This document shows positions 1 to 38,713 of a DNA stretch of 38,713 nucleotides, one piece after another. The translations under genes were made by a program, and so were the position numbers. Each line of letters opens with the position of its first letter. Position 1 is the first letter of the stretch. The stretch is from Thermoleophilia bacterium. Lineage in GTDB: Bacteria; Actinomycetota; Thermoleophilia; Miltoncostaeales; Miltoncostaeaceae. The notes beneath the pieces are model-generated. The model did not search any database and was not told the origin of the DNA. It saw only the letters and a program-made list of their open reading frames with translations. The stretch spans positions 1-38,713 of the forward strand of contig JALOLS010000011.1 in assembly GCA_025455865.1 (NCBI GenBank), written 5' to 3'.

Positions 1-601
1 CGAGCGCCCCGTTCAACGTGGCGCGCTCCCGGCCCATGCGCTCCTTGGCCTGCAGCAGGCGCACGTAGGCGGCGGCGCTGGTCGCGATCTGGCCGTCGCC
101 GCTGGCCCGCGGGAGGGCCGCGGTGGCGGCGAGCAGGTGCTCGATGGGGCTCGTGTAGCGCGCGGTGCTGTCCGCCCGCGCCGCCGTGAGGCCGTCGACG
201 GAGCGCCGGTGGGCGACGAGACCGGCGAGGTCCCGCTCAGCGGCCCCGAGCGACTGTGCCACCTCGCTCCCGAAGTCGCCGGGATCGGCGCCCGCCACAT
301 CGGTGAGCGCCCTCCGGCGCGCATCGACCAGGGCCCGCTGCCGCGGGAGCTCGGTGCGGAACTGCCGTCCTTCGCTCCCGAGGAACCCGCTGGTGAGCCC
401 GCGCTCCTTCTGCAGCTCGTGGACCAGCGCGCTGGCGGCCACCGCAAAGCCCGCCATGCGCTCCACGCGGGCCGCGTCGCTGGCGGTCCCGAGGCGGTCG
501 GCGATCACCATCCCGGCCAGCGCCAGGACACCGAGAACCGGAGCCACCAGCATCAGGGCGAGCTTCCTGCTCACGCGCAGGTCGGCCAGCCACCGTCTCA
601 T
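1..601 (-). CDS. NIT-domain chemoreceptor or sensor, N-terminal part (gene runs off the left edge)
   Basis: An open frame begins at ATG 601-599 and continues past base 1 without a stop, so only about 200 N-terminal residues are visible. The start is followed by a short basic cytoplasmic segment and one transmembrane helix (about residues 13-32). An alpha-helical extracytoplasmic region then carries the hallmark of the NIT (nitrate/nitrite sensing) domain, HELQKERGLTSGFLG, followed by a QRALVDARR helix. NIT domains occur in methyl-accepting chemotaxis proteins and in sensor kinases. The cheW gene 85 bp upstream on the same strand favours a chemoreceptor. The second membrane helix, HAMP and signalling domains would lie beyond the window. 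The NIT assignment is fairly firm; the output domain is inferred from context only. Confidence 0.78.
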   Translation of the reverse strand, partial: MRRWLADLRVSRKLALMLVAPVLGVLALAGMVIADRLGTASDAARVERMAGFAVAASALVHELQKERGLTSGFLGSEGRQFRTELPRQRALVDARRRALTDVAGADPGDFGSEVAQSLGAAERDLAGLVAHRRSVDGLTAARADSTARYTSPIEHLLAATAALPRASGDGQIATSAAAYVRLLQAKERMGRERATLNGAL

Positions 602-686
602 CTCGGACCCCCTCCGGACGACACGACGTCTGGGCGGGGGATCGGCAGCTGCGCGGTCGGTCTTGAACGGCGGCCGGCGGCCGGGG

Positions 687-1157
687 TCAGTCTGCGGCGG
701 CCCCCAGCAGCCGGGGCAGGTCCAGCAGCACCAGCAGCCGCCCCTCCTCGAGCTTGGCGACGCACTCCACCACGTCGGCACCCATCCCGGACGACCCGGG
801 CGGCGCGGCCTCGAGCTGGTCGGCGGCCAGGGTGCGCACCTCGGTGACCTCGTCGACCACGAGGCCGATGGTCTCCTCCCCCGGCTTCACGACGACGATC
901 TTCGCCTGGTCGCCCAGCTCGCCGGCCGCCCCGAGCGACGCCCGCAGGTTCATGACCGGGATGATCCGCCCGCGCAGGTTGATGACCCCCTCCACCCCGG
1001 CGGGCGCGCCGGGCATGGAGCGCGGCGCCGAGTAGCGGATGATCTCCTGCACCTGGGTGATCGGCACCGCATACTCGTCGCGGCCGAGGGTGAAGGCGAC
1101 GACCTGCCGCCCGCCCTCCTGCCCCTCGCCCGCCGGTGCCGGGTCCTGGGTGCTCAT
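687..1157 (-). CDS. cheW: CheW chemotaxis coupling protein
   Basis: This 156-residue protein has the size and motif pattern of CheW, the cytoplasmic adaptor linking chemoreceptors to the CheA kinase. Visible family features are VVAFTLGRDEYAVPI near residue 20, VQEIIRY, the GVEGVINLRGRIIPV segment around residues 54-68, and the second-subdomain motif GLVVDEVTEV near residue 98. It starts at ATG behind a purine-rich ribosome site (GGGAGGGG). A NIT-domain receptor gene follows on the same strand, so the two probably form a receptor-coupling unit. No cheA, cheY or cheR/B is seen in the window; they must lie to the left or elsewhere. A role in pilus-based motility is also possible, since pilT and pilB occur 8 kb away. 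Confidence 0.95.
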   Translation of the reverse strand: MSTQDPAPAGEGQEGGRQVVAFTLGRDEYAVPITQVQEIIRYSAPRSMPGAPAGVEGVINLRGRIIPVMNLRASLGAAGELGDQAKIVVVKPGEETIGLVVDEVTEVRTLAADQLEAAPPGSSGMGADVVECVAKLEEGRLLVLLDLPRLLGAAAD

Positions 1158-1178
1158 CTTCCCCTCCCGCTCGATGGT

Positions 1179-1201
1179 GGGCGGCCGGACCGCGGCCGCC
1201 C
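1179..1201 (-). terminator. Hairpin downstream of gnd
   Basis: A perfect 8-bp inverted repeat, GGGCGGCC / GGCCGCCC with a 7-nt loop, lies between the end of gnd and the start of cheW. It has no T-tract, as is common in very GC-rich actinobacteria. It could end gnd transcription or separate the two genes. Confidence 0.45.
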
Positions 1202-1238
1202 CCGGATCATCGCGCCGGGCCGGACCGGACGCCCCGGC

Positions 1239-2264
1239 TCACCCGGCGCCCGAGTGCTCCGGGGGACGCTCGTCGTGGCCGCCGAAGCCGTGGCGCATGG
1301 CCGAGAGCACGCGGTCCCCGAACCCCGCCGCCCCGCGCGAGGTGAACCGGGAGAAGAGCGCGGTGGCCAGCACCGGCGCCGGGACGCCCGACTGCACGGC
1401 CGAGATGACCGTCCAGCGGCCCTCGCCCGAGTCGGAGACCCGGCCCTCGTAGCCGGCGAGGTCCGGATCGCCCACCAGCGAGGCGGCGGTCAGATCCAGC
1501 AGCCACGACGAGATCACGCTCCCCCGGCGCCAGACCTCGGCCACCGCCGCGACGTCGACCGGATAGTCCGGGGCGTCGGGGTCGCGGGGGGCGGTCTCGG
1601 CGTCGTCGGGCCCGGCCGCGGCCCGGGCCTGGCCGTGCAGCAGGTTCAGGCCCTCGGCATAGGCGGCCATGAGCCCGTACTCGATGCCGTTGTGGACCAT
1701 CTTCACGAAGTGGCCGGCCCCGTGGCCGCCGCAGTGGAGCCAGCCCTGCTCCTCGGCCGCGGGCGGGCCCTCGCGGCCGGGGGTGCGGGGGGCGCTCCCC
1801 ACGCCCGGCGCGAGCGCGTCGAGCACCGGGACCAGGTGGTCGACGTCCTCGTCGCGGCCGCCGACCATCATGCAGTAGCCGCGCTCGAGGCCCCACACGC
1901 CGCCGCTCACCCCGACGTCCACGTAGCCGATCCCCTTCGCCGCCAGGCGCTCGCCCCGGGGGGCGTCGTGGCGGTGGTCGGAGTTCCCGCCGTCGATGAG
2001 GATGTCGCCGGGATCGAGGATCGCGGCGTAGTCGTCCAGCACCCGGTCGGTGACCGCCGCGGGGAGCATGAGCCAGACCGCCCGGGGGGGCGTCAGCCGC
2101 GCGACCAGGTCACGGGCGTCCACCGCGCCGAGCGCGCCCTCGCGGGCGATCGCCGCGACGGCGTCGGGGCTCATGTCGCTGACCACCACCGTGTGCCCGG
2201 CGCGGATGATCCGGCGCGTCATGTTCGCACCCATCCGCCCGAGACCGACCATGCCGAGCTCCAT
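1239..2264 (-). CDS. gnd: 6-phosphogluconate dehydrogenase (decarboxylating), short GndA/YqeC type
   Basis: This enzyme oxidatively decarboxylates 6-phosphogluconate to ribulose 5-phosphate, producing NAD(P)H. The start used is ATG 2264 (MELGMVGLGRMGANM), because GGGAGGA lies just upstream; it gives 341 residues, the length of the short bacterial class. The N-terminal Rossmann motif GLGRMGANM is followed by a substrate-site segment (GGNSDHRHD, GVSGGVWG) and the catalytic signature HCGGHGAGHFVKMVHNGIEY. The C-terminal half is the all-helical dimerisation domain. It is divergent from 6-phosphogluconolactonase, the preceding step of the oxidative pentose phosphate pathway, and the two share an intergenic region under 100 bp. 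Cofactor preference cannot be read with certainty. Confidence 0.93.
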   Translation of the reverse strand: MELGMVGLGRMGANMTRRIIRAGHTVVVSDMSPDAVAAIAREGALGAVDARDLVARLTPPRAVWLMLPAAVTDRVLDDYAAILDPGDILIDGGNSDHRHDAPRGERLAAKGIGYVDVGVSGGVWGLERGYCMMVGGRDEDVDHLVPVLDALAPGVGSAPRTPGREGPPAAEEQGWLHCGGHGAGHFVKMVHNGIEYGLMAAYAEGLNLLHGQARAAAGPDDAETAPRDPDAPDYPVDVAAVAEVWRRGSVISSWLLDLTAASLVGDPDLAGYEGRVSDSGEGRWTVISAVQSGVPAPVLATALFSRFTSRGAAGFGDRVLSAMRHGFGGHDERPPEHSGAG

Positions 2265-2353
2265 CGGTCCTCCCACCATCGACACCGTGCGGCGCACGCT
2301 AGCCGGTGGCGCGGGCTAGGCTCCCGGCGCCCATTCCGGGAGCGAGGGTCGGA

Positions 2354-3046
2354 TTGGCGGACCGTGCGGGAATCCAGATGCGGGTCTCCGACGACGCCGG
2401 GGCGGCCGCCCGCGACGGGGCCGGGGTCGTCGCGGCGGCGCTGCGCGCGGCGGTGGCGGCGCGGGGGCAGGCGGTGCTCGCGGTGTCGGGCGGGCGCACC
2501 CCCTGGGCCATGCTCGGGCTCCTGGCCGCCGAGGCCCTCCCCTGGGCGGCGGTCCACGTGGTGCAGGTCGACGAGCGGGTGGCGCCGGACGGCGACCCCG
2601 ACCGGAACCTGACCGGCCTGCGGGAGGCGCTCACCGGCGCGCCGCTCCCGCCCGGGAACCTCCACCCCATGCCGGTCGGCGCGGCCGATCTCGATGCGGC
2701 GGCGCGCGCCTACGGCGAGGAGGTCCGCATGCTGTCCGGCGGGGCGCCGGACGTCGTGCACCTGGGGCTCGGCGACGACGGGCACACCGCCTCGCTGGTG
2801 CCCGGCGACCCCGTCCTCACCGTCGGGGATCGCTGGTGTGCGACCACCGGCCCCTACCGGGGCCACCGGAGGATGACCCTGACCTACCCGGCCCTGGGCG
2901 CCGCGCGCCTGGTGCTGTGGCTGGCGGTCGGGGCGGGCAAGGCGCCCGTGCTGCGGCGCCTGCTGGACGGCGACCCCGCGATCCCCGCCGGACGCGTGGC
3001 CCCCCGGGAGGCGGTGCTGGTGGCCGACCGAGCCGCCCTGGGATGA
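2354..3046 (+). CDS. pgl: 6-phosphogluconolactonase
   Basis: The product hydrolyses 6-phosphogluconolactone to 6-phosphogluconate in the oxidative pentose phosphate pathway. It shows the family order AVLAVSGGRTPWAML (phosphate-binding loop), VQVDERVAPDGDPDRN, and the catalytic stretch VHLGLGDDGHTASLVPG, ending near PREAVLVAD. The start is uncertain: TTG at 2354 has GGGAGCGAGGG about 5 nt upstream and gives 230 residues, while in-frame ATGs at 2306 and 2378 are alternatives. It is transcribed divergently from gnd and is followed 4 bp later by a secreted DUF4352-like gene on the same strand. The enzyme assignment is secure. Confidence 0.9.
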   Translation: MADRAGIQMRVSDDAGAAARDGAGVVAAALRAAVAARGQAVLAVSGGRTPWAMLGLLAAEALPWAAVHVVQVDERVAPDGDPDRNLTGLREALTGAPLPPGNLHPMPVGAADLDAAARAYGEEVRMLSGGAPDVVHLGLGDDGHTASLVPGDPVLTVGDRWCATTGPYRGHRRMTLTYPALGAARLVLWLAVGAGKAPVLRRLLDGDPAIPAGRVAPREAVLVADRAALG

Positions 3047-3050
3047 GCGG

Positions 3051-3785
3051 GTGAGCCGGGCCCGCCGCGCGCTGCTCGCGGCCGCCGTCCTCGCCCTCGG
3101 CGTCGGGGCGCCCGGCGGCGGCGCGACCACGCAGTCGGTGCGGACCTCCGACGGCGGGCGCCTGGCCGTCACGCTGCTTCGCGTGGTCGACGGCGCGCGC
3201 GCGGAGCGGGCCCTCGAGCGGCCCAACTTCCGCTGGCGCTACGCGGTCGTGGATCTGCGCCTGCGCAACCCCGGCGAGCGGCCCGTCCGCGTGCCCGCCG
3301 ACGCGGGGGCGCGGATGATCGCCTCATCCGGCGAGGGGTTCGCGCCCTGGCCCGTCGACCTGGCCCGGCCGCCGCTCGCCGGGGCGGTGGTCCCGGCGGG
3401 CGGCGAGGCGCTCGTGCACGTGACCTTCCAGGTGCCGGCCCGCCTGCGCCTGCGCGCGCTGCGGCTGGCGCTCGCCCGCGACGGCCGCGCCGCCTGGGCC
3501 GTGCGCGGCCGTTCCCTGCGCGTCCTGCCCCGGCCGGCGCGCCCGGCCACCGGGCGCCCGGCGCCCGCCGCCCGCCGCCCCCGGACCGGCGGCGGGGCCC
3601 CCGTGGTGCCGACCACCGCGCCCGGGCCCCGGACCCCACGCGCGCGCCCGGCGCCCGGGCGCGCACCGGCGGCGATGGCCGTGGTGAACGCATCGCCGAT
3701 CTGGTCGGCGTGTGTCTCGGACTCGCCCTACGGGCCGCTGGTCTGCCCGCCGCCCGGCGGCGACCGGACCGTCCGCATCGAGTAG
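3051..3785 (+). CDS. Secreted DUF4352-like (immunoglobulin-fold) protein with a Pro/Arg-rich tail
   Basis: A GTG start 4 bp after the pgl stop gives 244 residues. The first about 25 residues form a signal peptide (basic start, Leu/Ala-rich core, APGGGA end). Residues of about 35-160 resemble the DUF4352 beta-sandwich: a strand pattern YAVVDLRLRNPGERPV, a charged loop, then a G-E-x-L-V-HVTFQVPA edge typical of 'pG..~g.vvFevP'. A disordered Pro/Ala/Arg-rich stretch follows (about 165-215), and a short tail with two cysteines (WSACVSDS, LVCPPPGG) that could form a disulfide. The function is unknown; such proteins are usually exported or surface-bound accessory proteins. Coupling to pgl looks positional rather than functional. 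The family call is moderate. Confidence 0.65.
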   Translation: MSRARRALLAAAVLALGVGAPGGGATTQSVRTSDGGRLAVTLLRVVDGARAERALERPNFRWRYAVVDLRLRNPGERPVRVPADAGARMIASSGEGFAPWPVDLARPPLAGAVVPAGGEALVHVTFQVPARLRLRALRLALARDGRAAWAVRGRSLRVLPRPARPATGRPAPAARRPRTGGGAPVVPTTAPGPRTPRARPAPGRAPAAMAVVNASPIWSACVSDSPYGPLVCPPPGGDRTVRIE

Positions 3786-3854
3786 CCGGCACCGGGCAGA
3801 CGCCGCCGCCGGGACGATCGGCCGGGGAACCGGGGTCACCCGACACATTCTTCT

Positions 3855-3874
3855 GCGTTGGTATGGAACAACGC
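3855..3874. promoter_or_regulatory. Upstream dyad 1 in the leader of the NirK-like gene
   Basis: An exact inverted repeat, GCGTTG - 8 nt - CAACGC, lies about 75 bp upstream of the copper-oxidase start in an unusually AT-containing patch. It has the geometry of an operator for a dimeric regulator. No named regulator motif is recognised. Confidence 0.4.
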
Positions 3875-3882
3875 CGGCCGAT

Positions 3883-3910
3883 GGTTATTCTGCTCTTAGA
3901 CGGAATAACC
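3883..3910. promoter_or_regulatory. Upstream dyad 2 in the leader of the NirK-like gene
   Basis: A perfect 8-bp inverted repeat, GGTTATTC - 12 nt - GAATAACC, ends 39 bp before the ATG of the copper-oxidase gene. It is among the most AT-rich stretches in this part of the window. The half-sites lie on roughly one helical face, so a protein-binding operator is the likeliest reading; a leader RNA hairpin is the alternative. Confidence 0.5.
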
Positions 3911-3949
3911 AACCGGCCGGGCCCCCACCGGCCAGGAGGCGACCGAACC

Positions 3950-5035
3950 ATGGCTTCCCGCGACTCTTCCTCCCGCCGCCCCCGCCGCGCCGCGATCGCC
4001 GGCCTCGTGGTCGGGAGCGTCGCCGCGGCGGGGATCGCGCTCGGCGTCGCGATCCCGCGCGGCGGCGACTCCGACGCCGCCGCCCCGGTCCAGGTGGTCG
4101 CCGCCGCCCCGGCGACGCACACCGCCGCGGCGCACACGACCGCGGCCGAGGCCACGGTGCCGGACGCGCCCAAGAACACCCAGACCGCCGACGCCCCGGC
4201 CTATGAGGACCAGCGGGTGCACCGGGTCTCGATGGACATGCTCGAGAAGAACTTCGAGATCGCCCCGGGCAAGGTGGTGAAGCTGTGGACGTTCGGGCCC
4301 AGGGTCCCCGGTCCGGTCATCCGGGTGCGGGTCGGCGACACCGTCGAGGCGACCATCGTCAACAAGGGGTCGATCGAGCACTCGATCGACTTCCACGCCG
4401 CCCGGATCGCGCCCAACCGCGCGTTCCGCAACGTCAAGCCGGGCGAGCGCTTCACCTTCTCCTTCAAGGTCACGACCCCCGGCGTCTTCATGTACCACTG
4501 CGGCACCGCGCCGGTCGTCCACCACATCGCCAACGGCATGTACGGCATGATCATCGTGGAGCCCAAGGAGGGCCTGCCCCCGGTCGACCGTGAGCTCGCG
4601 TTCGTCCAGAGCGACTTCTACGTCTCCGACACCCCGGGCACCCCGGCCGACAACACCAAGCTGATGAACGTCGAGCCCGACGTCGTCGCCTTCAACGGCT
4701 ACGCCGGCCAGTACAAGGACACCCCGATCCGGGTGAAGAAGGGCGAGCGCATCCGCGCCTTCGTGCTCGCCGCCGGCCCGAACACCTGGAGCGCCTTCCA
4801 CGTCGTCGGCACGATCTTCGACCGGGCCTGGATCGACGGCATCCACCCCGAGAACCTGGCGATCGGCAACCAGACCCTGAACCTCTCCGCCTCCCAGGGC
4901 GCGGTGGCCGAGTTCCGCCTCGATGAGGAGGGTGTCTACCCCTTCGTCACCCACGACTTCACCAACGCGACCAAGGGCGCGGTGGGCCTCTTCGCCACCG
5001 AGCACGCCGAGGTCCCGGAGGGCGGCGGCCACTGA
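3950..5035 (+). CDS. NirK-like two-domain multicopper oxidase (putative copper nitrite reductase)
   Basis: The product is 361 residues from ATG 3950, with AGGAGG 10 nt upstream. A membrane/export segment (residues 14-34) is followed by an Ala/Thr-rich linker and two cupredoxin domains. The copper ligands follow the NirK pattern: H144 (type 1) and H149 (type 2) in EHSIDFHAA, H183 (type 2) and C184 (type 1) in YHC, H192 and M197 (type 1) in HHIANGM, and in domain 2 H284 (AFHVVG) and H335 (VTHDF). D147 matches the catalytic aspartate. All positions needed for nitrite reduction to NO thus appear present, but two-domain laccase-like oxidases share much of this layout, so the substrate is not proven. 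It would act outside the membrane. Strong hairpins or dyads flank the gene, so it is probably monocistronic and regulated. Confidence 0.82.
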   Translation: MASRDSSSRRPRRAAIAGLVVGSVAAAGIALGVAIPRGGDSDAAAPVQVVAAAPATHTAAAHTTAAEATVPDAPKNTQTADAPAYEDQRVHRVSMDMLEKNFEIAPGKVVKLWTFGPRVPGPVIRVRVGDTVEATIVNKGSIEHSIDFHAARIAPNRAFRNVKPGERFTFSFKVTTPGVFMYHCGTAPVVHHIANGMYGMIIVEPKEGLPPVDRELAFVQSDFYVSDTPGTPADNTKLMNVEPDVVAFNGYAGQYKDTPIRVKKGERIRAFVLAAGPNTWSAFHVVGTIFDRAWIDGIHPENLAIGNQTLNLSASQGAVAEFRLDEEGVYPFVTHDFTNATKGAVGLFATEHAEVPEGGGH

Positions 5036-5060
5036 CCCCGTCCGGCTGAGCAGCCCCGAC

Positions 5061-5094
5061 CCGGCCCCGTCCCCCACCCGGGGGGCGGGGCCGG
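5061..5094 (+). terminator. Long GC-rich hairpin after the copper oxidase
   Basis: A 15-bp stem (5061-5075 with 5080-5094, one G-T pair) closes a 4-nt ACCC loop 25 bp after the oxidase stop. There is no T-run, so it resembles an L-shaped or Rho-assisted GC-rich terminator. It separates the oxidase from polyphosphate glucokinase. Confidence 0.65.
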
Positions 5095-5156
5095 CGTCGT
5101 GTCGGGGCCCCGCCCCCAGGCGGTACCGTGCCGGGGTCGTCGAGGAGGAGGCAGGG

Positions 5157-5933
5157 ATGGGGACGAAGCGCGCACGCCGGCCCGCCCGCGCAGTGGGGAT
5201 CGACATCGGGGGCACCGGGATGAAGGCCGCGGTGGCCGACCTGACCACCGGGGAGCTGGTCACCGACCGCGTGCGCATCCCCACGCCGAAGGGCGGCCGG
5301 CCCAAGGACATGGGGCCGGTGGTGGGGCGGCTCATCGCGATGCTCGGCGACGAGGCGCGGGACCTGCCGGTCGGCGTGGGCTTCCCGGGGCCGGTGGTCG
5401 CCGGGCGCATCCGGAGCGCGGCCAACCTCGACGCCGGCTGGACCGAGATCGACGGCGCCGCCTTCCTGGCCGAGCACGCCGGCCGGCCGGTGGCGCTCGG
5501 AAACGACGCCGACGTGGCCGGCCTGGCCGAGATGCGCTTCGGGGCCGGCGCGGGCCTGCGGGGCACCGTCCTCATGCTCACCCTGGGTACCGGGATCGGC
5601 TCGGCGCTCTTCGTCGACGGGCGCCTGGTCCCGAACACCGAGCTCGGGCACATGATCGTCGGCCGCCACGAGGCCGAGGCGCGCGCGTCGGCGTCGGCGC
5701 GGGAGCGCGAGGGCCTCTCCTGGTCGAAGTGGGCCAAGCGGGTGGCCCGCTGCGTGAACGCCTACCAGGCCCTCCTGTGGCCGGACCTGGTGATCCTCGG
5801 CGGCGGCGTCTCCAAGCGGGCCCACGACTGGCTGCCCCACCTCGAGGCGGACGTCCGGGTGCCGCTCAGGATCGCCACCCTCGAGAACCGCGCCGGGGTG
5901 GTCGGCGCGGCCGTGCTCGCCGGGGAGGCCTGA
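5157..5933 (+). CDS. ppgK: Polyphosphate glucokinase (ROK family)
   Basis: This cytoplasmic enzyme phosphorylates glucose using inorganic polyphosphate (often also ATP). The 258-residue product begins at ATG 5157 behind GAGGAGGAG. It shows the phosphate-1 loop GIDIGGTGMKAA (about residues 14-25), the sugar-binding NDADVAGLAEMRFGAG, the family-specific LGTGIGSALFVDGRL and PNTELGH, and a C-terminal LVILGGGVSK adenosine/phosphate motif. The length and the 'NTELGHM' segment match actinobacterial PPGK rather than ordinary ROK glucokinases. With gnd and pgl nearby it supplies glucose 6-phosphate to the pentose phosphate route; the intermediate step, glucose-6-phosphate dehydrogenase, is not in the window. 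Confidence 0.93.
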   Translation: MGTKRARRPARAVGIDIGGTGMKAAVADLTTGELVTDRVRIPTPKGGRPKDMGPVVGRLIAMLGDEARDLPVGVGFPGPVVAGRIRSAANLDAGWTEIDGAAFLAEHAGRPVALGNDADVAGLAEMRFGAGAGLRGTVLMLTLGTGIGSALFVDGRLVPNTELGHMIVGRHEAEARASASAREREGLSWSKWAKRVARCVNAYQALLWPDLVILGGGVSKRAHDWLPHLEADVRVPLRIATLENRAGVVGAAVLAGEA

Positions 5934-5966
5934 CCGGCCGGCGCGGTTCCCGGATCCGCGTGCTCC

Positions 5967-5982
5967 CGGATGACCGCATCCG
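5967..5982 (+). terminator. Small hairpin after ppgK
   Basis: CGGATG - ACCG - CATCCG forms a 6-bp stem with a tetraloop 33 bp after the ppgK stop, followed by a locally AT-rich stretch (TGTAACTTTCC). It could be a weak terminator; the AT-rich stretch may also hold the promoter of the next gene. Confidence 0.35.
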
Positions 5983-6051
5983 TCCCACAATGTAACTTTC
6001 CTGTGAACGGAGGCCGATACCAGGCCTGACGGACCGGAGAGGAGGCCCGGG

Positions 6052-6351
6052 ATGCGGCTCTTCCATGTGACCCACCACGCCGACCAGATCCTTCACGAGG
6101 GCTTCCACGACGCGCACGGCTGGAACTGCGCGGCACGCGAGTACTGGGAGGGGGTCTGGCTCGAGAGCCGGCCGAGCGCCCAGCAGGGCCCGGGCACGCG
6201 CACCCTGGTCGTCGACATCCCCGAGGACGAGATCCTCGCCTTCGAGCACCGCGACCTCGAGCGCAACCTGCCCTACCGCGAGTTCATCGTGCCCTCGGCG
6301 GTGGTGAACCGCTTCGGGCCGCCGGCCGAGCTGGGCGCGATCACCGCCTGA
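6052..6351 (+). CDS. Small uncharacterised protein (99 residues)
   Basis: ATG 6052 has a strong ribosome site (GGAGAGGAGG). The protein is soluble, with no signal peptide or membrane helix. Visible features are LFHVTHHADQILHEGFHD at the N-terminus, a GVWLESRPS turn, an acidic strand LVVDIPEDEILAFEH and an ending YREFIVPSAVVNRFG. The pattern 'LFHvT..a..Il.eGF ... GVwl ... yrEf.vP...vNrf' resembles small stand-alone domains with an ADP-ribosyltransferase-like layout, but this is a weak impression and no catalytic residue can be assigned. It stands alone between ppgK and a dsbA-like gene. Codon use is like its neighbours, and it is probably a real gene. Confidence 0.75.
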   Translation: MRLFHVTHHADQILHEGFHDAHGWNCAAREYWEGVWLESRPSAQQGPGTRTLVVDIPEDEILAFEHRDLERNLPYREFIVPSAVVNRFGPPAELGAITA

Positions 6352-6386
6352 GGGCCGCAGCGGGGCCGCAGGCTACGATCCCCGGC

Positions 6387-6995
6387 GTGAGCGGGGTCCA
6401 CGTCACGGTCTGGAGCGACTACGTCTGCCCGTTCTGCAACGTCGGGCGGGCGCGTGCCCGGTATCTGGAGTCCCGGGGCTGCGTCGTGGAGTGGCTGCCG
6501 TATGACCTGCACCCGGAGTACCCGCCCGAGGGCATCCCGCGCGCCGACCTCATCCGCCGCTACGGCGAGCGGATGGCCGAGGACGTGCGGCGCATGACCG
6601 AGGAGTCCGGGCTCGTCTACAACCCCCATCCGGAGGTCGTCCCGAACAGCCGGCGGGCACTCGAGGTGACCGAGTGGGCCCGGGGCCACGGGGCCCACGA
6701 CCCGGTCCACGAGCGGATCATGGACGCCTACTGGACCGACGGCCGCGACATCGGCGACTGGGCCGTGCTCGAGGCGTGCCTGGCCGACTGCGGCCTGGAC
6801 GCCGCCGAGGCCCGGGCCGAGGTCGAGGCCGGCCTCCTGCGGGCCCCGGTCGACGCCGCGACCGCCCACGCGCAGCGGGCCGGGATCAGCGCGGTGCCGG
6901 CGTTCGTGTTCGACGGCCGCCTGCTGGTGAGCGGGGCCCAGCCCGACCGGGTGATGGACCTCGCGCTGGAGCGGGTGGCCGAGACCGCCGGCTGA
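6387..6995 (+). CDS. DsbA-family protein of the FrnE type
   Basis: This 202-residue thioredoxin-fold oxidoreductase has the active site CPFC at about residues 14-17 (WSDYVCPFCNVG), an inserted helical domain, and the cis-proline loop ISAVPAFVFDG near residue 170. There is no signal peptide, as expected for FrnE-like cytoplasmic DsbA relatives, which act as disulfide oxidoreductases or isomerases or on small thiols. The GTG start at 6387 lies 35 bp after the previous gene. It is convergent with a universal stress protein gene, with a hairpin over its stop codon. The physiological substrate is unknown. Confidence 0.9.
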   Translation: MSGVHVTVWSDYVCPFCNVGRARARYLESRGCVVEWLPYDLHPEYPPEGIPRADLIRRYGERMAEDVRRMTEESGLVYNPHPEVVPNSRRALEVTEWARGHGAHDPVHERIMDAYWTDGRDIGDWAVLEACLADCGLDAAEARAEVEAGLLRAPVDAATAHAQRAGISAVPAFVFDGRLLVSGAQPDRVMDLALERVAETAG

Positions 6996-7016
6996 GCCCG
7001 GGGCGGCCCCGCTCAG
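6992..7016. terminator. Bidirectional hairpin between the dsbA-like and usp genes
   Basis: CTGAG/CTCAG (outer) and CGGGG/CCCCG (inner, CGG loop) form a stem with a 2-nt bulge. It overlaps the dsbA-like stop and the end of the convergent usp gene. The symmetry suits termination from both sides. Confidence 0.5.
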
Positions 7017-7468
7017 TCGACGACGAGGACCTCGCACGGCGCCGCGGCCTTCACCTCGCCGCCCACGTCCTGCCCGACCAGCTTCTGCAGGAACGAGTGG
7101 TGGTGGTGGCCGACCACGATGAGCTCGGCGCCGAGGCCCTCGGCCGCCTCGACGATGGACGCCCCCGGCTCCCCGGCCGCCCACCTGAGCTCGACCGGCA
7201 CCCCCGCCTCGTGCACCCGTTCCCGGGCCGAGGCGATGACCGGCTCCAGGAACTCAGGGGGGTGGAGCTCCCGCGGCATCGAGTCGAAGTCGGCCGGCGT
7301 GGAGAAGAAGCGCGGGTCGGTCGGGTCGAGCGGCATCTGGGCGACCATGAACACCACCAGGCGCCCCTGGCGCGCCCGGGTCTCGGCGATGGCGCGGTCG
7401 AGCGCGCGCCGGCCGGCCTCGTGGTCGTCGAAGCCGGCGAGGACGACGGGATGATGTGAGTGGGTCAT
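7013..7468 (-). CDS. Universal stress protein (UspA family)
   Basis: This single-domain 151-residue USP starts at ATG 7468. It has the opening beta strand VVLAGFDDHEAGRRALDRA, the second strand RLVVFMVAQMP, and the C-terminal ELIVVGHHHHSFLQKLVGQ segment. That segment corresponds to the nucleotide-binding loop, but the canonical G-2x-G-9x-G(S/T) spacing is poorly kept, so ATP binding is doubtful. USPs are cytoplasmic dimers linked to stress or energy limitation. A histidine tract (HSHH near the start, HHHH in the loop) is unusual. It is convergent with the dsbA-like gene and lies downstream of the pil cluster on the same strand. Confidence 0.88.
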   Translation of the reverse strand: MTHSHHPVVLAGFDDHEAGRRALDRAIAETRARQGRLVVFMVAQMPLDPTDPRFFSTPADFDSMPRELHPPEFLEPVIASARERVHEAGVPVELRWAAGEPGASIVEAAEGLGAELIVVGHHHHSFLQKLVGQDVGGEVKAAAPCEVLVVD

Positions 7469-7511
7469 GCGCCGGAGGCTAGCCCGTCGGCCGAGCGGCC
7501 TGGCGGGACGT

Positions 7512-7832
7512 TCACGACGGCCGCGCCGGGAAGGCCGCAGACCCCCGCGGGAGCCGCAGGTCGCCGTACCGGCACAGCACCCGGACCCAGGAACGCGCGG
7601 AGCGCCTCACGGCCGGCGCGCGGATCGAACGCGGAGCCCAGGACCTCCCCGATGCAGGCGATTCCTGCGCAGGGCGGCAGGTCCACGTCCACGAACGACG
7701 CCCGCACCAGGCGTGCGCCCGGGGCCCGCTCCCGGGCCGGCGCGAGGCCGCCGCGCGGGCGTGGTGGCCGAACCCCTCGTCGTGCACCCGCACGAGTGCC
7801 GGCCCGTCGCCGGGGTGGGCCTGGACGCCCCC
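7512..7832 (-). pseudogene. Remnant of a class I SAM-dependent methyltransferase gene
   Basis: Between pilC and usp there is no intact gene, but the minus strand encodes a clear methyltransferase core in one frame from about 7770 to 7590: ARERAPGARLV, RASFVDVDLPPC, IACIGEVLGSAFDPR and REALRAFL. These match motif II/III and the 'DLPPCd.v.alGEvl.ylfD' segment of the family. The SAM-binding N-terminal half (motif I) is absent because the fragment abuts the pilC stop at 7833. At the other end the frame is lost after REALRAFL; what may be the next segment (RVLCRYGDLRLPRGSAAF) lies in a neighbouring frame. No start codon or ribosome site is seen. It is best read as a 5'-truncated, frameshifted fossil. 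Confidence 0.68.
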
Positions 7833-9053
7833 CTACTGCACGAGCTCGTAGATCTTGAAGAGCGGCAGGTACATCGACACCACGACGATGCCCACCACCA
7901 CGCCGACCAGGATCATCATCACCGGCTCGAGGATCGAGGTCAGCGCCTTCAGCATGGCCGAGACCTCGTCGTCGTAGAAGTCGGCCAGCTTGTGCAGCAT
8001 CTTGTCGAGCGAGCCGGTCTCCTCGCCCACCGCGACCATCTGGGTGACCATGACCGGGAAGACGCCGGTGCGCGCGAGCGGGGTGGCGAGGGGCTGGCCC
8101 TCCTTGACCCGCTCGGTCACCTCCTCCATCGGGTCGCTGACCACGCGGTTGCCGGCCGTGCGGGCGGTGATCTCCAGGGCCTGGAGGATCGGCACGCCCG
8201 AGGAGGTGAGGGTCCCGAGGGTCCGGGCGAAGCGGGCGACGGCGATCTTGCGGACGATCTCGCCGATCCGGAACGGGAAGCGCAGCTTGATCGAGTCCCA
8301 GATGTAGCGGCCGCGGTAGGAGTTCTTCCACTTGCGGAACAGGAAGATGATCACGAACGGGGCGATCAGGAAGACGTACCAGTAGCCGCGCATGGCGTCC
8401 GAGACGGTGATCATCGCGCGGGTGAGGCTGGGAAGCTGCCCGCCGAGGTCCCGGTACATGCCCGCGAAGATCGGGATGAGCCAGATGACCATGCCGATGA
8501 GCACGGCGACCGCGAACGATGCGATGAGGATCGGGTAGACCATCGCCGAGCGCACCGTGCGCCGCAGGTGGTCGTCCTTCTCCAGCTGGTTGGCGACCCG
8601 CTCGAGGGTCTCCTCGAGCTTGCCGCCGGCCTCGCCGGCCTGCACCATCGCGACGAACAGGTCCCCGAACACCGCGGGGTGCTTGCCCATCGCCTGGGAG
8701 AGCGCGAGGCCCGCCTCGACGTCCTGGCGCACCTCGCTGATCACGGTCTTGAGCTTGGCGCTCTCGGTCTGCTCCTCGAGCACGTAGAGCGCGCGCAGGA
8801 GCGAGAGGCCGGACGAGACCATCGTGGCGAGCTGGCGGGCCATGACGGTGAGGCTGCGCGACTTCACCCGGGTGAAGCGCTGCATGATCTCCTCGACCGT
8901 CGGCGCGGTGGCCTTGCGGTCGAGGTCGACCACCGTGAGCCCGCGCAGGCGCAGCTGCGCCGCGGCGGCGGCCTTGGTCTCGCCGTTGATCTCCCCGACC
9001 GCGGTGGAGCCCGAGCGGTCGAGCGCCCGGTAGGTGAAGGTCTGGGTGCTCAA
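7833..9053 (-). CDS. pilC: Type IV pilus inner-membrane platform protein PilC
   Basis: This 406-residue T2SSF-family protein anchors the pilus motor ATPases in the membrane. It opens with the family motif FTYRALDRSGS, then carries two repeated T2SSF domains (about 60-185 and 265-390). The usual FLFRKWKNSYRGRY and LGTLTSSGVPILQALE segments are present, with membrane helices near residues 168-195, 215-240 and 370-395. The start codon is TTG, overlapping the pilT stop as TTGA, so translation is coupled to pilT. It is the last intact gene of the pilB-pilT-pilC run. The pilM/N/O and pilin genes that often follow are absent here. Confidence 0.95.
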   Translation of the reverse strand: MSTQTFTYRALDRSGSTAVGEINGETKAAAAAQLRLRGLTVVDLDRKATAPTVEEIMQRFTRVKSRSLTVMARQLATMVSSGLSLLRALYVLEEQTESAKLKTVISEVRQDVEAGLALSQAMGKHPAVFGDLFVAMVQAGEAGGKLEETLERVANQLEKDDHLRRTVRSAMVYPILIASFAVAVLIGMVIWLIPIFAGMYRDLGGQLPSLTRAMITVSDAMRGYWYVFLIAPFVIIFLFRKWKNSYRGRYIWDSIKLRFPFRIGEIVRKIAVARFARTLGTLTSSGVPILQALEITARTAGNRVVSDPMEEVTERVKEGQPLATPLARTGVFPVMVTQMVAVGEETGSLDKMLHKLADFYDDEVSAMLKALTSILEPVMMILVGVVVGIVVVSMYLPLFKIYELVQ

Positions 9054-10153
9054 CTCGCCCTCCGGGTGGACGCCTGCGCGGCGGCGGCCTGGGGCTTGGG
9101 CATCCCGAGCAGCCCGCGCAGCTCATCGGGGCTGGAGGCCCGCTCCAGGGCCAGCTGCAGGCTCAGGGCCCCCTGGCGCACCAGCGACGCCAGGGCCGAG
9201 TCGAGCGTCTGCATGCCGTACTGCGATCCGGTCTGCATGACCGAGTAGATCTGGTGGGTCTTGCCCTCGCGGATCAGGTTGCGCACCGCCGGCGTGGGCA
9301 TCAGCACCTCGGCCGCCACCACCCGGCCGTGCTGCAGGGTGGGCAGGAGCTGCTGGCAGCAGATGCCCTGGAGCGCGTTGGAGAGCATGATGCGGATCTG
9401 CTGCTGCTGGTGGGGCGGGAAGACGTCGATCACCCGGTCGATCGCCTGGGCGGCGTCGGAGGTGTGGAGCGTCGCGAACACCAGGTGGCCGGTCTCGGCC
9501 GCGGTCAGCGCGATCTGCATGGTCTCCAGGTCGCGCATCTCGCCGACCAGGATCACGTCGGGGTCCTGGCGCAGCACGCTGCGCAGGGCCTCGGCGAAGC
9601 CATGGGTGTCGGCCCCCACCTCGCGCTGGTTGACCATCGACCGCTTGTGGCGGTGGAGGAACTCGATCGGGTCCTCGATGGTCATGATGTGGCACGCCCG
9701 GGTGGTGTTGATCTCGTCGATCAGGGCGGCGAGGGTGGTCGACTTGCCCGAGCCGGTCGGCCCGGTCACCAGCACCAGGCCGCGGGGCCTGGTGGTCCAC
9801 TCGTGCAGCGAGCGGGGCAGGCGGAGCTCATCGAGGCTCTTCAGCGCGGTCGGCACCGTCCGGAGCGCCGCCCCCAGCGACGCGCGCTGGTAGTAGGCGT
9901 TCACGCGGAAGCGCGCCCGGGCGGGCACCGCGTAGGAGAAGTCCAGCTCGAGGTTGTTCTCGAGCTTCTGGCGCTGGTCCTGGGTGAGGATGCCGTAGAC
10001 GAGCTCGCGGGTGTCCTGCGGGCGCAGCACCGGCGCGTCGAGGCGCACGAGCTGGCCGTTGACCCGGATGATCGGGGGCGAGCCCACCGCGAGGTGGAGG
10101 TCGCTGGCCCCGCGCTCGAGCACGGTCTTGATCAGGTCGGCGAAGTCGACCAC
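9050..10153 (-). CDS. pilT: Twitching motility retraction ATPase PilT
   Basis: PilT is the hexameric cytoplasmic ATPase that depolymerises and retracts type IV pili. The GTG at 10153 is preferred (367 residues), because it has GGAGGGG just upstream and gives the typical PilT start; a GTG 33 bp upstream is possible. Seen in order are GASDLHLAVGSPP, the Walker A motif GPTGSGKST (about 131-139), the Asp box MTIEDPIEFLH, the Walker B region DPDVILVGEMRD and the His box TGHLVFATLHTSDA. AIDRVIDVFPP is a PilT-specific segment. A flexible Ala/Gln-rich C-terminus replaces the usual end. It lies between pilB and pilC, and its stop overlaps the pilC start. Confidence 0.95.
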   Translation of the reverse strand: MVDFADLIKTVLERGASDLHLAVGSPPIIRVNGQLVRLDAPVLRPQDTRELVYGILTQDQRQKLENNLELDFSYAVPARARFRVNAYYQRASLGAALRTVPTALKSLDELRLPRSLHEWTTRPRGLVLVTGPTGSGKSTTLAALIDEINTTRACHIMTIEDPIEFLHRHKRSMVNQREVGADTHGFAEALRSVLRQDPDVILVGEMRDLETMQIALTAAETGHLVFATLHTSDAAQAIDRVIDVFPPHQQQQIRIMLSNALQGICCQQLLPTLQHGRVVAAEVLMPTPAVRNLIREGKTHQIYSVMQTGSQYGMQTLDSALASLVRQGALSLQLALERASSPDELRGLLGMPKPQAAAAQASTRRAS

Positions 10154-10267
10154 TGCCCCTCCGTCGGGCGTGGCTGGAACGGGCACACCCGGGTCACGGG
10201 CACGCGCCCCGGGCTCCCCATCCCTATCGACCGGCCCGCCCTCCCGCTGAAGCGGGCGCCGCGCGGG

Positions 10268-12124
10268 CTACGCGACGGTGCGGGCGAGCTCTTCCAGGGT
10301 CGTGTGGCCGAGGAGCACCTTGCGCAGGCCGTCCTCGCGCAGGCGGTGCATCCCGCCGCGCACGGCCGCGTTGGTGATCTCCTCGGCGCTCGCCCCGCGG
10401 AGCACGAGCTGGCGGACCGGCTCGGTCATCACCAGCATCTCGAACACGCCGATGCGGCCGCGGTAGCCGGAGCCCTGGCAGCGCGGGCACCCGGCCGCCC
10501 GGTGCACGATGACCGGGTCGGGGAGCCCCGGCGGGAGGGTCACCCCCGGGACCGCCTCATGGAGCACCGAATGGCGCACCTGCACCTGCTCGCGGCAGTG
10601 GGGGCAGAGCTTGCGGGCCAGGCGCTGGGCCAGGATGCCGGCGATCGCGCTCGCCGAGAGGAACGGCTCGACCCCCATCTCGGTGAGGCGGGTCAGCGTG
10701 CTCGCCGCGTCGTTGGTGTGGATGGTGGCGAGCACCATGTGGCCGGTCAGGGCGGCCTCGACGGCGATCTGGGCCGTCTCCCGGTCGCGCACCTCGCCGA
10801 TCATCACGATGTCGGGGTCCGAGCGCAGGATCGAGCGCAGGCCGGCGGCGAACGTGAGGCCCGCACGCTGGTTGACCTGCACCTGGTTGATGCCGGCCAG
10901 CCGGTACTCGACCGGGTCCTCCACGGTGATGATGTTCTTGTCGGAGGAGTTCAGCTGGTTCAGGGCGGCATACAGGGTGGTCGACTTGCCCGACCCGGTC
11001 GGCCCGGTCACCAGCACCGCGCCGTAGGGGCGCCGGTAGGCCCCCTCGAACGCCTGGAGGACGTCGGGCGTGAAGCCGAGGTCGGGCAGGCGCAGCAGGA
11101 CGTTGCTCTTGTCGAGCACCCGGATCACGATCTTCTCGCCGTACACCGTGGGGAGCGTCGCCACCCGCAGGTCGAGCTGGCGGCCGCCGACGGTGAGCCC
11201 CACGCGCCCGTCCTGGGGCACGCGCTTCTCGGCGATGTCCAGGTCGCTCATGATCTTGATGCGGCTGACCACGCCGCTGGTGAGGCGGAGCGGCACCGAG
11301 GTCACCGGCCGCAGGACGCCGTCCACCCGGTAGCGGACGACCAGCTCGCCGGCCTGCGGCTCGAAGTGCACGTCGCTCGCCCGCTCGTCCACCGCCCGGG
11401 CGATCACCGAGTTGACCAGCCGGACCACCGGGGCGTCGTCCTGGTCCTGGCTGATGTCGCCGGCGAGCTCATCGAGGCCGGGCCCGTCCTCGCCGGACTC
11501 CTCGATGATGTCGGCGACCATGTCGTCGATCCGGGCGGTGCGCCCGAGCAGGCCGTGGATCTCCTCGGGCGAGGCGAGCGCGGGGCGGATCTCGCGGCCG
11601 GTGAGGATCCGCAGGTCGTCGATGGCGAAGACGTTGGCGGGGTCCGACATCGCCACCACCAGGTGGCCGTCGGGGTCGGTGCGCACCGGCACCGCGCCGT
11701 AGCGGCGGGCCGTGCGCTCGTCGACCAACCCGATCGCCGCCGGGTCCACCCCGGCCGAGAGGTCCAGGATGGCGATCCCGTGCTGGCGGGCGACGGCCTG
11801 GGTGAGCTGCTCCTGGGTGATCCGCCGGGCCTCGAGCAGCACGTCGCCGAGGCGCCGGCCCGAGGCCTGGGCGCGGTGCAGGCCGATGGCCAGGTCGCGA
11901 CGCGAGAGCGCCCCCATCTGGACCAGGACCTCGCCGAGCCGCTCCCCCTTGGGCGGCGGGAGCGCCCGGCCCCGGGTGGCCGAGACCGGCGGGCGCGCGG
12001 GGCGCACGTTCGGCGGCGGCGCCGCCCCGGACGGGGCGGCCCGCACCGGGCCCGGCGGCGCCGGGCGGGCGGGGGCGCCGGGCGCGGGCGGCGCGGCGGC
12101 AGGTCGCTTGGGGAACAGGGGCAC
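10268..12124 (-). CDS. pilB: Type IV pilus assembly ATPase PilB
   Basis: PilB is the extension ATPase that powers pilin polymerisation. The GTG at 12124 (about 618 residues) is chosen for AGAGG 7 nt upstream; a GTG 6 bp earlier is close behind. Residues of about 1-60 form an unusual Ala/Pro-rich low-complexity tail, followed by an MshEN/T2SSE-N domain (GERLGEVLVQMGAL, ITQEQLTQAVARQHG). The catalytic domain has ASDVHFEP, GPTGSGKST (Walker A), ITVEDPVEYRL, DPDIVMIGEVRD (Walker B) and a tetracysteine zinc site (CPHC...CPRC). The order pilB-pilT-pilC on one strand is the common actinobacterial/Thermoleophilia arrangement. It lies 64 bp downstream of a desaturase gene. Confidence 0.95.
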   Translation of the reverse strand: MPLFPKRPAAAPPAPGAPARPAPPGPVRAAPSGAAPPPNVRPARPPVSATRGRALPPPKGERLGEVLVQMGALSRRDLAIGLHRAQASGRRLGDVLLEARRITQEQLTQAVARQHGIAILDLSAGVDPAAIGLVDERTARRYGAVPVRTDPDGHLVVAMSDPANVFAIDDLRILTGREIRPALASPEEIHGLLGRTARIDDMVADIIEESGEDGPGLDELAGDISQDQDDAPVVRLVNSVIARAVDERASDVHFEPQAGELVVRYRVDGVLRPVTSVPLRLTSGVVSRIKIMSDLDIAEKRVPQDGRVGLTVGGRQLDLRVATLPTVYGEKIVIRVLDKSNVLLRLPDLGFTPDVLQAFEGAYRRPYGAVLVTGPTGSGKSTTLYAALNQLNSSDKNIITVEDPVEYRLAGINQVQVNQRAGLTFAAGLRSILRSDPDIVMIGEVRDRETAQIAVEAALTGHMVLATIHTNDAASTLTRLTEMGVEPFLSASAIAGILAQRLARKLCPHCREQVQVRHSVLHEAVPGVTLPPGLPDPVIVHRAAGCPRCQGSGYRGRIGVFEMLVMTEPVRQLVLRGASAEEITNAAVRGGMHRLREDGLRKVLLGHTTLEELARTVA

Positions 12125-12188
12125 GGGCACGCCTCTGCGGCAGGGAGGTCCCCTACCGCATCGACGCGCCCGGTCCCGCCCTTGATCG

Positions 12189-13274
12189 CTACCCGGCGGC
12201 GGGGACCACCGGCGCCTCACCCATCCGCCGCAGCCAGCGCCCGTGGGACCGGAGCGCGAACGCCATGTTCGGCTGCACGTTGTGGCGCACGCCGTGCTTC
12301 TCGCACAGCTCCCGCACGATCGGGCTGATGCGGGCGTAGTGGACGTGGCAGACCTTCGGCATCAGATGGTGCTCCACCTGGAAGTTCAGCCCGCCCAGGT
12401 ACCACCGCAGCAGCCGGCTGCTGGGCGCGAAGTCGACCGTGGTCTCGACCTGGTGCAGGGCCCAGTCCCGCCGCGGGCCCTCCCGCAGCGCGTCCACCGA
12501 CGTGAACTCGGCCTCCTCCACGCAGTGGGCCAGCTGGAAGACCACCGCGAGGGTCACACCGAGCACCCAGCTCACCAGCAGGAAGCACAGCAGGACGCCC
12601 CACCAGGGGTGCAGGAGCAGCGGCAGGGCGAGGGCCCAGCCCCAGAACACGACCTTGCCCCCCACGTAGAGCACGAGCTGCCAGCCGCGCGGCCGCTCGA
12701 GGCGGCTCATCCCCGAGCGCCCCTGCACCACCGGCACGATGTCGCCGATCAGGTGGTGCTTGATGGTGTACATGCCGTACAGGGGCCACATGTAGATGTG
12801 CTGCCAGCGGTGGATCCGCCGGCGGGGCTGGTCCGGGGCCAGGCGCGCCAGCGGCATCTGCTCGATGTCGGTGTCGGCCCCGACCACGTTGGTGAACGAG
12901 TGGTGGGCGTGGTTGTGCTTGGCCTTCCACACGTACGAGCTCGCCCCGATCAGGTCGAACACGAGCCCGAGGGTGTCGTTCACCCGCCGGCCGCCGGGGG
13001 CCGCGCCGTGGTTGGCGTCGTGGCCGATCGAGAAGGCGATGCCGGCCAGGGCGAAGCCGAGCGACACCGACAGCAGCGCGAACTGCCAGGGCTCGCTGGC
13101 CCACAGCACGAGCGCCAGGTACGACCCGATGCCCCAGGTGAGCATCGTGGCCGCCTTCAGCGAGAAGCGCCACGCCCCGGCGCGGAGGCGCCGCGGCGTC
13201 AGCTCCGCCTTCACCCGGGCCCGGAGCTCACGCTGGAACTCGCCACCGCCGCGGAACAGCCCCTGCTCACCCAT
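12189..13274 (-). CDS. Membrane fatty-acid desaturase (DesA3/linoleoyl-CoA desaturase-like)
   Basis: This di-iron integral membrane desaturase has 361 residues from ATG 13274, which has GGGGGAG 4 nt upstream. The three histidine boxes are intact: HDANHG (85-90), HNHAHH (120-125) and QVEHH (299-303). The glutamine in the third box is typical of the COG3239 group that includes front-end and acyl-CoA/lipid desaturases. There are four or more hydrophobic helices (about 45-60, 65-85, 203-222, 225-248) and no fused cytochrome b5 domain, so electrons must come from a separate ferredoxin or reductase. Regioselectivity cannot be read. It sits between aroE and pilB, where the conserved cluster does not require it, and probably tunes membrane fluidity. 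Confidence 0.9.
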   Translation of the reverse strand: MGEQGLFRGGGEFQRELRARVKAELTPRRLRAGAWRFSLKAATMLTWGIGSYLALVLWASEPWQFALLSVSLGFALAGIAFSIGHDANHGAAPGGRRVNDTLGLVFDLIGASSYVWKAKHNHAHHSFTNVVGADTDIEQMPLARLAPDQPRRRIHRWQHIYMWPLYGMYTIKHHLIGDIVPVVQGRSGMSRLERPRGWQLVLYVGGKVVFWGWALALPLLLHPWWGVLLCFLLVSWVLGVTLAVVFQLAHCVEEAEFTSVDALREGPRRDWALHQVETTVDFAPSSRLLRWYLGGLNFQVEHHLMPKVCHVHYARISPIVRELCEKHGVRHNVQPNMAFALRSHGRWLRRMGEAPVVPAAG

Positions 13275-13386
13275 ACGACTCCCCCGGTGGCGGGGAACGG
13301 TGATCGCGGGAAGCTGGCCCGCCACCTCCAACGGCAAGGCTACAGGCTTCCCACGGCGCCTGGAGGAATTGCGGCTTTACCGTAGG

Positions 13387-14223
13387 TCAGGTTCGGACTG
13401 CGAGACCGGCGCGCATCGCCGCCAGCGGCGGCTCCGCCCCGGTCCACTGGGCGAACGCCGCCGCCCCCTGGTGCAGCAGCATCTCCAGCCCGTCCACCGT
13501 GCGGGCGCCGCGGGCGGCGCAGGCGGCCAGCCACGGGGTGCCGCCCGGGCGGTAGACCAGGTCGTAGGCCACCTGACCCGGGCCCAGGCCGGCGAGCGGG
13601 AGCTCCGGCGGGGCGTCGTCGCGCCCGAGCCCCAGCGAGGTGGCGTTGACCACCAGCGCCGCCCGGCCCGCCGCGCGGTCGAGGTCGGCGGGCGAGAACC
13701 CCACCGGGTCCCCGAGCTCCGCCGCCCGCGCCGGCGTGCGGTTGGCCACCCGCACACGCGCGCCGCGCCCGCGCAGGGCGAAGGCCACCGCCCGGGCGGC
13801 CCCGCCCGCCCCGACCAGCAGCACCTCGGCGCCGTCGAGGTGGAGCGGCGCGCACTCGTCCAGCGCCCGCAGGAACCCGGCCGCGTCGGTGTTGTCGGCC
13901 CGGAAGCCCCCCGCACCGTCCGGCACCAGGGTGTTGGCCGCCCCGATCGCCGCCACCGCGGGCGACACCGCGCTGCAGGCCCCGAGCACCGCGACCTTGT
14001 GGGGGATCGTCACGTTCAGGCCCCCGCACCCGGCGCCGGCCAGGCCGCGGACCGACTCGACCACCCGGTCGGGCGGCACGGGCAGCGCGAGGTAGGCCCA
14101 GTTCAGCCCGAGCGCCCGGAACGCCGCGTTGTGCATCGCGGGCGAGAGCGAGTGGCCGACCGGCCAGCCGATCACCGCGGCCAGCCGCGTGGCGGCGTCC
14201 GGCCAGGGCCGGGGGTCAGCCAC
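13387..14223 (-). CDS. aroE: Shikimate dehydrogenase
   Basis: This NADPH-dependent enzyme reduces 3-dehydroshikimate to shikimate in the aromatic pathway. The 278-residue product starts at GTG 14223, overlapping the mltG stop by 8 nt. Substrate-site motifs are GWPVGHSLSPAMHNAAF (17-33), NVTIPHK with the catalytic lysine, and ADNTDAAGF with the catalytic aspartate. The NADP-binding loop GAGGAARAVAFAL follows, then NRTPARA and the C-terminal GLEMLLHQGAAAFAQWTG. It belongs to the conserved alaS-ruvX-mltG-aroE group. The downstream partners aroC and aroK are not here. Confidence 0.95.
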   Translation of the reverse strand: MADPRPWPDAATRLAAVIGWPVGHSLSPAMHNAAFRALGLNWAYLALPVPPDRVVESVRGLAGAGCGGLNVTIPHKVAVLGACSAVSPAVAAIGAANTLVPDGAGGFRADNTDAAGFLRALDECAPLHLDGAEVLLVGAGGAARAVAFALRGRGARVRVANRTPARAAELGDPVGFSPADLDRAAGRAALVVNATSLGLGRDDAPPELPLAGLGPGQVAYDLVYRPGGTPWLAACAARGARTVDGLEMLLHQGAAAFAQWTGAEPPLAAMRAGLAVRT

Positions 14224-15112
14224 CGGCGTTCGCGCGGGCCCGGGCCACCGCCTGCTCGAACTCGGCCGGCGTGCGGGCGAAGTAGTGGCGGTCGGTGCCG
14301 TCGGCCCGGGCCACGTAGTAGAGGAAGTCGGTGGCGATGGGCCGCGCGGCGGCGCGGATCGAGTCCTCGCCCGGGTTGCAGATGGGCCCGGGCGGCAGGC
14401 CGGGGAACTTGCGGGTGTTGTAGGGCGAGTCGATGTCCAGGTCGCTCGCGGTGAGCTCCGGCTTCCACTCCCCGAGCGCGTACTGCACGGTGGCGTCGAT
14501 GTCGAGGCGCATCCCGGCGCGCAGCCGGTTGTACATGACCCCCGCGATGATCCGCCGCTCCCGGGAGTCGCTCGCCTCGCGCTCGATCATCGAGGCGAGG
14601 ATCAGGACGTCGAAGCGCGTGAGGTTGCGCCTCCGGGCGTATGAGTAGTCGATGTCGGCGGTGTACTGGCGGAACGCCTCGACCTGGGCGTCGACCACGT
14701 CCTCGACCGAGTCGCCCTCGGCGACCGGGTAGGTGGCCGGGAACAGGAACCCCTCCAGCGAGGTCGGCCGCGTCGTCCGGGCCAGGAGCTGGCCACGACG
14801 CGAGGGCGCGGTGAGCTCCAGGTAGCGCCGGGCGGAGAGCCCGGTCTCGCGCTGCAGGACCCGGGCCATCTCCTCGCGGCGCAGGCCCTCCCGGAAGAGC
14901 ACCTGGGTGACCGGCCCGGACCCGGTCGCCTCGGCCTGGCCCTGGGTGGCGCCGCCGGCCGCGTCGTCCCCGCCGGTCAGCCGTCCGCCGAAGGCGGCGA
15001 TGCCCCCGACGATGACCAGCACGAGGAGCAGCCCGAGCCAGATGAGGGTCCGGCCGGCCGGGGCGTGGTGCTCGCGCGGCGGCCGGGCGCGGCGCTCGCG
15101 GTCGCGGCTCAC
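14216..15112 (-). CDS. mltG: Endolytic peptidoglycan transglycosylase MltG (YceG)
   Basis: MltG cuts nascent glycan strands and so sets their length. The 298-residue protein has a short basic cytoplasmic tail, one membrane helix (about 21-43) and an extracytoplasmic YceG domain. Signature segments are EGFLFPATYPV, VLILASMIEREASD with the catalytic glutamate, and the conserved NRL...LDIDATVQYALG, DSPYNTRKFPGLPPGPICNP and FLYYVARADG. The GTG start overlaps the ruvX stop by 4 nt (GTGA), so ruvX, mltG and aroE are translationally coupled. Actinobacterial homologues are usually longer at the N-terminus; this one is compact. Confidence 0.95.
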   Translation of the reverse strand: MSRDRERRARPPREHHAPAGRTLIWLGLLLVLVIVGGIAAFGGRLTGGDDAAGGATQGQAEATGSGPVTQVLFREGLRREEMARVLQRETGLSARRYLELTAPSRRGQLLARTTRPTSLEGFLFPATYPVAEGDSVEDVVDAQVEAFRQYTADIDYSYARRRNLTRFDVLILASMIEREASDSRERRIIAGVMYNRLRAGMRLDIDATVQYALGEWKPELTASDLDIDSPYNTRKFPGLPPGPICNPGEDSIRAAARPIATDFLYYVARADGTDRHYFARTPAEFEQAVARARANAGG

Positions 15113-15522
15113 GCCCCGCCTCCGTCCGCCCCGGCGGACCGGAGCCAGCCCTGCAGCAGCACGCAGGCCGCGAGCGAGTCGAGGTCGCCGCGGGCGCCCC
15201 CCTCGTCGCGGCGCCGCCCGGCCTCCACGGTGGTCAGCCGCTCGTCCACCAGCTCCACCGGCACCCCGGCGCGCCTCCGCAGGCGCCCGGCGAACGCCGA
15301 GGCGGCCCGGGCCTGCGCCCCGCGCTCACCCGACATGAGGCGGGGCTCGCCGACCAGGATCCGCTCGGGGGCCTCGCGGGCGATGACCTCATCGAGCGCC
15401 GCGGCGCCGGCCGACGTCTCGACCCGGAGGATGGCCGGGAGCGGGCGCGCGAGCGTGCCGGAGGGGTCGCTCACCGCCACCCCGCACCGCGCGCGCCCGT
15501 GGTCGAGCGCGAGGACCTTCAC
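15109..15522 (-). CDS. ruvX: Pre-16S rRNA nuclease / Holliday junction resolvase-like protein RuvX (YqgF)
   Basis: This RNase H-fold protein has 137 residues. It opens with the acidic-site motif VLALDHGRARCGVAVSD (first catalytic aspartate about D7), then has RILVGEPRLMSGERG, the second site in VELVDERLTTVEA, and the last aspartate in DLDSLAACVLLQGWL. Family members process 16S rRNA ends and may resolve branched DNA. The GTG start overlaps the alaS stop (GTGA). The gene sits in the conserved order alaS-ruvX-mltG-aroE, which supports the call. Confidence 0.94.
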   Translation of the reverse strand: MKVLALDHGRARCGVAVSDPSGTLARPLPAILRVETSAGAAALDEVIAREAPERILVGEPRLMSGERGAQARAASAFAGRLRRRAGVPVELVDERLTTVEAGRRRDEGGARGDLDSLAACVLLQGWLRSAGADGGGA

Positions 15523-18077
15523 CCGCGGGCGGACCGTATGAGCTCGCGGGCGCGCTCCAGCGCGTCCGGCAGCCGGGCCGGGTCCTTGCCGCCGGCGCGG
15601 GCCATGCCGTCCTTGCCGCCACCGTTGCCGCCGACCAGCGGCGCCACCTCACGCAGGAGCCGGGCGGCCGAGAGGCCGGCGCCCACGGCGTCCGGGCCCA
15701 GATTGGCGACCAGCATGGCCTTGCCCTCGCCGCGGGCGCCGAGCACGATCACCGCGTCCGGGCCGACCGCCTGCTTCACCCGGTCCGAGAGCCCGAGGAG
15801 CTCGTCCATGTCGGCGGCCTCCACCTCGGCGGCGACCACCCCCACGCCGTCCACCCGCTCCGCGCCCGCGGCCAGGCCGCCCACGTCCACCCGTCCGGAG
15901 CGCGCCCGCCGGACCTCGGCCTCGAGCTCGCGGATGCGCCGGTCGCGCTTGGCGATCTCCTCGGCGAGCTCGGCCTCACGCCGGCGGTGGTGCTCATACG
16001 CCGCGAGGCCGGTCAGCGCCTCGATGCGCCGGGTGGAGGCGCCGGTGCCCTGCTCGGCCACGATGGTGAACGGGCCGATCTCGCCGGTGCGCGTGACGTG
16101 ACAGCCACCGCACAGCTCCTGGGAGAAGTCCCCGGTCGCGAGCACCCGGACCTCCTCGCCGTACTTCTCCTCGAACAGGCCGATCGCCCCGCGGTCGCGC
16201 GCCTCGTCGCGGGACATGATCGTGGCGCGCACCGGCGCGTCCTCGGCCACGCGGGCGTTCACCATCGCCTCGATGCGCTCGAGCGCATCGGGCTCGATCC
16301 GCCCGCGGTGGGTGAAGTCGAAGCGCAGCTTGTCCGGTCCCACGTAGGAGCCGGCCTGCCGCACGCCGGCGCCCAGCGTCTCCCGGAGCGCCCAGTTCAG
16401 GACGTGGGTCGCGGTGTGGTTGGCCTGGGTCGCCCGGCGGGCCGCGGCGTCGACCCGGGCCTCGACCTCCTGGCCCGGCCGGATGTCGCCGTCGATCCGG
16501 ATGCGCAGCACCTGGTCGGCGCCGATGCGGTAGACGTCGGTGACCTTCGCGGTGCCGTGCTCGCCCCGGATCGTGCCGTGGTCGGACACCTGGCCGCCGC
16601 CCTCGGCGTAGAAGGGCGAGCGCTCGAGCTTGGCGAGGGCCTCATCGCCCTCCAGGCGCTCCATGGCGACCAGCCGGGTGCGGAGCGCCCACTCGTCGTA
16701 GCCCACGAACACCGCGGGCTCGGTGACCAGCGCGAGCGCCTCGGCCTTCTGGCGCACGTCGTCGAGCCCCCGGCGGGCGGCGGCCCGGGCGCGGGCCCGC
16801 TGCTCGTCCATGTGCCGCTCGAAGCCCTCGACGTCGACGCTGAGGCCGGCCTCCTCGGCCGCGTCGAGGGTCAGGTCGAGCGGGAACCCCGAGGTGTCGT
16901 GCAGGCGGAAGGCATCCGCCCCCGACACCTGCCCGCCGGCCGGCGTGCGGGCGATGACCTCGCCGAGCAGCCGCGTGCCCTGCTGCAGGGTGCGGGCGAA
17001 CTGCTCGGCCTCCAGCCCGATGGCCTCCTCGACCGCGGCGCGCTGCTCGACCAGCTCCGGGTAGGCGTCGCCGAAGTGGTCGGCCACCACCGCGCACAGG
17101 CCCGGCAGGGCCTCGGGGTCCAGGCCGATCGAGGCGCCCTCGCTCACCGCCCGGCGCACGATGCGCCGCAGGATGTACTCGCGGCCCTCGTTGCCCGGGC
17201 GCACGCCGTCGGCGGCCAGGAACGTCATGGCCCGGCCGTGATCGGCCAGGACCCGCAGCGCGCGGTCCACCCGCGGACCCTCGCCCGAGCGCCGGCCGGT
17301 CCGGGCCTCGGCCCAGCCGATCAGCGGCGTGAAGGCGTCGGTCTCGAACACCGAGTCCTTGCCCTGCAGGATCGCCGCCATGCGCTCGAGCCCCGCGCCG
17401 GTGTCGATGTTCTTCGCCGGGAGCGGCGTGAGGGCGCCGTCGGGTGCCCGGTCGTACTGCATGAAGACCAGGTTCCAGAACTCCAGGAAGCGGTCGGTGC
17501 CGGTCGCCGGCCCCCCGTCGGGCCCGAACGCGGGACCCCGGTCCAGGTACAGCTCGGAGTTCGGGCCGCAGGGGCCGGTGGGGCCGGCCTTCCAGAAGTT
17601 GTCGGCCTCGCCGAGCGCCTGGATCCGCTCGCGCGGGATGCCGAGCTCGACCCACCGCTCGATGGCCTCCTCGTCGCGCGGCACCCCGGGCGAGCCCTCG
17701 AACACGGTGATCCACATCTGGCCGGGGTCGAAGCCGTAGACCTCGGTGGACAGCTCGAAGCCGAAGCGGATGGCGTCGGCCTTGAAGTAGTCGCCGATCG
17801 AGAAGTTGCCGAGCATCTCGAAGAACGTGAGGTGGCGGGCCGTCCGGCCCACTTGGTCGATGTCCAGCGTGCGGAAGCACTTCTGGCACGACGCCATGCG
17901 CCGGGCCGGGGGCTCGGCGGTGCCGAGGAAGAACTGCTTGAGCGGCTGCATGCCGGCGATGGTCAGCAGCACGGTCGCGTCGTCCTCGTAGGGGACGAGC
18001 GGCGCGGAGGGCAACTCCAGGTGGCCCCGGGACGTGAAGTAGTCCAGGAACCGGCGTCGGATCTCGGCGGTGGTCAC
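15519..18077 (-). CDS. alaS: Alanyl-tRNA synthetase
   Basis: The enzyme charges tRNA-Ala. The 852-residue class II synthetase starts at GTG 18077 (TTAEIRRRFLDYFTSRGH). It has the aminoacylation core (ATVLLTIAGMQPLKQFFLG, GPTGPCGPNSELY, NIDTGAGLERMAAILQG), then the editing domain with the zinc motif HTATH (about 553) and CGGCHVTRTGEIG (about 654). The last 150 residues are a shortened C-Ala region with a coiled coil (EEIAKRDRRIRELEAEVRRA) and the GGNGGGKDGMARAGG end. The length is near the family norm. It is 28 bp downstream of the E1-KAS III fusion gene and overlaps ruvX. Confidence 0.97.
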   Translation of the reverse strand: MTTAEIRRRFLDYFTSRGHLELPSAPLVPYEDDATVLLTIAGMQPLKQFFLGTAEPPARRMASCQKCFRTLDIDQVGRTARHLTFFEMLGNFSIGDYFKADAIRFGFELSTEVYGFDPGQMWITVFEGSPGVPRDEEAIERWVELGIPRERIQALGEADNFWKAGPTGPCGPNSELYLDRGPAFGPDGGPATGTDRFLEFWNLVFMQYDRAPDGALTPLPAKNIDTGAGLERMAAILQGKDSVFETDAFTPLIGWAEARTGRRSGEGPRVDRALRVLADHGRAMTFLAADGVRPGNEGREYILRRIVRRAVSEGASIGLDPEALPGLCAVVADHFGDAYPELVEQRAAVEEAIGLEAEQFARTLQQGTRLLGEVIARTPAGGQVSGADAFRLHDTSGFPLDLTLDAAEEAGLSVDVEGFERHMDEQRARARAAARRGLDDVRQKAEALALVTEPAVFVGYDEWALRTRLVAMERLEGDEALAKLERSPFYAEGGGQVSDHGTIRGEHGTAKVTDVYRIGADQVLRIRIDGDIRPGQEVEARVDAAARRATQANHTATHVLNWALRETLGAGVRQAGSYVGPDKLRFDFTHRGRIEPDALERIEAMVNARVAEDAPVRATIMSRDEARDRGAIGLFEEKYGEEVRVLATGDFSQELCGGCHVTRTGEIGPFTIVAEQGTGASTRRIEALTGLAAYEHHRRREAELAEEIAKRDRRIRELEAEVRRARSGRVDVGGLAAGAERVDGVGVVAAEVEAADMDELLGLSDRVKQAVGPDAVIVLGARGEGKAMLVANLGPDAVGAGLSAARLLREVAPLVGGNGGGKDGMARAGGKDPARLPDALERARELIRSARG

Positions 18078-18105
18078 CCGGCGCAGGGTACCAGCGGCCC
18101 CCGGA

Positions 18106-21100
18106 TCACCGGTCCAGATCGAGGATGGCCGAGGCCGAGGTGAAGCCGGCGCCGAAGGTCACCAGGCCGACCCGGCCGGACGGCGCCGGCACGCGCGCGG
18201 CGAGCTCGGCCAGGGCCAGCGGGATCGTGCTGGAGGAGGTGTTGCCCCAGCGGTCGACGTTGACCACGAAGTGCTCGGGCCCGAGCCCGGAGCGGGCGCG
18301 GATGGCGTCGATGATGCGGGCGTTGGCCTGGTGCGGGACCACCAGATCGAGGTCGGTGACCGCGATCCCCTCGTCCGCGCAGGCGCGCTCGAGCATCCGG
18401 AGCATCTCCCGCACGGCGAACTGGTAGACGCGGGGGCCGTCCATGTGGACCGGCGAGGTGCCGCCGATCCCCTGGGAGAGCACGCGCCCGTCCTCGCCGC
18501 GGGCGGCGAGCAGCGGCCGGTGCAGGAGCCCCCAGGCCCCCTCCAGCCGCGCCGGGCCGCGGACCACCGTGGCGGTGGCGGCGTCGCCGAACACCACCGC
18601 CGTGTCGAAGTCGCCGGGGTCCAGGTACTGGGACATGGCCTCGGCCGTGACGACCAGGACGGCCGCCTCGGGCCGCTGCTGGCACAGGTCCCACGCGGCC
18701 TGCAGGGCGTAGAGGTAGCCGGAGCAGGCGGCCAGGATGTCGCTCGCCGCGACGTCGCGCGCGGTGCCCTCCTCGGCCAGGCGGTGGTGCACCAGGCAGG
18801 CGAGGCTCGGGCTGATGGACGGCGGCGTGCCGGTGGCGACGTAGATCGCCTCGAGGTCGGCCACGTCCAGCCCGGCCTCGTCCAGGGCCATGCGGGCCGC
18901 ATCGGCGGCCAGGCCGGTGATCGTCTCGCCCTCGGCCAGGAACCGCCGGCTGCGGATGCCGGTGCGGCGCAGGATGTCCTCGACCGAGCGGTCGGGGAAC
19001 CCGGCCGCGAGCTCCTCGCTGGACACCTCGCGCCCGCCGGGCACGAACACCGGCCGCCCGAGGGCGACCAGCGCGCGCTCGACCGGGGCCTGCTCGCGCC
19101 GCCGGCCGGGCAGCGCCGGGGCGCCGGTGCGCCGGTCGACGTGGGGGACCGGCTCGGCCGGGATGCGCCGGCGGGCCACCTGCTCACCCGCGGCCAGCGT
19201 GATGCGGGCGATGGGGGTGCCGACCGGCACGGGATCCGCCTCGGCGTGGAGGCCGGCGATGACCCCGGTGGCCGGCGCCCGGAGCTCGAAGGTGGCCTTG
19301 TCGGCCTCGCACTCGGCGATCATGTCGCCGGCGCGGACCTCGTCGCCGTCGCCGACCAGCCACTCCAGCACCATCACCTGCTGGTCGGCCGGGCTGGAGC
19401 CCGCGGCCTCGATGACCAGCACGCCGTCCTCGGCGTGGGGCTCGGTGAAGCGCACGTCGAGGCCGAGCATCTCGCCGGCCACCTCGAGCACGTCGCGCAG
19501 CGACGGGAGCACGGCGATCTGGTTGTTGTAGTTGCACGGCACGTGGGTGTCGGGCCGGGCCACCCGGCGGACCGCCACCCCGGGCACGCGCTCCGCCACC
19601 GTCGCGACCACCTCGGCGCCGAAGCCGCCGGTGAGCGCGTCCTCGTGGGCGACCAGCAGGCGCCCGGTGCGCCGGGCGCTCTGCACGACGGCGTCGGCGT
19701 CCCAGGGCGAGATCGCGCGCAGGTCGATGAGGTCGCAGGTGATCCCCGCCGAGGCGAGCGCCCGCACCGCGGCCTGGCAGCCGCGCACGGTGGAGCCCCA
19801 GGTCACGATGGTGAGGTCCTCGCCGTGCTCGACCACCCGAGCGGCGCCGGGGCGCACCACCTCCCCCACGCAGGCCGGCGGGGCGGCGAGGGTGGGGTCG
19901 TTCAGGCAGGTCTTGGGGTACAGGAAGACCGTGGGGCGCCCGGTCGCGAGCGCCGCGTTCAGCAGGCCGGCCGCGTCGGCGGCGGTGCTCGGCATGACCA
20001 CGTCGATGCCGGGCACGTGCCCGAGCACCGCCTCGTGGGTGGCCGCATGCCACGGCCCGAGGCCCGGGCGGTAGCCGCCGCAGGGCGCCATGACCACCAC
20101 CCCGGCGTCCCAGCCGCCGTCGGTGCGCCAGTACATGGTGGCCATCTCGGTGATGATCTGGTTGAAGGCGAGCGGCATGAAGTCCGCGAACTGCATACAC
20201 GCGACCGGCCGCCCGCCGGCCAGCGCGCGGCCGACCGCGACGCCGACGATGGTCGACTCCGACAGCGGCGAGTTGGCGACCCGGCCCGGGAAGTCGGTGG
20301 ACAGGCCGCGGGTCAGGCCGAAGACGTCGCCCTTGGGGTCCTCGATGTCCTCGCCGTAGACGCTCACCCGGGGGTCGGTGGCCAGGTGGGCGCGCAGGAC
20401 CTCCCGCATGGCCTCGAGCATGGTGAGCGGGGCGTCGGTGGCCGGGGCGGGCGGCGCGGGGATGTGGTCGGGAAGCGGCGGCACCGCGGTGAGCGCCGGC
20501 TCGGGGTCCGGGGCGGTCAGGGCGCGCTCGGCGGCCGCGCGCACCTCGGCCTCGACCTCGGCCTCGATCCCGGCGAGGGCGTCCTCGCCCACCCCGGCGG
20601 CCAGCAGGTCCTCGCGCAGGCGGCGGACCGGGTCGCCCTCCTCCCGGGCCCGCTCGCGCTCCTCGGCCGGGCGGTACACCCGCTCGTCGTCGGCGTTCGT
20701 GTGGTGGGAGAGCCGCTCCACCGACATCACGCACAAGGCCGGCCCGCGGCCCTCGCGCACCTGCCGCACGAGCCGCGCGGCCTCGGCGTCGACGGCCAGC
20801 GGGTCGCGCCCGTCGACCCGGTGCACGGGCAGGCCGAGGAACTCCGCGGCCGGGCCGCCGGGCAGGTCGTAGAGCGTCTGGCCGCGGGTGCGGGTGGAGA
20901 TGGCCAGCCCGTTGTCCTCGATCCAGAAGAGCACCGGCAGGTGGGAGCGGACCGCCTCGGCGATGGCCTCGAGGAACTCGCCCTGCTGGCTCGACCCGTC
21001 GCCGCCGGCGCACAGGACGACCGGGGCGCCCTCGGCGTGGAGCACCTCCCGGGCCACCCCCACCGCGTGCAGGGCGCCGTTGCCGACCGGGCCGGGGATG

Positions 21101-21468
21101 GACAGGATGCGCAGGTCCGGGGCGCTCGGGTGGGCGCTCATCTGCCGCCCGGCCGACTGCGAGCGCGCGGTGCACAGCACGTTGTGCATGAGGTCCTCGG
21201 ACGTCATGCCCCGCGCGATCATCAGGCCCTTCTGGCGGTAGTGGACCTGCAGCCAGTCCCGGGGCCCGAGGTGCGCGGCCAGGGCCGCCGACGCCTCGTG
21301 CCCGGAGCCCGACAGGTGGAAGAACGCCTCGCCGCGGTCGACCAGCTCCATCTCGAGGATGTCCGCCCAGCGGGCGGTGAGCATGGCCCGGTAGAGGTCC
21401 AGCGCGGCGCCGGGCGCCAGCGCGGGCGGGGCGGCCAGCGCCGAGGTGCCCACGGGCGGGCGCGTCAC
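18106..21468 (-). CDS. E1alpha-E1beta-lipoyl-KAS III fusion (2-oxoacid dehydrogenase fused to ketoacyl synthase III)
   Basis: One 1120-residue polypeptide joins four parts. Residues 20-330 are a TPP-dependent E1 alpha (GDG at 156-158, N186, and the phosphorylation-loop-like RLSHHTNADD). Residues 345-670 are E1 beta (YGEDIE, PLSESTIVG with E404, QIITEMATMYW). Residues 682-760 are a lipoyl domain with the lysine in EADKA (K724). After a Pro/Arg-rich linker, residues 800-1120 are a complete KAS III (FabH) domain with C915 (AACSGY), H1046 (PHQANAR) and N1076 (WGNTSSS). There is no E2 acyltransferase or E3 domain. The layout suggests decarboxylation of a branched or short 2-oxoacid, transfer of the acyl group to lipoate, and condensation with malonyl-ACP to start fatty-acid synthesis; this is inference. 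The GTG start overlaps a leader ORF. It lies inside the conserved DUF948...alaS order, where it is not normally found. Confidence 0.92.
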   Translation of the reverse strand: MTRPPVGTSALAAPPALAPGAALDLYRAMLTARWADILEMELVDRGEAFFHLSGSGHEASAALAAHLGPRDWLQVHYRQKGLMIARGMTSEDLMHNVLCTARSQSAGRQMSAHPSAPDLRILSIPGPVGNGALHAVGVAREVLHAEGAPVVLCAGGDGSSQQGEFLEAIAEAVRSHLPVLFWIEDNGLAISTRTRGQTLYDLPGGPAAEFLGLPVHRVDGRDPLAVDAEAARLVRQVREGRGPALCVMSVERLSHHTNADDERVYRPAEERERAREEGDPVRRLREDLLAAGVGEDALAGIEAEVEAEVRAAAERALTAPDPEPALTAVPPLPDHIPAPPAPATDAPLTMLEAMREVLRAHLATDPRVSVYGEDIEDPKGDVFGLTRGLSTDFPGRVANSPLSESTIVGVAVGRALAGGRPVACMQFADFMPLAFNQIITEMATMYWRTDGGWDAGVVVMAPCGGYRPGLGPWHAATHEAVLGHVPGIDVVMPSTAADAAGLLNAALATGRPTVFLYPKTCLNDPTLAAPPACVGEVVRPGAARVVEHGEDLTIVTWGSTVRGCQAAVRALASAGITCDLIDLRAISPWDADAVVQSARRTGRLLVAHEDALTGGFGAEVVATVAERVPGVAVRRVARPDTHVPCNYNNQIAVLPSLRDVLEVAGEMLGLDVRFTEPHAEDGVLVIEAAGSSPADQQVMVLEWLVGDGDEVRAGDMIAECEADKATFELRAPATGVIAGLHAEADPVPVGTPIARITLAAGEQVARRRIPAEPVPHVDRRTGAPALPGRRREQAPVERALVALGRPVFVPGGREVSSEELAAGFPDRSVEDILRRTGIRSRRFLAEGETITGLAADAARMALDEAGLDVADLEAIYVATGTPPSISPSLACLVHHRLAEEGTARDVAASDILAACSGYLYALQAAWDLCQQRPEAAVLVVTAEAMSQYLDPGDFDTAVVFGDAATATVVRGPARLEGAWGLLHRPLLAARGEDGRVLSQGIGGTSPVHMDGPRVYQFAVREMLRMLERACADEGIAVTDLDLVVPHQANARIIDAIRARSGLGPEHFVVNVDRWGNTSSSTIPLALAELAARVPAPSGRVGLVTFGAGFTSASAILDLDR

Positions 21469-21500
21469 TCGGGCGACCCCACGGCAGGGTTCTGGATCAT
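21465..21500 (-). CDS. Eleven-residue leader ORF overlapping the start of the fusion gene
   Basis: ATG 21500 has a clear ribosome site (AGAGGAG, 5 nt spacing) and encodes MIQNPAVGSPE. Its TGA stop overlaps the GTG start of the fusion gene as GTGA. The fusion start itself has only a weak purine stretch upstream. This arrangement would couple fusion translation to the leader. An alternative is that the leader is the true N-terminus and a frameshift (biological or sequencing) separates it from the rest. Confidence 0.45.
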   Translation of the reverse strand: MIQNPAVGSPE

Positions 21501-21543
21501 GCTCGCTCCTCTCGCCGGGCCGACCGGAGCAGGGTAGCGCCCC

Positions 21544-21765
21544 TCACGGGCGCGGCGTGCGGCCGGCCCGGGCGTCGGCCATCTCCCTCGCGATCTCCTC
21601 CTCGCGCCGCTCGTCGGCCTGCCGGCCGGCCTCGATGGCCTCGGCGAGGTCGAGGCGCAGGCGCCCGGCCTCGCGGCGGACCCGGTCGGGCCAGCGGCGC
21701 GGGTCGCGCTCGCGGCCCCAGAGCCACGCGACGCCCACGCCGGCGAGGATCAGGAGGGTCCGCAC
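21544..21765 (-). CDS. Small membrane-anchored protein (DUF6167-like)
   Basis: The 73-residue product starts at GTG 21765, 7 bp after the DUF948 gene. It has one short N-terminal membrane helix (LLILAGVGVAWLWG) and then a highly charged amphipathic helix (DLAEAIEAGRQADERREEEIAREMADA). In actinobacteria a small protein of this shape (DUF6167) usually follows DUF948 and precedes alaS, so the position supports the family call more than the sequence does. Here the gene that follows it is the E1-KAS III fusion instead of alaS. The function is unknown; a peripheral role at the membrane is plausible. Confidence 0.7.
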   Translation of the reverse strand: MRTLLILAGVGVAWLWGRERDPRRWPDRVRREAGRLRLDLAEAIEAGRQADERREEEIAREMADARAGRTPRP

Positions 21766-21772
21766 GACCGGC

Positions 21773-22297
21773 TCAGGCGGCGGGCGGGCCCGCGGGCGGG
21801 GCGGCCGGGCCGGTCGGGTAGGGGCTCTCGGGGCGGTGCCGGGGCTCGGCCGGAGCGGCCGGGGCCGGGCCCGCCGGGGGCGGCCCGGCGACCGTCACCA
21901 CCGGGCGCGACGCGGTGATGTCGGTGTCCGGCCGGCCGGCCGCGCGGCGCGCCTTGAAGGTCTTCAGCGCCTCCTTGGTGGCGGTCGAGATCCCCGAGAG
22001 CTTGCGCACCGGGGCCCCGACCGCGCTGGAGACCTCGGTCACCGCCTTCTCGGCCCCCTTGGTGGCCCCGACCGCGCTCTGCATGATCTCGTCCACGTGG
22101 CCCAGGTTGGCGTTGACCTCGTCGACGGTGGTCTGGGCCCGGGTGAGGATCGGCACGGTCTCCTCGGTCATCTGCCCGACCGAGCGGGTGAGCTGCAGGA
22201 ACAGGTTGCCCAGGCGCCAGAGCGCGTAGGCGAGCCCCGCCCCCGCCGCCACCAGGAAGATGGCGAGCGCGATGTCGGCGACGTCCGACCAGTCCAT
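21773..22297 (-). CDS. DUF948-domain membrane protein
   Basis: ATG 22297 overlaps the mnmA TGA by one base and has AGGAGG 5 nt upstream, giving 174 residues. An N-terminal helix (DIALAIFLVAAGAGLAYALW) is followed by the DUF948 coiled-coil region, with TEETVPILTRAQTTVDEVNANL and HVDEIMQSAVGATKGAEKAV, which resembles the helical stalk of methyl-accepting proteins. From about residue 130 it becomes Pro/Ala-rich and disordered. The role is unknown. The family is a regular member of the actinobacterial mnmA/alaS neighbourhood. Confidence 0.85.
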   Translation of the reverse strand: MDWSDVADIALAIFLVAAGAGLAYALWRLGNLFLQLTRSVGQMTEETVPILTRAQTTVDEVNANLGHVDEIMQSAVGATKGAEKAVTEVSSAVGAPVRKLSGISTATKEALKTFKARRAAGRPDTDITASRPVVTVAGPPPAGPAPAAPAEPRHRPESPYPTGPAAPPAGPPAA

Positions 22298-23781
22298 CAG
22301 ACCTCCTGCTCGATCGCGCCGGGCAGGCCGCCCGCGCTGATGATCCCCGCCGCCACCAGGCGGCCGTCCCGGTACAGCGCGGCGGTCTGGCCCGGGGCCA
22401 CCCCGTCCGCGTCCTCCTCCAGCCGCACCGCGATGGCGCGTCCCCCGCGGGGCCGGGCCCAGCCGCGGATGGTCCGCCCGCGATGGCGCACGCGGACCTC
22501 GAGCGGCCCGTCGATGGCGTCGTGCACCGCGGCGTCCTCCAGGGCGATCTCCCGCACCCGGAGCGCCTCGCGGGGGCCGACCACGACCGCGTTCCGCCCG
22601 GGGTCGGTGGCCACCACGTAGCGCGGCCCGGGGCCCGCCACCCCCACCCCCCGGCGCTGGCCGACGGTGAAGTTCCAGTAGCCGGGATGGACCCCCACCT
22701 CGCGGCCGTCCAGGTCGAGCACGGGGCCGGGCCGGGGCGCCAGGCCCGCGTGCCGCTCGAGGAAGGCCGCATACCCGTCGGCGCCGACGAAGCAGACCTC
22801 CTGGCTCTCCACCGCGGCGGCGGCGGGCAGCGCGGCCCGCGCGGCCAGGCGGCGCACCTCGTCCTTGGTCAGGTCGCCGAGGGGGAAGACCAGGCGGCCC
22901 AGGACCGGCCCGGCGAGGCGGGCGAGCATGTAGCTCTGGTCCTTGCCCCGGTCGGCGGCCCGGGCGACGACCGCGCGGCCGCCCGGTCCGCGGGCGACCC
23001 GGGCGTAGTGGCCGGTGGCGAGGGCGCGCGCCCCGACCAGGGCGGCGGCCTCGGCCAGGATCCGGAAGCGCACCTCGCCATTGCAGGTCACGCAGGGGTT
23101 CGGGGTGCGGCCCGCCCGGTAGCCGGCCATGAAGCCCTCGACCACGCCGGCGCGGAAGCGCTCGGCCGCGTCGAGGGTCAGGTGCGGGATGCCGAGCGCC
23201 CGGGCCGACGCGCGGGCCAGGCGCACGGTCTCGGGCGCGCAGCAGGAGCGCTCGGCCGCGGCCGCGGCCGGGTCGTGCCACAGGCGCATGGTCACGCCCA
23301 CCACGTCCCAGCCCGCGTCGCGCAGGAGCATCGCGGCCACCGCGCTGTCCACCCCGCCGCTCATCGCCACCGCGACGCGGCGGCGGGCGAGCGGGATGCC
23401 GGGATCCCCCAGGCGATCGGAGTGCCAGCGCTCGAGCGCCCGCGCGACGGCCTCGGCGACCAGGTCGGGGCCGTGGGCGCGGTCCGGGCCCAGGCCCCCG
23501 AGGTCCGTGTCGAGGTCGGCGGCCCCGAGGCGGAGGGCGTCGTCGATCCGAGCGCCGGTCAGGCGGGCGCAGGCGGCGCTCGCGGCGGCCGTCGCCGCCC
23601 CGCATCCGAAGGCCAGGAAGCCCGCCTCGCGGACCCGGCCGCCGGCGATCCGCAGGCGCATGCGCACCAGGTCGCCGCAGGCGGTGGACCCCGCCTCACC
23701 CTCCGCGTCCGGGGCGGCGACGCCTCCGGCGCCCACCGGGGACGCGAGGTGGCGCATTGCCTCGGGGGGGTAGGGCGGCAC
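22297..23781 (-). CDS. mnmA: tRNA 2-thiouridylase MnmA with an N-terminal IscU-like domain
   Basis: The 494-residue product is about 120 residues longer than ordinary MnmA. Residues 10-125 resemble the IscU/NifU-N Fe-S scaffold: HLASPVGAGG (as in 'f.nP.NvG'), TACGD with C35 and D37, FLAFGCGAATAAASA with C60, then ARLTG. The third scaffold cysteine is missing; WHS occupies its place. From residue 135 MnmA follows: the PP-loop AMSGGVDSAVAAMLL, RTPNPCVTCNGEVRF with C230 and C233, KDQSYMLARL, SQEVCFVG with C330, and the beta-barrel end starting at YWNFTVGQRRG. It thiolates U34 of tRNA-Lys/Glu/Gln. GTG 23781 or ATG 23757 may be the start; neither has a strong ribosome site. GATAAC lies 8 nt before the GTG, so a leaderless transcript is possible. 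Confidence 0.93.
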   Translation of the reverse strand: MPPYPPEAMRHLASPVGAGGVAAPDAEGEAGSTACGDLVRMRLRIAGGRVREAGFLAFGCGAATAAASAACARLTGARIDDALRLGAADLDTDLGGLGPDRAHGPDLVAEAVARALERWHSDRLGDPGIPLARRRVAVAMSGGVDSAVAAMLLRDAGWDVVGVTMRLWHDPAAAAAERSCCAPETVRLARASARALGIPHLTLDAAERFRAGVVEGFMAGYRAGRTPNPCVTCNGEVRFRILAEAAALVGARALATGHYARVARGPGGRAVVARAADRGKDQSYMLARLAGPVLGRLVFPLGDLTKDEVRRLAARAALPAAAAVESQEVCFVGADGYAAFLERHAGLAPRPGPVLDLDGREVGVHPGYWNFTVGQRRGVGVAGPGPRYVVATDPGRNAVVVGPREALRVREIALEDAAVHDAIDGPLEVRVRHRGRTIRGWARPRGGRAIAVRLEEDADGVAPGQTAALYRDGRLVAAGIISAGGLPGAIEQEV

Positions 23782-23895
23782 CGGTGCACGTTATCAAGGG
23801 CGCCCCGGGGCCCCGGCGGCCGGTCCGGATACGCGATTCGACAGGAAAGCGCATGCGGAGCAGGCTGCCGTCGGAACCCCACCCGGAGGGCGAGA

Positions 23896-24195
23896 ATGCG
23901 CACCACCGCGACCATCCACCACCGCGTCGGCGACTACGACGCCTGGAAGTCGGTCTACGACGAGATCGCCCCGACGATCCAGGTCCCCGGCGGCGTGCTG
24001 GACCAGGCGGTCCTGCGCGATCCGGCCGACCCCCGGGCGGTCGTGGTGATCCACACCTTCGCCTCGCCGGAGGCCGCGCAGGCCTTCGTGGCGCGGGAGG
24101 ACCTGAAGGCCGTGATGGCGCGCGCGGGCGTCGATCTCGACACCTTCCGGCTCGAGATGCTCCAGGAGGTGCAGTCGGGCCCGCCCGGCGCGTGA
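23896..24195 (+). CDS. Small dimeric alpha/beta-barrel-like protein (ABM/Dabb-like)
   Basis: ATG 23896 has GGAGGG 5 nt upstream and gives 99 residues. The pattern TATIHHRVGDYDAWKSVYDEI, AVLRDPADPRAVVVIHTFASPEAAQAFV and LEMLQEV is that of a ferredoxin-like dimeric alpha/beta barrel, as in antibiotic-biosynthesis-monooxygenase and related proteins: strand, helix beginning with 'W', strand, 'F.s.e.a..F' helix. No cofactor or catalytic residue can be assigned. It is divergent from mnmA and ends 3 bp from the convergent thioredoxin-fold gene. Probably cytoplasmic. Confidence 0.8.
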   Translation: MRTTATIHHRVGDYDAWKSVYDEIAPTIQVPGGVLDQAVLRDPADPRAVVVIHTFASPEAAQAFVAREDLKAVMARAGVDLDTFRLEMLQEVQSGPPGA

Positions 24196-24198
24196 TCC

Positions 24199-24666
24199 CT
24201 ACCGCCGGAACGAGGGCGGGGTGCTCCGGGCGTCGGCGATGGACTGACGCAGCACGGCGGCGTCGACGAGCCCCGAGAAGCGATGCACGAGCTTGCGGTT
24301 GCGCCCGATCACCACGACCGACGGGGTGAGGGTCACCCCGAGCGACTGGGGCAGGTCGCCGAACCGGGCGGCCTGGCCCAGCCGGTAGACGAAGTAGGCC
24401 ACCCCGCGGCGCATCGCCGGCTGGGAGCGCACCTGGCGCAGCTCCTCGGTGACCATGTCGTCGTCGGCCGCCCCCGGGAGCAGGAACGCCACGACCACCG
24501 CGCGGCGCCCGTCGAGCGCCTTGCGGAGGGCCGGCGGGCTGCCCCGGTCGAGCTGAACGGTCTGGCCGGCGCTCAGGGTCGGGGCGGACAGCGCGGTCGA
24601 GGCGGCGCCGGCGCCCAGGACCAGGACGGCCGCGGCGACGCCGGCCGTCCGGCGGAGGGTGCTCAC
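24199..24666 (-). CDS. Secreted thioredoxin-fold protein lacking CXXC
   Basis: The GTG start at 24666 has GGGAGG 6 nt upstream and gives 155 residues. A signal peptide (RRTAGVAAAVLVLGAGAAS..., about residues 5-28) precedes a thioredoxin-like region: LDGRRAVVVAFLLPGAADDDMV (strand and start of helix, with no cysteines where CXXC would be), VAYFVYRLGQAARFGDLPQSLGV, and the cis-proline region LTPSVVVIGRNRKLVHRFSG. With no redox cysteines it is more likely a binding or structural thioredoxin-fold protein than an oxidoreductase. Its start overlaps the stop of a Cys-rich leader ORF, suggesting control by cysteine or sulfur supply. Confidence 0.8.
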   Translation of the reverse strand: MSTLRRTAGVAAAVLVLGAGAASTALSAPTLSAGQTVQLDRGSPPALRKALDGRRAVVVAFLLPGAADDDMVTEELRQVRSQPAMRRGVAYFVYRLGQAARFGDLPQSLGVTLTPSVVVIGRNRKLVHRFSGLVDAAVLRQSIADARSTPPSFRR

Positions 24667-24782
24667 CCGGCACCTCCCGCGGGCGTGGTGGCGCCCCACC
24701 TTGCCGTGTCGGCGGGTGATCCGGGCCTGCAGCAGCAGGTGGGTTGCAGGCGGGACGGCTCTCGATGAGCCGGCCCTGACAC
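24663..24782 (-). CDS. Candidate poly-cysteine leader peptide (39 residues)
   Basis: An open frame from GTG 24782 (or the in-frame GTG 24797) reads through LQPTCCCRPGS and stops at a TGA that overlaps the GTG start of the thioredoxin-fold gene (GTGA). Three consecutive TGC codons just before a strong start region, with translational overlap, match the design of the poly-Cys attenuator ORFs described in mycobacteria. No clear ribosome site precedes the GTG, so it may be leaderless. This is a candidate only. Confidence 0.45.
   Translation of the reverse strand: MSGPAHREPSRLQPTCCCRPGSPADTARWGATTPAGGAG
24726..24772 (-). promoter_or_regulatory. Paired hairpins within the poly-Cys leader
   Basis: Read on the minus strand there is CGGCTC - 5 nt - GAGCCG, then CCTGCA ... 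TGCAGG. The right arm of the second hairpin contains the last of the three TGC (Cys) codons. A ribosome slowed on those codons would prevent this stem from forming. Nearer the gene, GGTGG/CCACC (24680s) could compete for the region that holds the GGGAGG ribosome site. Confidence 0.4.
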
Positions 24783-25017
24783 CGCATCCCCGGTCACAAG
24801 TGTTGGCTCGGACGACGTTGAGCCGATCGCGAACAAGGTCGGGCACCTCCAGGCTACTCGCTCTCCCGGTGAGTCGGCAACGGAGCCGCGGCGCTTGAGT
24901 GGCCGGGGGGCGCCCGCCTGGGCAAATCCTCGCCTTCGCTTCCCGCGGGCCGGCCGGAGGGCGACCCTGGGGACAGCGACGACGACCCGGACACCCTCCC
25001 CCGACGGAGCCCTCCCC

Positions 25018-25263
25018 GTGCTGATCCCCGCCCCCTCCCCCACCTACGCGCTCGCCCCCGGCCTGCCTGCGCTCTCGGCCAACGAGCGACGCATGGTCGG
25101 CCGCGTGGTCGAGTCGCTGACCGGCGAGGTCACCAGCGCGCTGGTCACCTCGGTGCGGCGCACCGACCGCCACCTGGTGGTCGAGCTGCTCACCCCGGAC
25201 GGGCCGGTGGTGGTGCTCGAGCGCATGCGCCCGCCCACGGCGTACGTCGCCCGCTCGGCCTGA
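25018..25263 (+). CDS. Small uncharacterised protein (81 residues)
   Basis: GTG 25018 with GGAG 8 nt upstream is the likeliest start, since an earlier in-frame ATG (24895) adds a low-complexity basic stretch without family-like features. The protein is soluble: a short Pro-rich start, a helix (ANERRMVGRVVESLTGEV) and a two-strand hairpin (DRHLVVELLTPDGPVVVLERM). No family is recognised. It is oriented divergently from the thioredoxin-fold gene and precedes the secreted peptidase on the same strand. Confidence 0.55.
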   Translation: MLIPAPSPTYALAPGLPALSANERRMVGRVVESLTGEVTSALVTSVRRTDRHLVVELLTPDGPVVVLERMRPPTAYVARSA

Positions 25264-25334
25264 CCCGCCCGGACCCGCGTTCCGCCCGGCCGCAGGGGCT
25301 GGCGCGGGGGACCGGGGCGTGCTTTGGTCCGGTC

Positions 25335-26345
25335 GTGCGGCGCCGGACCCTCGCCCTCATCGCCGTCTGCGGCGTCGTCGCGTCCTCCGCGCCGGCCGCC
25401 GCGGTCACCCGCGTGGTGCGCGACCGCGAGGGGCGCCCGATCACCTTCGACGTGCAGGCGCCGAACGTCGACCTGGCCGCCTACGCCCGGGTCATGCGCA
25501 ACGCCGTGCACGGCGAGGAGATCCGCGACGTCACCATCCGCATCGTCCCGCCGGGGCGGGTGGGGGCCGCCTGCGGCGCCGACGAGGCCGGCGGCTGCTA
25601 CGGCGGGTTCCCGGCGCGGATCATCGTCCCGGCCGGGAGCGGACCCGCGGTCGAGCACGTCCTCCTGCACGAGTACGGCCACCACATCGACCGCACCCTG
25701 GACCACCGCGGCCTGCCCGAGCCGAACGGCACCCCGCGCTGGTGGACGGCCCGCAAGATGGGCGAGCGCCTGCGCCAGGGCCTGGTGGCCTTCGACTACT
25801 CGCGCGGCTGGACCCGCTCGGTGGGTGAGATCTTCGCCGAGGACTACGTCCAGCTGCACGTGCGTTCGAGCCACGCCATCGGCTGGCTGCGCCCGCCCGG
25901 GGACGGGGTCCTGCGGGCGCTGCGGCGCGACCTCACCGGGCGGGCCACCGGTCCGGCCCCCCGCGCGGTGCCGCCCGCCCCGCCCCCGCCCCAGGACCCG
26001 CCGCCCACGCTCCCCGACGGCACCCCGGGCCTGGAGATCCGGCGCAGCGGCATCGTGGCCGCCGGCGAGCGGCGCACGCTCCCCTTCGGCCTGCTCGGCC
26101 CCGGCCGGCGGGTGACCTTCACCGTGCGGCCCACCGGGCTGGACGGCCGCCCGGGGCGCGTGCGGATCGAGGTGAGCTGCGACGGCGCCCCGGTCGCCGC
26201 CGCCGAGGGGGGCGAGCAGGGCGAGGTGACCATCGACCGCCCGGGCCTCGGGCCCGCCTCGTGCGAGGCCGCCCTCACCGGCCTCGGGGCGCCGACGGGC
26301 TACGACGCCACGCTGACCCTGCGGGTGGAGGGCGCGGCGGGCTGA
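25335..26345 (+). CDS. Secreted zinc metallopeptidase with a C-terminal beta-sandwich
   Basis: The 336-residue product starts at GTG 25335. A signal peptide (residues 1-23, ending SSAPAAA) leads to a catalytic domain with the zinc motif HEYGHHID (112-119) and a downstream glutamate in GEIFAEDY (165/169) that suits a gluzincin-type third ligand. Two cysteines (AACGADEAGGCYG) probably form a disulfide beside the site. A Pro-rich linker (about 195-225) leads to a beta-sandwich (about 228-334) like those used for wall or substrate binding. The target is unknown. It is convergent with aspS. Confidence 0.8.
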   Translation: MRRRTLALIAVCGVVASSAPAAAVTRVVRDREGRPITFDVQAPNVDLAAYARVMRNAVHGEEIRDVTIRIVPPGRVGAACGADEAGGCYGGFPARIIVPAGSGPAVEHVLLHEYGHHIDRTLDHRGLPEPNGTPRWWTARKMGERLRQGLVAFDYSRGWTRSVGEIFAEDYVQLHVRSSHAIGWLRPPGDGVLRALRRDLTGRATGPAPRAVPPAPPPPQDPPPTLPDGTPGLEIRRSGIVAAGERRTLPFGLLGPGRRVTFTVRPTGLDGRPGRVRIEVSCDGAPVAAAEGGEQGEVTIDRPGLGPASCEAALTGLGAPTGYDATLTLRVEGAAG

Positions 26346-26370
26346 TCCCGGGCGGTCGGTGGATGCGGGC

Positions 26371-28128
26371 TCAGCCCGCCGGCCGCACCCCGAGCTCCCG
26401 CAGCTGGCGCGGGTCGACGTCGGACGGGGCGCCGGTCAGGGGGTCCTGGCCGGTCGCGGTCTTGGGGAAGGCGATCACGTCCCGGATGGAGCTCATCCCG
26501 GCCAGGATCATCACCAGGCGGTCCAGGCCCAGGGCGATGCCCCCGTGGGGCGGGGCGCCCAGGCGGAGCGCGCGCAGCAGGAAGCCGAACTTGGCCTCGG
26601 CCTCCTCCGCCCCGATCCCGATGGCCGCGAACGCCGCCTGCTGCACGTCGCGGTCGTGGATGCGGATGCTCCCGCCCCCGATCTCCAGGCCGTTGATGAC
26701 CACGTCGTAGGCGACCGAGCGCACCCGGCCGGGGTCGGTGGCCAGCAGGCCGACGTCCTCGGGGTGCGGCGCGGTGAACGGATGGTGCAGCGGGTCCCAG
26801 CGGCGCTCGTCGGCGTTCCACTCCACCAGCGGGAAGTCGGTCACCCAGAGGGGCGCCCAGCCGTCGGCCACCATGCCCCAGCGCATCGCGTACCGGCCGC
26901 GCAGCGTGCCGAGGACCCCCTGGGCCACGTCCTCGGCGTCCGCGACCAGCACGATGAGGTCGCCGGGGCCGGCGCCCAGGTCGGCGGGCAGCCCCTCCAG
27001 GAACCTGGCGACGGGCGAGCGCACGCCGCACTCATCGGTGACGATGGCCCAGACCAGGCCCTTCGCCCCGAGGTCGACCGCCTCGGCCATGAGGCCGTCG
27101 CCGTCCTTGCGCGAGAGCCCGGCCCCGGCGCCCGGCACCACCAGCCCGCGCACCACGCCGCCGGCGGCCACCGCCTTCTCGAAGACCCCGAAGCCCGATG
27201 CGGCCGCCCGCGCCGACCAGTCGGTGATCTCCATGCCGAAGCGCAGGTCCGGCCGGTCGGTCCCGTAGCGGGCCATCGCCTCGGCATGGGTCATGCGCGG
27301 GAAGGGCGTCGGCAGGGCGACCCCGGCACAGGCGAACGCCGCCTCGAGCACCGACTCGATCAGCGACTGCACGTCCTCGGGCTCCACGAAGGACGCCTCG
27401 AGGTCCAGCTGGGTGAACTCCGGCTGGCGGTCGGCCCGCAGGTCCTCGTCGCGGAAGCAGCGGGCGATCTGGTAGTAGCGCTCGATCCCCCCGACCATCA
27501 GCAGCTGCTTGAACAGCTGCGGGCTCTGGGGCAGCGCGTACCACTCGCCCCGCTGCAGGCGGCTGGGCACCAGGAAGTCGCGCGCGCCCTCCGGGGTCGA
27601 GCGGGTGAGCATGGGGGTCTCGACCTCCAGGAAGCCCTCACCGTCGAGCACCCTGCGGATGGACGAGATGACCCGCGAGCGCAGCTCCAGCGCGGCGAGG
27701 CGCCGGGGCCGGCGGGTGTCGAGGTAGCGGTAGGTCAGCCGCAGCTCCTCGGAGGGCTCGGTGCCCTCGTCCTCGACCGAGAACGGGAGCGGGTCGGCGG
27801 CCGCGAGCCGCTCGATGGACTCGACCATGAGCTCGACCCGGCCGGTCGGGATGCGCGGGTTGACGGTCTCCTCCGAGCGGGCGGCCACCCGCCCGGTCAC
27901 CGAGACCACGTCCTCCAGGTGCAGCCGGCCGGCGATCGCGTGCGCCTCGCCGGCCTCCCCGGGGTGGAACACCAACTGCAGGATCCCGGAGCGGTCGCGC
28001 AGGTCGATGAACACCAGCCCGCCGTGGTCGCGCCGGCGGTGGACCCAGCCGGCCACCCGCACCGACTGCCCGACCACCTCGGCCGCCCCGTGGGCGGTGT
28101 GGGTGCGAAAGCGCGCGGCGCCGATCAC
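26371..28128 (-). CDS. aspS: Aspartyl-tRNA synthetase (possibly non-discriminating)
   Basis: This bacterial-type 585-residue class IIb synthetase starts at GTG 28128, whose bases overlap the hisS stop (GTGA). The N-terminal OB-fold anticodon-binding domain contains WVHRRRDHGGLVFIDLRDRSG (positions about 28-48). The catalytic core has QSPQLFKQLLM (motif 2 region), YYQIARCFRDEDLRADRQPEFTQLD and the motif 3 GIALGLDRLVMIL, with the GAD insertion between. The histidine in RRRDHGG is found in non-discriminating AspRSs that also make Asp-tRNA-Asn; this needs GatCAB, which is not in the window. Confidence 0.96.
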   Translation of the reverse strand: MIGAARFRTHTAHGAAEVVGQSVRVAGWVHRRRDHGGLVFIDLRDRSGILQLVFHPGEAGEAHAIAGRLHLEDVVSVTGRVAARSEETVNPRIPTGRVELMVESIERLAAADPLPFSVEDEGTEPSEELRLTYRYLDTRRPRRLAALELRSRVISSIRRVLDGEGFLEVETPMLTRSTPEGARDFLVPSRLQRGEWYALPQSPQLFKQLLMVGGIERYYQIARCFRDEDLRADRQPEFTQLDLEASFVEPEDVQSLIESVLEAAFACAGVALPTPFPRMTHAEAMARYGTDRPDLRFGMEITDWSARAAASGFGVFEKAVAAGGVVRGLVVPGAGAGLSRKDGDGLMAEAVDLGAKGLVWAIVTDECGVRSPVARFLEGLPADLGAGPGDLIVLVADAEDVAQGVLGTLRGRYAMRWGMVADGWAPLWVTDFPLVEWNADERRWDPLHHPFTAPHPEDVGLLATDPGRVRSVAYDVVINGLEIGGGSIRIHDRDVQQAAFAAIGIGAEEAEAKFGFLLRALRLGAPPHGGIALGLDRLVMILAGMSSIRDVIAFPKTATGQDPLTGAPSDVDPRQLRELGVRPAG

Positions 28129-29375
28129 GCCACGGCCCCGCGCACGTGCTCCACCAGCCGCCCGAGCGGCACCTCGTGCTGCTCCCCGCTTCGCATGTCG
28201 CGCACGGTGGCCATCCCCTCCTGGTGCTCGCGTGGGCCGACGATGACGCACAGGCGGGCGCCCAGGCCCGCGGCATGGCGGAGCATGGCCTTGAGGCCCC
28301 GCCCGCGCAGGTCGCTCTCGCAGCGCACCCCGGCGCGGCGAAGCTCCCGCACGAGCGGCATGAGCCCGGGCCGGAGCGCCGGGTCGGGCACGGCCAGGTA
28401 GCAGTCGACGACCGCGCCGTCGGCGTCCGCGCCGGCCGCCTCCAGGGCCAGGGTGATGCGCTCGACCCCGGTGCCGAAGCCCACCCCGGGGGTCGGCGGG
28501 CCGCCCAGGTCGGCCACCAGCCCGTCGTACCGGCCGCCCCCGCCGATGCCGCTCTGGGCGCCCAGGCGGTCGCAGGTGAACTCGAACACCGTGCGGGTGT
28601 AGTAGTCCAGGCCGCGGACCAGGGTGGGATCCTCCTCGTAGGCGATCCCGAGCGCGTCCAGGGCGCCCTTCACCCGGTCGTGGTGCGCCCGGGCCTCCTC
28701 GGACAGGTGGTCGGCGAGGCGCGGCGCGCCGGCCATGACCTCCTGCACGTGGGGGTCCTTGGAGTCGAACAGCCGCATCGGGTTGTCGCGCAGGCGCATC
28801 CGCTCCTCCTCCCCGAAGCCGGCCGCGCGCGCCTCGACGTGGGCGACCAGCAGGTCGCGGTAGGGGCCGCGGGTGGCCGGGTCGCCGAGCGACGAGAGGC
28901 GCAGGCGCACCCCGGGGACCCCGAGATCGGCGTAGAGGTCCGCAAGCAGCGTGATCATCTCGGCGTCCAGCAGCGGGTCCTCGGATCCGAAGGCCTCCGC
29001 CCCGACCTGCCAGTGCTCCCGGAAGCGGCCCGACTGGGGCGCCTCGAAGCGGAACATGGGCGCGAGGTACCAGAGCTTCACCGGGGCCGGCAGCTTGTGC
29101 ATGCCGTGCTCGGCGAACGCCCGGGCCACCGGCGCGGTGCCCTCCGGGCGCAGGGTGAGGCTGCGCCCGCCCCGGTCGGTGAAGGTGTACATCTCCTTGC
29201 GGACGATGTCGGTGGAGGTGCCCACCCCGCGCACGAAGACCTCGGTCTCCTCGAAGGTGGGGGTGGTGATGCGCCCGAAGCCGTACCGGGCCATGAGCCG
29301 GGCCGCGGCCGCCTCGATGCGGGCGCGCACCCGCGACTCGGCGGGCAGCACGTCGCGCGTGCCGCGCGAGGGCAC
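28125..29375 (-). CDS. hisS: Histidyl-tRNA synthetase
   Basis: The 416-residue class II enzyme charges tRNA-His. It begins SRGTRDVLPAES, followed by motif 1, TLRPEGTAPVARAF, motif 2 WYLAPMFRFEAPQSGRFREHWQ, the histidine-A loop LVRGLDYYTRTVFEF, GIGGGGRYDGL and motif 3 GVGFGTGVERITLAL. The C-terminal 95 residues are the anticodon-binding domain. The GTG start directly abuts the TAG of the upstream membrane-protein gene (no gap), and its stop overlaps aspS, so the three are almost certainly one transcript. The hisS-aspS pair is a common actinobacterial order. Confidence 0.97.
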   Translation of the reverse strand: MPSRGTRDVLPAESRVRARIEAAAARLMARYGFGRITTPTFEETEVFVRGVGTSTDIVRKEMYTFTDRGGRSLTLRPEGTAPVARAFAEHGMHKLPAPVKLWYLAPMFRFEAPQSGRFREHWQVGAEAFGSEDPLLDAEMITLLADLYADLGVPGVRLRLSSLGDPATRGPYRDLLVAHVEARAAGFGEEERMRLRDNPMRLFDSKDPHVQEVMAGAPRLADHLSEEARAHHDRVKGALDALGIAYEEDPTLVRGLDYYTRTVFEFTCDRLGAQSGIGGGGRYDGLVADLGGPPTPGVGFGTGVERITLALEAAGADADGAVVDCYLAVPDPALRPGLMPLVRELRRAGVRCESDLRGRGLKAMLRHAAGLGARLCVIVGPREHQEGMATVRDMRSGEQHEVPLGRLVEHVRGAVA

Positions 29376-29732
29376 CTACGCGTTCCCGGCGCGCCGCCGC
29401 TCCCAGCGGCGCAGCGCCATGCGGTGGCTCAGGCGATCGAGCATCATCCCGACCGGGATCATGATCACGAACAGGCCCGCGGTGAACAGCAGGGCCGCCG
29501 CCGGCGAGTCGCCCGCGACCAGGATCAGGAACACGAAGAAGATGATCGAGGCGATCATCGCGCGGATGAGCACGCTGCGGAAGCCGGGGCGGACCGGGGC
29601 GCCCTTGCCCCGCGGGGCCGGCTTCTTCCCCGACTGGGCGGCCTTGGCCTCCTCGGCCTGACGGGCCTCGGCGCGCGGGTTGCGCACCGGGGGCGGGCCG
29701 GCGTTGGGCCGGCGGCGGCGGCGCTTGGCGAT
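29376..29732 (-). CDS. Small basic protein with two membrane helices; possible ATC start
   Basis: The C-terminal part is clear: a basic, disordered N-region, then two helices (LIRAMIASIIFFVFLILVA and LLFTAGLFVIMIPVGMML) and a basic tail ending just before hisS. The start is odd. The best ribosome site, GGAGGG, is followed 8 nt later by ATC in frame, giving (M)AKRRRRRPNAG and 118 residues. The first conventional start inside is GTG at 29687, which has no visible ribosome site. Upstream in-frame starts lie within the formimidoyltransferase gene. The function is unknown. It is placed between the formimidoyltransferase and hisS, co-transcribed with both. Confidence 0.75.
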   Translation of the reverse strand: MAKRRRRRPNAGPPPVRNPRAEARQAEEAKAAQSGKKPAPRGKGAPVRPGFRSVLIRAMIASIIFFVFLILVAGDSPAAALLFTAGLFVIMIPVGMMLDRLSHRMALRRWERRRAGNA

Positions 29733-29749
29733 GGTGCGGTCCCTCCGGG

Positions 29750-30679
29750 TCAGGCCGGGCGGCGGAGCGCCGGCAGGTGTGCCTCGAGCACCTGCCCGGG
29801 GACCAGACGCGGGAGCCCGAGCGCCGCCGGCGCGACGCCCTCGAGCGCCGCGGCCGGGACGAGCCCGACGAGCTCGCTCGGACCGGCGCGGAGCCCCAGG
29901 CGGCCGGCCTCCCGGCGCACCGCGGCGACCAGGGCCCCCGGCGGGGTGCGCCGGAAGTCTTCCAGATTGGCGGAGACCTGCGCAACGCCCGCGGCCGGGC
30001 ACCACAGGCCGAGCGCCCGCACGGCGGGCAGGCCCGCGGTCCCGCCCTCGCGCACCCGCGCGGCCACCTCCCGGGCCTGGTCCACCGTCGCCCCCGGCAT
30101 CCACACGTTCCAGGCGATGAGCGGGGGCCGGGCGCCGACCAGCGTGACCCCGGCGGTGGGGTGCGCCCGCGGGGGACCGGCGTCGGGGACGATGCGCCCG
30201 GCGCGGATCTCCTCGTGCAGCCACGCCGCGCCGCCCCGGCGGAAGTCGCGGGGACGGAGCCCGGGCCGGGCGGCGGCGTCGCCGTAGAGCAGGCACGGGA
30301 TGCCGAGCTCGGCGCCGATCCGCGCCGCGGCGCGGCGCGCGAGGTCCACCGCGAGGGCGCGGCCCGCCGGGTCGGTGAACACGAACGGCAGCACGTCCAG
30401 GGCCCCCACCCGGGGGTGGATGCCCTCATGGGCGCCCAGGTCGATCTCATCGCGCGCGGCGCGGGCCAGGGCCACCATGGCCTCCAGCAGCGCCTCGGGG
30501 GGCCCGGCCGCGGTGAGCACCGCGCGGTGGTGGTCGGGGTCGGCGTGCAGGTCGAGCACGCGCACCCCCGGGACCGCCACCGCGGCCCGCAGCCGCAGGA
30601 TCGTGTGGCGGTCACGGCCCTCGCTACAGTTGGGCACGGCCAGCGCGACCCGGCCGGCCGGCGTGCCCGCCGCCGGCAC
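29750..30679 (-). CDS. Glutamate formimidoyltransferase-like protein (FTCD N-terminal type)
   Basis: Members transfer a formimino group between glutamate and tetrahydrofolate. The product has the opening LAVPNCSEGRD, the active-site region GAHEGIHPRVGALDVLPFVF with the catalytic histidine, PCLLYGDAA, AWNVWM, and the second subdomain with VSANLEDFRRTPPGALV and PSELVGLVP. This is the transferase half only (about 309 residues), without the cyclodeaminase. The start is uncertain: GTG 30679 is chosen because an ATG at 30739 would overlap the divergent ABC gene. No histidine-degradation genes are nearby, so a folate-recycling role is as likely. The usual 'NFSEGR' is NCSEGR here. Confidence 0.85.
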   Translation of the reverse strand: MPAAGTPAGRVALAVPNCSEGRDRHTILRLRAAVAVPGVRVLDLHADPDHHRAVLTAAGPPEALLEAMVALARAARDEIDLGAHEGIHPRVGALDVLPFVFTDPAGRALAVDLARRAAARIGAELGIPCLLYGDAAARPGLRPRDFRRGGAAWLHEEIRAGRIVPDAGPPRAHPTAGVTLVGARPPLIAWNVWMPGATVDQAREVAARVREGGTAGLPAVRALGLWCPAAGVAQVSANLEDFRRTPPGALVAAVRREAGRLGLRAGPSELVGLVPAAALEGVAPAALGLPRLVPGQVLEAHLPALRRPA

Positions 30680-30725
30680 CCCGCGCCCTGACGGCGCCCC
30701 CCCGCTCGCGCCCGCCCCCACCGCC

Positions 30726-32470
<1,745 letters not shown>

Positions 32471-32474
<4 letters not shown>

Positions 32475-34291
32475 GCACGCGGCCCCCGGGGCAGGGTCCC
32501 GCCTCGCGGGTGCTCGGGCCGGCGGTGGAGCGCGACCCGGACGACGTGCGCCCGAACCGCGTGCCGCGCCGGGTGTTCCGCAAGCTGCTGCCGTACTTCC
32601 GGCCCTACGCCGCCCGCACGATCCTCACCATCGCCCTGATGGTGATGGTCGCGCTGACCGGCCTGGCCGGGCCCGCGCTCGCCCAGGTGGCGATCGACCG
32701 GGGGATCACGGCCGGGGACGAGGCGGTCCTGGTGGCCGTGGTCGTGGTGTTCGTGCTCGCCGGGCTGGTCGGCTGGCTCGCCGGCTACTGGCAGAGCTAC
32801 CTCTCGGGCTGGGTGGGCGAGCGGGTGCTGCTGGACCTGCGCACGAAGCTCTTCGACCACATGATGGGCCTGGAGCTCGGCCACCACGAGCGCCAGCCCA
32901 CCGGCCGGAGCGTCAGCCGCCTGACCAACGACGTCGAGGCGGTGAACATGCTGGTCACCGACGGGGCGACGTCCCTGGTGGTCAACGGCCTGACCTTCCT
33001 CGGCGCCGTGGGCATCCTGCTCTGGTACGACTGGAAGCTGGCGCTCGCGGCGTTCGCGATCTTCCCGCTCCTGGCGCTCGGGACCGGGATCTTCCGGGTG
33101 CGCTCGACCCGCGCCTACCGCCACACCCGGGAGCGGGTGGCCGACGTGATGAGCCACCTGCAGGAGAACATCTCCGGCATCCGGGTGGTCCAGGGCCACG
33201 GCCGCCAGGACCAGGCCCGGCGCGAGTTCATCCGGGTCAACCGGGACTACCGCGAGGCCAACATGGAGACGGTGCGGGTGTCGGGGGTCTACTTCCCCGG
33301 CGTCGAGCTCCTGGCCGCGCTCGGGACCGCGCTGATCCTCTACTACGGCGGGAACCGGGTGCTCGACGAGGACCTCACCGTCGGCGTGATGGTCGCGTTC
33401 ATCGGGTACCTGGGCACCTTCTTCGACCCGATCCAGCAGCTCTCACAGCTCTACAACACCTTCCAGTCGGCGGTCGCGGCGCTGGAGAAGATCTTCGGGG
33501 TGCTCGAGACCGAGCCGGAGCTGACCTCGGCCCCGGGCGCCCCGGACCTGCCGCCGGTCGCCGGGGCGGTGCGCCTGGAGGGCGTGAGCTTCGGCTACGG
33601 GCGCGAGTACGTGCTCCACGACGTCGATCTCGACATCGCGGCCGGCGAGACCGTCGCGCTCGTGGGGCCGACCGGCGCGGGCAAGTCGACTCTCGCCAAG
33701 CTCATCGCGCGCCTGTACGACCCCGACGAGGGCCGGGTGCTGGTGGACGGCCACGACCTGCGCATGGTGTCGGTCCCCTCACTGCGCGCCCAGCTCGGGA
33801 TCGTCCCGCAGGAGGGGCACCTGTTCGGCGGCTCGATCGCCGACAACCTGCGCTTCGCCCGCCCCGGGGCCACCGATGAGGACCTGCGCGCGGCGCTCGG
33901 CATGGTCGGGGCGCTGGAGTTCGTCGACTCGCTGCCCGACGGCCTCGACACCGACGTGCAGGAGCGCGGGTCGCGGCTCTCGGCGGGGCAGCGGCAGCTC
34001 CTCTCGTTCGCCCGCGCGCTGGTGGCCGACCCGCGCCTGCTCATCCTCGACGAGGCCACCTCGTCGATCGACCTGCGCTCGGAGCGGCGGATCGAGCAGG
34101 CCCTGGACACCCTGCTCGCGGGCCGCACGGCCATCGTGATCGCCCATCGCCTCTCGACCATCCGGCGCGCCGACCGCATCGTGGTGGTCGAGGACGGCCG
34201 CGTGGCCGAGCAGGGCACCCACGACGACCTCATGGCCCGCGGCGGCCGCTACGCCGGGCTCTACTCCGACTGGGAGCGGGCGGCGGCGTAG
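32471..34291 (+). CDS. ABC exporter subunit, second half of a heterodimer
   Basis: The 606-residue partner begins at ATG 32471 with GGGAGG upstream. A 45-residue cytoplasmic N-terminal extension precedes six membrane helices and an ATPase with Walker A GPTGAGKST (about 398), Q-loop VPQEGHLFG, Walker B LLILDEATSSID (about 525) and the H-loop in VIAHRLSTI. The signature reads LSAGQRQLLSFARAL, with alanine for the usual first glycine. The catalytic glutamate is kept, so neither site of the pair is degenerate by that residue. The elbow helix and YFRPYAARTIL are typical of lipid/multidrug exporters. It is convergent with a lipoprotein gene 12 bp downstream. Confidence 0.94.
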
Positions 34292-34303
34292 CCACGGCCC
34301 GGG

Positions 34304-35092
34304 TCAGGACCGGGGCGCCTCGGTGAGGCTGCCCTGGCGGGTCCAGTACACGCTCGCCGACAGGTACCGGCGCGCGGTGGCGAAGCCCATCGCCCGCAGG
34401 GACTCATGGGTCCAGATGAGCCAGTAGTCGCCGTCGGACTCCCGGAAGCACATGACCCGGCCCTGGATGTCGTCCCGCTCCTGCCGGTAGAACCAGGTGG
34501 TCTCGCCCGGCAGCGGCGGCTGGCGGACGTTGGGGCAGTTGCGGACGCCGATGGGGACGTCCTGGGCGCTCCGGTAGCGGGCGTAGGACGCCTCCAGCGC
34601 CCGCACGCTCGGGAAGAGCTCGTACCAGCTCTTCGCGCCGAGCGCGCTGCGGGTCTCGCAGACCACGCCGGCGATGGCGCCACGGCTCCGGTCACGCACG
34701 GGCTCGCGGGTGCAGCGCTCCCGCACGGCGGGGCCGAGGCGGCTGATCAGGAAGGCCTCGCCGCCGTTGGGGAACCCGGGGGGACGCGGGACGAGCGGCG
34801 GCGGGGGCGCCGGGGGGCCCGGGGAGGGCGGCGGCGGGGGCGGCGCCGGCGCGGTCGTCGCGGCGTCGGTCCGCGGCGGCGGGAGCGCGGTGACCACCGA
34901 GTCGGTCGGCGCGGTCGCGACGGTGTCGGTGGCCGGCGCGGTCGGGGTGGTCGGCGTCGGGTCGGTGGCCGGCGGCACGGTCGTCGCGCCGGTGGTCCCG
35001 GTCACGGTGACCGTGGTCGTGCCCCCGCCCCCGCAGCCGGCGACCAGGGCGGCGGCGGCGAGCAGTCCGAGTCCCGCGACCCCCATCCGCAC
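34304..35092 (-). CDS. Lipoprotein with a Thr/Pro stalk and a kinase-sensor-like C-terminal domain
   Basis: The 262-residue product starts at GTG 35092 or ATG 35086. The lipobox LVAGC places the lipidated cysteine at C20. A long Thr/Ala/Pro stalk (about 25-100) then presents a globular domain (about 105-255). That domain has paired cysteines and the pattern ISRLGPAVRERCTRE, GAIAGVVCETR, WYELFPSVRALEASYARYRS, GRVMCFRESDGDYWLIWTHE, which resembles extracellular domains seen at the C-termini of Thermoleophilia Ser/Thr kinases. It is probably a surface ligand-binding or wall-associated protein. It precedes a tRNA pair and is convergent with the exporter. The domain link is from memory of the family and is moderate. 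Confidence 0.75.
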   Translation of the reverse strand: MRMGVAGLGLLAAAALVAGCGGGGTTTVTVTGTTGATTVPPATDPTPTTPTAPATDTVATAPTDSVVTALPPPRTDAATTAPAPPPPPPSPGPPAPPPPLVPRPPGFPNGGEAFLISRLGPAVRERCTREPVRDRSRGAIAGVVCETRSALGAKSWYELFPSVRALEASYARYRSAQDVPIGVRNCPNVRQPPLPGETTWFYRQERDDIQGRVMCFRESDGDYWLIWTHESLRAMGFATARRYLSASVYWTRQGSLTEAPRS

Positions 35093-35171
35093 CGCCCCAC
35101 CCCCTGTCGTCGATACCGGCGCGGGCAGTCTACCGGCGTCCCGGCCGGAGGCGGCCGCCGGCGCGGGCTGT

Positions 35172-35179
35172 GCTATCCT
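35172..35179 (+). promoter_or_regulatory. Extended -10 promoter element for tRNA-Gln
   Basis: TGC-TATCCT (a TGn extension plus a TATnnT hexamer) lies 22 bp before the mature tRNA-Gln end in otherwise GC-only sequence. No -35 match is seen, which an extended -10 can tolerate. Confidence 0.4.
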
Positions 35180-35201
35180 CGCCGCCGCCGCAGGCCGGTG
35201 A

Positions 35202-35272
35202 TGGGGGATCGTCTAGCGGTAGGACGCCGGGTTCTGGCCCCGGTAGCGGGGGTTCGAATCCTCCTCCCCCAG
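35202..35272 (+). tRNA. tRNA-Gln (anticodon CTG)
   Basis: The cloverleaf is complete. The acceptor stem is TGGGGGA/TCCCCCA with discriminator G, and the D arm lies around AGCGGTAGG. The anticodon stem CCGGG/CCCGG has loop TTCTGGC (anticodon CTG), and the T arm GGGGG-TTCGAAT-CCTCC contains one G-T pair. CCA is not encoded. Confidence 0.93.
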
Positions 35273-35314
35273 CTTGCCTCCCTCACCGTCTGGCAGGCAT
35301 CACAGCTTCATCTC

Positions 35315-35387
35315 GGCGCATTCGTCTAGGGGCCTAGGACGCCGCCCTCTCACGGCGGTAACACGGGTTCAAATCCCGTATGCGCTA
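35315..35387 (+). tRNA. tRNA-Glu (anticodon CTC)
   Basis: The acceptor GGCGCAT/ATGCGCT (G-T at the first pair) carries discriminator A. The anticodon stem CCGCC/GGCGG has loop CTCTCAC (anticodon CTC), and the T loop TTCAAAT is closed by ACGGG/CCCGT. It lies 42 bp after tRNA-Gln and is probably co-transcribed. CCA is not encoded. The sequence beyond its 3' end has the character of a decayed island. Confidence 0.93.
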
Positions 35388-35404
35388 CTCAATCGGTCAA
35401 CCGG

Positions 35405-35428
35405 AAAGCCCCGCTCCTGCGGGGTTTT
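35405..35428 (+). terminator. Intrinsic terminator of the tRNA pair
   Basis: AAAGCCCCGC - TCCT - GCGGGGTTTT forms a GC stem extended by A-T pairs and followed by T residues. This is a classical rho-independent terminator 17 bp after tRNA-Glu. Confidence 0.85.
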
Positions 35429-35510
35429 CTGCGTTCCGGGGCCGTTGCCAGGAACCGCCACCGAACGCCGGATTGGACCCAGAATGGACCCAGGCCCAAG
35501 GGTCCGGGGA

Positions 35511-35800
35511 TCAGCACGAGGCAGCCACCAGGCGCTCCAGGGCCATCGCCGAGGACGCCTTCTCCTCGGCGTAGGCGTGGCCGTGGCGGGCCATGACCAG
35601 GGCCGGGGAGGCATGCCCGAGGAGCTCCGCCACCGCGTGCACCGTGAGCCCGGCGGCGAGGAGCGCCGAGGCGTAGGCATGGCGCAGATCGTGCAGGCGC
35701 GGCACCGGCTCGCCGAGGCCGGCGGCCCGGGTCGCCCGGGTGAAGGCGTGCCGCGGCCGGCCGTTGGGCGAGGCCCGTCCATGCTCACGCCTGTGCCGGG
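35511..35800 (-). pseudogene. Tyrosine-recombinase (phage-type integrase) C-terminal remnant
   Basis: The minus strand encodes the end of an integrase catalytic domain: RHAFTRATRAAGL, LHDLRHAYASALLAAGL (R..H box with the catalytic arginine and histidine), VAELLGHASPALVMARHGH and a helical tail. In intact relatives the last segment reads '..RYGH', with the nucleophilic tyrosine; here it is RHGH. Nothing upstream of about 35800 resembles the N-terminal or core-binding domains. It therefore appears truncated and catalytically dead. It points toward the tRNA-Glu 3' end about 125 bp away, the classic position of an integrase beside its attachment site. Confidence 0.75.
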
Positions 35801-35947
35801 CCGAAGCGATGCTCGCGGGGTGTCGCCTCGGGTCGCCGGCTCCGACGACGATCGTCCCCTGGGCCATCGTCGCGGGCGCAGGCACGCACAAGCCCGCGAG
35901 CGGCGGGGCGGCGGCGGCACGCAGGAGAACCCAAGACTCAGCGACCC

Positions 35948-35975
35948 GCCGGGCTGCGACGGTTTGCAGCCCGGC
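35948..35975. repeat. Perfect 10-bp inverted repeat
   Basis: GCCGGGCTGC - 8 nt (GACGGTTT) - GCAGCCCGGC lies between the integrase remnant and the DUF2254 gene end, 88 bp past that gene's stop. It could be the DUF2254 terminator (the gene is on the minus strand), a REP-like element, or an element end left by the island. Confidence 0.55.
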
Positions 35976-36062
35976 TCGCGCGAACGGCGGGGATCCCGGC
36001 GGCGGAAGATGCCGAGGTGGACGGCTCCTCCGCCGCCGCCGGGTCCAGGCACCGCCGTTCGT

Positions 36063-37337
36063 CTACCTGCCCGCATGTCCGCCTCCCCCGATCCCCTGCT
36101 TGTCGGGGGCCATCGCGCGCTCTGAATCGACGCCTTCGCCAAAGCGCTCGCGCACTGTCGCTTCGAGCCGAGCCAGCTCCTCGTCCACGGCGGCGCGGTG
36201 CTCCGGGCGCACCGCGTCCTGCAGGCGCAGGAGCAGGGCGCGCAGACGTCGCACCACCTGGATGGAGCTCGCGCCGTACTGGCGGATCTCGGTCACGCCG
36301 AGTTCGAGGTAGTCCGCCCAGCCGCGGGAGGGGAGCACGACCCTTGGCATCCCGCCGGAATCGCAGAAGATCCCGCGGCCCGAGAAGTCGTTCCGTCCGA
36401 CAACCAGCAACACATCCTCGACGTAGTCCAGCACCTGGACCGCAGTGGTCGGGTCATTGATCGCGGCCGAGAGCGCACGGTTCGCGACGTCGACCATGAC
36501 GCGTATCGCGAAGGCCGGGTCTTGCTCGATCGTCCGCTCCTTCCCGAGGGCAACCATGCCTTCCAGCGTTCGAGCGGCATCGCGGGGCGGGGCCGAGCCC
36601 CGGACCTCGAGAAGCGGTGCTTGCGGGTGGACGAAATCCCCGACCCCGTGACGGAACACGAGCGTGCACGCATGCTGCTGCGCCCAGCCCACAAGACCGT
36701 CGAGTGAGACCGCCTGGATGGTGCCGGTGCGTGTGCTCTCAACGATGTGGGCGGCCGCGGAGTGCCACTCAAGCGACGTCGAGGCTGTCGCGGTCGGCTG
36801 CACGAGGCCGAGGAACGCCGTCACGCCGATCTCGCTGACCGAGGCCGCGACGGCCGCCGGCCGCAGCCGCTGCAGGAGACGCGAGAAGAAGATCAGGAAG
36901 AGCAAGATGCCGAGGAGGACGAGCCCGGAGACCAGAACGACGCCGAGGTCGGGGGATTCGGTCTCGCCGACACGGCGAAGCAGCGCGAACGAGTAGGCGA
37001 ACGTCCCGACCAGGACCGCCAGAACCGCCTTCAGGAGGGGGTCTCGATACACCAGCCGCATGTACCGCGCCGAGAACTGGCTTGTGGACGTCTGCACCAG
37101 GAGAACGGTCACGGTCACCACGAAGCCGATGAGCCCGATCATGGCGCCGAGGATCGCCGAGAGGAGGGAGGACGCGGTCGACGGCGTGAACGTCAGGGCC
37201 GCGGGCATGTCGAGGTCCTCTCCCACCTCCGCCGCACCCCACGCCAGGAGTATCCCGGCCAACGCGCCGAGCAGCGGAACGAGCCACAGGCTCTGGCGCA
37301 CGCTCTGGCGCCGCCGAAAGCGTGTTGTCCAGCTCAT
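36063..37337 (-). CDS. DUF2254 membrane protein
   Basis: ATG 37337 is favoured because GAGGAGGT lies 10 nt upstream; a GTG 12 bp earlier would sit on that site. The 424-residue protein has two N-terminal helices (about 16-40, 54-85) and two more (about 103-125, 132-158), then a long cytoplasmic or external soluble part. Family features are VTVTVLLVQTSTSQFSARYM after the second helix, QAVSLDGLVGWAQQHAC, IRVMVDVANRALSAAINDPTTA and a C-terminal EIRQYGASSIQVVRRLRALL. The function is unknown. Codon choice is visibly less GC-biased than in the rest of the window, consistent with transfer. A second membrane-protein gene lies 94 bp upstream. Confidence 0.88.
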   Translation of the reverse strand: MSWTTRFRRRQSVRQSLWLVPLLGALAGILLAWGAAEVGEDLDMPAALTFTPSTASSLLSAILGAMIGLIGFVVTVTVLLVQTSTSQFSARYMRLVYRDPLLKAVLAVLVGTFAYSFALLRRVGETESPDLGVVLVSGLVLLGILLFLIFFSRLLQRLRPAAVAASVSEIGVTAFLGLVQPTATASTSLEWHSAAAHIVESTRTGTIQAVSLDGLVGWAQQHACTLVFRHGVGDFVHPQAPLLEVRGSAPPRDAARTLEGMVALGKERTIEQDPAFAIRVMVDVANRALSAAINDPTTAVQVLDYVEDVLLVVGRNDFSGRGIFCDSGGMPRVVLPSRGWADYLELGVTEIRQYGASSIQVVRRLRALLLRLQDAVRPEHRAAVDEELARLEATVRERFGEGVDSERAMAPDKQGIGGGGHAGR

Positions 37338-37431
37338 GCTGGGATGCACCTCCTCGGTGGCACGCCCGCTCGGTGCAAGCCGCTCTCGGTCACCGCAACG
37401 GCGACGACAGCCTCGTGGCGTCCGCTCATGG

Positions 37432-38139
37432 TCACGACCCGGGACGCTCGCCGGGGTCGACGACCCGACGCCTCGTGAAGCTGTTGATGAGCACGTAGAG
37501 GCTCAGGACCAGCACCCAGGCCGGGAAGACCAGCGCAATCCACGGGAGGAGATCGACGGCCAGCAGGAGCAGCGCCGCGACGGCGTACCCGGATGCGACG
37601 AGCCATCGAGGCGCCAGCCTCGTCCGAGCGAGGATCGTCGACGTGGCGAGGGTGAACACGGCGGCCATCCGCATCGCGTAGACATTGATCAGCTCGTTGA
37701 TGATGCGGTGCCCGACCCCCCAGGATCCGGAGGCGAGGAGGCCGTCACCGTGCTCACCAGCGCTTGCGATGAAGCCGGCCGCAACGGCCGAAGCGACGAA
37801 CAACACGCCCACGAACAGCAACCCGCTCCCCAGGAAGGCCGTCGCGAAGAACCGGTCCTCCGCTTCGCCGACGCGGTCGCGCAGCACGCCGACAAACCAC
37901 AGGAAGGCGATACCCGCGAACGGCACGAGGCCAAGTGCGAAGAGCACCGCCTCTCGCTGTGAGCTGTCGGTGAGCAACTCCCCCGGAGCATTGCGATCCG
38001 CGGGGACAGCCGTCCGGATGAGGACGAGCGCGACGATGAAGAGCACAGAGAAGGCGATGCCCGCGAGGGCGGCCGCGCGCGGCGTCCTGATCGCCCGAGG
38101 GACGGACCCCGCCTCTGCCAATGGTTCCCGGGACATCAT
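37432..38139 (-). CDS. Integral membrane protein with about six helices, uncharacterised
   Basis: The 235-residue product starts at ATG 38139 (a second ATG follows directly); no good ribosome site is visible. Hydrophobic helices lie at about residues 25-45, 64-88, 100-125, 150-170, 178-200 and 200-225. Between helices 1 and 2 is a polar loop (AVPADRNAPGELLTDSSQREA). A conserved-looking SWGVGHRIINELINVYAMRMAA segment precedes helix 4. It resembles hypothetical membrane proteins common in actinobacterial accessory regions, but no named family or function can be given. It shares the lower-GC character of the DUF2254 gene and may be co-transcribed with it. Confidence 0.78.
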   Translation of the reverse strand: MMSREPLAEAGSVPRAIRTPRAAALAGIAFSVLFIVALVLIRTAVPADRNAPGELLTDSSQREAVLFALGLVPFAGIAFLWFVGVLRDRVGEAEDRFFATAFLGSGLLFVGVLFVASAVAAGFIASAGEHGDGLLASGSWGVGHRIINELINVYAMRMAAVFTLATSTILARTRLAPRWLVASGYAVAALLLLAVDLLPWIALVFPAWVLVLSLYVLINSFTRRRVVDPGERPGS

Positions 38140-38713
38140 GATCGGGACATGACGTCAGCCCCGGGGGTCAGGCTGCGCCCGAAGACGGACATCTCGGCGT
38201 ACTCCCGACCCGGCGTGCGGACCACCGGGGGTCATGGTCGCCGCGAGGTGCGCCGTGCGACCCGACGTTCGGCAGCAAGGTGGCCGCCCCCCTGCGTCGT
38301 GGTGTGAGCCGCGATCACGCGGCCGGCGTGCCCGTCTCGAGAGATGGCATCGTCTGCAGGCACCGGTGCCAAGGGTGCGATTGGCAGCCACCTTCCCTCG
38401 TGTTCGTCGTTCGATCCCCACCTGTCGAAGCTCGTCGTCACCCGGAGTGCCTTCTCGCCCCCCGGGGATCACGAACGTCATGCGCTTCGTCAGGGCGACA
38501 TTCCCTGGATGATGTCGATCGCGCCGATCGCTTCAGGGCGTCGTCCGTCACTTTCGAAGCTGTCAGTTCGCGACCCCGGGAACATCCGCCCGAAACACGT
38601 GGCGCCGGTGCGGGAAAGTCCGTTGTCGTCCGGGGTCTGCGCCTTGCCCGAAGGGCCGGTGATCGGGCTCTTCCGATCCGAGTGGGGATCCGGGGGAGGC
38701 GCTCGCGGCCGGT
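38140..38713. other. Right-end stretch with no supported gene
   Basis: This 574-bp region has short open frames on both strands, but none has a ribosome site, a family-like pattern or consistent codon bias. It contains a 12-nt palindrome GGCACCGGTGCC (38359-38370). From ATG 38509 a plus-strand frame stays open to the edge, but its residues look non-coding. It may be the decayed or unannotated edge of the accessory island. Confidence 0.5.

Follow-up and report, generated by a model that had tools for sequence, protein, structure and literature searches.

Can the lipoyl arm of a 2-oxoacid dehydrogenase hand its acyl group straight to a condensing enzyme? Special fatty-acid primers, branched or other, are normally made as free acyl-CoA and only then taken up by FabH. 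The question is raised by an ORF of 1120 amino acids (18106..21468, reverse strand, GTG start) in the window, that is, the whole 38,713-nucleotide stretch of Thermoleophilia DNA analysed here, which joins E1alpha, E1beta, lipoyl and KAS III domains in a single polypeptide. Our main reading, built on sequence comparison and held at a probability of about 0.73, is that the protein is a 2-oxoacid dehydrogenase with a condensing enzyme in the place of E2, in which the acyl group would pass from the lipoyl arm to Cys915 and then be condensed with malonyl-ACP.

Domain architecture and active-site conservation

The frame was open throughout, and the GC content at the three codon positions (0.78/0.53/0.99) followed the pattern of a real gene in a window of 75% GC. 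Pfam matches, all above the gathering cut-offs, were obtained for E1_dh (residues 26-324), Transket_pyr (348-522), Transketolase_C (541-648), Biotin_lipoyl (697-756), ACP_syn_III (910-971) and ACP_syn_III_C (1030-1117). On the reverse strand, as are all the features described below, the E1alpha domain occupies 20497..21393 and carries the TPP motif GDG (156-158)...EDN (184-186) together with H256. It is followed by the pyrimidine-binding domain of E1beta (19903..20427), with E404 and H474, and by the E1beta transketolase C-terminal domain (19525..19848), placed by Pfam. The lipoyl domain (about residues 681-758, 19195..19428) opens with a derived signature, SSPADQ, and presents the lipoylatable Lys724 within EADKA (19297..19299). 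A Pro/Arg/Ala-rich linker (about 759-805, 19054..19194), which measures 48-70 amino acids among homologues, leads to the KAS III domain of FabH fold (about 806-1117, 18118..19053), which was assigned from both Pfam and a structure match. Its catalytic residues, Cys915 (18724..18726), His1046 (18331..18333) and Asn1076 (18241..18243), were located by conservation and alignment. The Pfam and NCBIfam scans of the ORF revealed no E2 catalytic core (PF00198), no E1/E3-binding domain and no E3 domain. The first-pass annotation had described an E1, a lipoyl arm and a KAS III in one chain, lacking an E2 acyltransferase core and an E3; Pfam and the homologues confirmed this arrangement, the domain scans agreed on the missing parts, and its coordinates, lipoylatable lysine and catalytic triad coincided with ours; the strand had been left unstated there.

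The domain folds were also confirmed in an AlphaFold model of the full chain (22-sequence alignment, mean pLDDT of 77.5, pTM of 0.64), which matched PDB structures of E1beta and FabH and, over the E1 part, those of transketolases as well. The pLDDT values within the linker were low at residues 766-770 and 784-797. Because E1 (alpha2beta2) and KAS III (dimer) are oligomeric, the single-chain model does not bear on the reach of the arm into the KAS III tunnel.

Comparison of 26 full-length fusions showed that K724, C915, H1046, N1076, H256, H474 and E404 were invariant (26/26), as were the TPP residues G156, D157 and N186; flanking positions varied in a few places, among them D723 and the last residue of GDG. 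The protein thus has what is expected of an E1 of the alpha2beta2 type, namely both E1 domains with the TPP motif and their catalytic histidines, and, at the sequence level, a lipoyl domain bearing a lipoylatable lysine. Alignment to the Thermus and human E1 enzymes identified H256 as the equivalent of human BCKDH alpha-His291 and H474 as that of beta-His146, the human beta position being assigned by homology. Both human residues are tied to reductive acylation in the title of PDB entry 1ols. Since the histidines of reductive acylation and the TPP residues are invariant, the E1 half should be capable of charging the lipoyl arm with an acyl group.

Loss of the CoA grip in the fused KAS III

To compare the condensing domains, 42 fused KAS III domains (34 distinct at <95% identity) were aligned with 33 FabHs that stand alone in carrier genomes or related ones. 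The numbering is that of E. coli FabH, whose sequence had the expected residues at the catalytic positions. In FabH structures, Thr28, Trp32 and Arg151 contact the CoA adenine, while Arg36, Asn209 and Asn246 (Y. pestis numbering) lie at the pantetheine (PMC4606726). The adenine contacts, present in all 33 stand-alone FabHs, had disappeared from all 42 fused domains: W32 was replaced by D, E or K (Asp831 in the window protein, 18976..18978), R151 by F or Y (Phe954, 18607..18609) and T28 by R, K, S or Y. Forty positions were invariant among the stand-alone FabHs; the invariant residue never occurred in the fused domains at six of them, T28, W32 and R151 included, and in a ranking of group-specific sites across 317 positions R151, W32 and T28 came third to fifth. 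The Cys-His-Asn triad, N247 and R249 were retained in 42/42 fused domains and R36 in 36/42. This pattern fits a domain that would still bind malonyl-ACP via the pantetheine tunnel and for which holding a CoA primer has become unnecessary.

Two further changes affected the surroundings of the active site. In most fused copies the segment corresponding to E. coli residues 180-207 was shortened by about 12 residues, which, as a guess, leaves room for the shorter lipoyl arm. Position 87, where size sets the primer length, being bulky for acetyl and small for longer chains (PMC3734052), was changed from F to S or T in all fused copies (Ser886 in the window protein, 18811..18813), so that the gate of the acyl pocket is opened. 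PqsD, a diverged KAS III that does use acyl-CoA, has kept an aromatic residue at position 32 (Phe32) and the arginines of the entrance (PMC3734052). The fused domain did not reach the NCBIfam FabH models, scoring 238.6 bits against a cut-off of 249 and 213.1 against 292.1. As the comparison was made with stand-alone FabHs, the lost adenine grip argues better for 'not CoA' than for 'lipoyl', and it would be compatible with an acyl-ACP donor or with weak use of acyl-CoA. CorB, for which a structure is available in the PDB, is an example of a KAS III that takes an ACP-bound primer.

With regard to the substrate, the E1alpha region scored best among solved structures with the branched-chain enzyme of Thermus thermophilus (137 bits), followed by human BCKDH (98 bits) and pyruvate dehydrogenases (at most 81 bits), and E1beta came nearest to chains of an archaeal 'pyruvate dehydrogenase' and of the Thermus enzyme. 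Together with the opened gate at position 87, the E1alpha similarity leans towards a bulkier 2-oxoacid than pyruvate, either branched-chain or aromatic. The iso/anteiso product proposed at first is kept as a weak lean. In two Phycisphaeraceae (L031:4179-7742 and L033:3037-6642) the fusion lies just downstream of a gene for an indolepyruvate ferredoxin oxidoreductase-like protein of 1,187-1,201 amino acids; this neighbour might hint at aromatic 2-oxoacids in these two genomes and is not decisive. A diverged KAS II-like gene was found near the fusion at both loci, on the opposite strand.

Distribution, probable domain exchange and genomic context

The architecture search suggested together with the first description was run, and its taxonomic range proved wide: the identical architecture was found intact in dozens of independent genomes of Thermoleophilia, Verrucomicrobiota and Planctomycetota, three phyla in all, at 45-62% identity. 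Two further genomes of the window's family encode the full-length intact protein (59-60% identity). A scan of GTDB genomes yielded about 29 copies, full-length or cut by contig ends, on contigs titled Verrucomicrobia, Thermoleophilia/Miltoncostaeales and Phycisphaeraceae, and one copy of the fusion sits on a contig of >700 kb. The fusion was detected in 19/299 genomes of a class-wide sample, belonging to two of 114 genera (the window's genus and one other), and in 5/396 genomes of a sample of the window's phylum, from the same two genera. Full fusions were present in 14/286 genomes of the Verrucomicrobia class sample, with identity down to 45%, and the fusion in 3/294 of the Planctomycetota sample. 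This patchy distribution suggests horizontal transfer. Carriers titled 'Acidobacteria' (L041) and 'Bifidobacterium breve' (L019, L039) were considered as additional phyla and rejected; as the genes next to the fusion resemble those of Thermoleophilia carriers, the titles are probably wrong, and neither group was counted.

In six Planctomycetota genomes the match was limited to the E1 and lipoyl regions though the ORFs were about 1,150 amino acids long, and the same held for a Verrucomicrobiota ORF (L130). Pfam analysis of four of these seven ORFs assigned to all four the order E1alpha-E1beta-lipoyl-PF00198, with the E2 catalytic domain at the position of the KAS III; the other three were alike in sequence, and the frame of one of them (L138) is interrupted. 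When a maximum-likelihood tree was built from 624 columns of the E1 region in 59 sequences, all the KAS III forms fell into one clade (aLRT/UFBoot 100/100). The next branches outward were the Planctomycetota E2 forms and L130, followed by Chloroflexi E1alphabeta fusions and separate E1s; outgroup sampling in this tree was modest, the E2-bearing sequences coming from one Planctomycetota sample and one Verrucomicrobiota genome. In the KAS III tree, the fused domains likewise formed one clade, set apart from the FabHs by a long branch. The N-terminus of the lipoyl domain was derived in the KAS III forms (SSPADQ, ASPTDQ, SASDD) and in the Planctomycetota E2 forms (QSPTDED), and this derived form was absent from L130 and from the canonical lipoyl domains compared. 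The lipoyl motif itself reads EANKG in the Planctomycetota E2 forms (L134-L137, L139), in place of E(T/A)DKA. Since the E2 forms branch just outside the single KAS III clade, KAS III probably took the place of E2 once, in a chain that already had the order E1-lipoyl-E2.

A stand-alone FabH was also present in all 14 carrier genomes checked, which led us to reject the fusion as the sole KAS III of the cell and suggests that it would be a second, dedicated initiator. E2 domains were encoded elsewhere in every carrier genome checked, and besides the fusion the genome of the window has an E1/E2 complex of its own as well as an ordinary FabH. A conserved gene cluster was likewise rejected: the neighbours vary between phyla, so that no constant partner gene was found. 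The aminotransferase adjoining the fusion in some Verrucomicrobia is an LL-diaminopimelate aminotransferase, an enzyme of the lysine pathway. Two genera of the family have a fatty-acid desaturase gene at a distance of about 6 kb or less from the fusion (12189-13337, reverse strand, in the window; L013:2137-3252); it was not seen at the other related loci. In genus g10 (L019, L023, L028 and others) the fusion has luciferase-like monooxygenase genes on both sides: the one immediately upstream is divergently oriented, and a second follows a few genes further downstream. A separate ORF of the window (22297-23781, reverse strand) combines a NifU-like N-terminal domain with MnmA (tRNA 2-thiouridylase), linking a sulfur/Fe-S scaffold to tRNA thiolation.

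Proposed mechanism and comparison with known systems

According to the proposed mechanism, the E1 part would decarboxylate a 2-oxoacid on TPP and reductively acylate the lipoyl arm at K724. The arm would swing on its flexible linker and pass the acyl group directly to Cys915 of the KAS III, without free acyl-CoA. Condensation of the acyl-enzyme with malonyl-ACP would then yield a 3-oxoacyl-ACP whose primer derives from the 2-oxoacid, and an E3 encoded elsewhere would reoxidise the dihydrolipoyl arm. Direct transfer, already put forward by the first-pass annotation, is now backed by two independent lines of evidence, the E2-to-KAS III swap and the loss of the CoA-adenine grip; we infer it from residues and domain order, and as such it is well supported. 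Malonyl-ACP as the acceptor and E3 acting in trans are likewise inferred. The earlier term 'self-contained' does not quite apply, since the protein depends on outside sources for E3, lipoylation and ACP; the outside E3 it had called for is absent from the ORF and was found in the genome, which also encodes LipA and LipB. It is likely, if somewhat less so than the main reading, that the protein is a CoA-independent initiation enzyme leading from a 2-oxoacid to a 3-oxoacyl-ACP on one polypeptide, and that its gene has travelled alone between distant phyla.

Other explanations differ in the role they give to the KAS III domain. It would serve as an acyltransferase, taking the acyl group off the lipoyl arm and passing it to ACP or some other acceptor to form an acyl-ACP or an ester without decarboxylative condensation, if its position, that of the E2 acyltransferase, also set its chemistry; some KAS III-like enzymes are indeed pure acyltransferases. 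The full Cys-His-Asn triad, kept in 42/42 domains and typical of decarboxylative condensation, renders this unlikely. We regard as equally improbable that the two halves work separately, the E1-lipoyl part feeding a resident E2 that releases free acyl-CoA and the KAS III being primed by acyl-CoA or acyl-ACP, with co-expression as the only benefit of the fusion. Stand-alone E2 domains are available in the carrier genomes, and by the established route branched-chain primers are supplied to FabH as free acyl-CoA (PMC10026030). However, the CoA-adenine contacts are gone from all the fused KAS III domains, E2 and KAS III were exchanged at one place behind the lipoyl arm, and the ORF has no recognisable E1/E3-binding domain on which an E2 core could dock.

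A joint function would be altogether missing if the fusion were an assembly artefact, a chance joining or a decaying gene, and the original annotation had named homologues split into two genes, with an assembly join here, as the finding that would overturn it. The intact full-length homologues elsewhere exclude such a join, and the artefact or decay explanation is negligible in view of the integrity of the fusion across three phyla and many independent genomes, the main groupings common to the E1 and KAS III trees and the conservation of all the active-site residues.

No description of the E1-lipoyl-KAS III architecture was found in a search of the open PMC literature; the parts are individually known, and their combination and the exchange of E2 for KAS III appear to be new. 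If the primer is kept on the lipoyl arm, fatty-acid or polyketide chains would be initiated by a new route, and a multienzyme complex would clearly have altered its chemistry through the swap of one domain. The fusion allows lipoyl-to-ketosynthase transfer to be tested directly in a single protein, and hints that members of Verrucomicrobiota, Phycisphaeraceae and Thermoleophilia make an undescribed lipid or polyketide.

Among known systems, FabH/KAS III enzymes resemble the fused domain in fold, in the Cys-His-Asn triad and in the pantetheine-side N247 and R249, at roughly 33-40% identity. The fused domain differs in having lost the T28, W32 and R151 contacts, in the change of F87 to S/T, in the shortened 180-207 segment and in its scores below the NCBIfam FabH cut-offs, and it is joined to its own acyl donor. 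The BCKDH complex shares with the fusion the E1 fold, the residues for TPP binding and reductive acylation and the lipoyl arm. Unlike that complex, the fusion carries E1alpha, E1beta and the lipoyl domain on one chain and has neither an E2 catalytic core nor a peripheral subunit-binding domain, the KAS III standing in the place of E2. The closest counterparts are the E1alpha-E1beta-lipoyl-E2 chains of Planctomycetota (L134-L137, L139) and of the Verrucomicrobiota genome (L130), which match the fusion in the order of their domains and, at about 40% identity, in the sequence of E1; the Planctomycetota chains, and not L130, have the derived lipoyl signature in common with the KAS III fusion. The C-terminal domain is PF00198 in all these chains, whereas it is a KAS III in the window protein.
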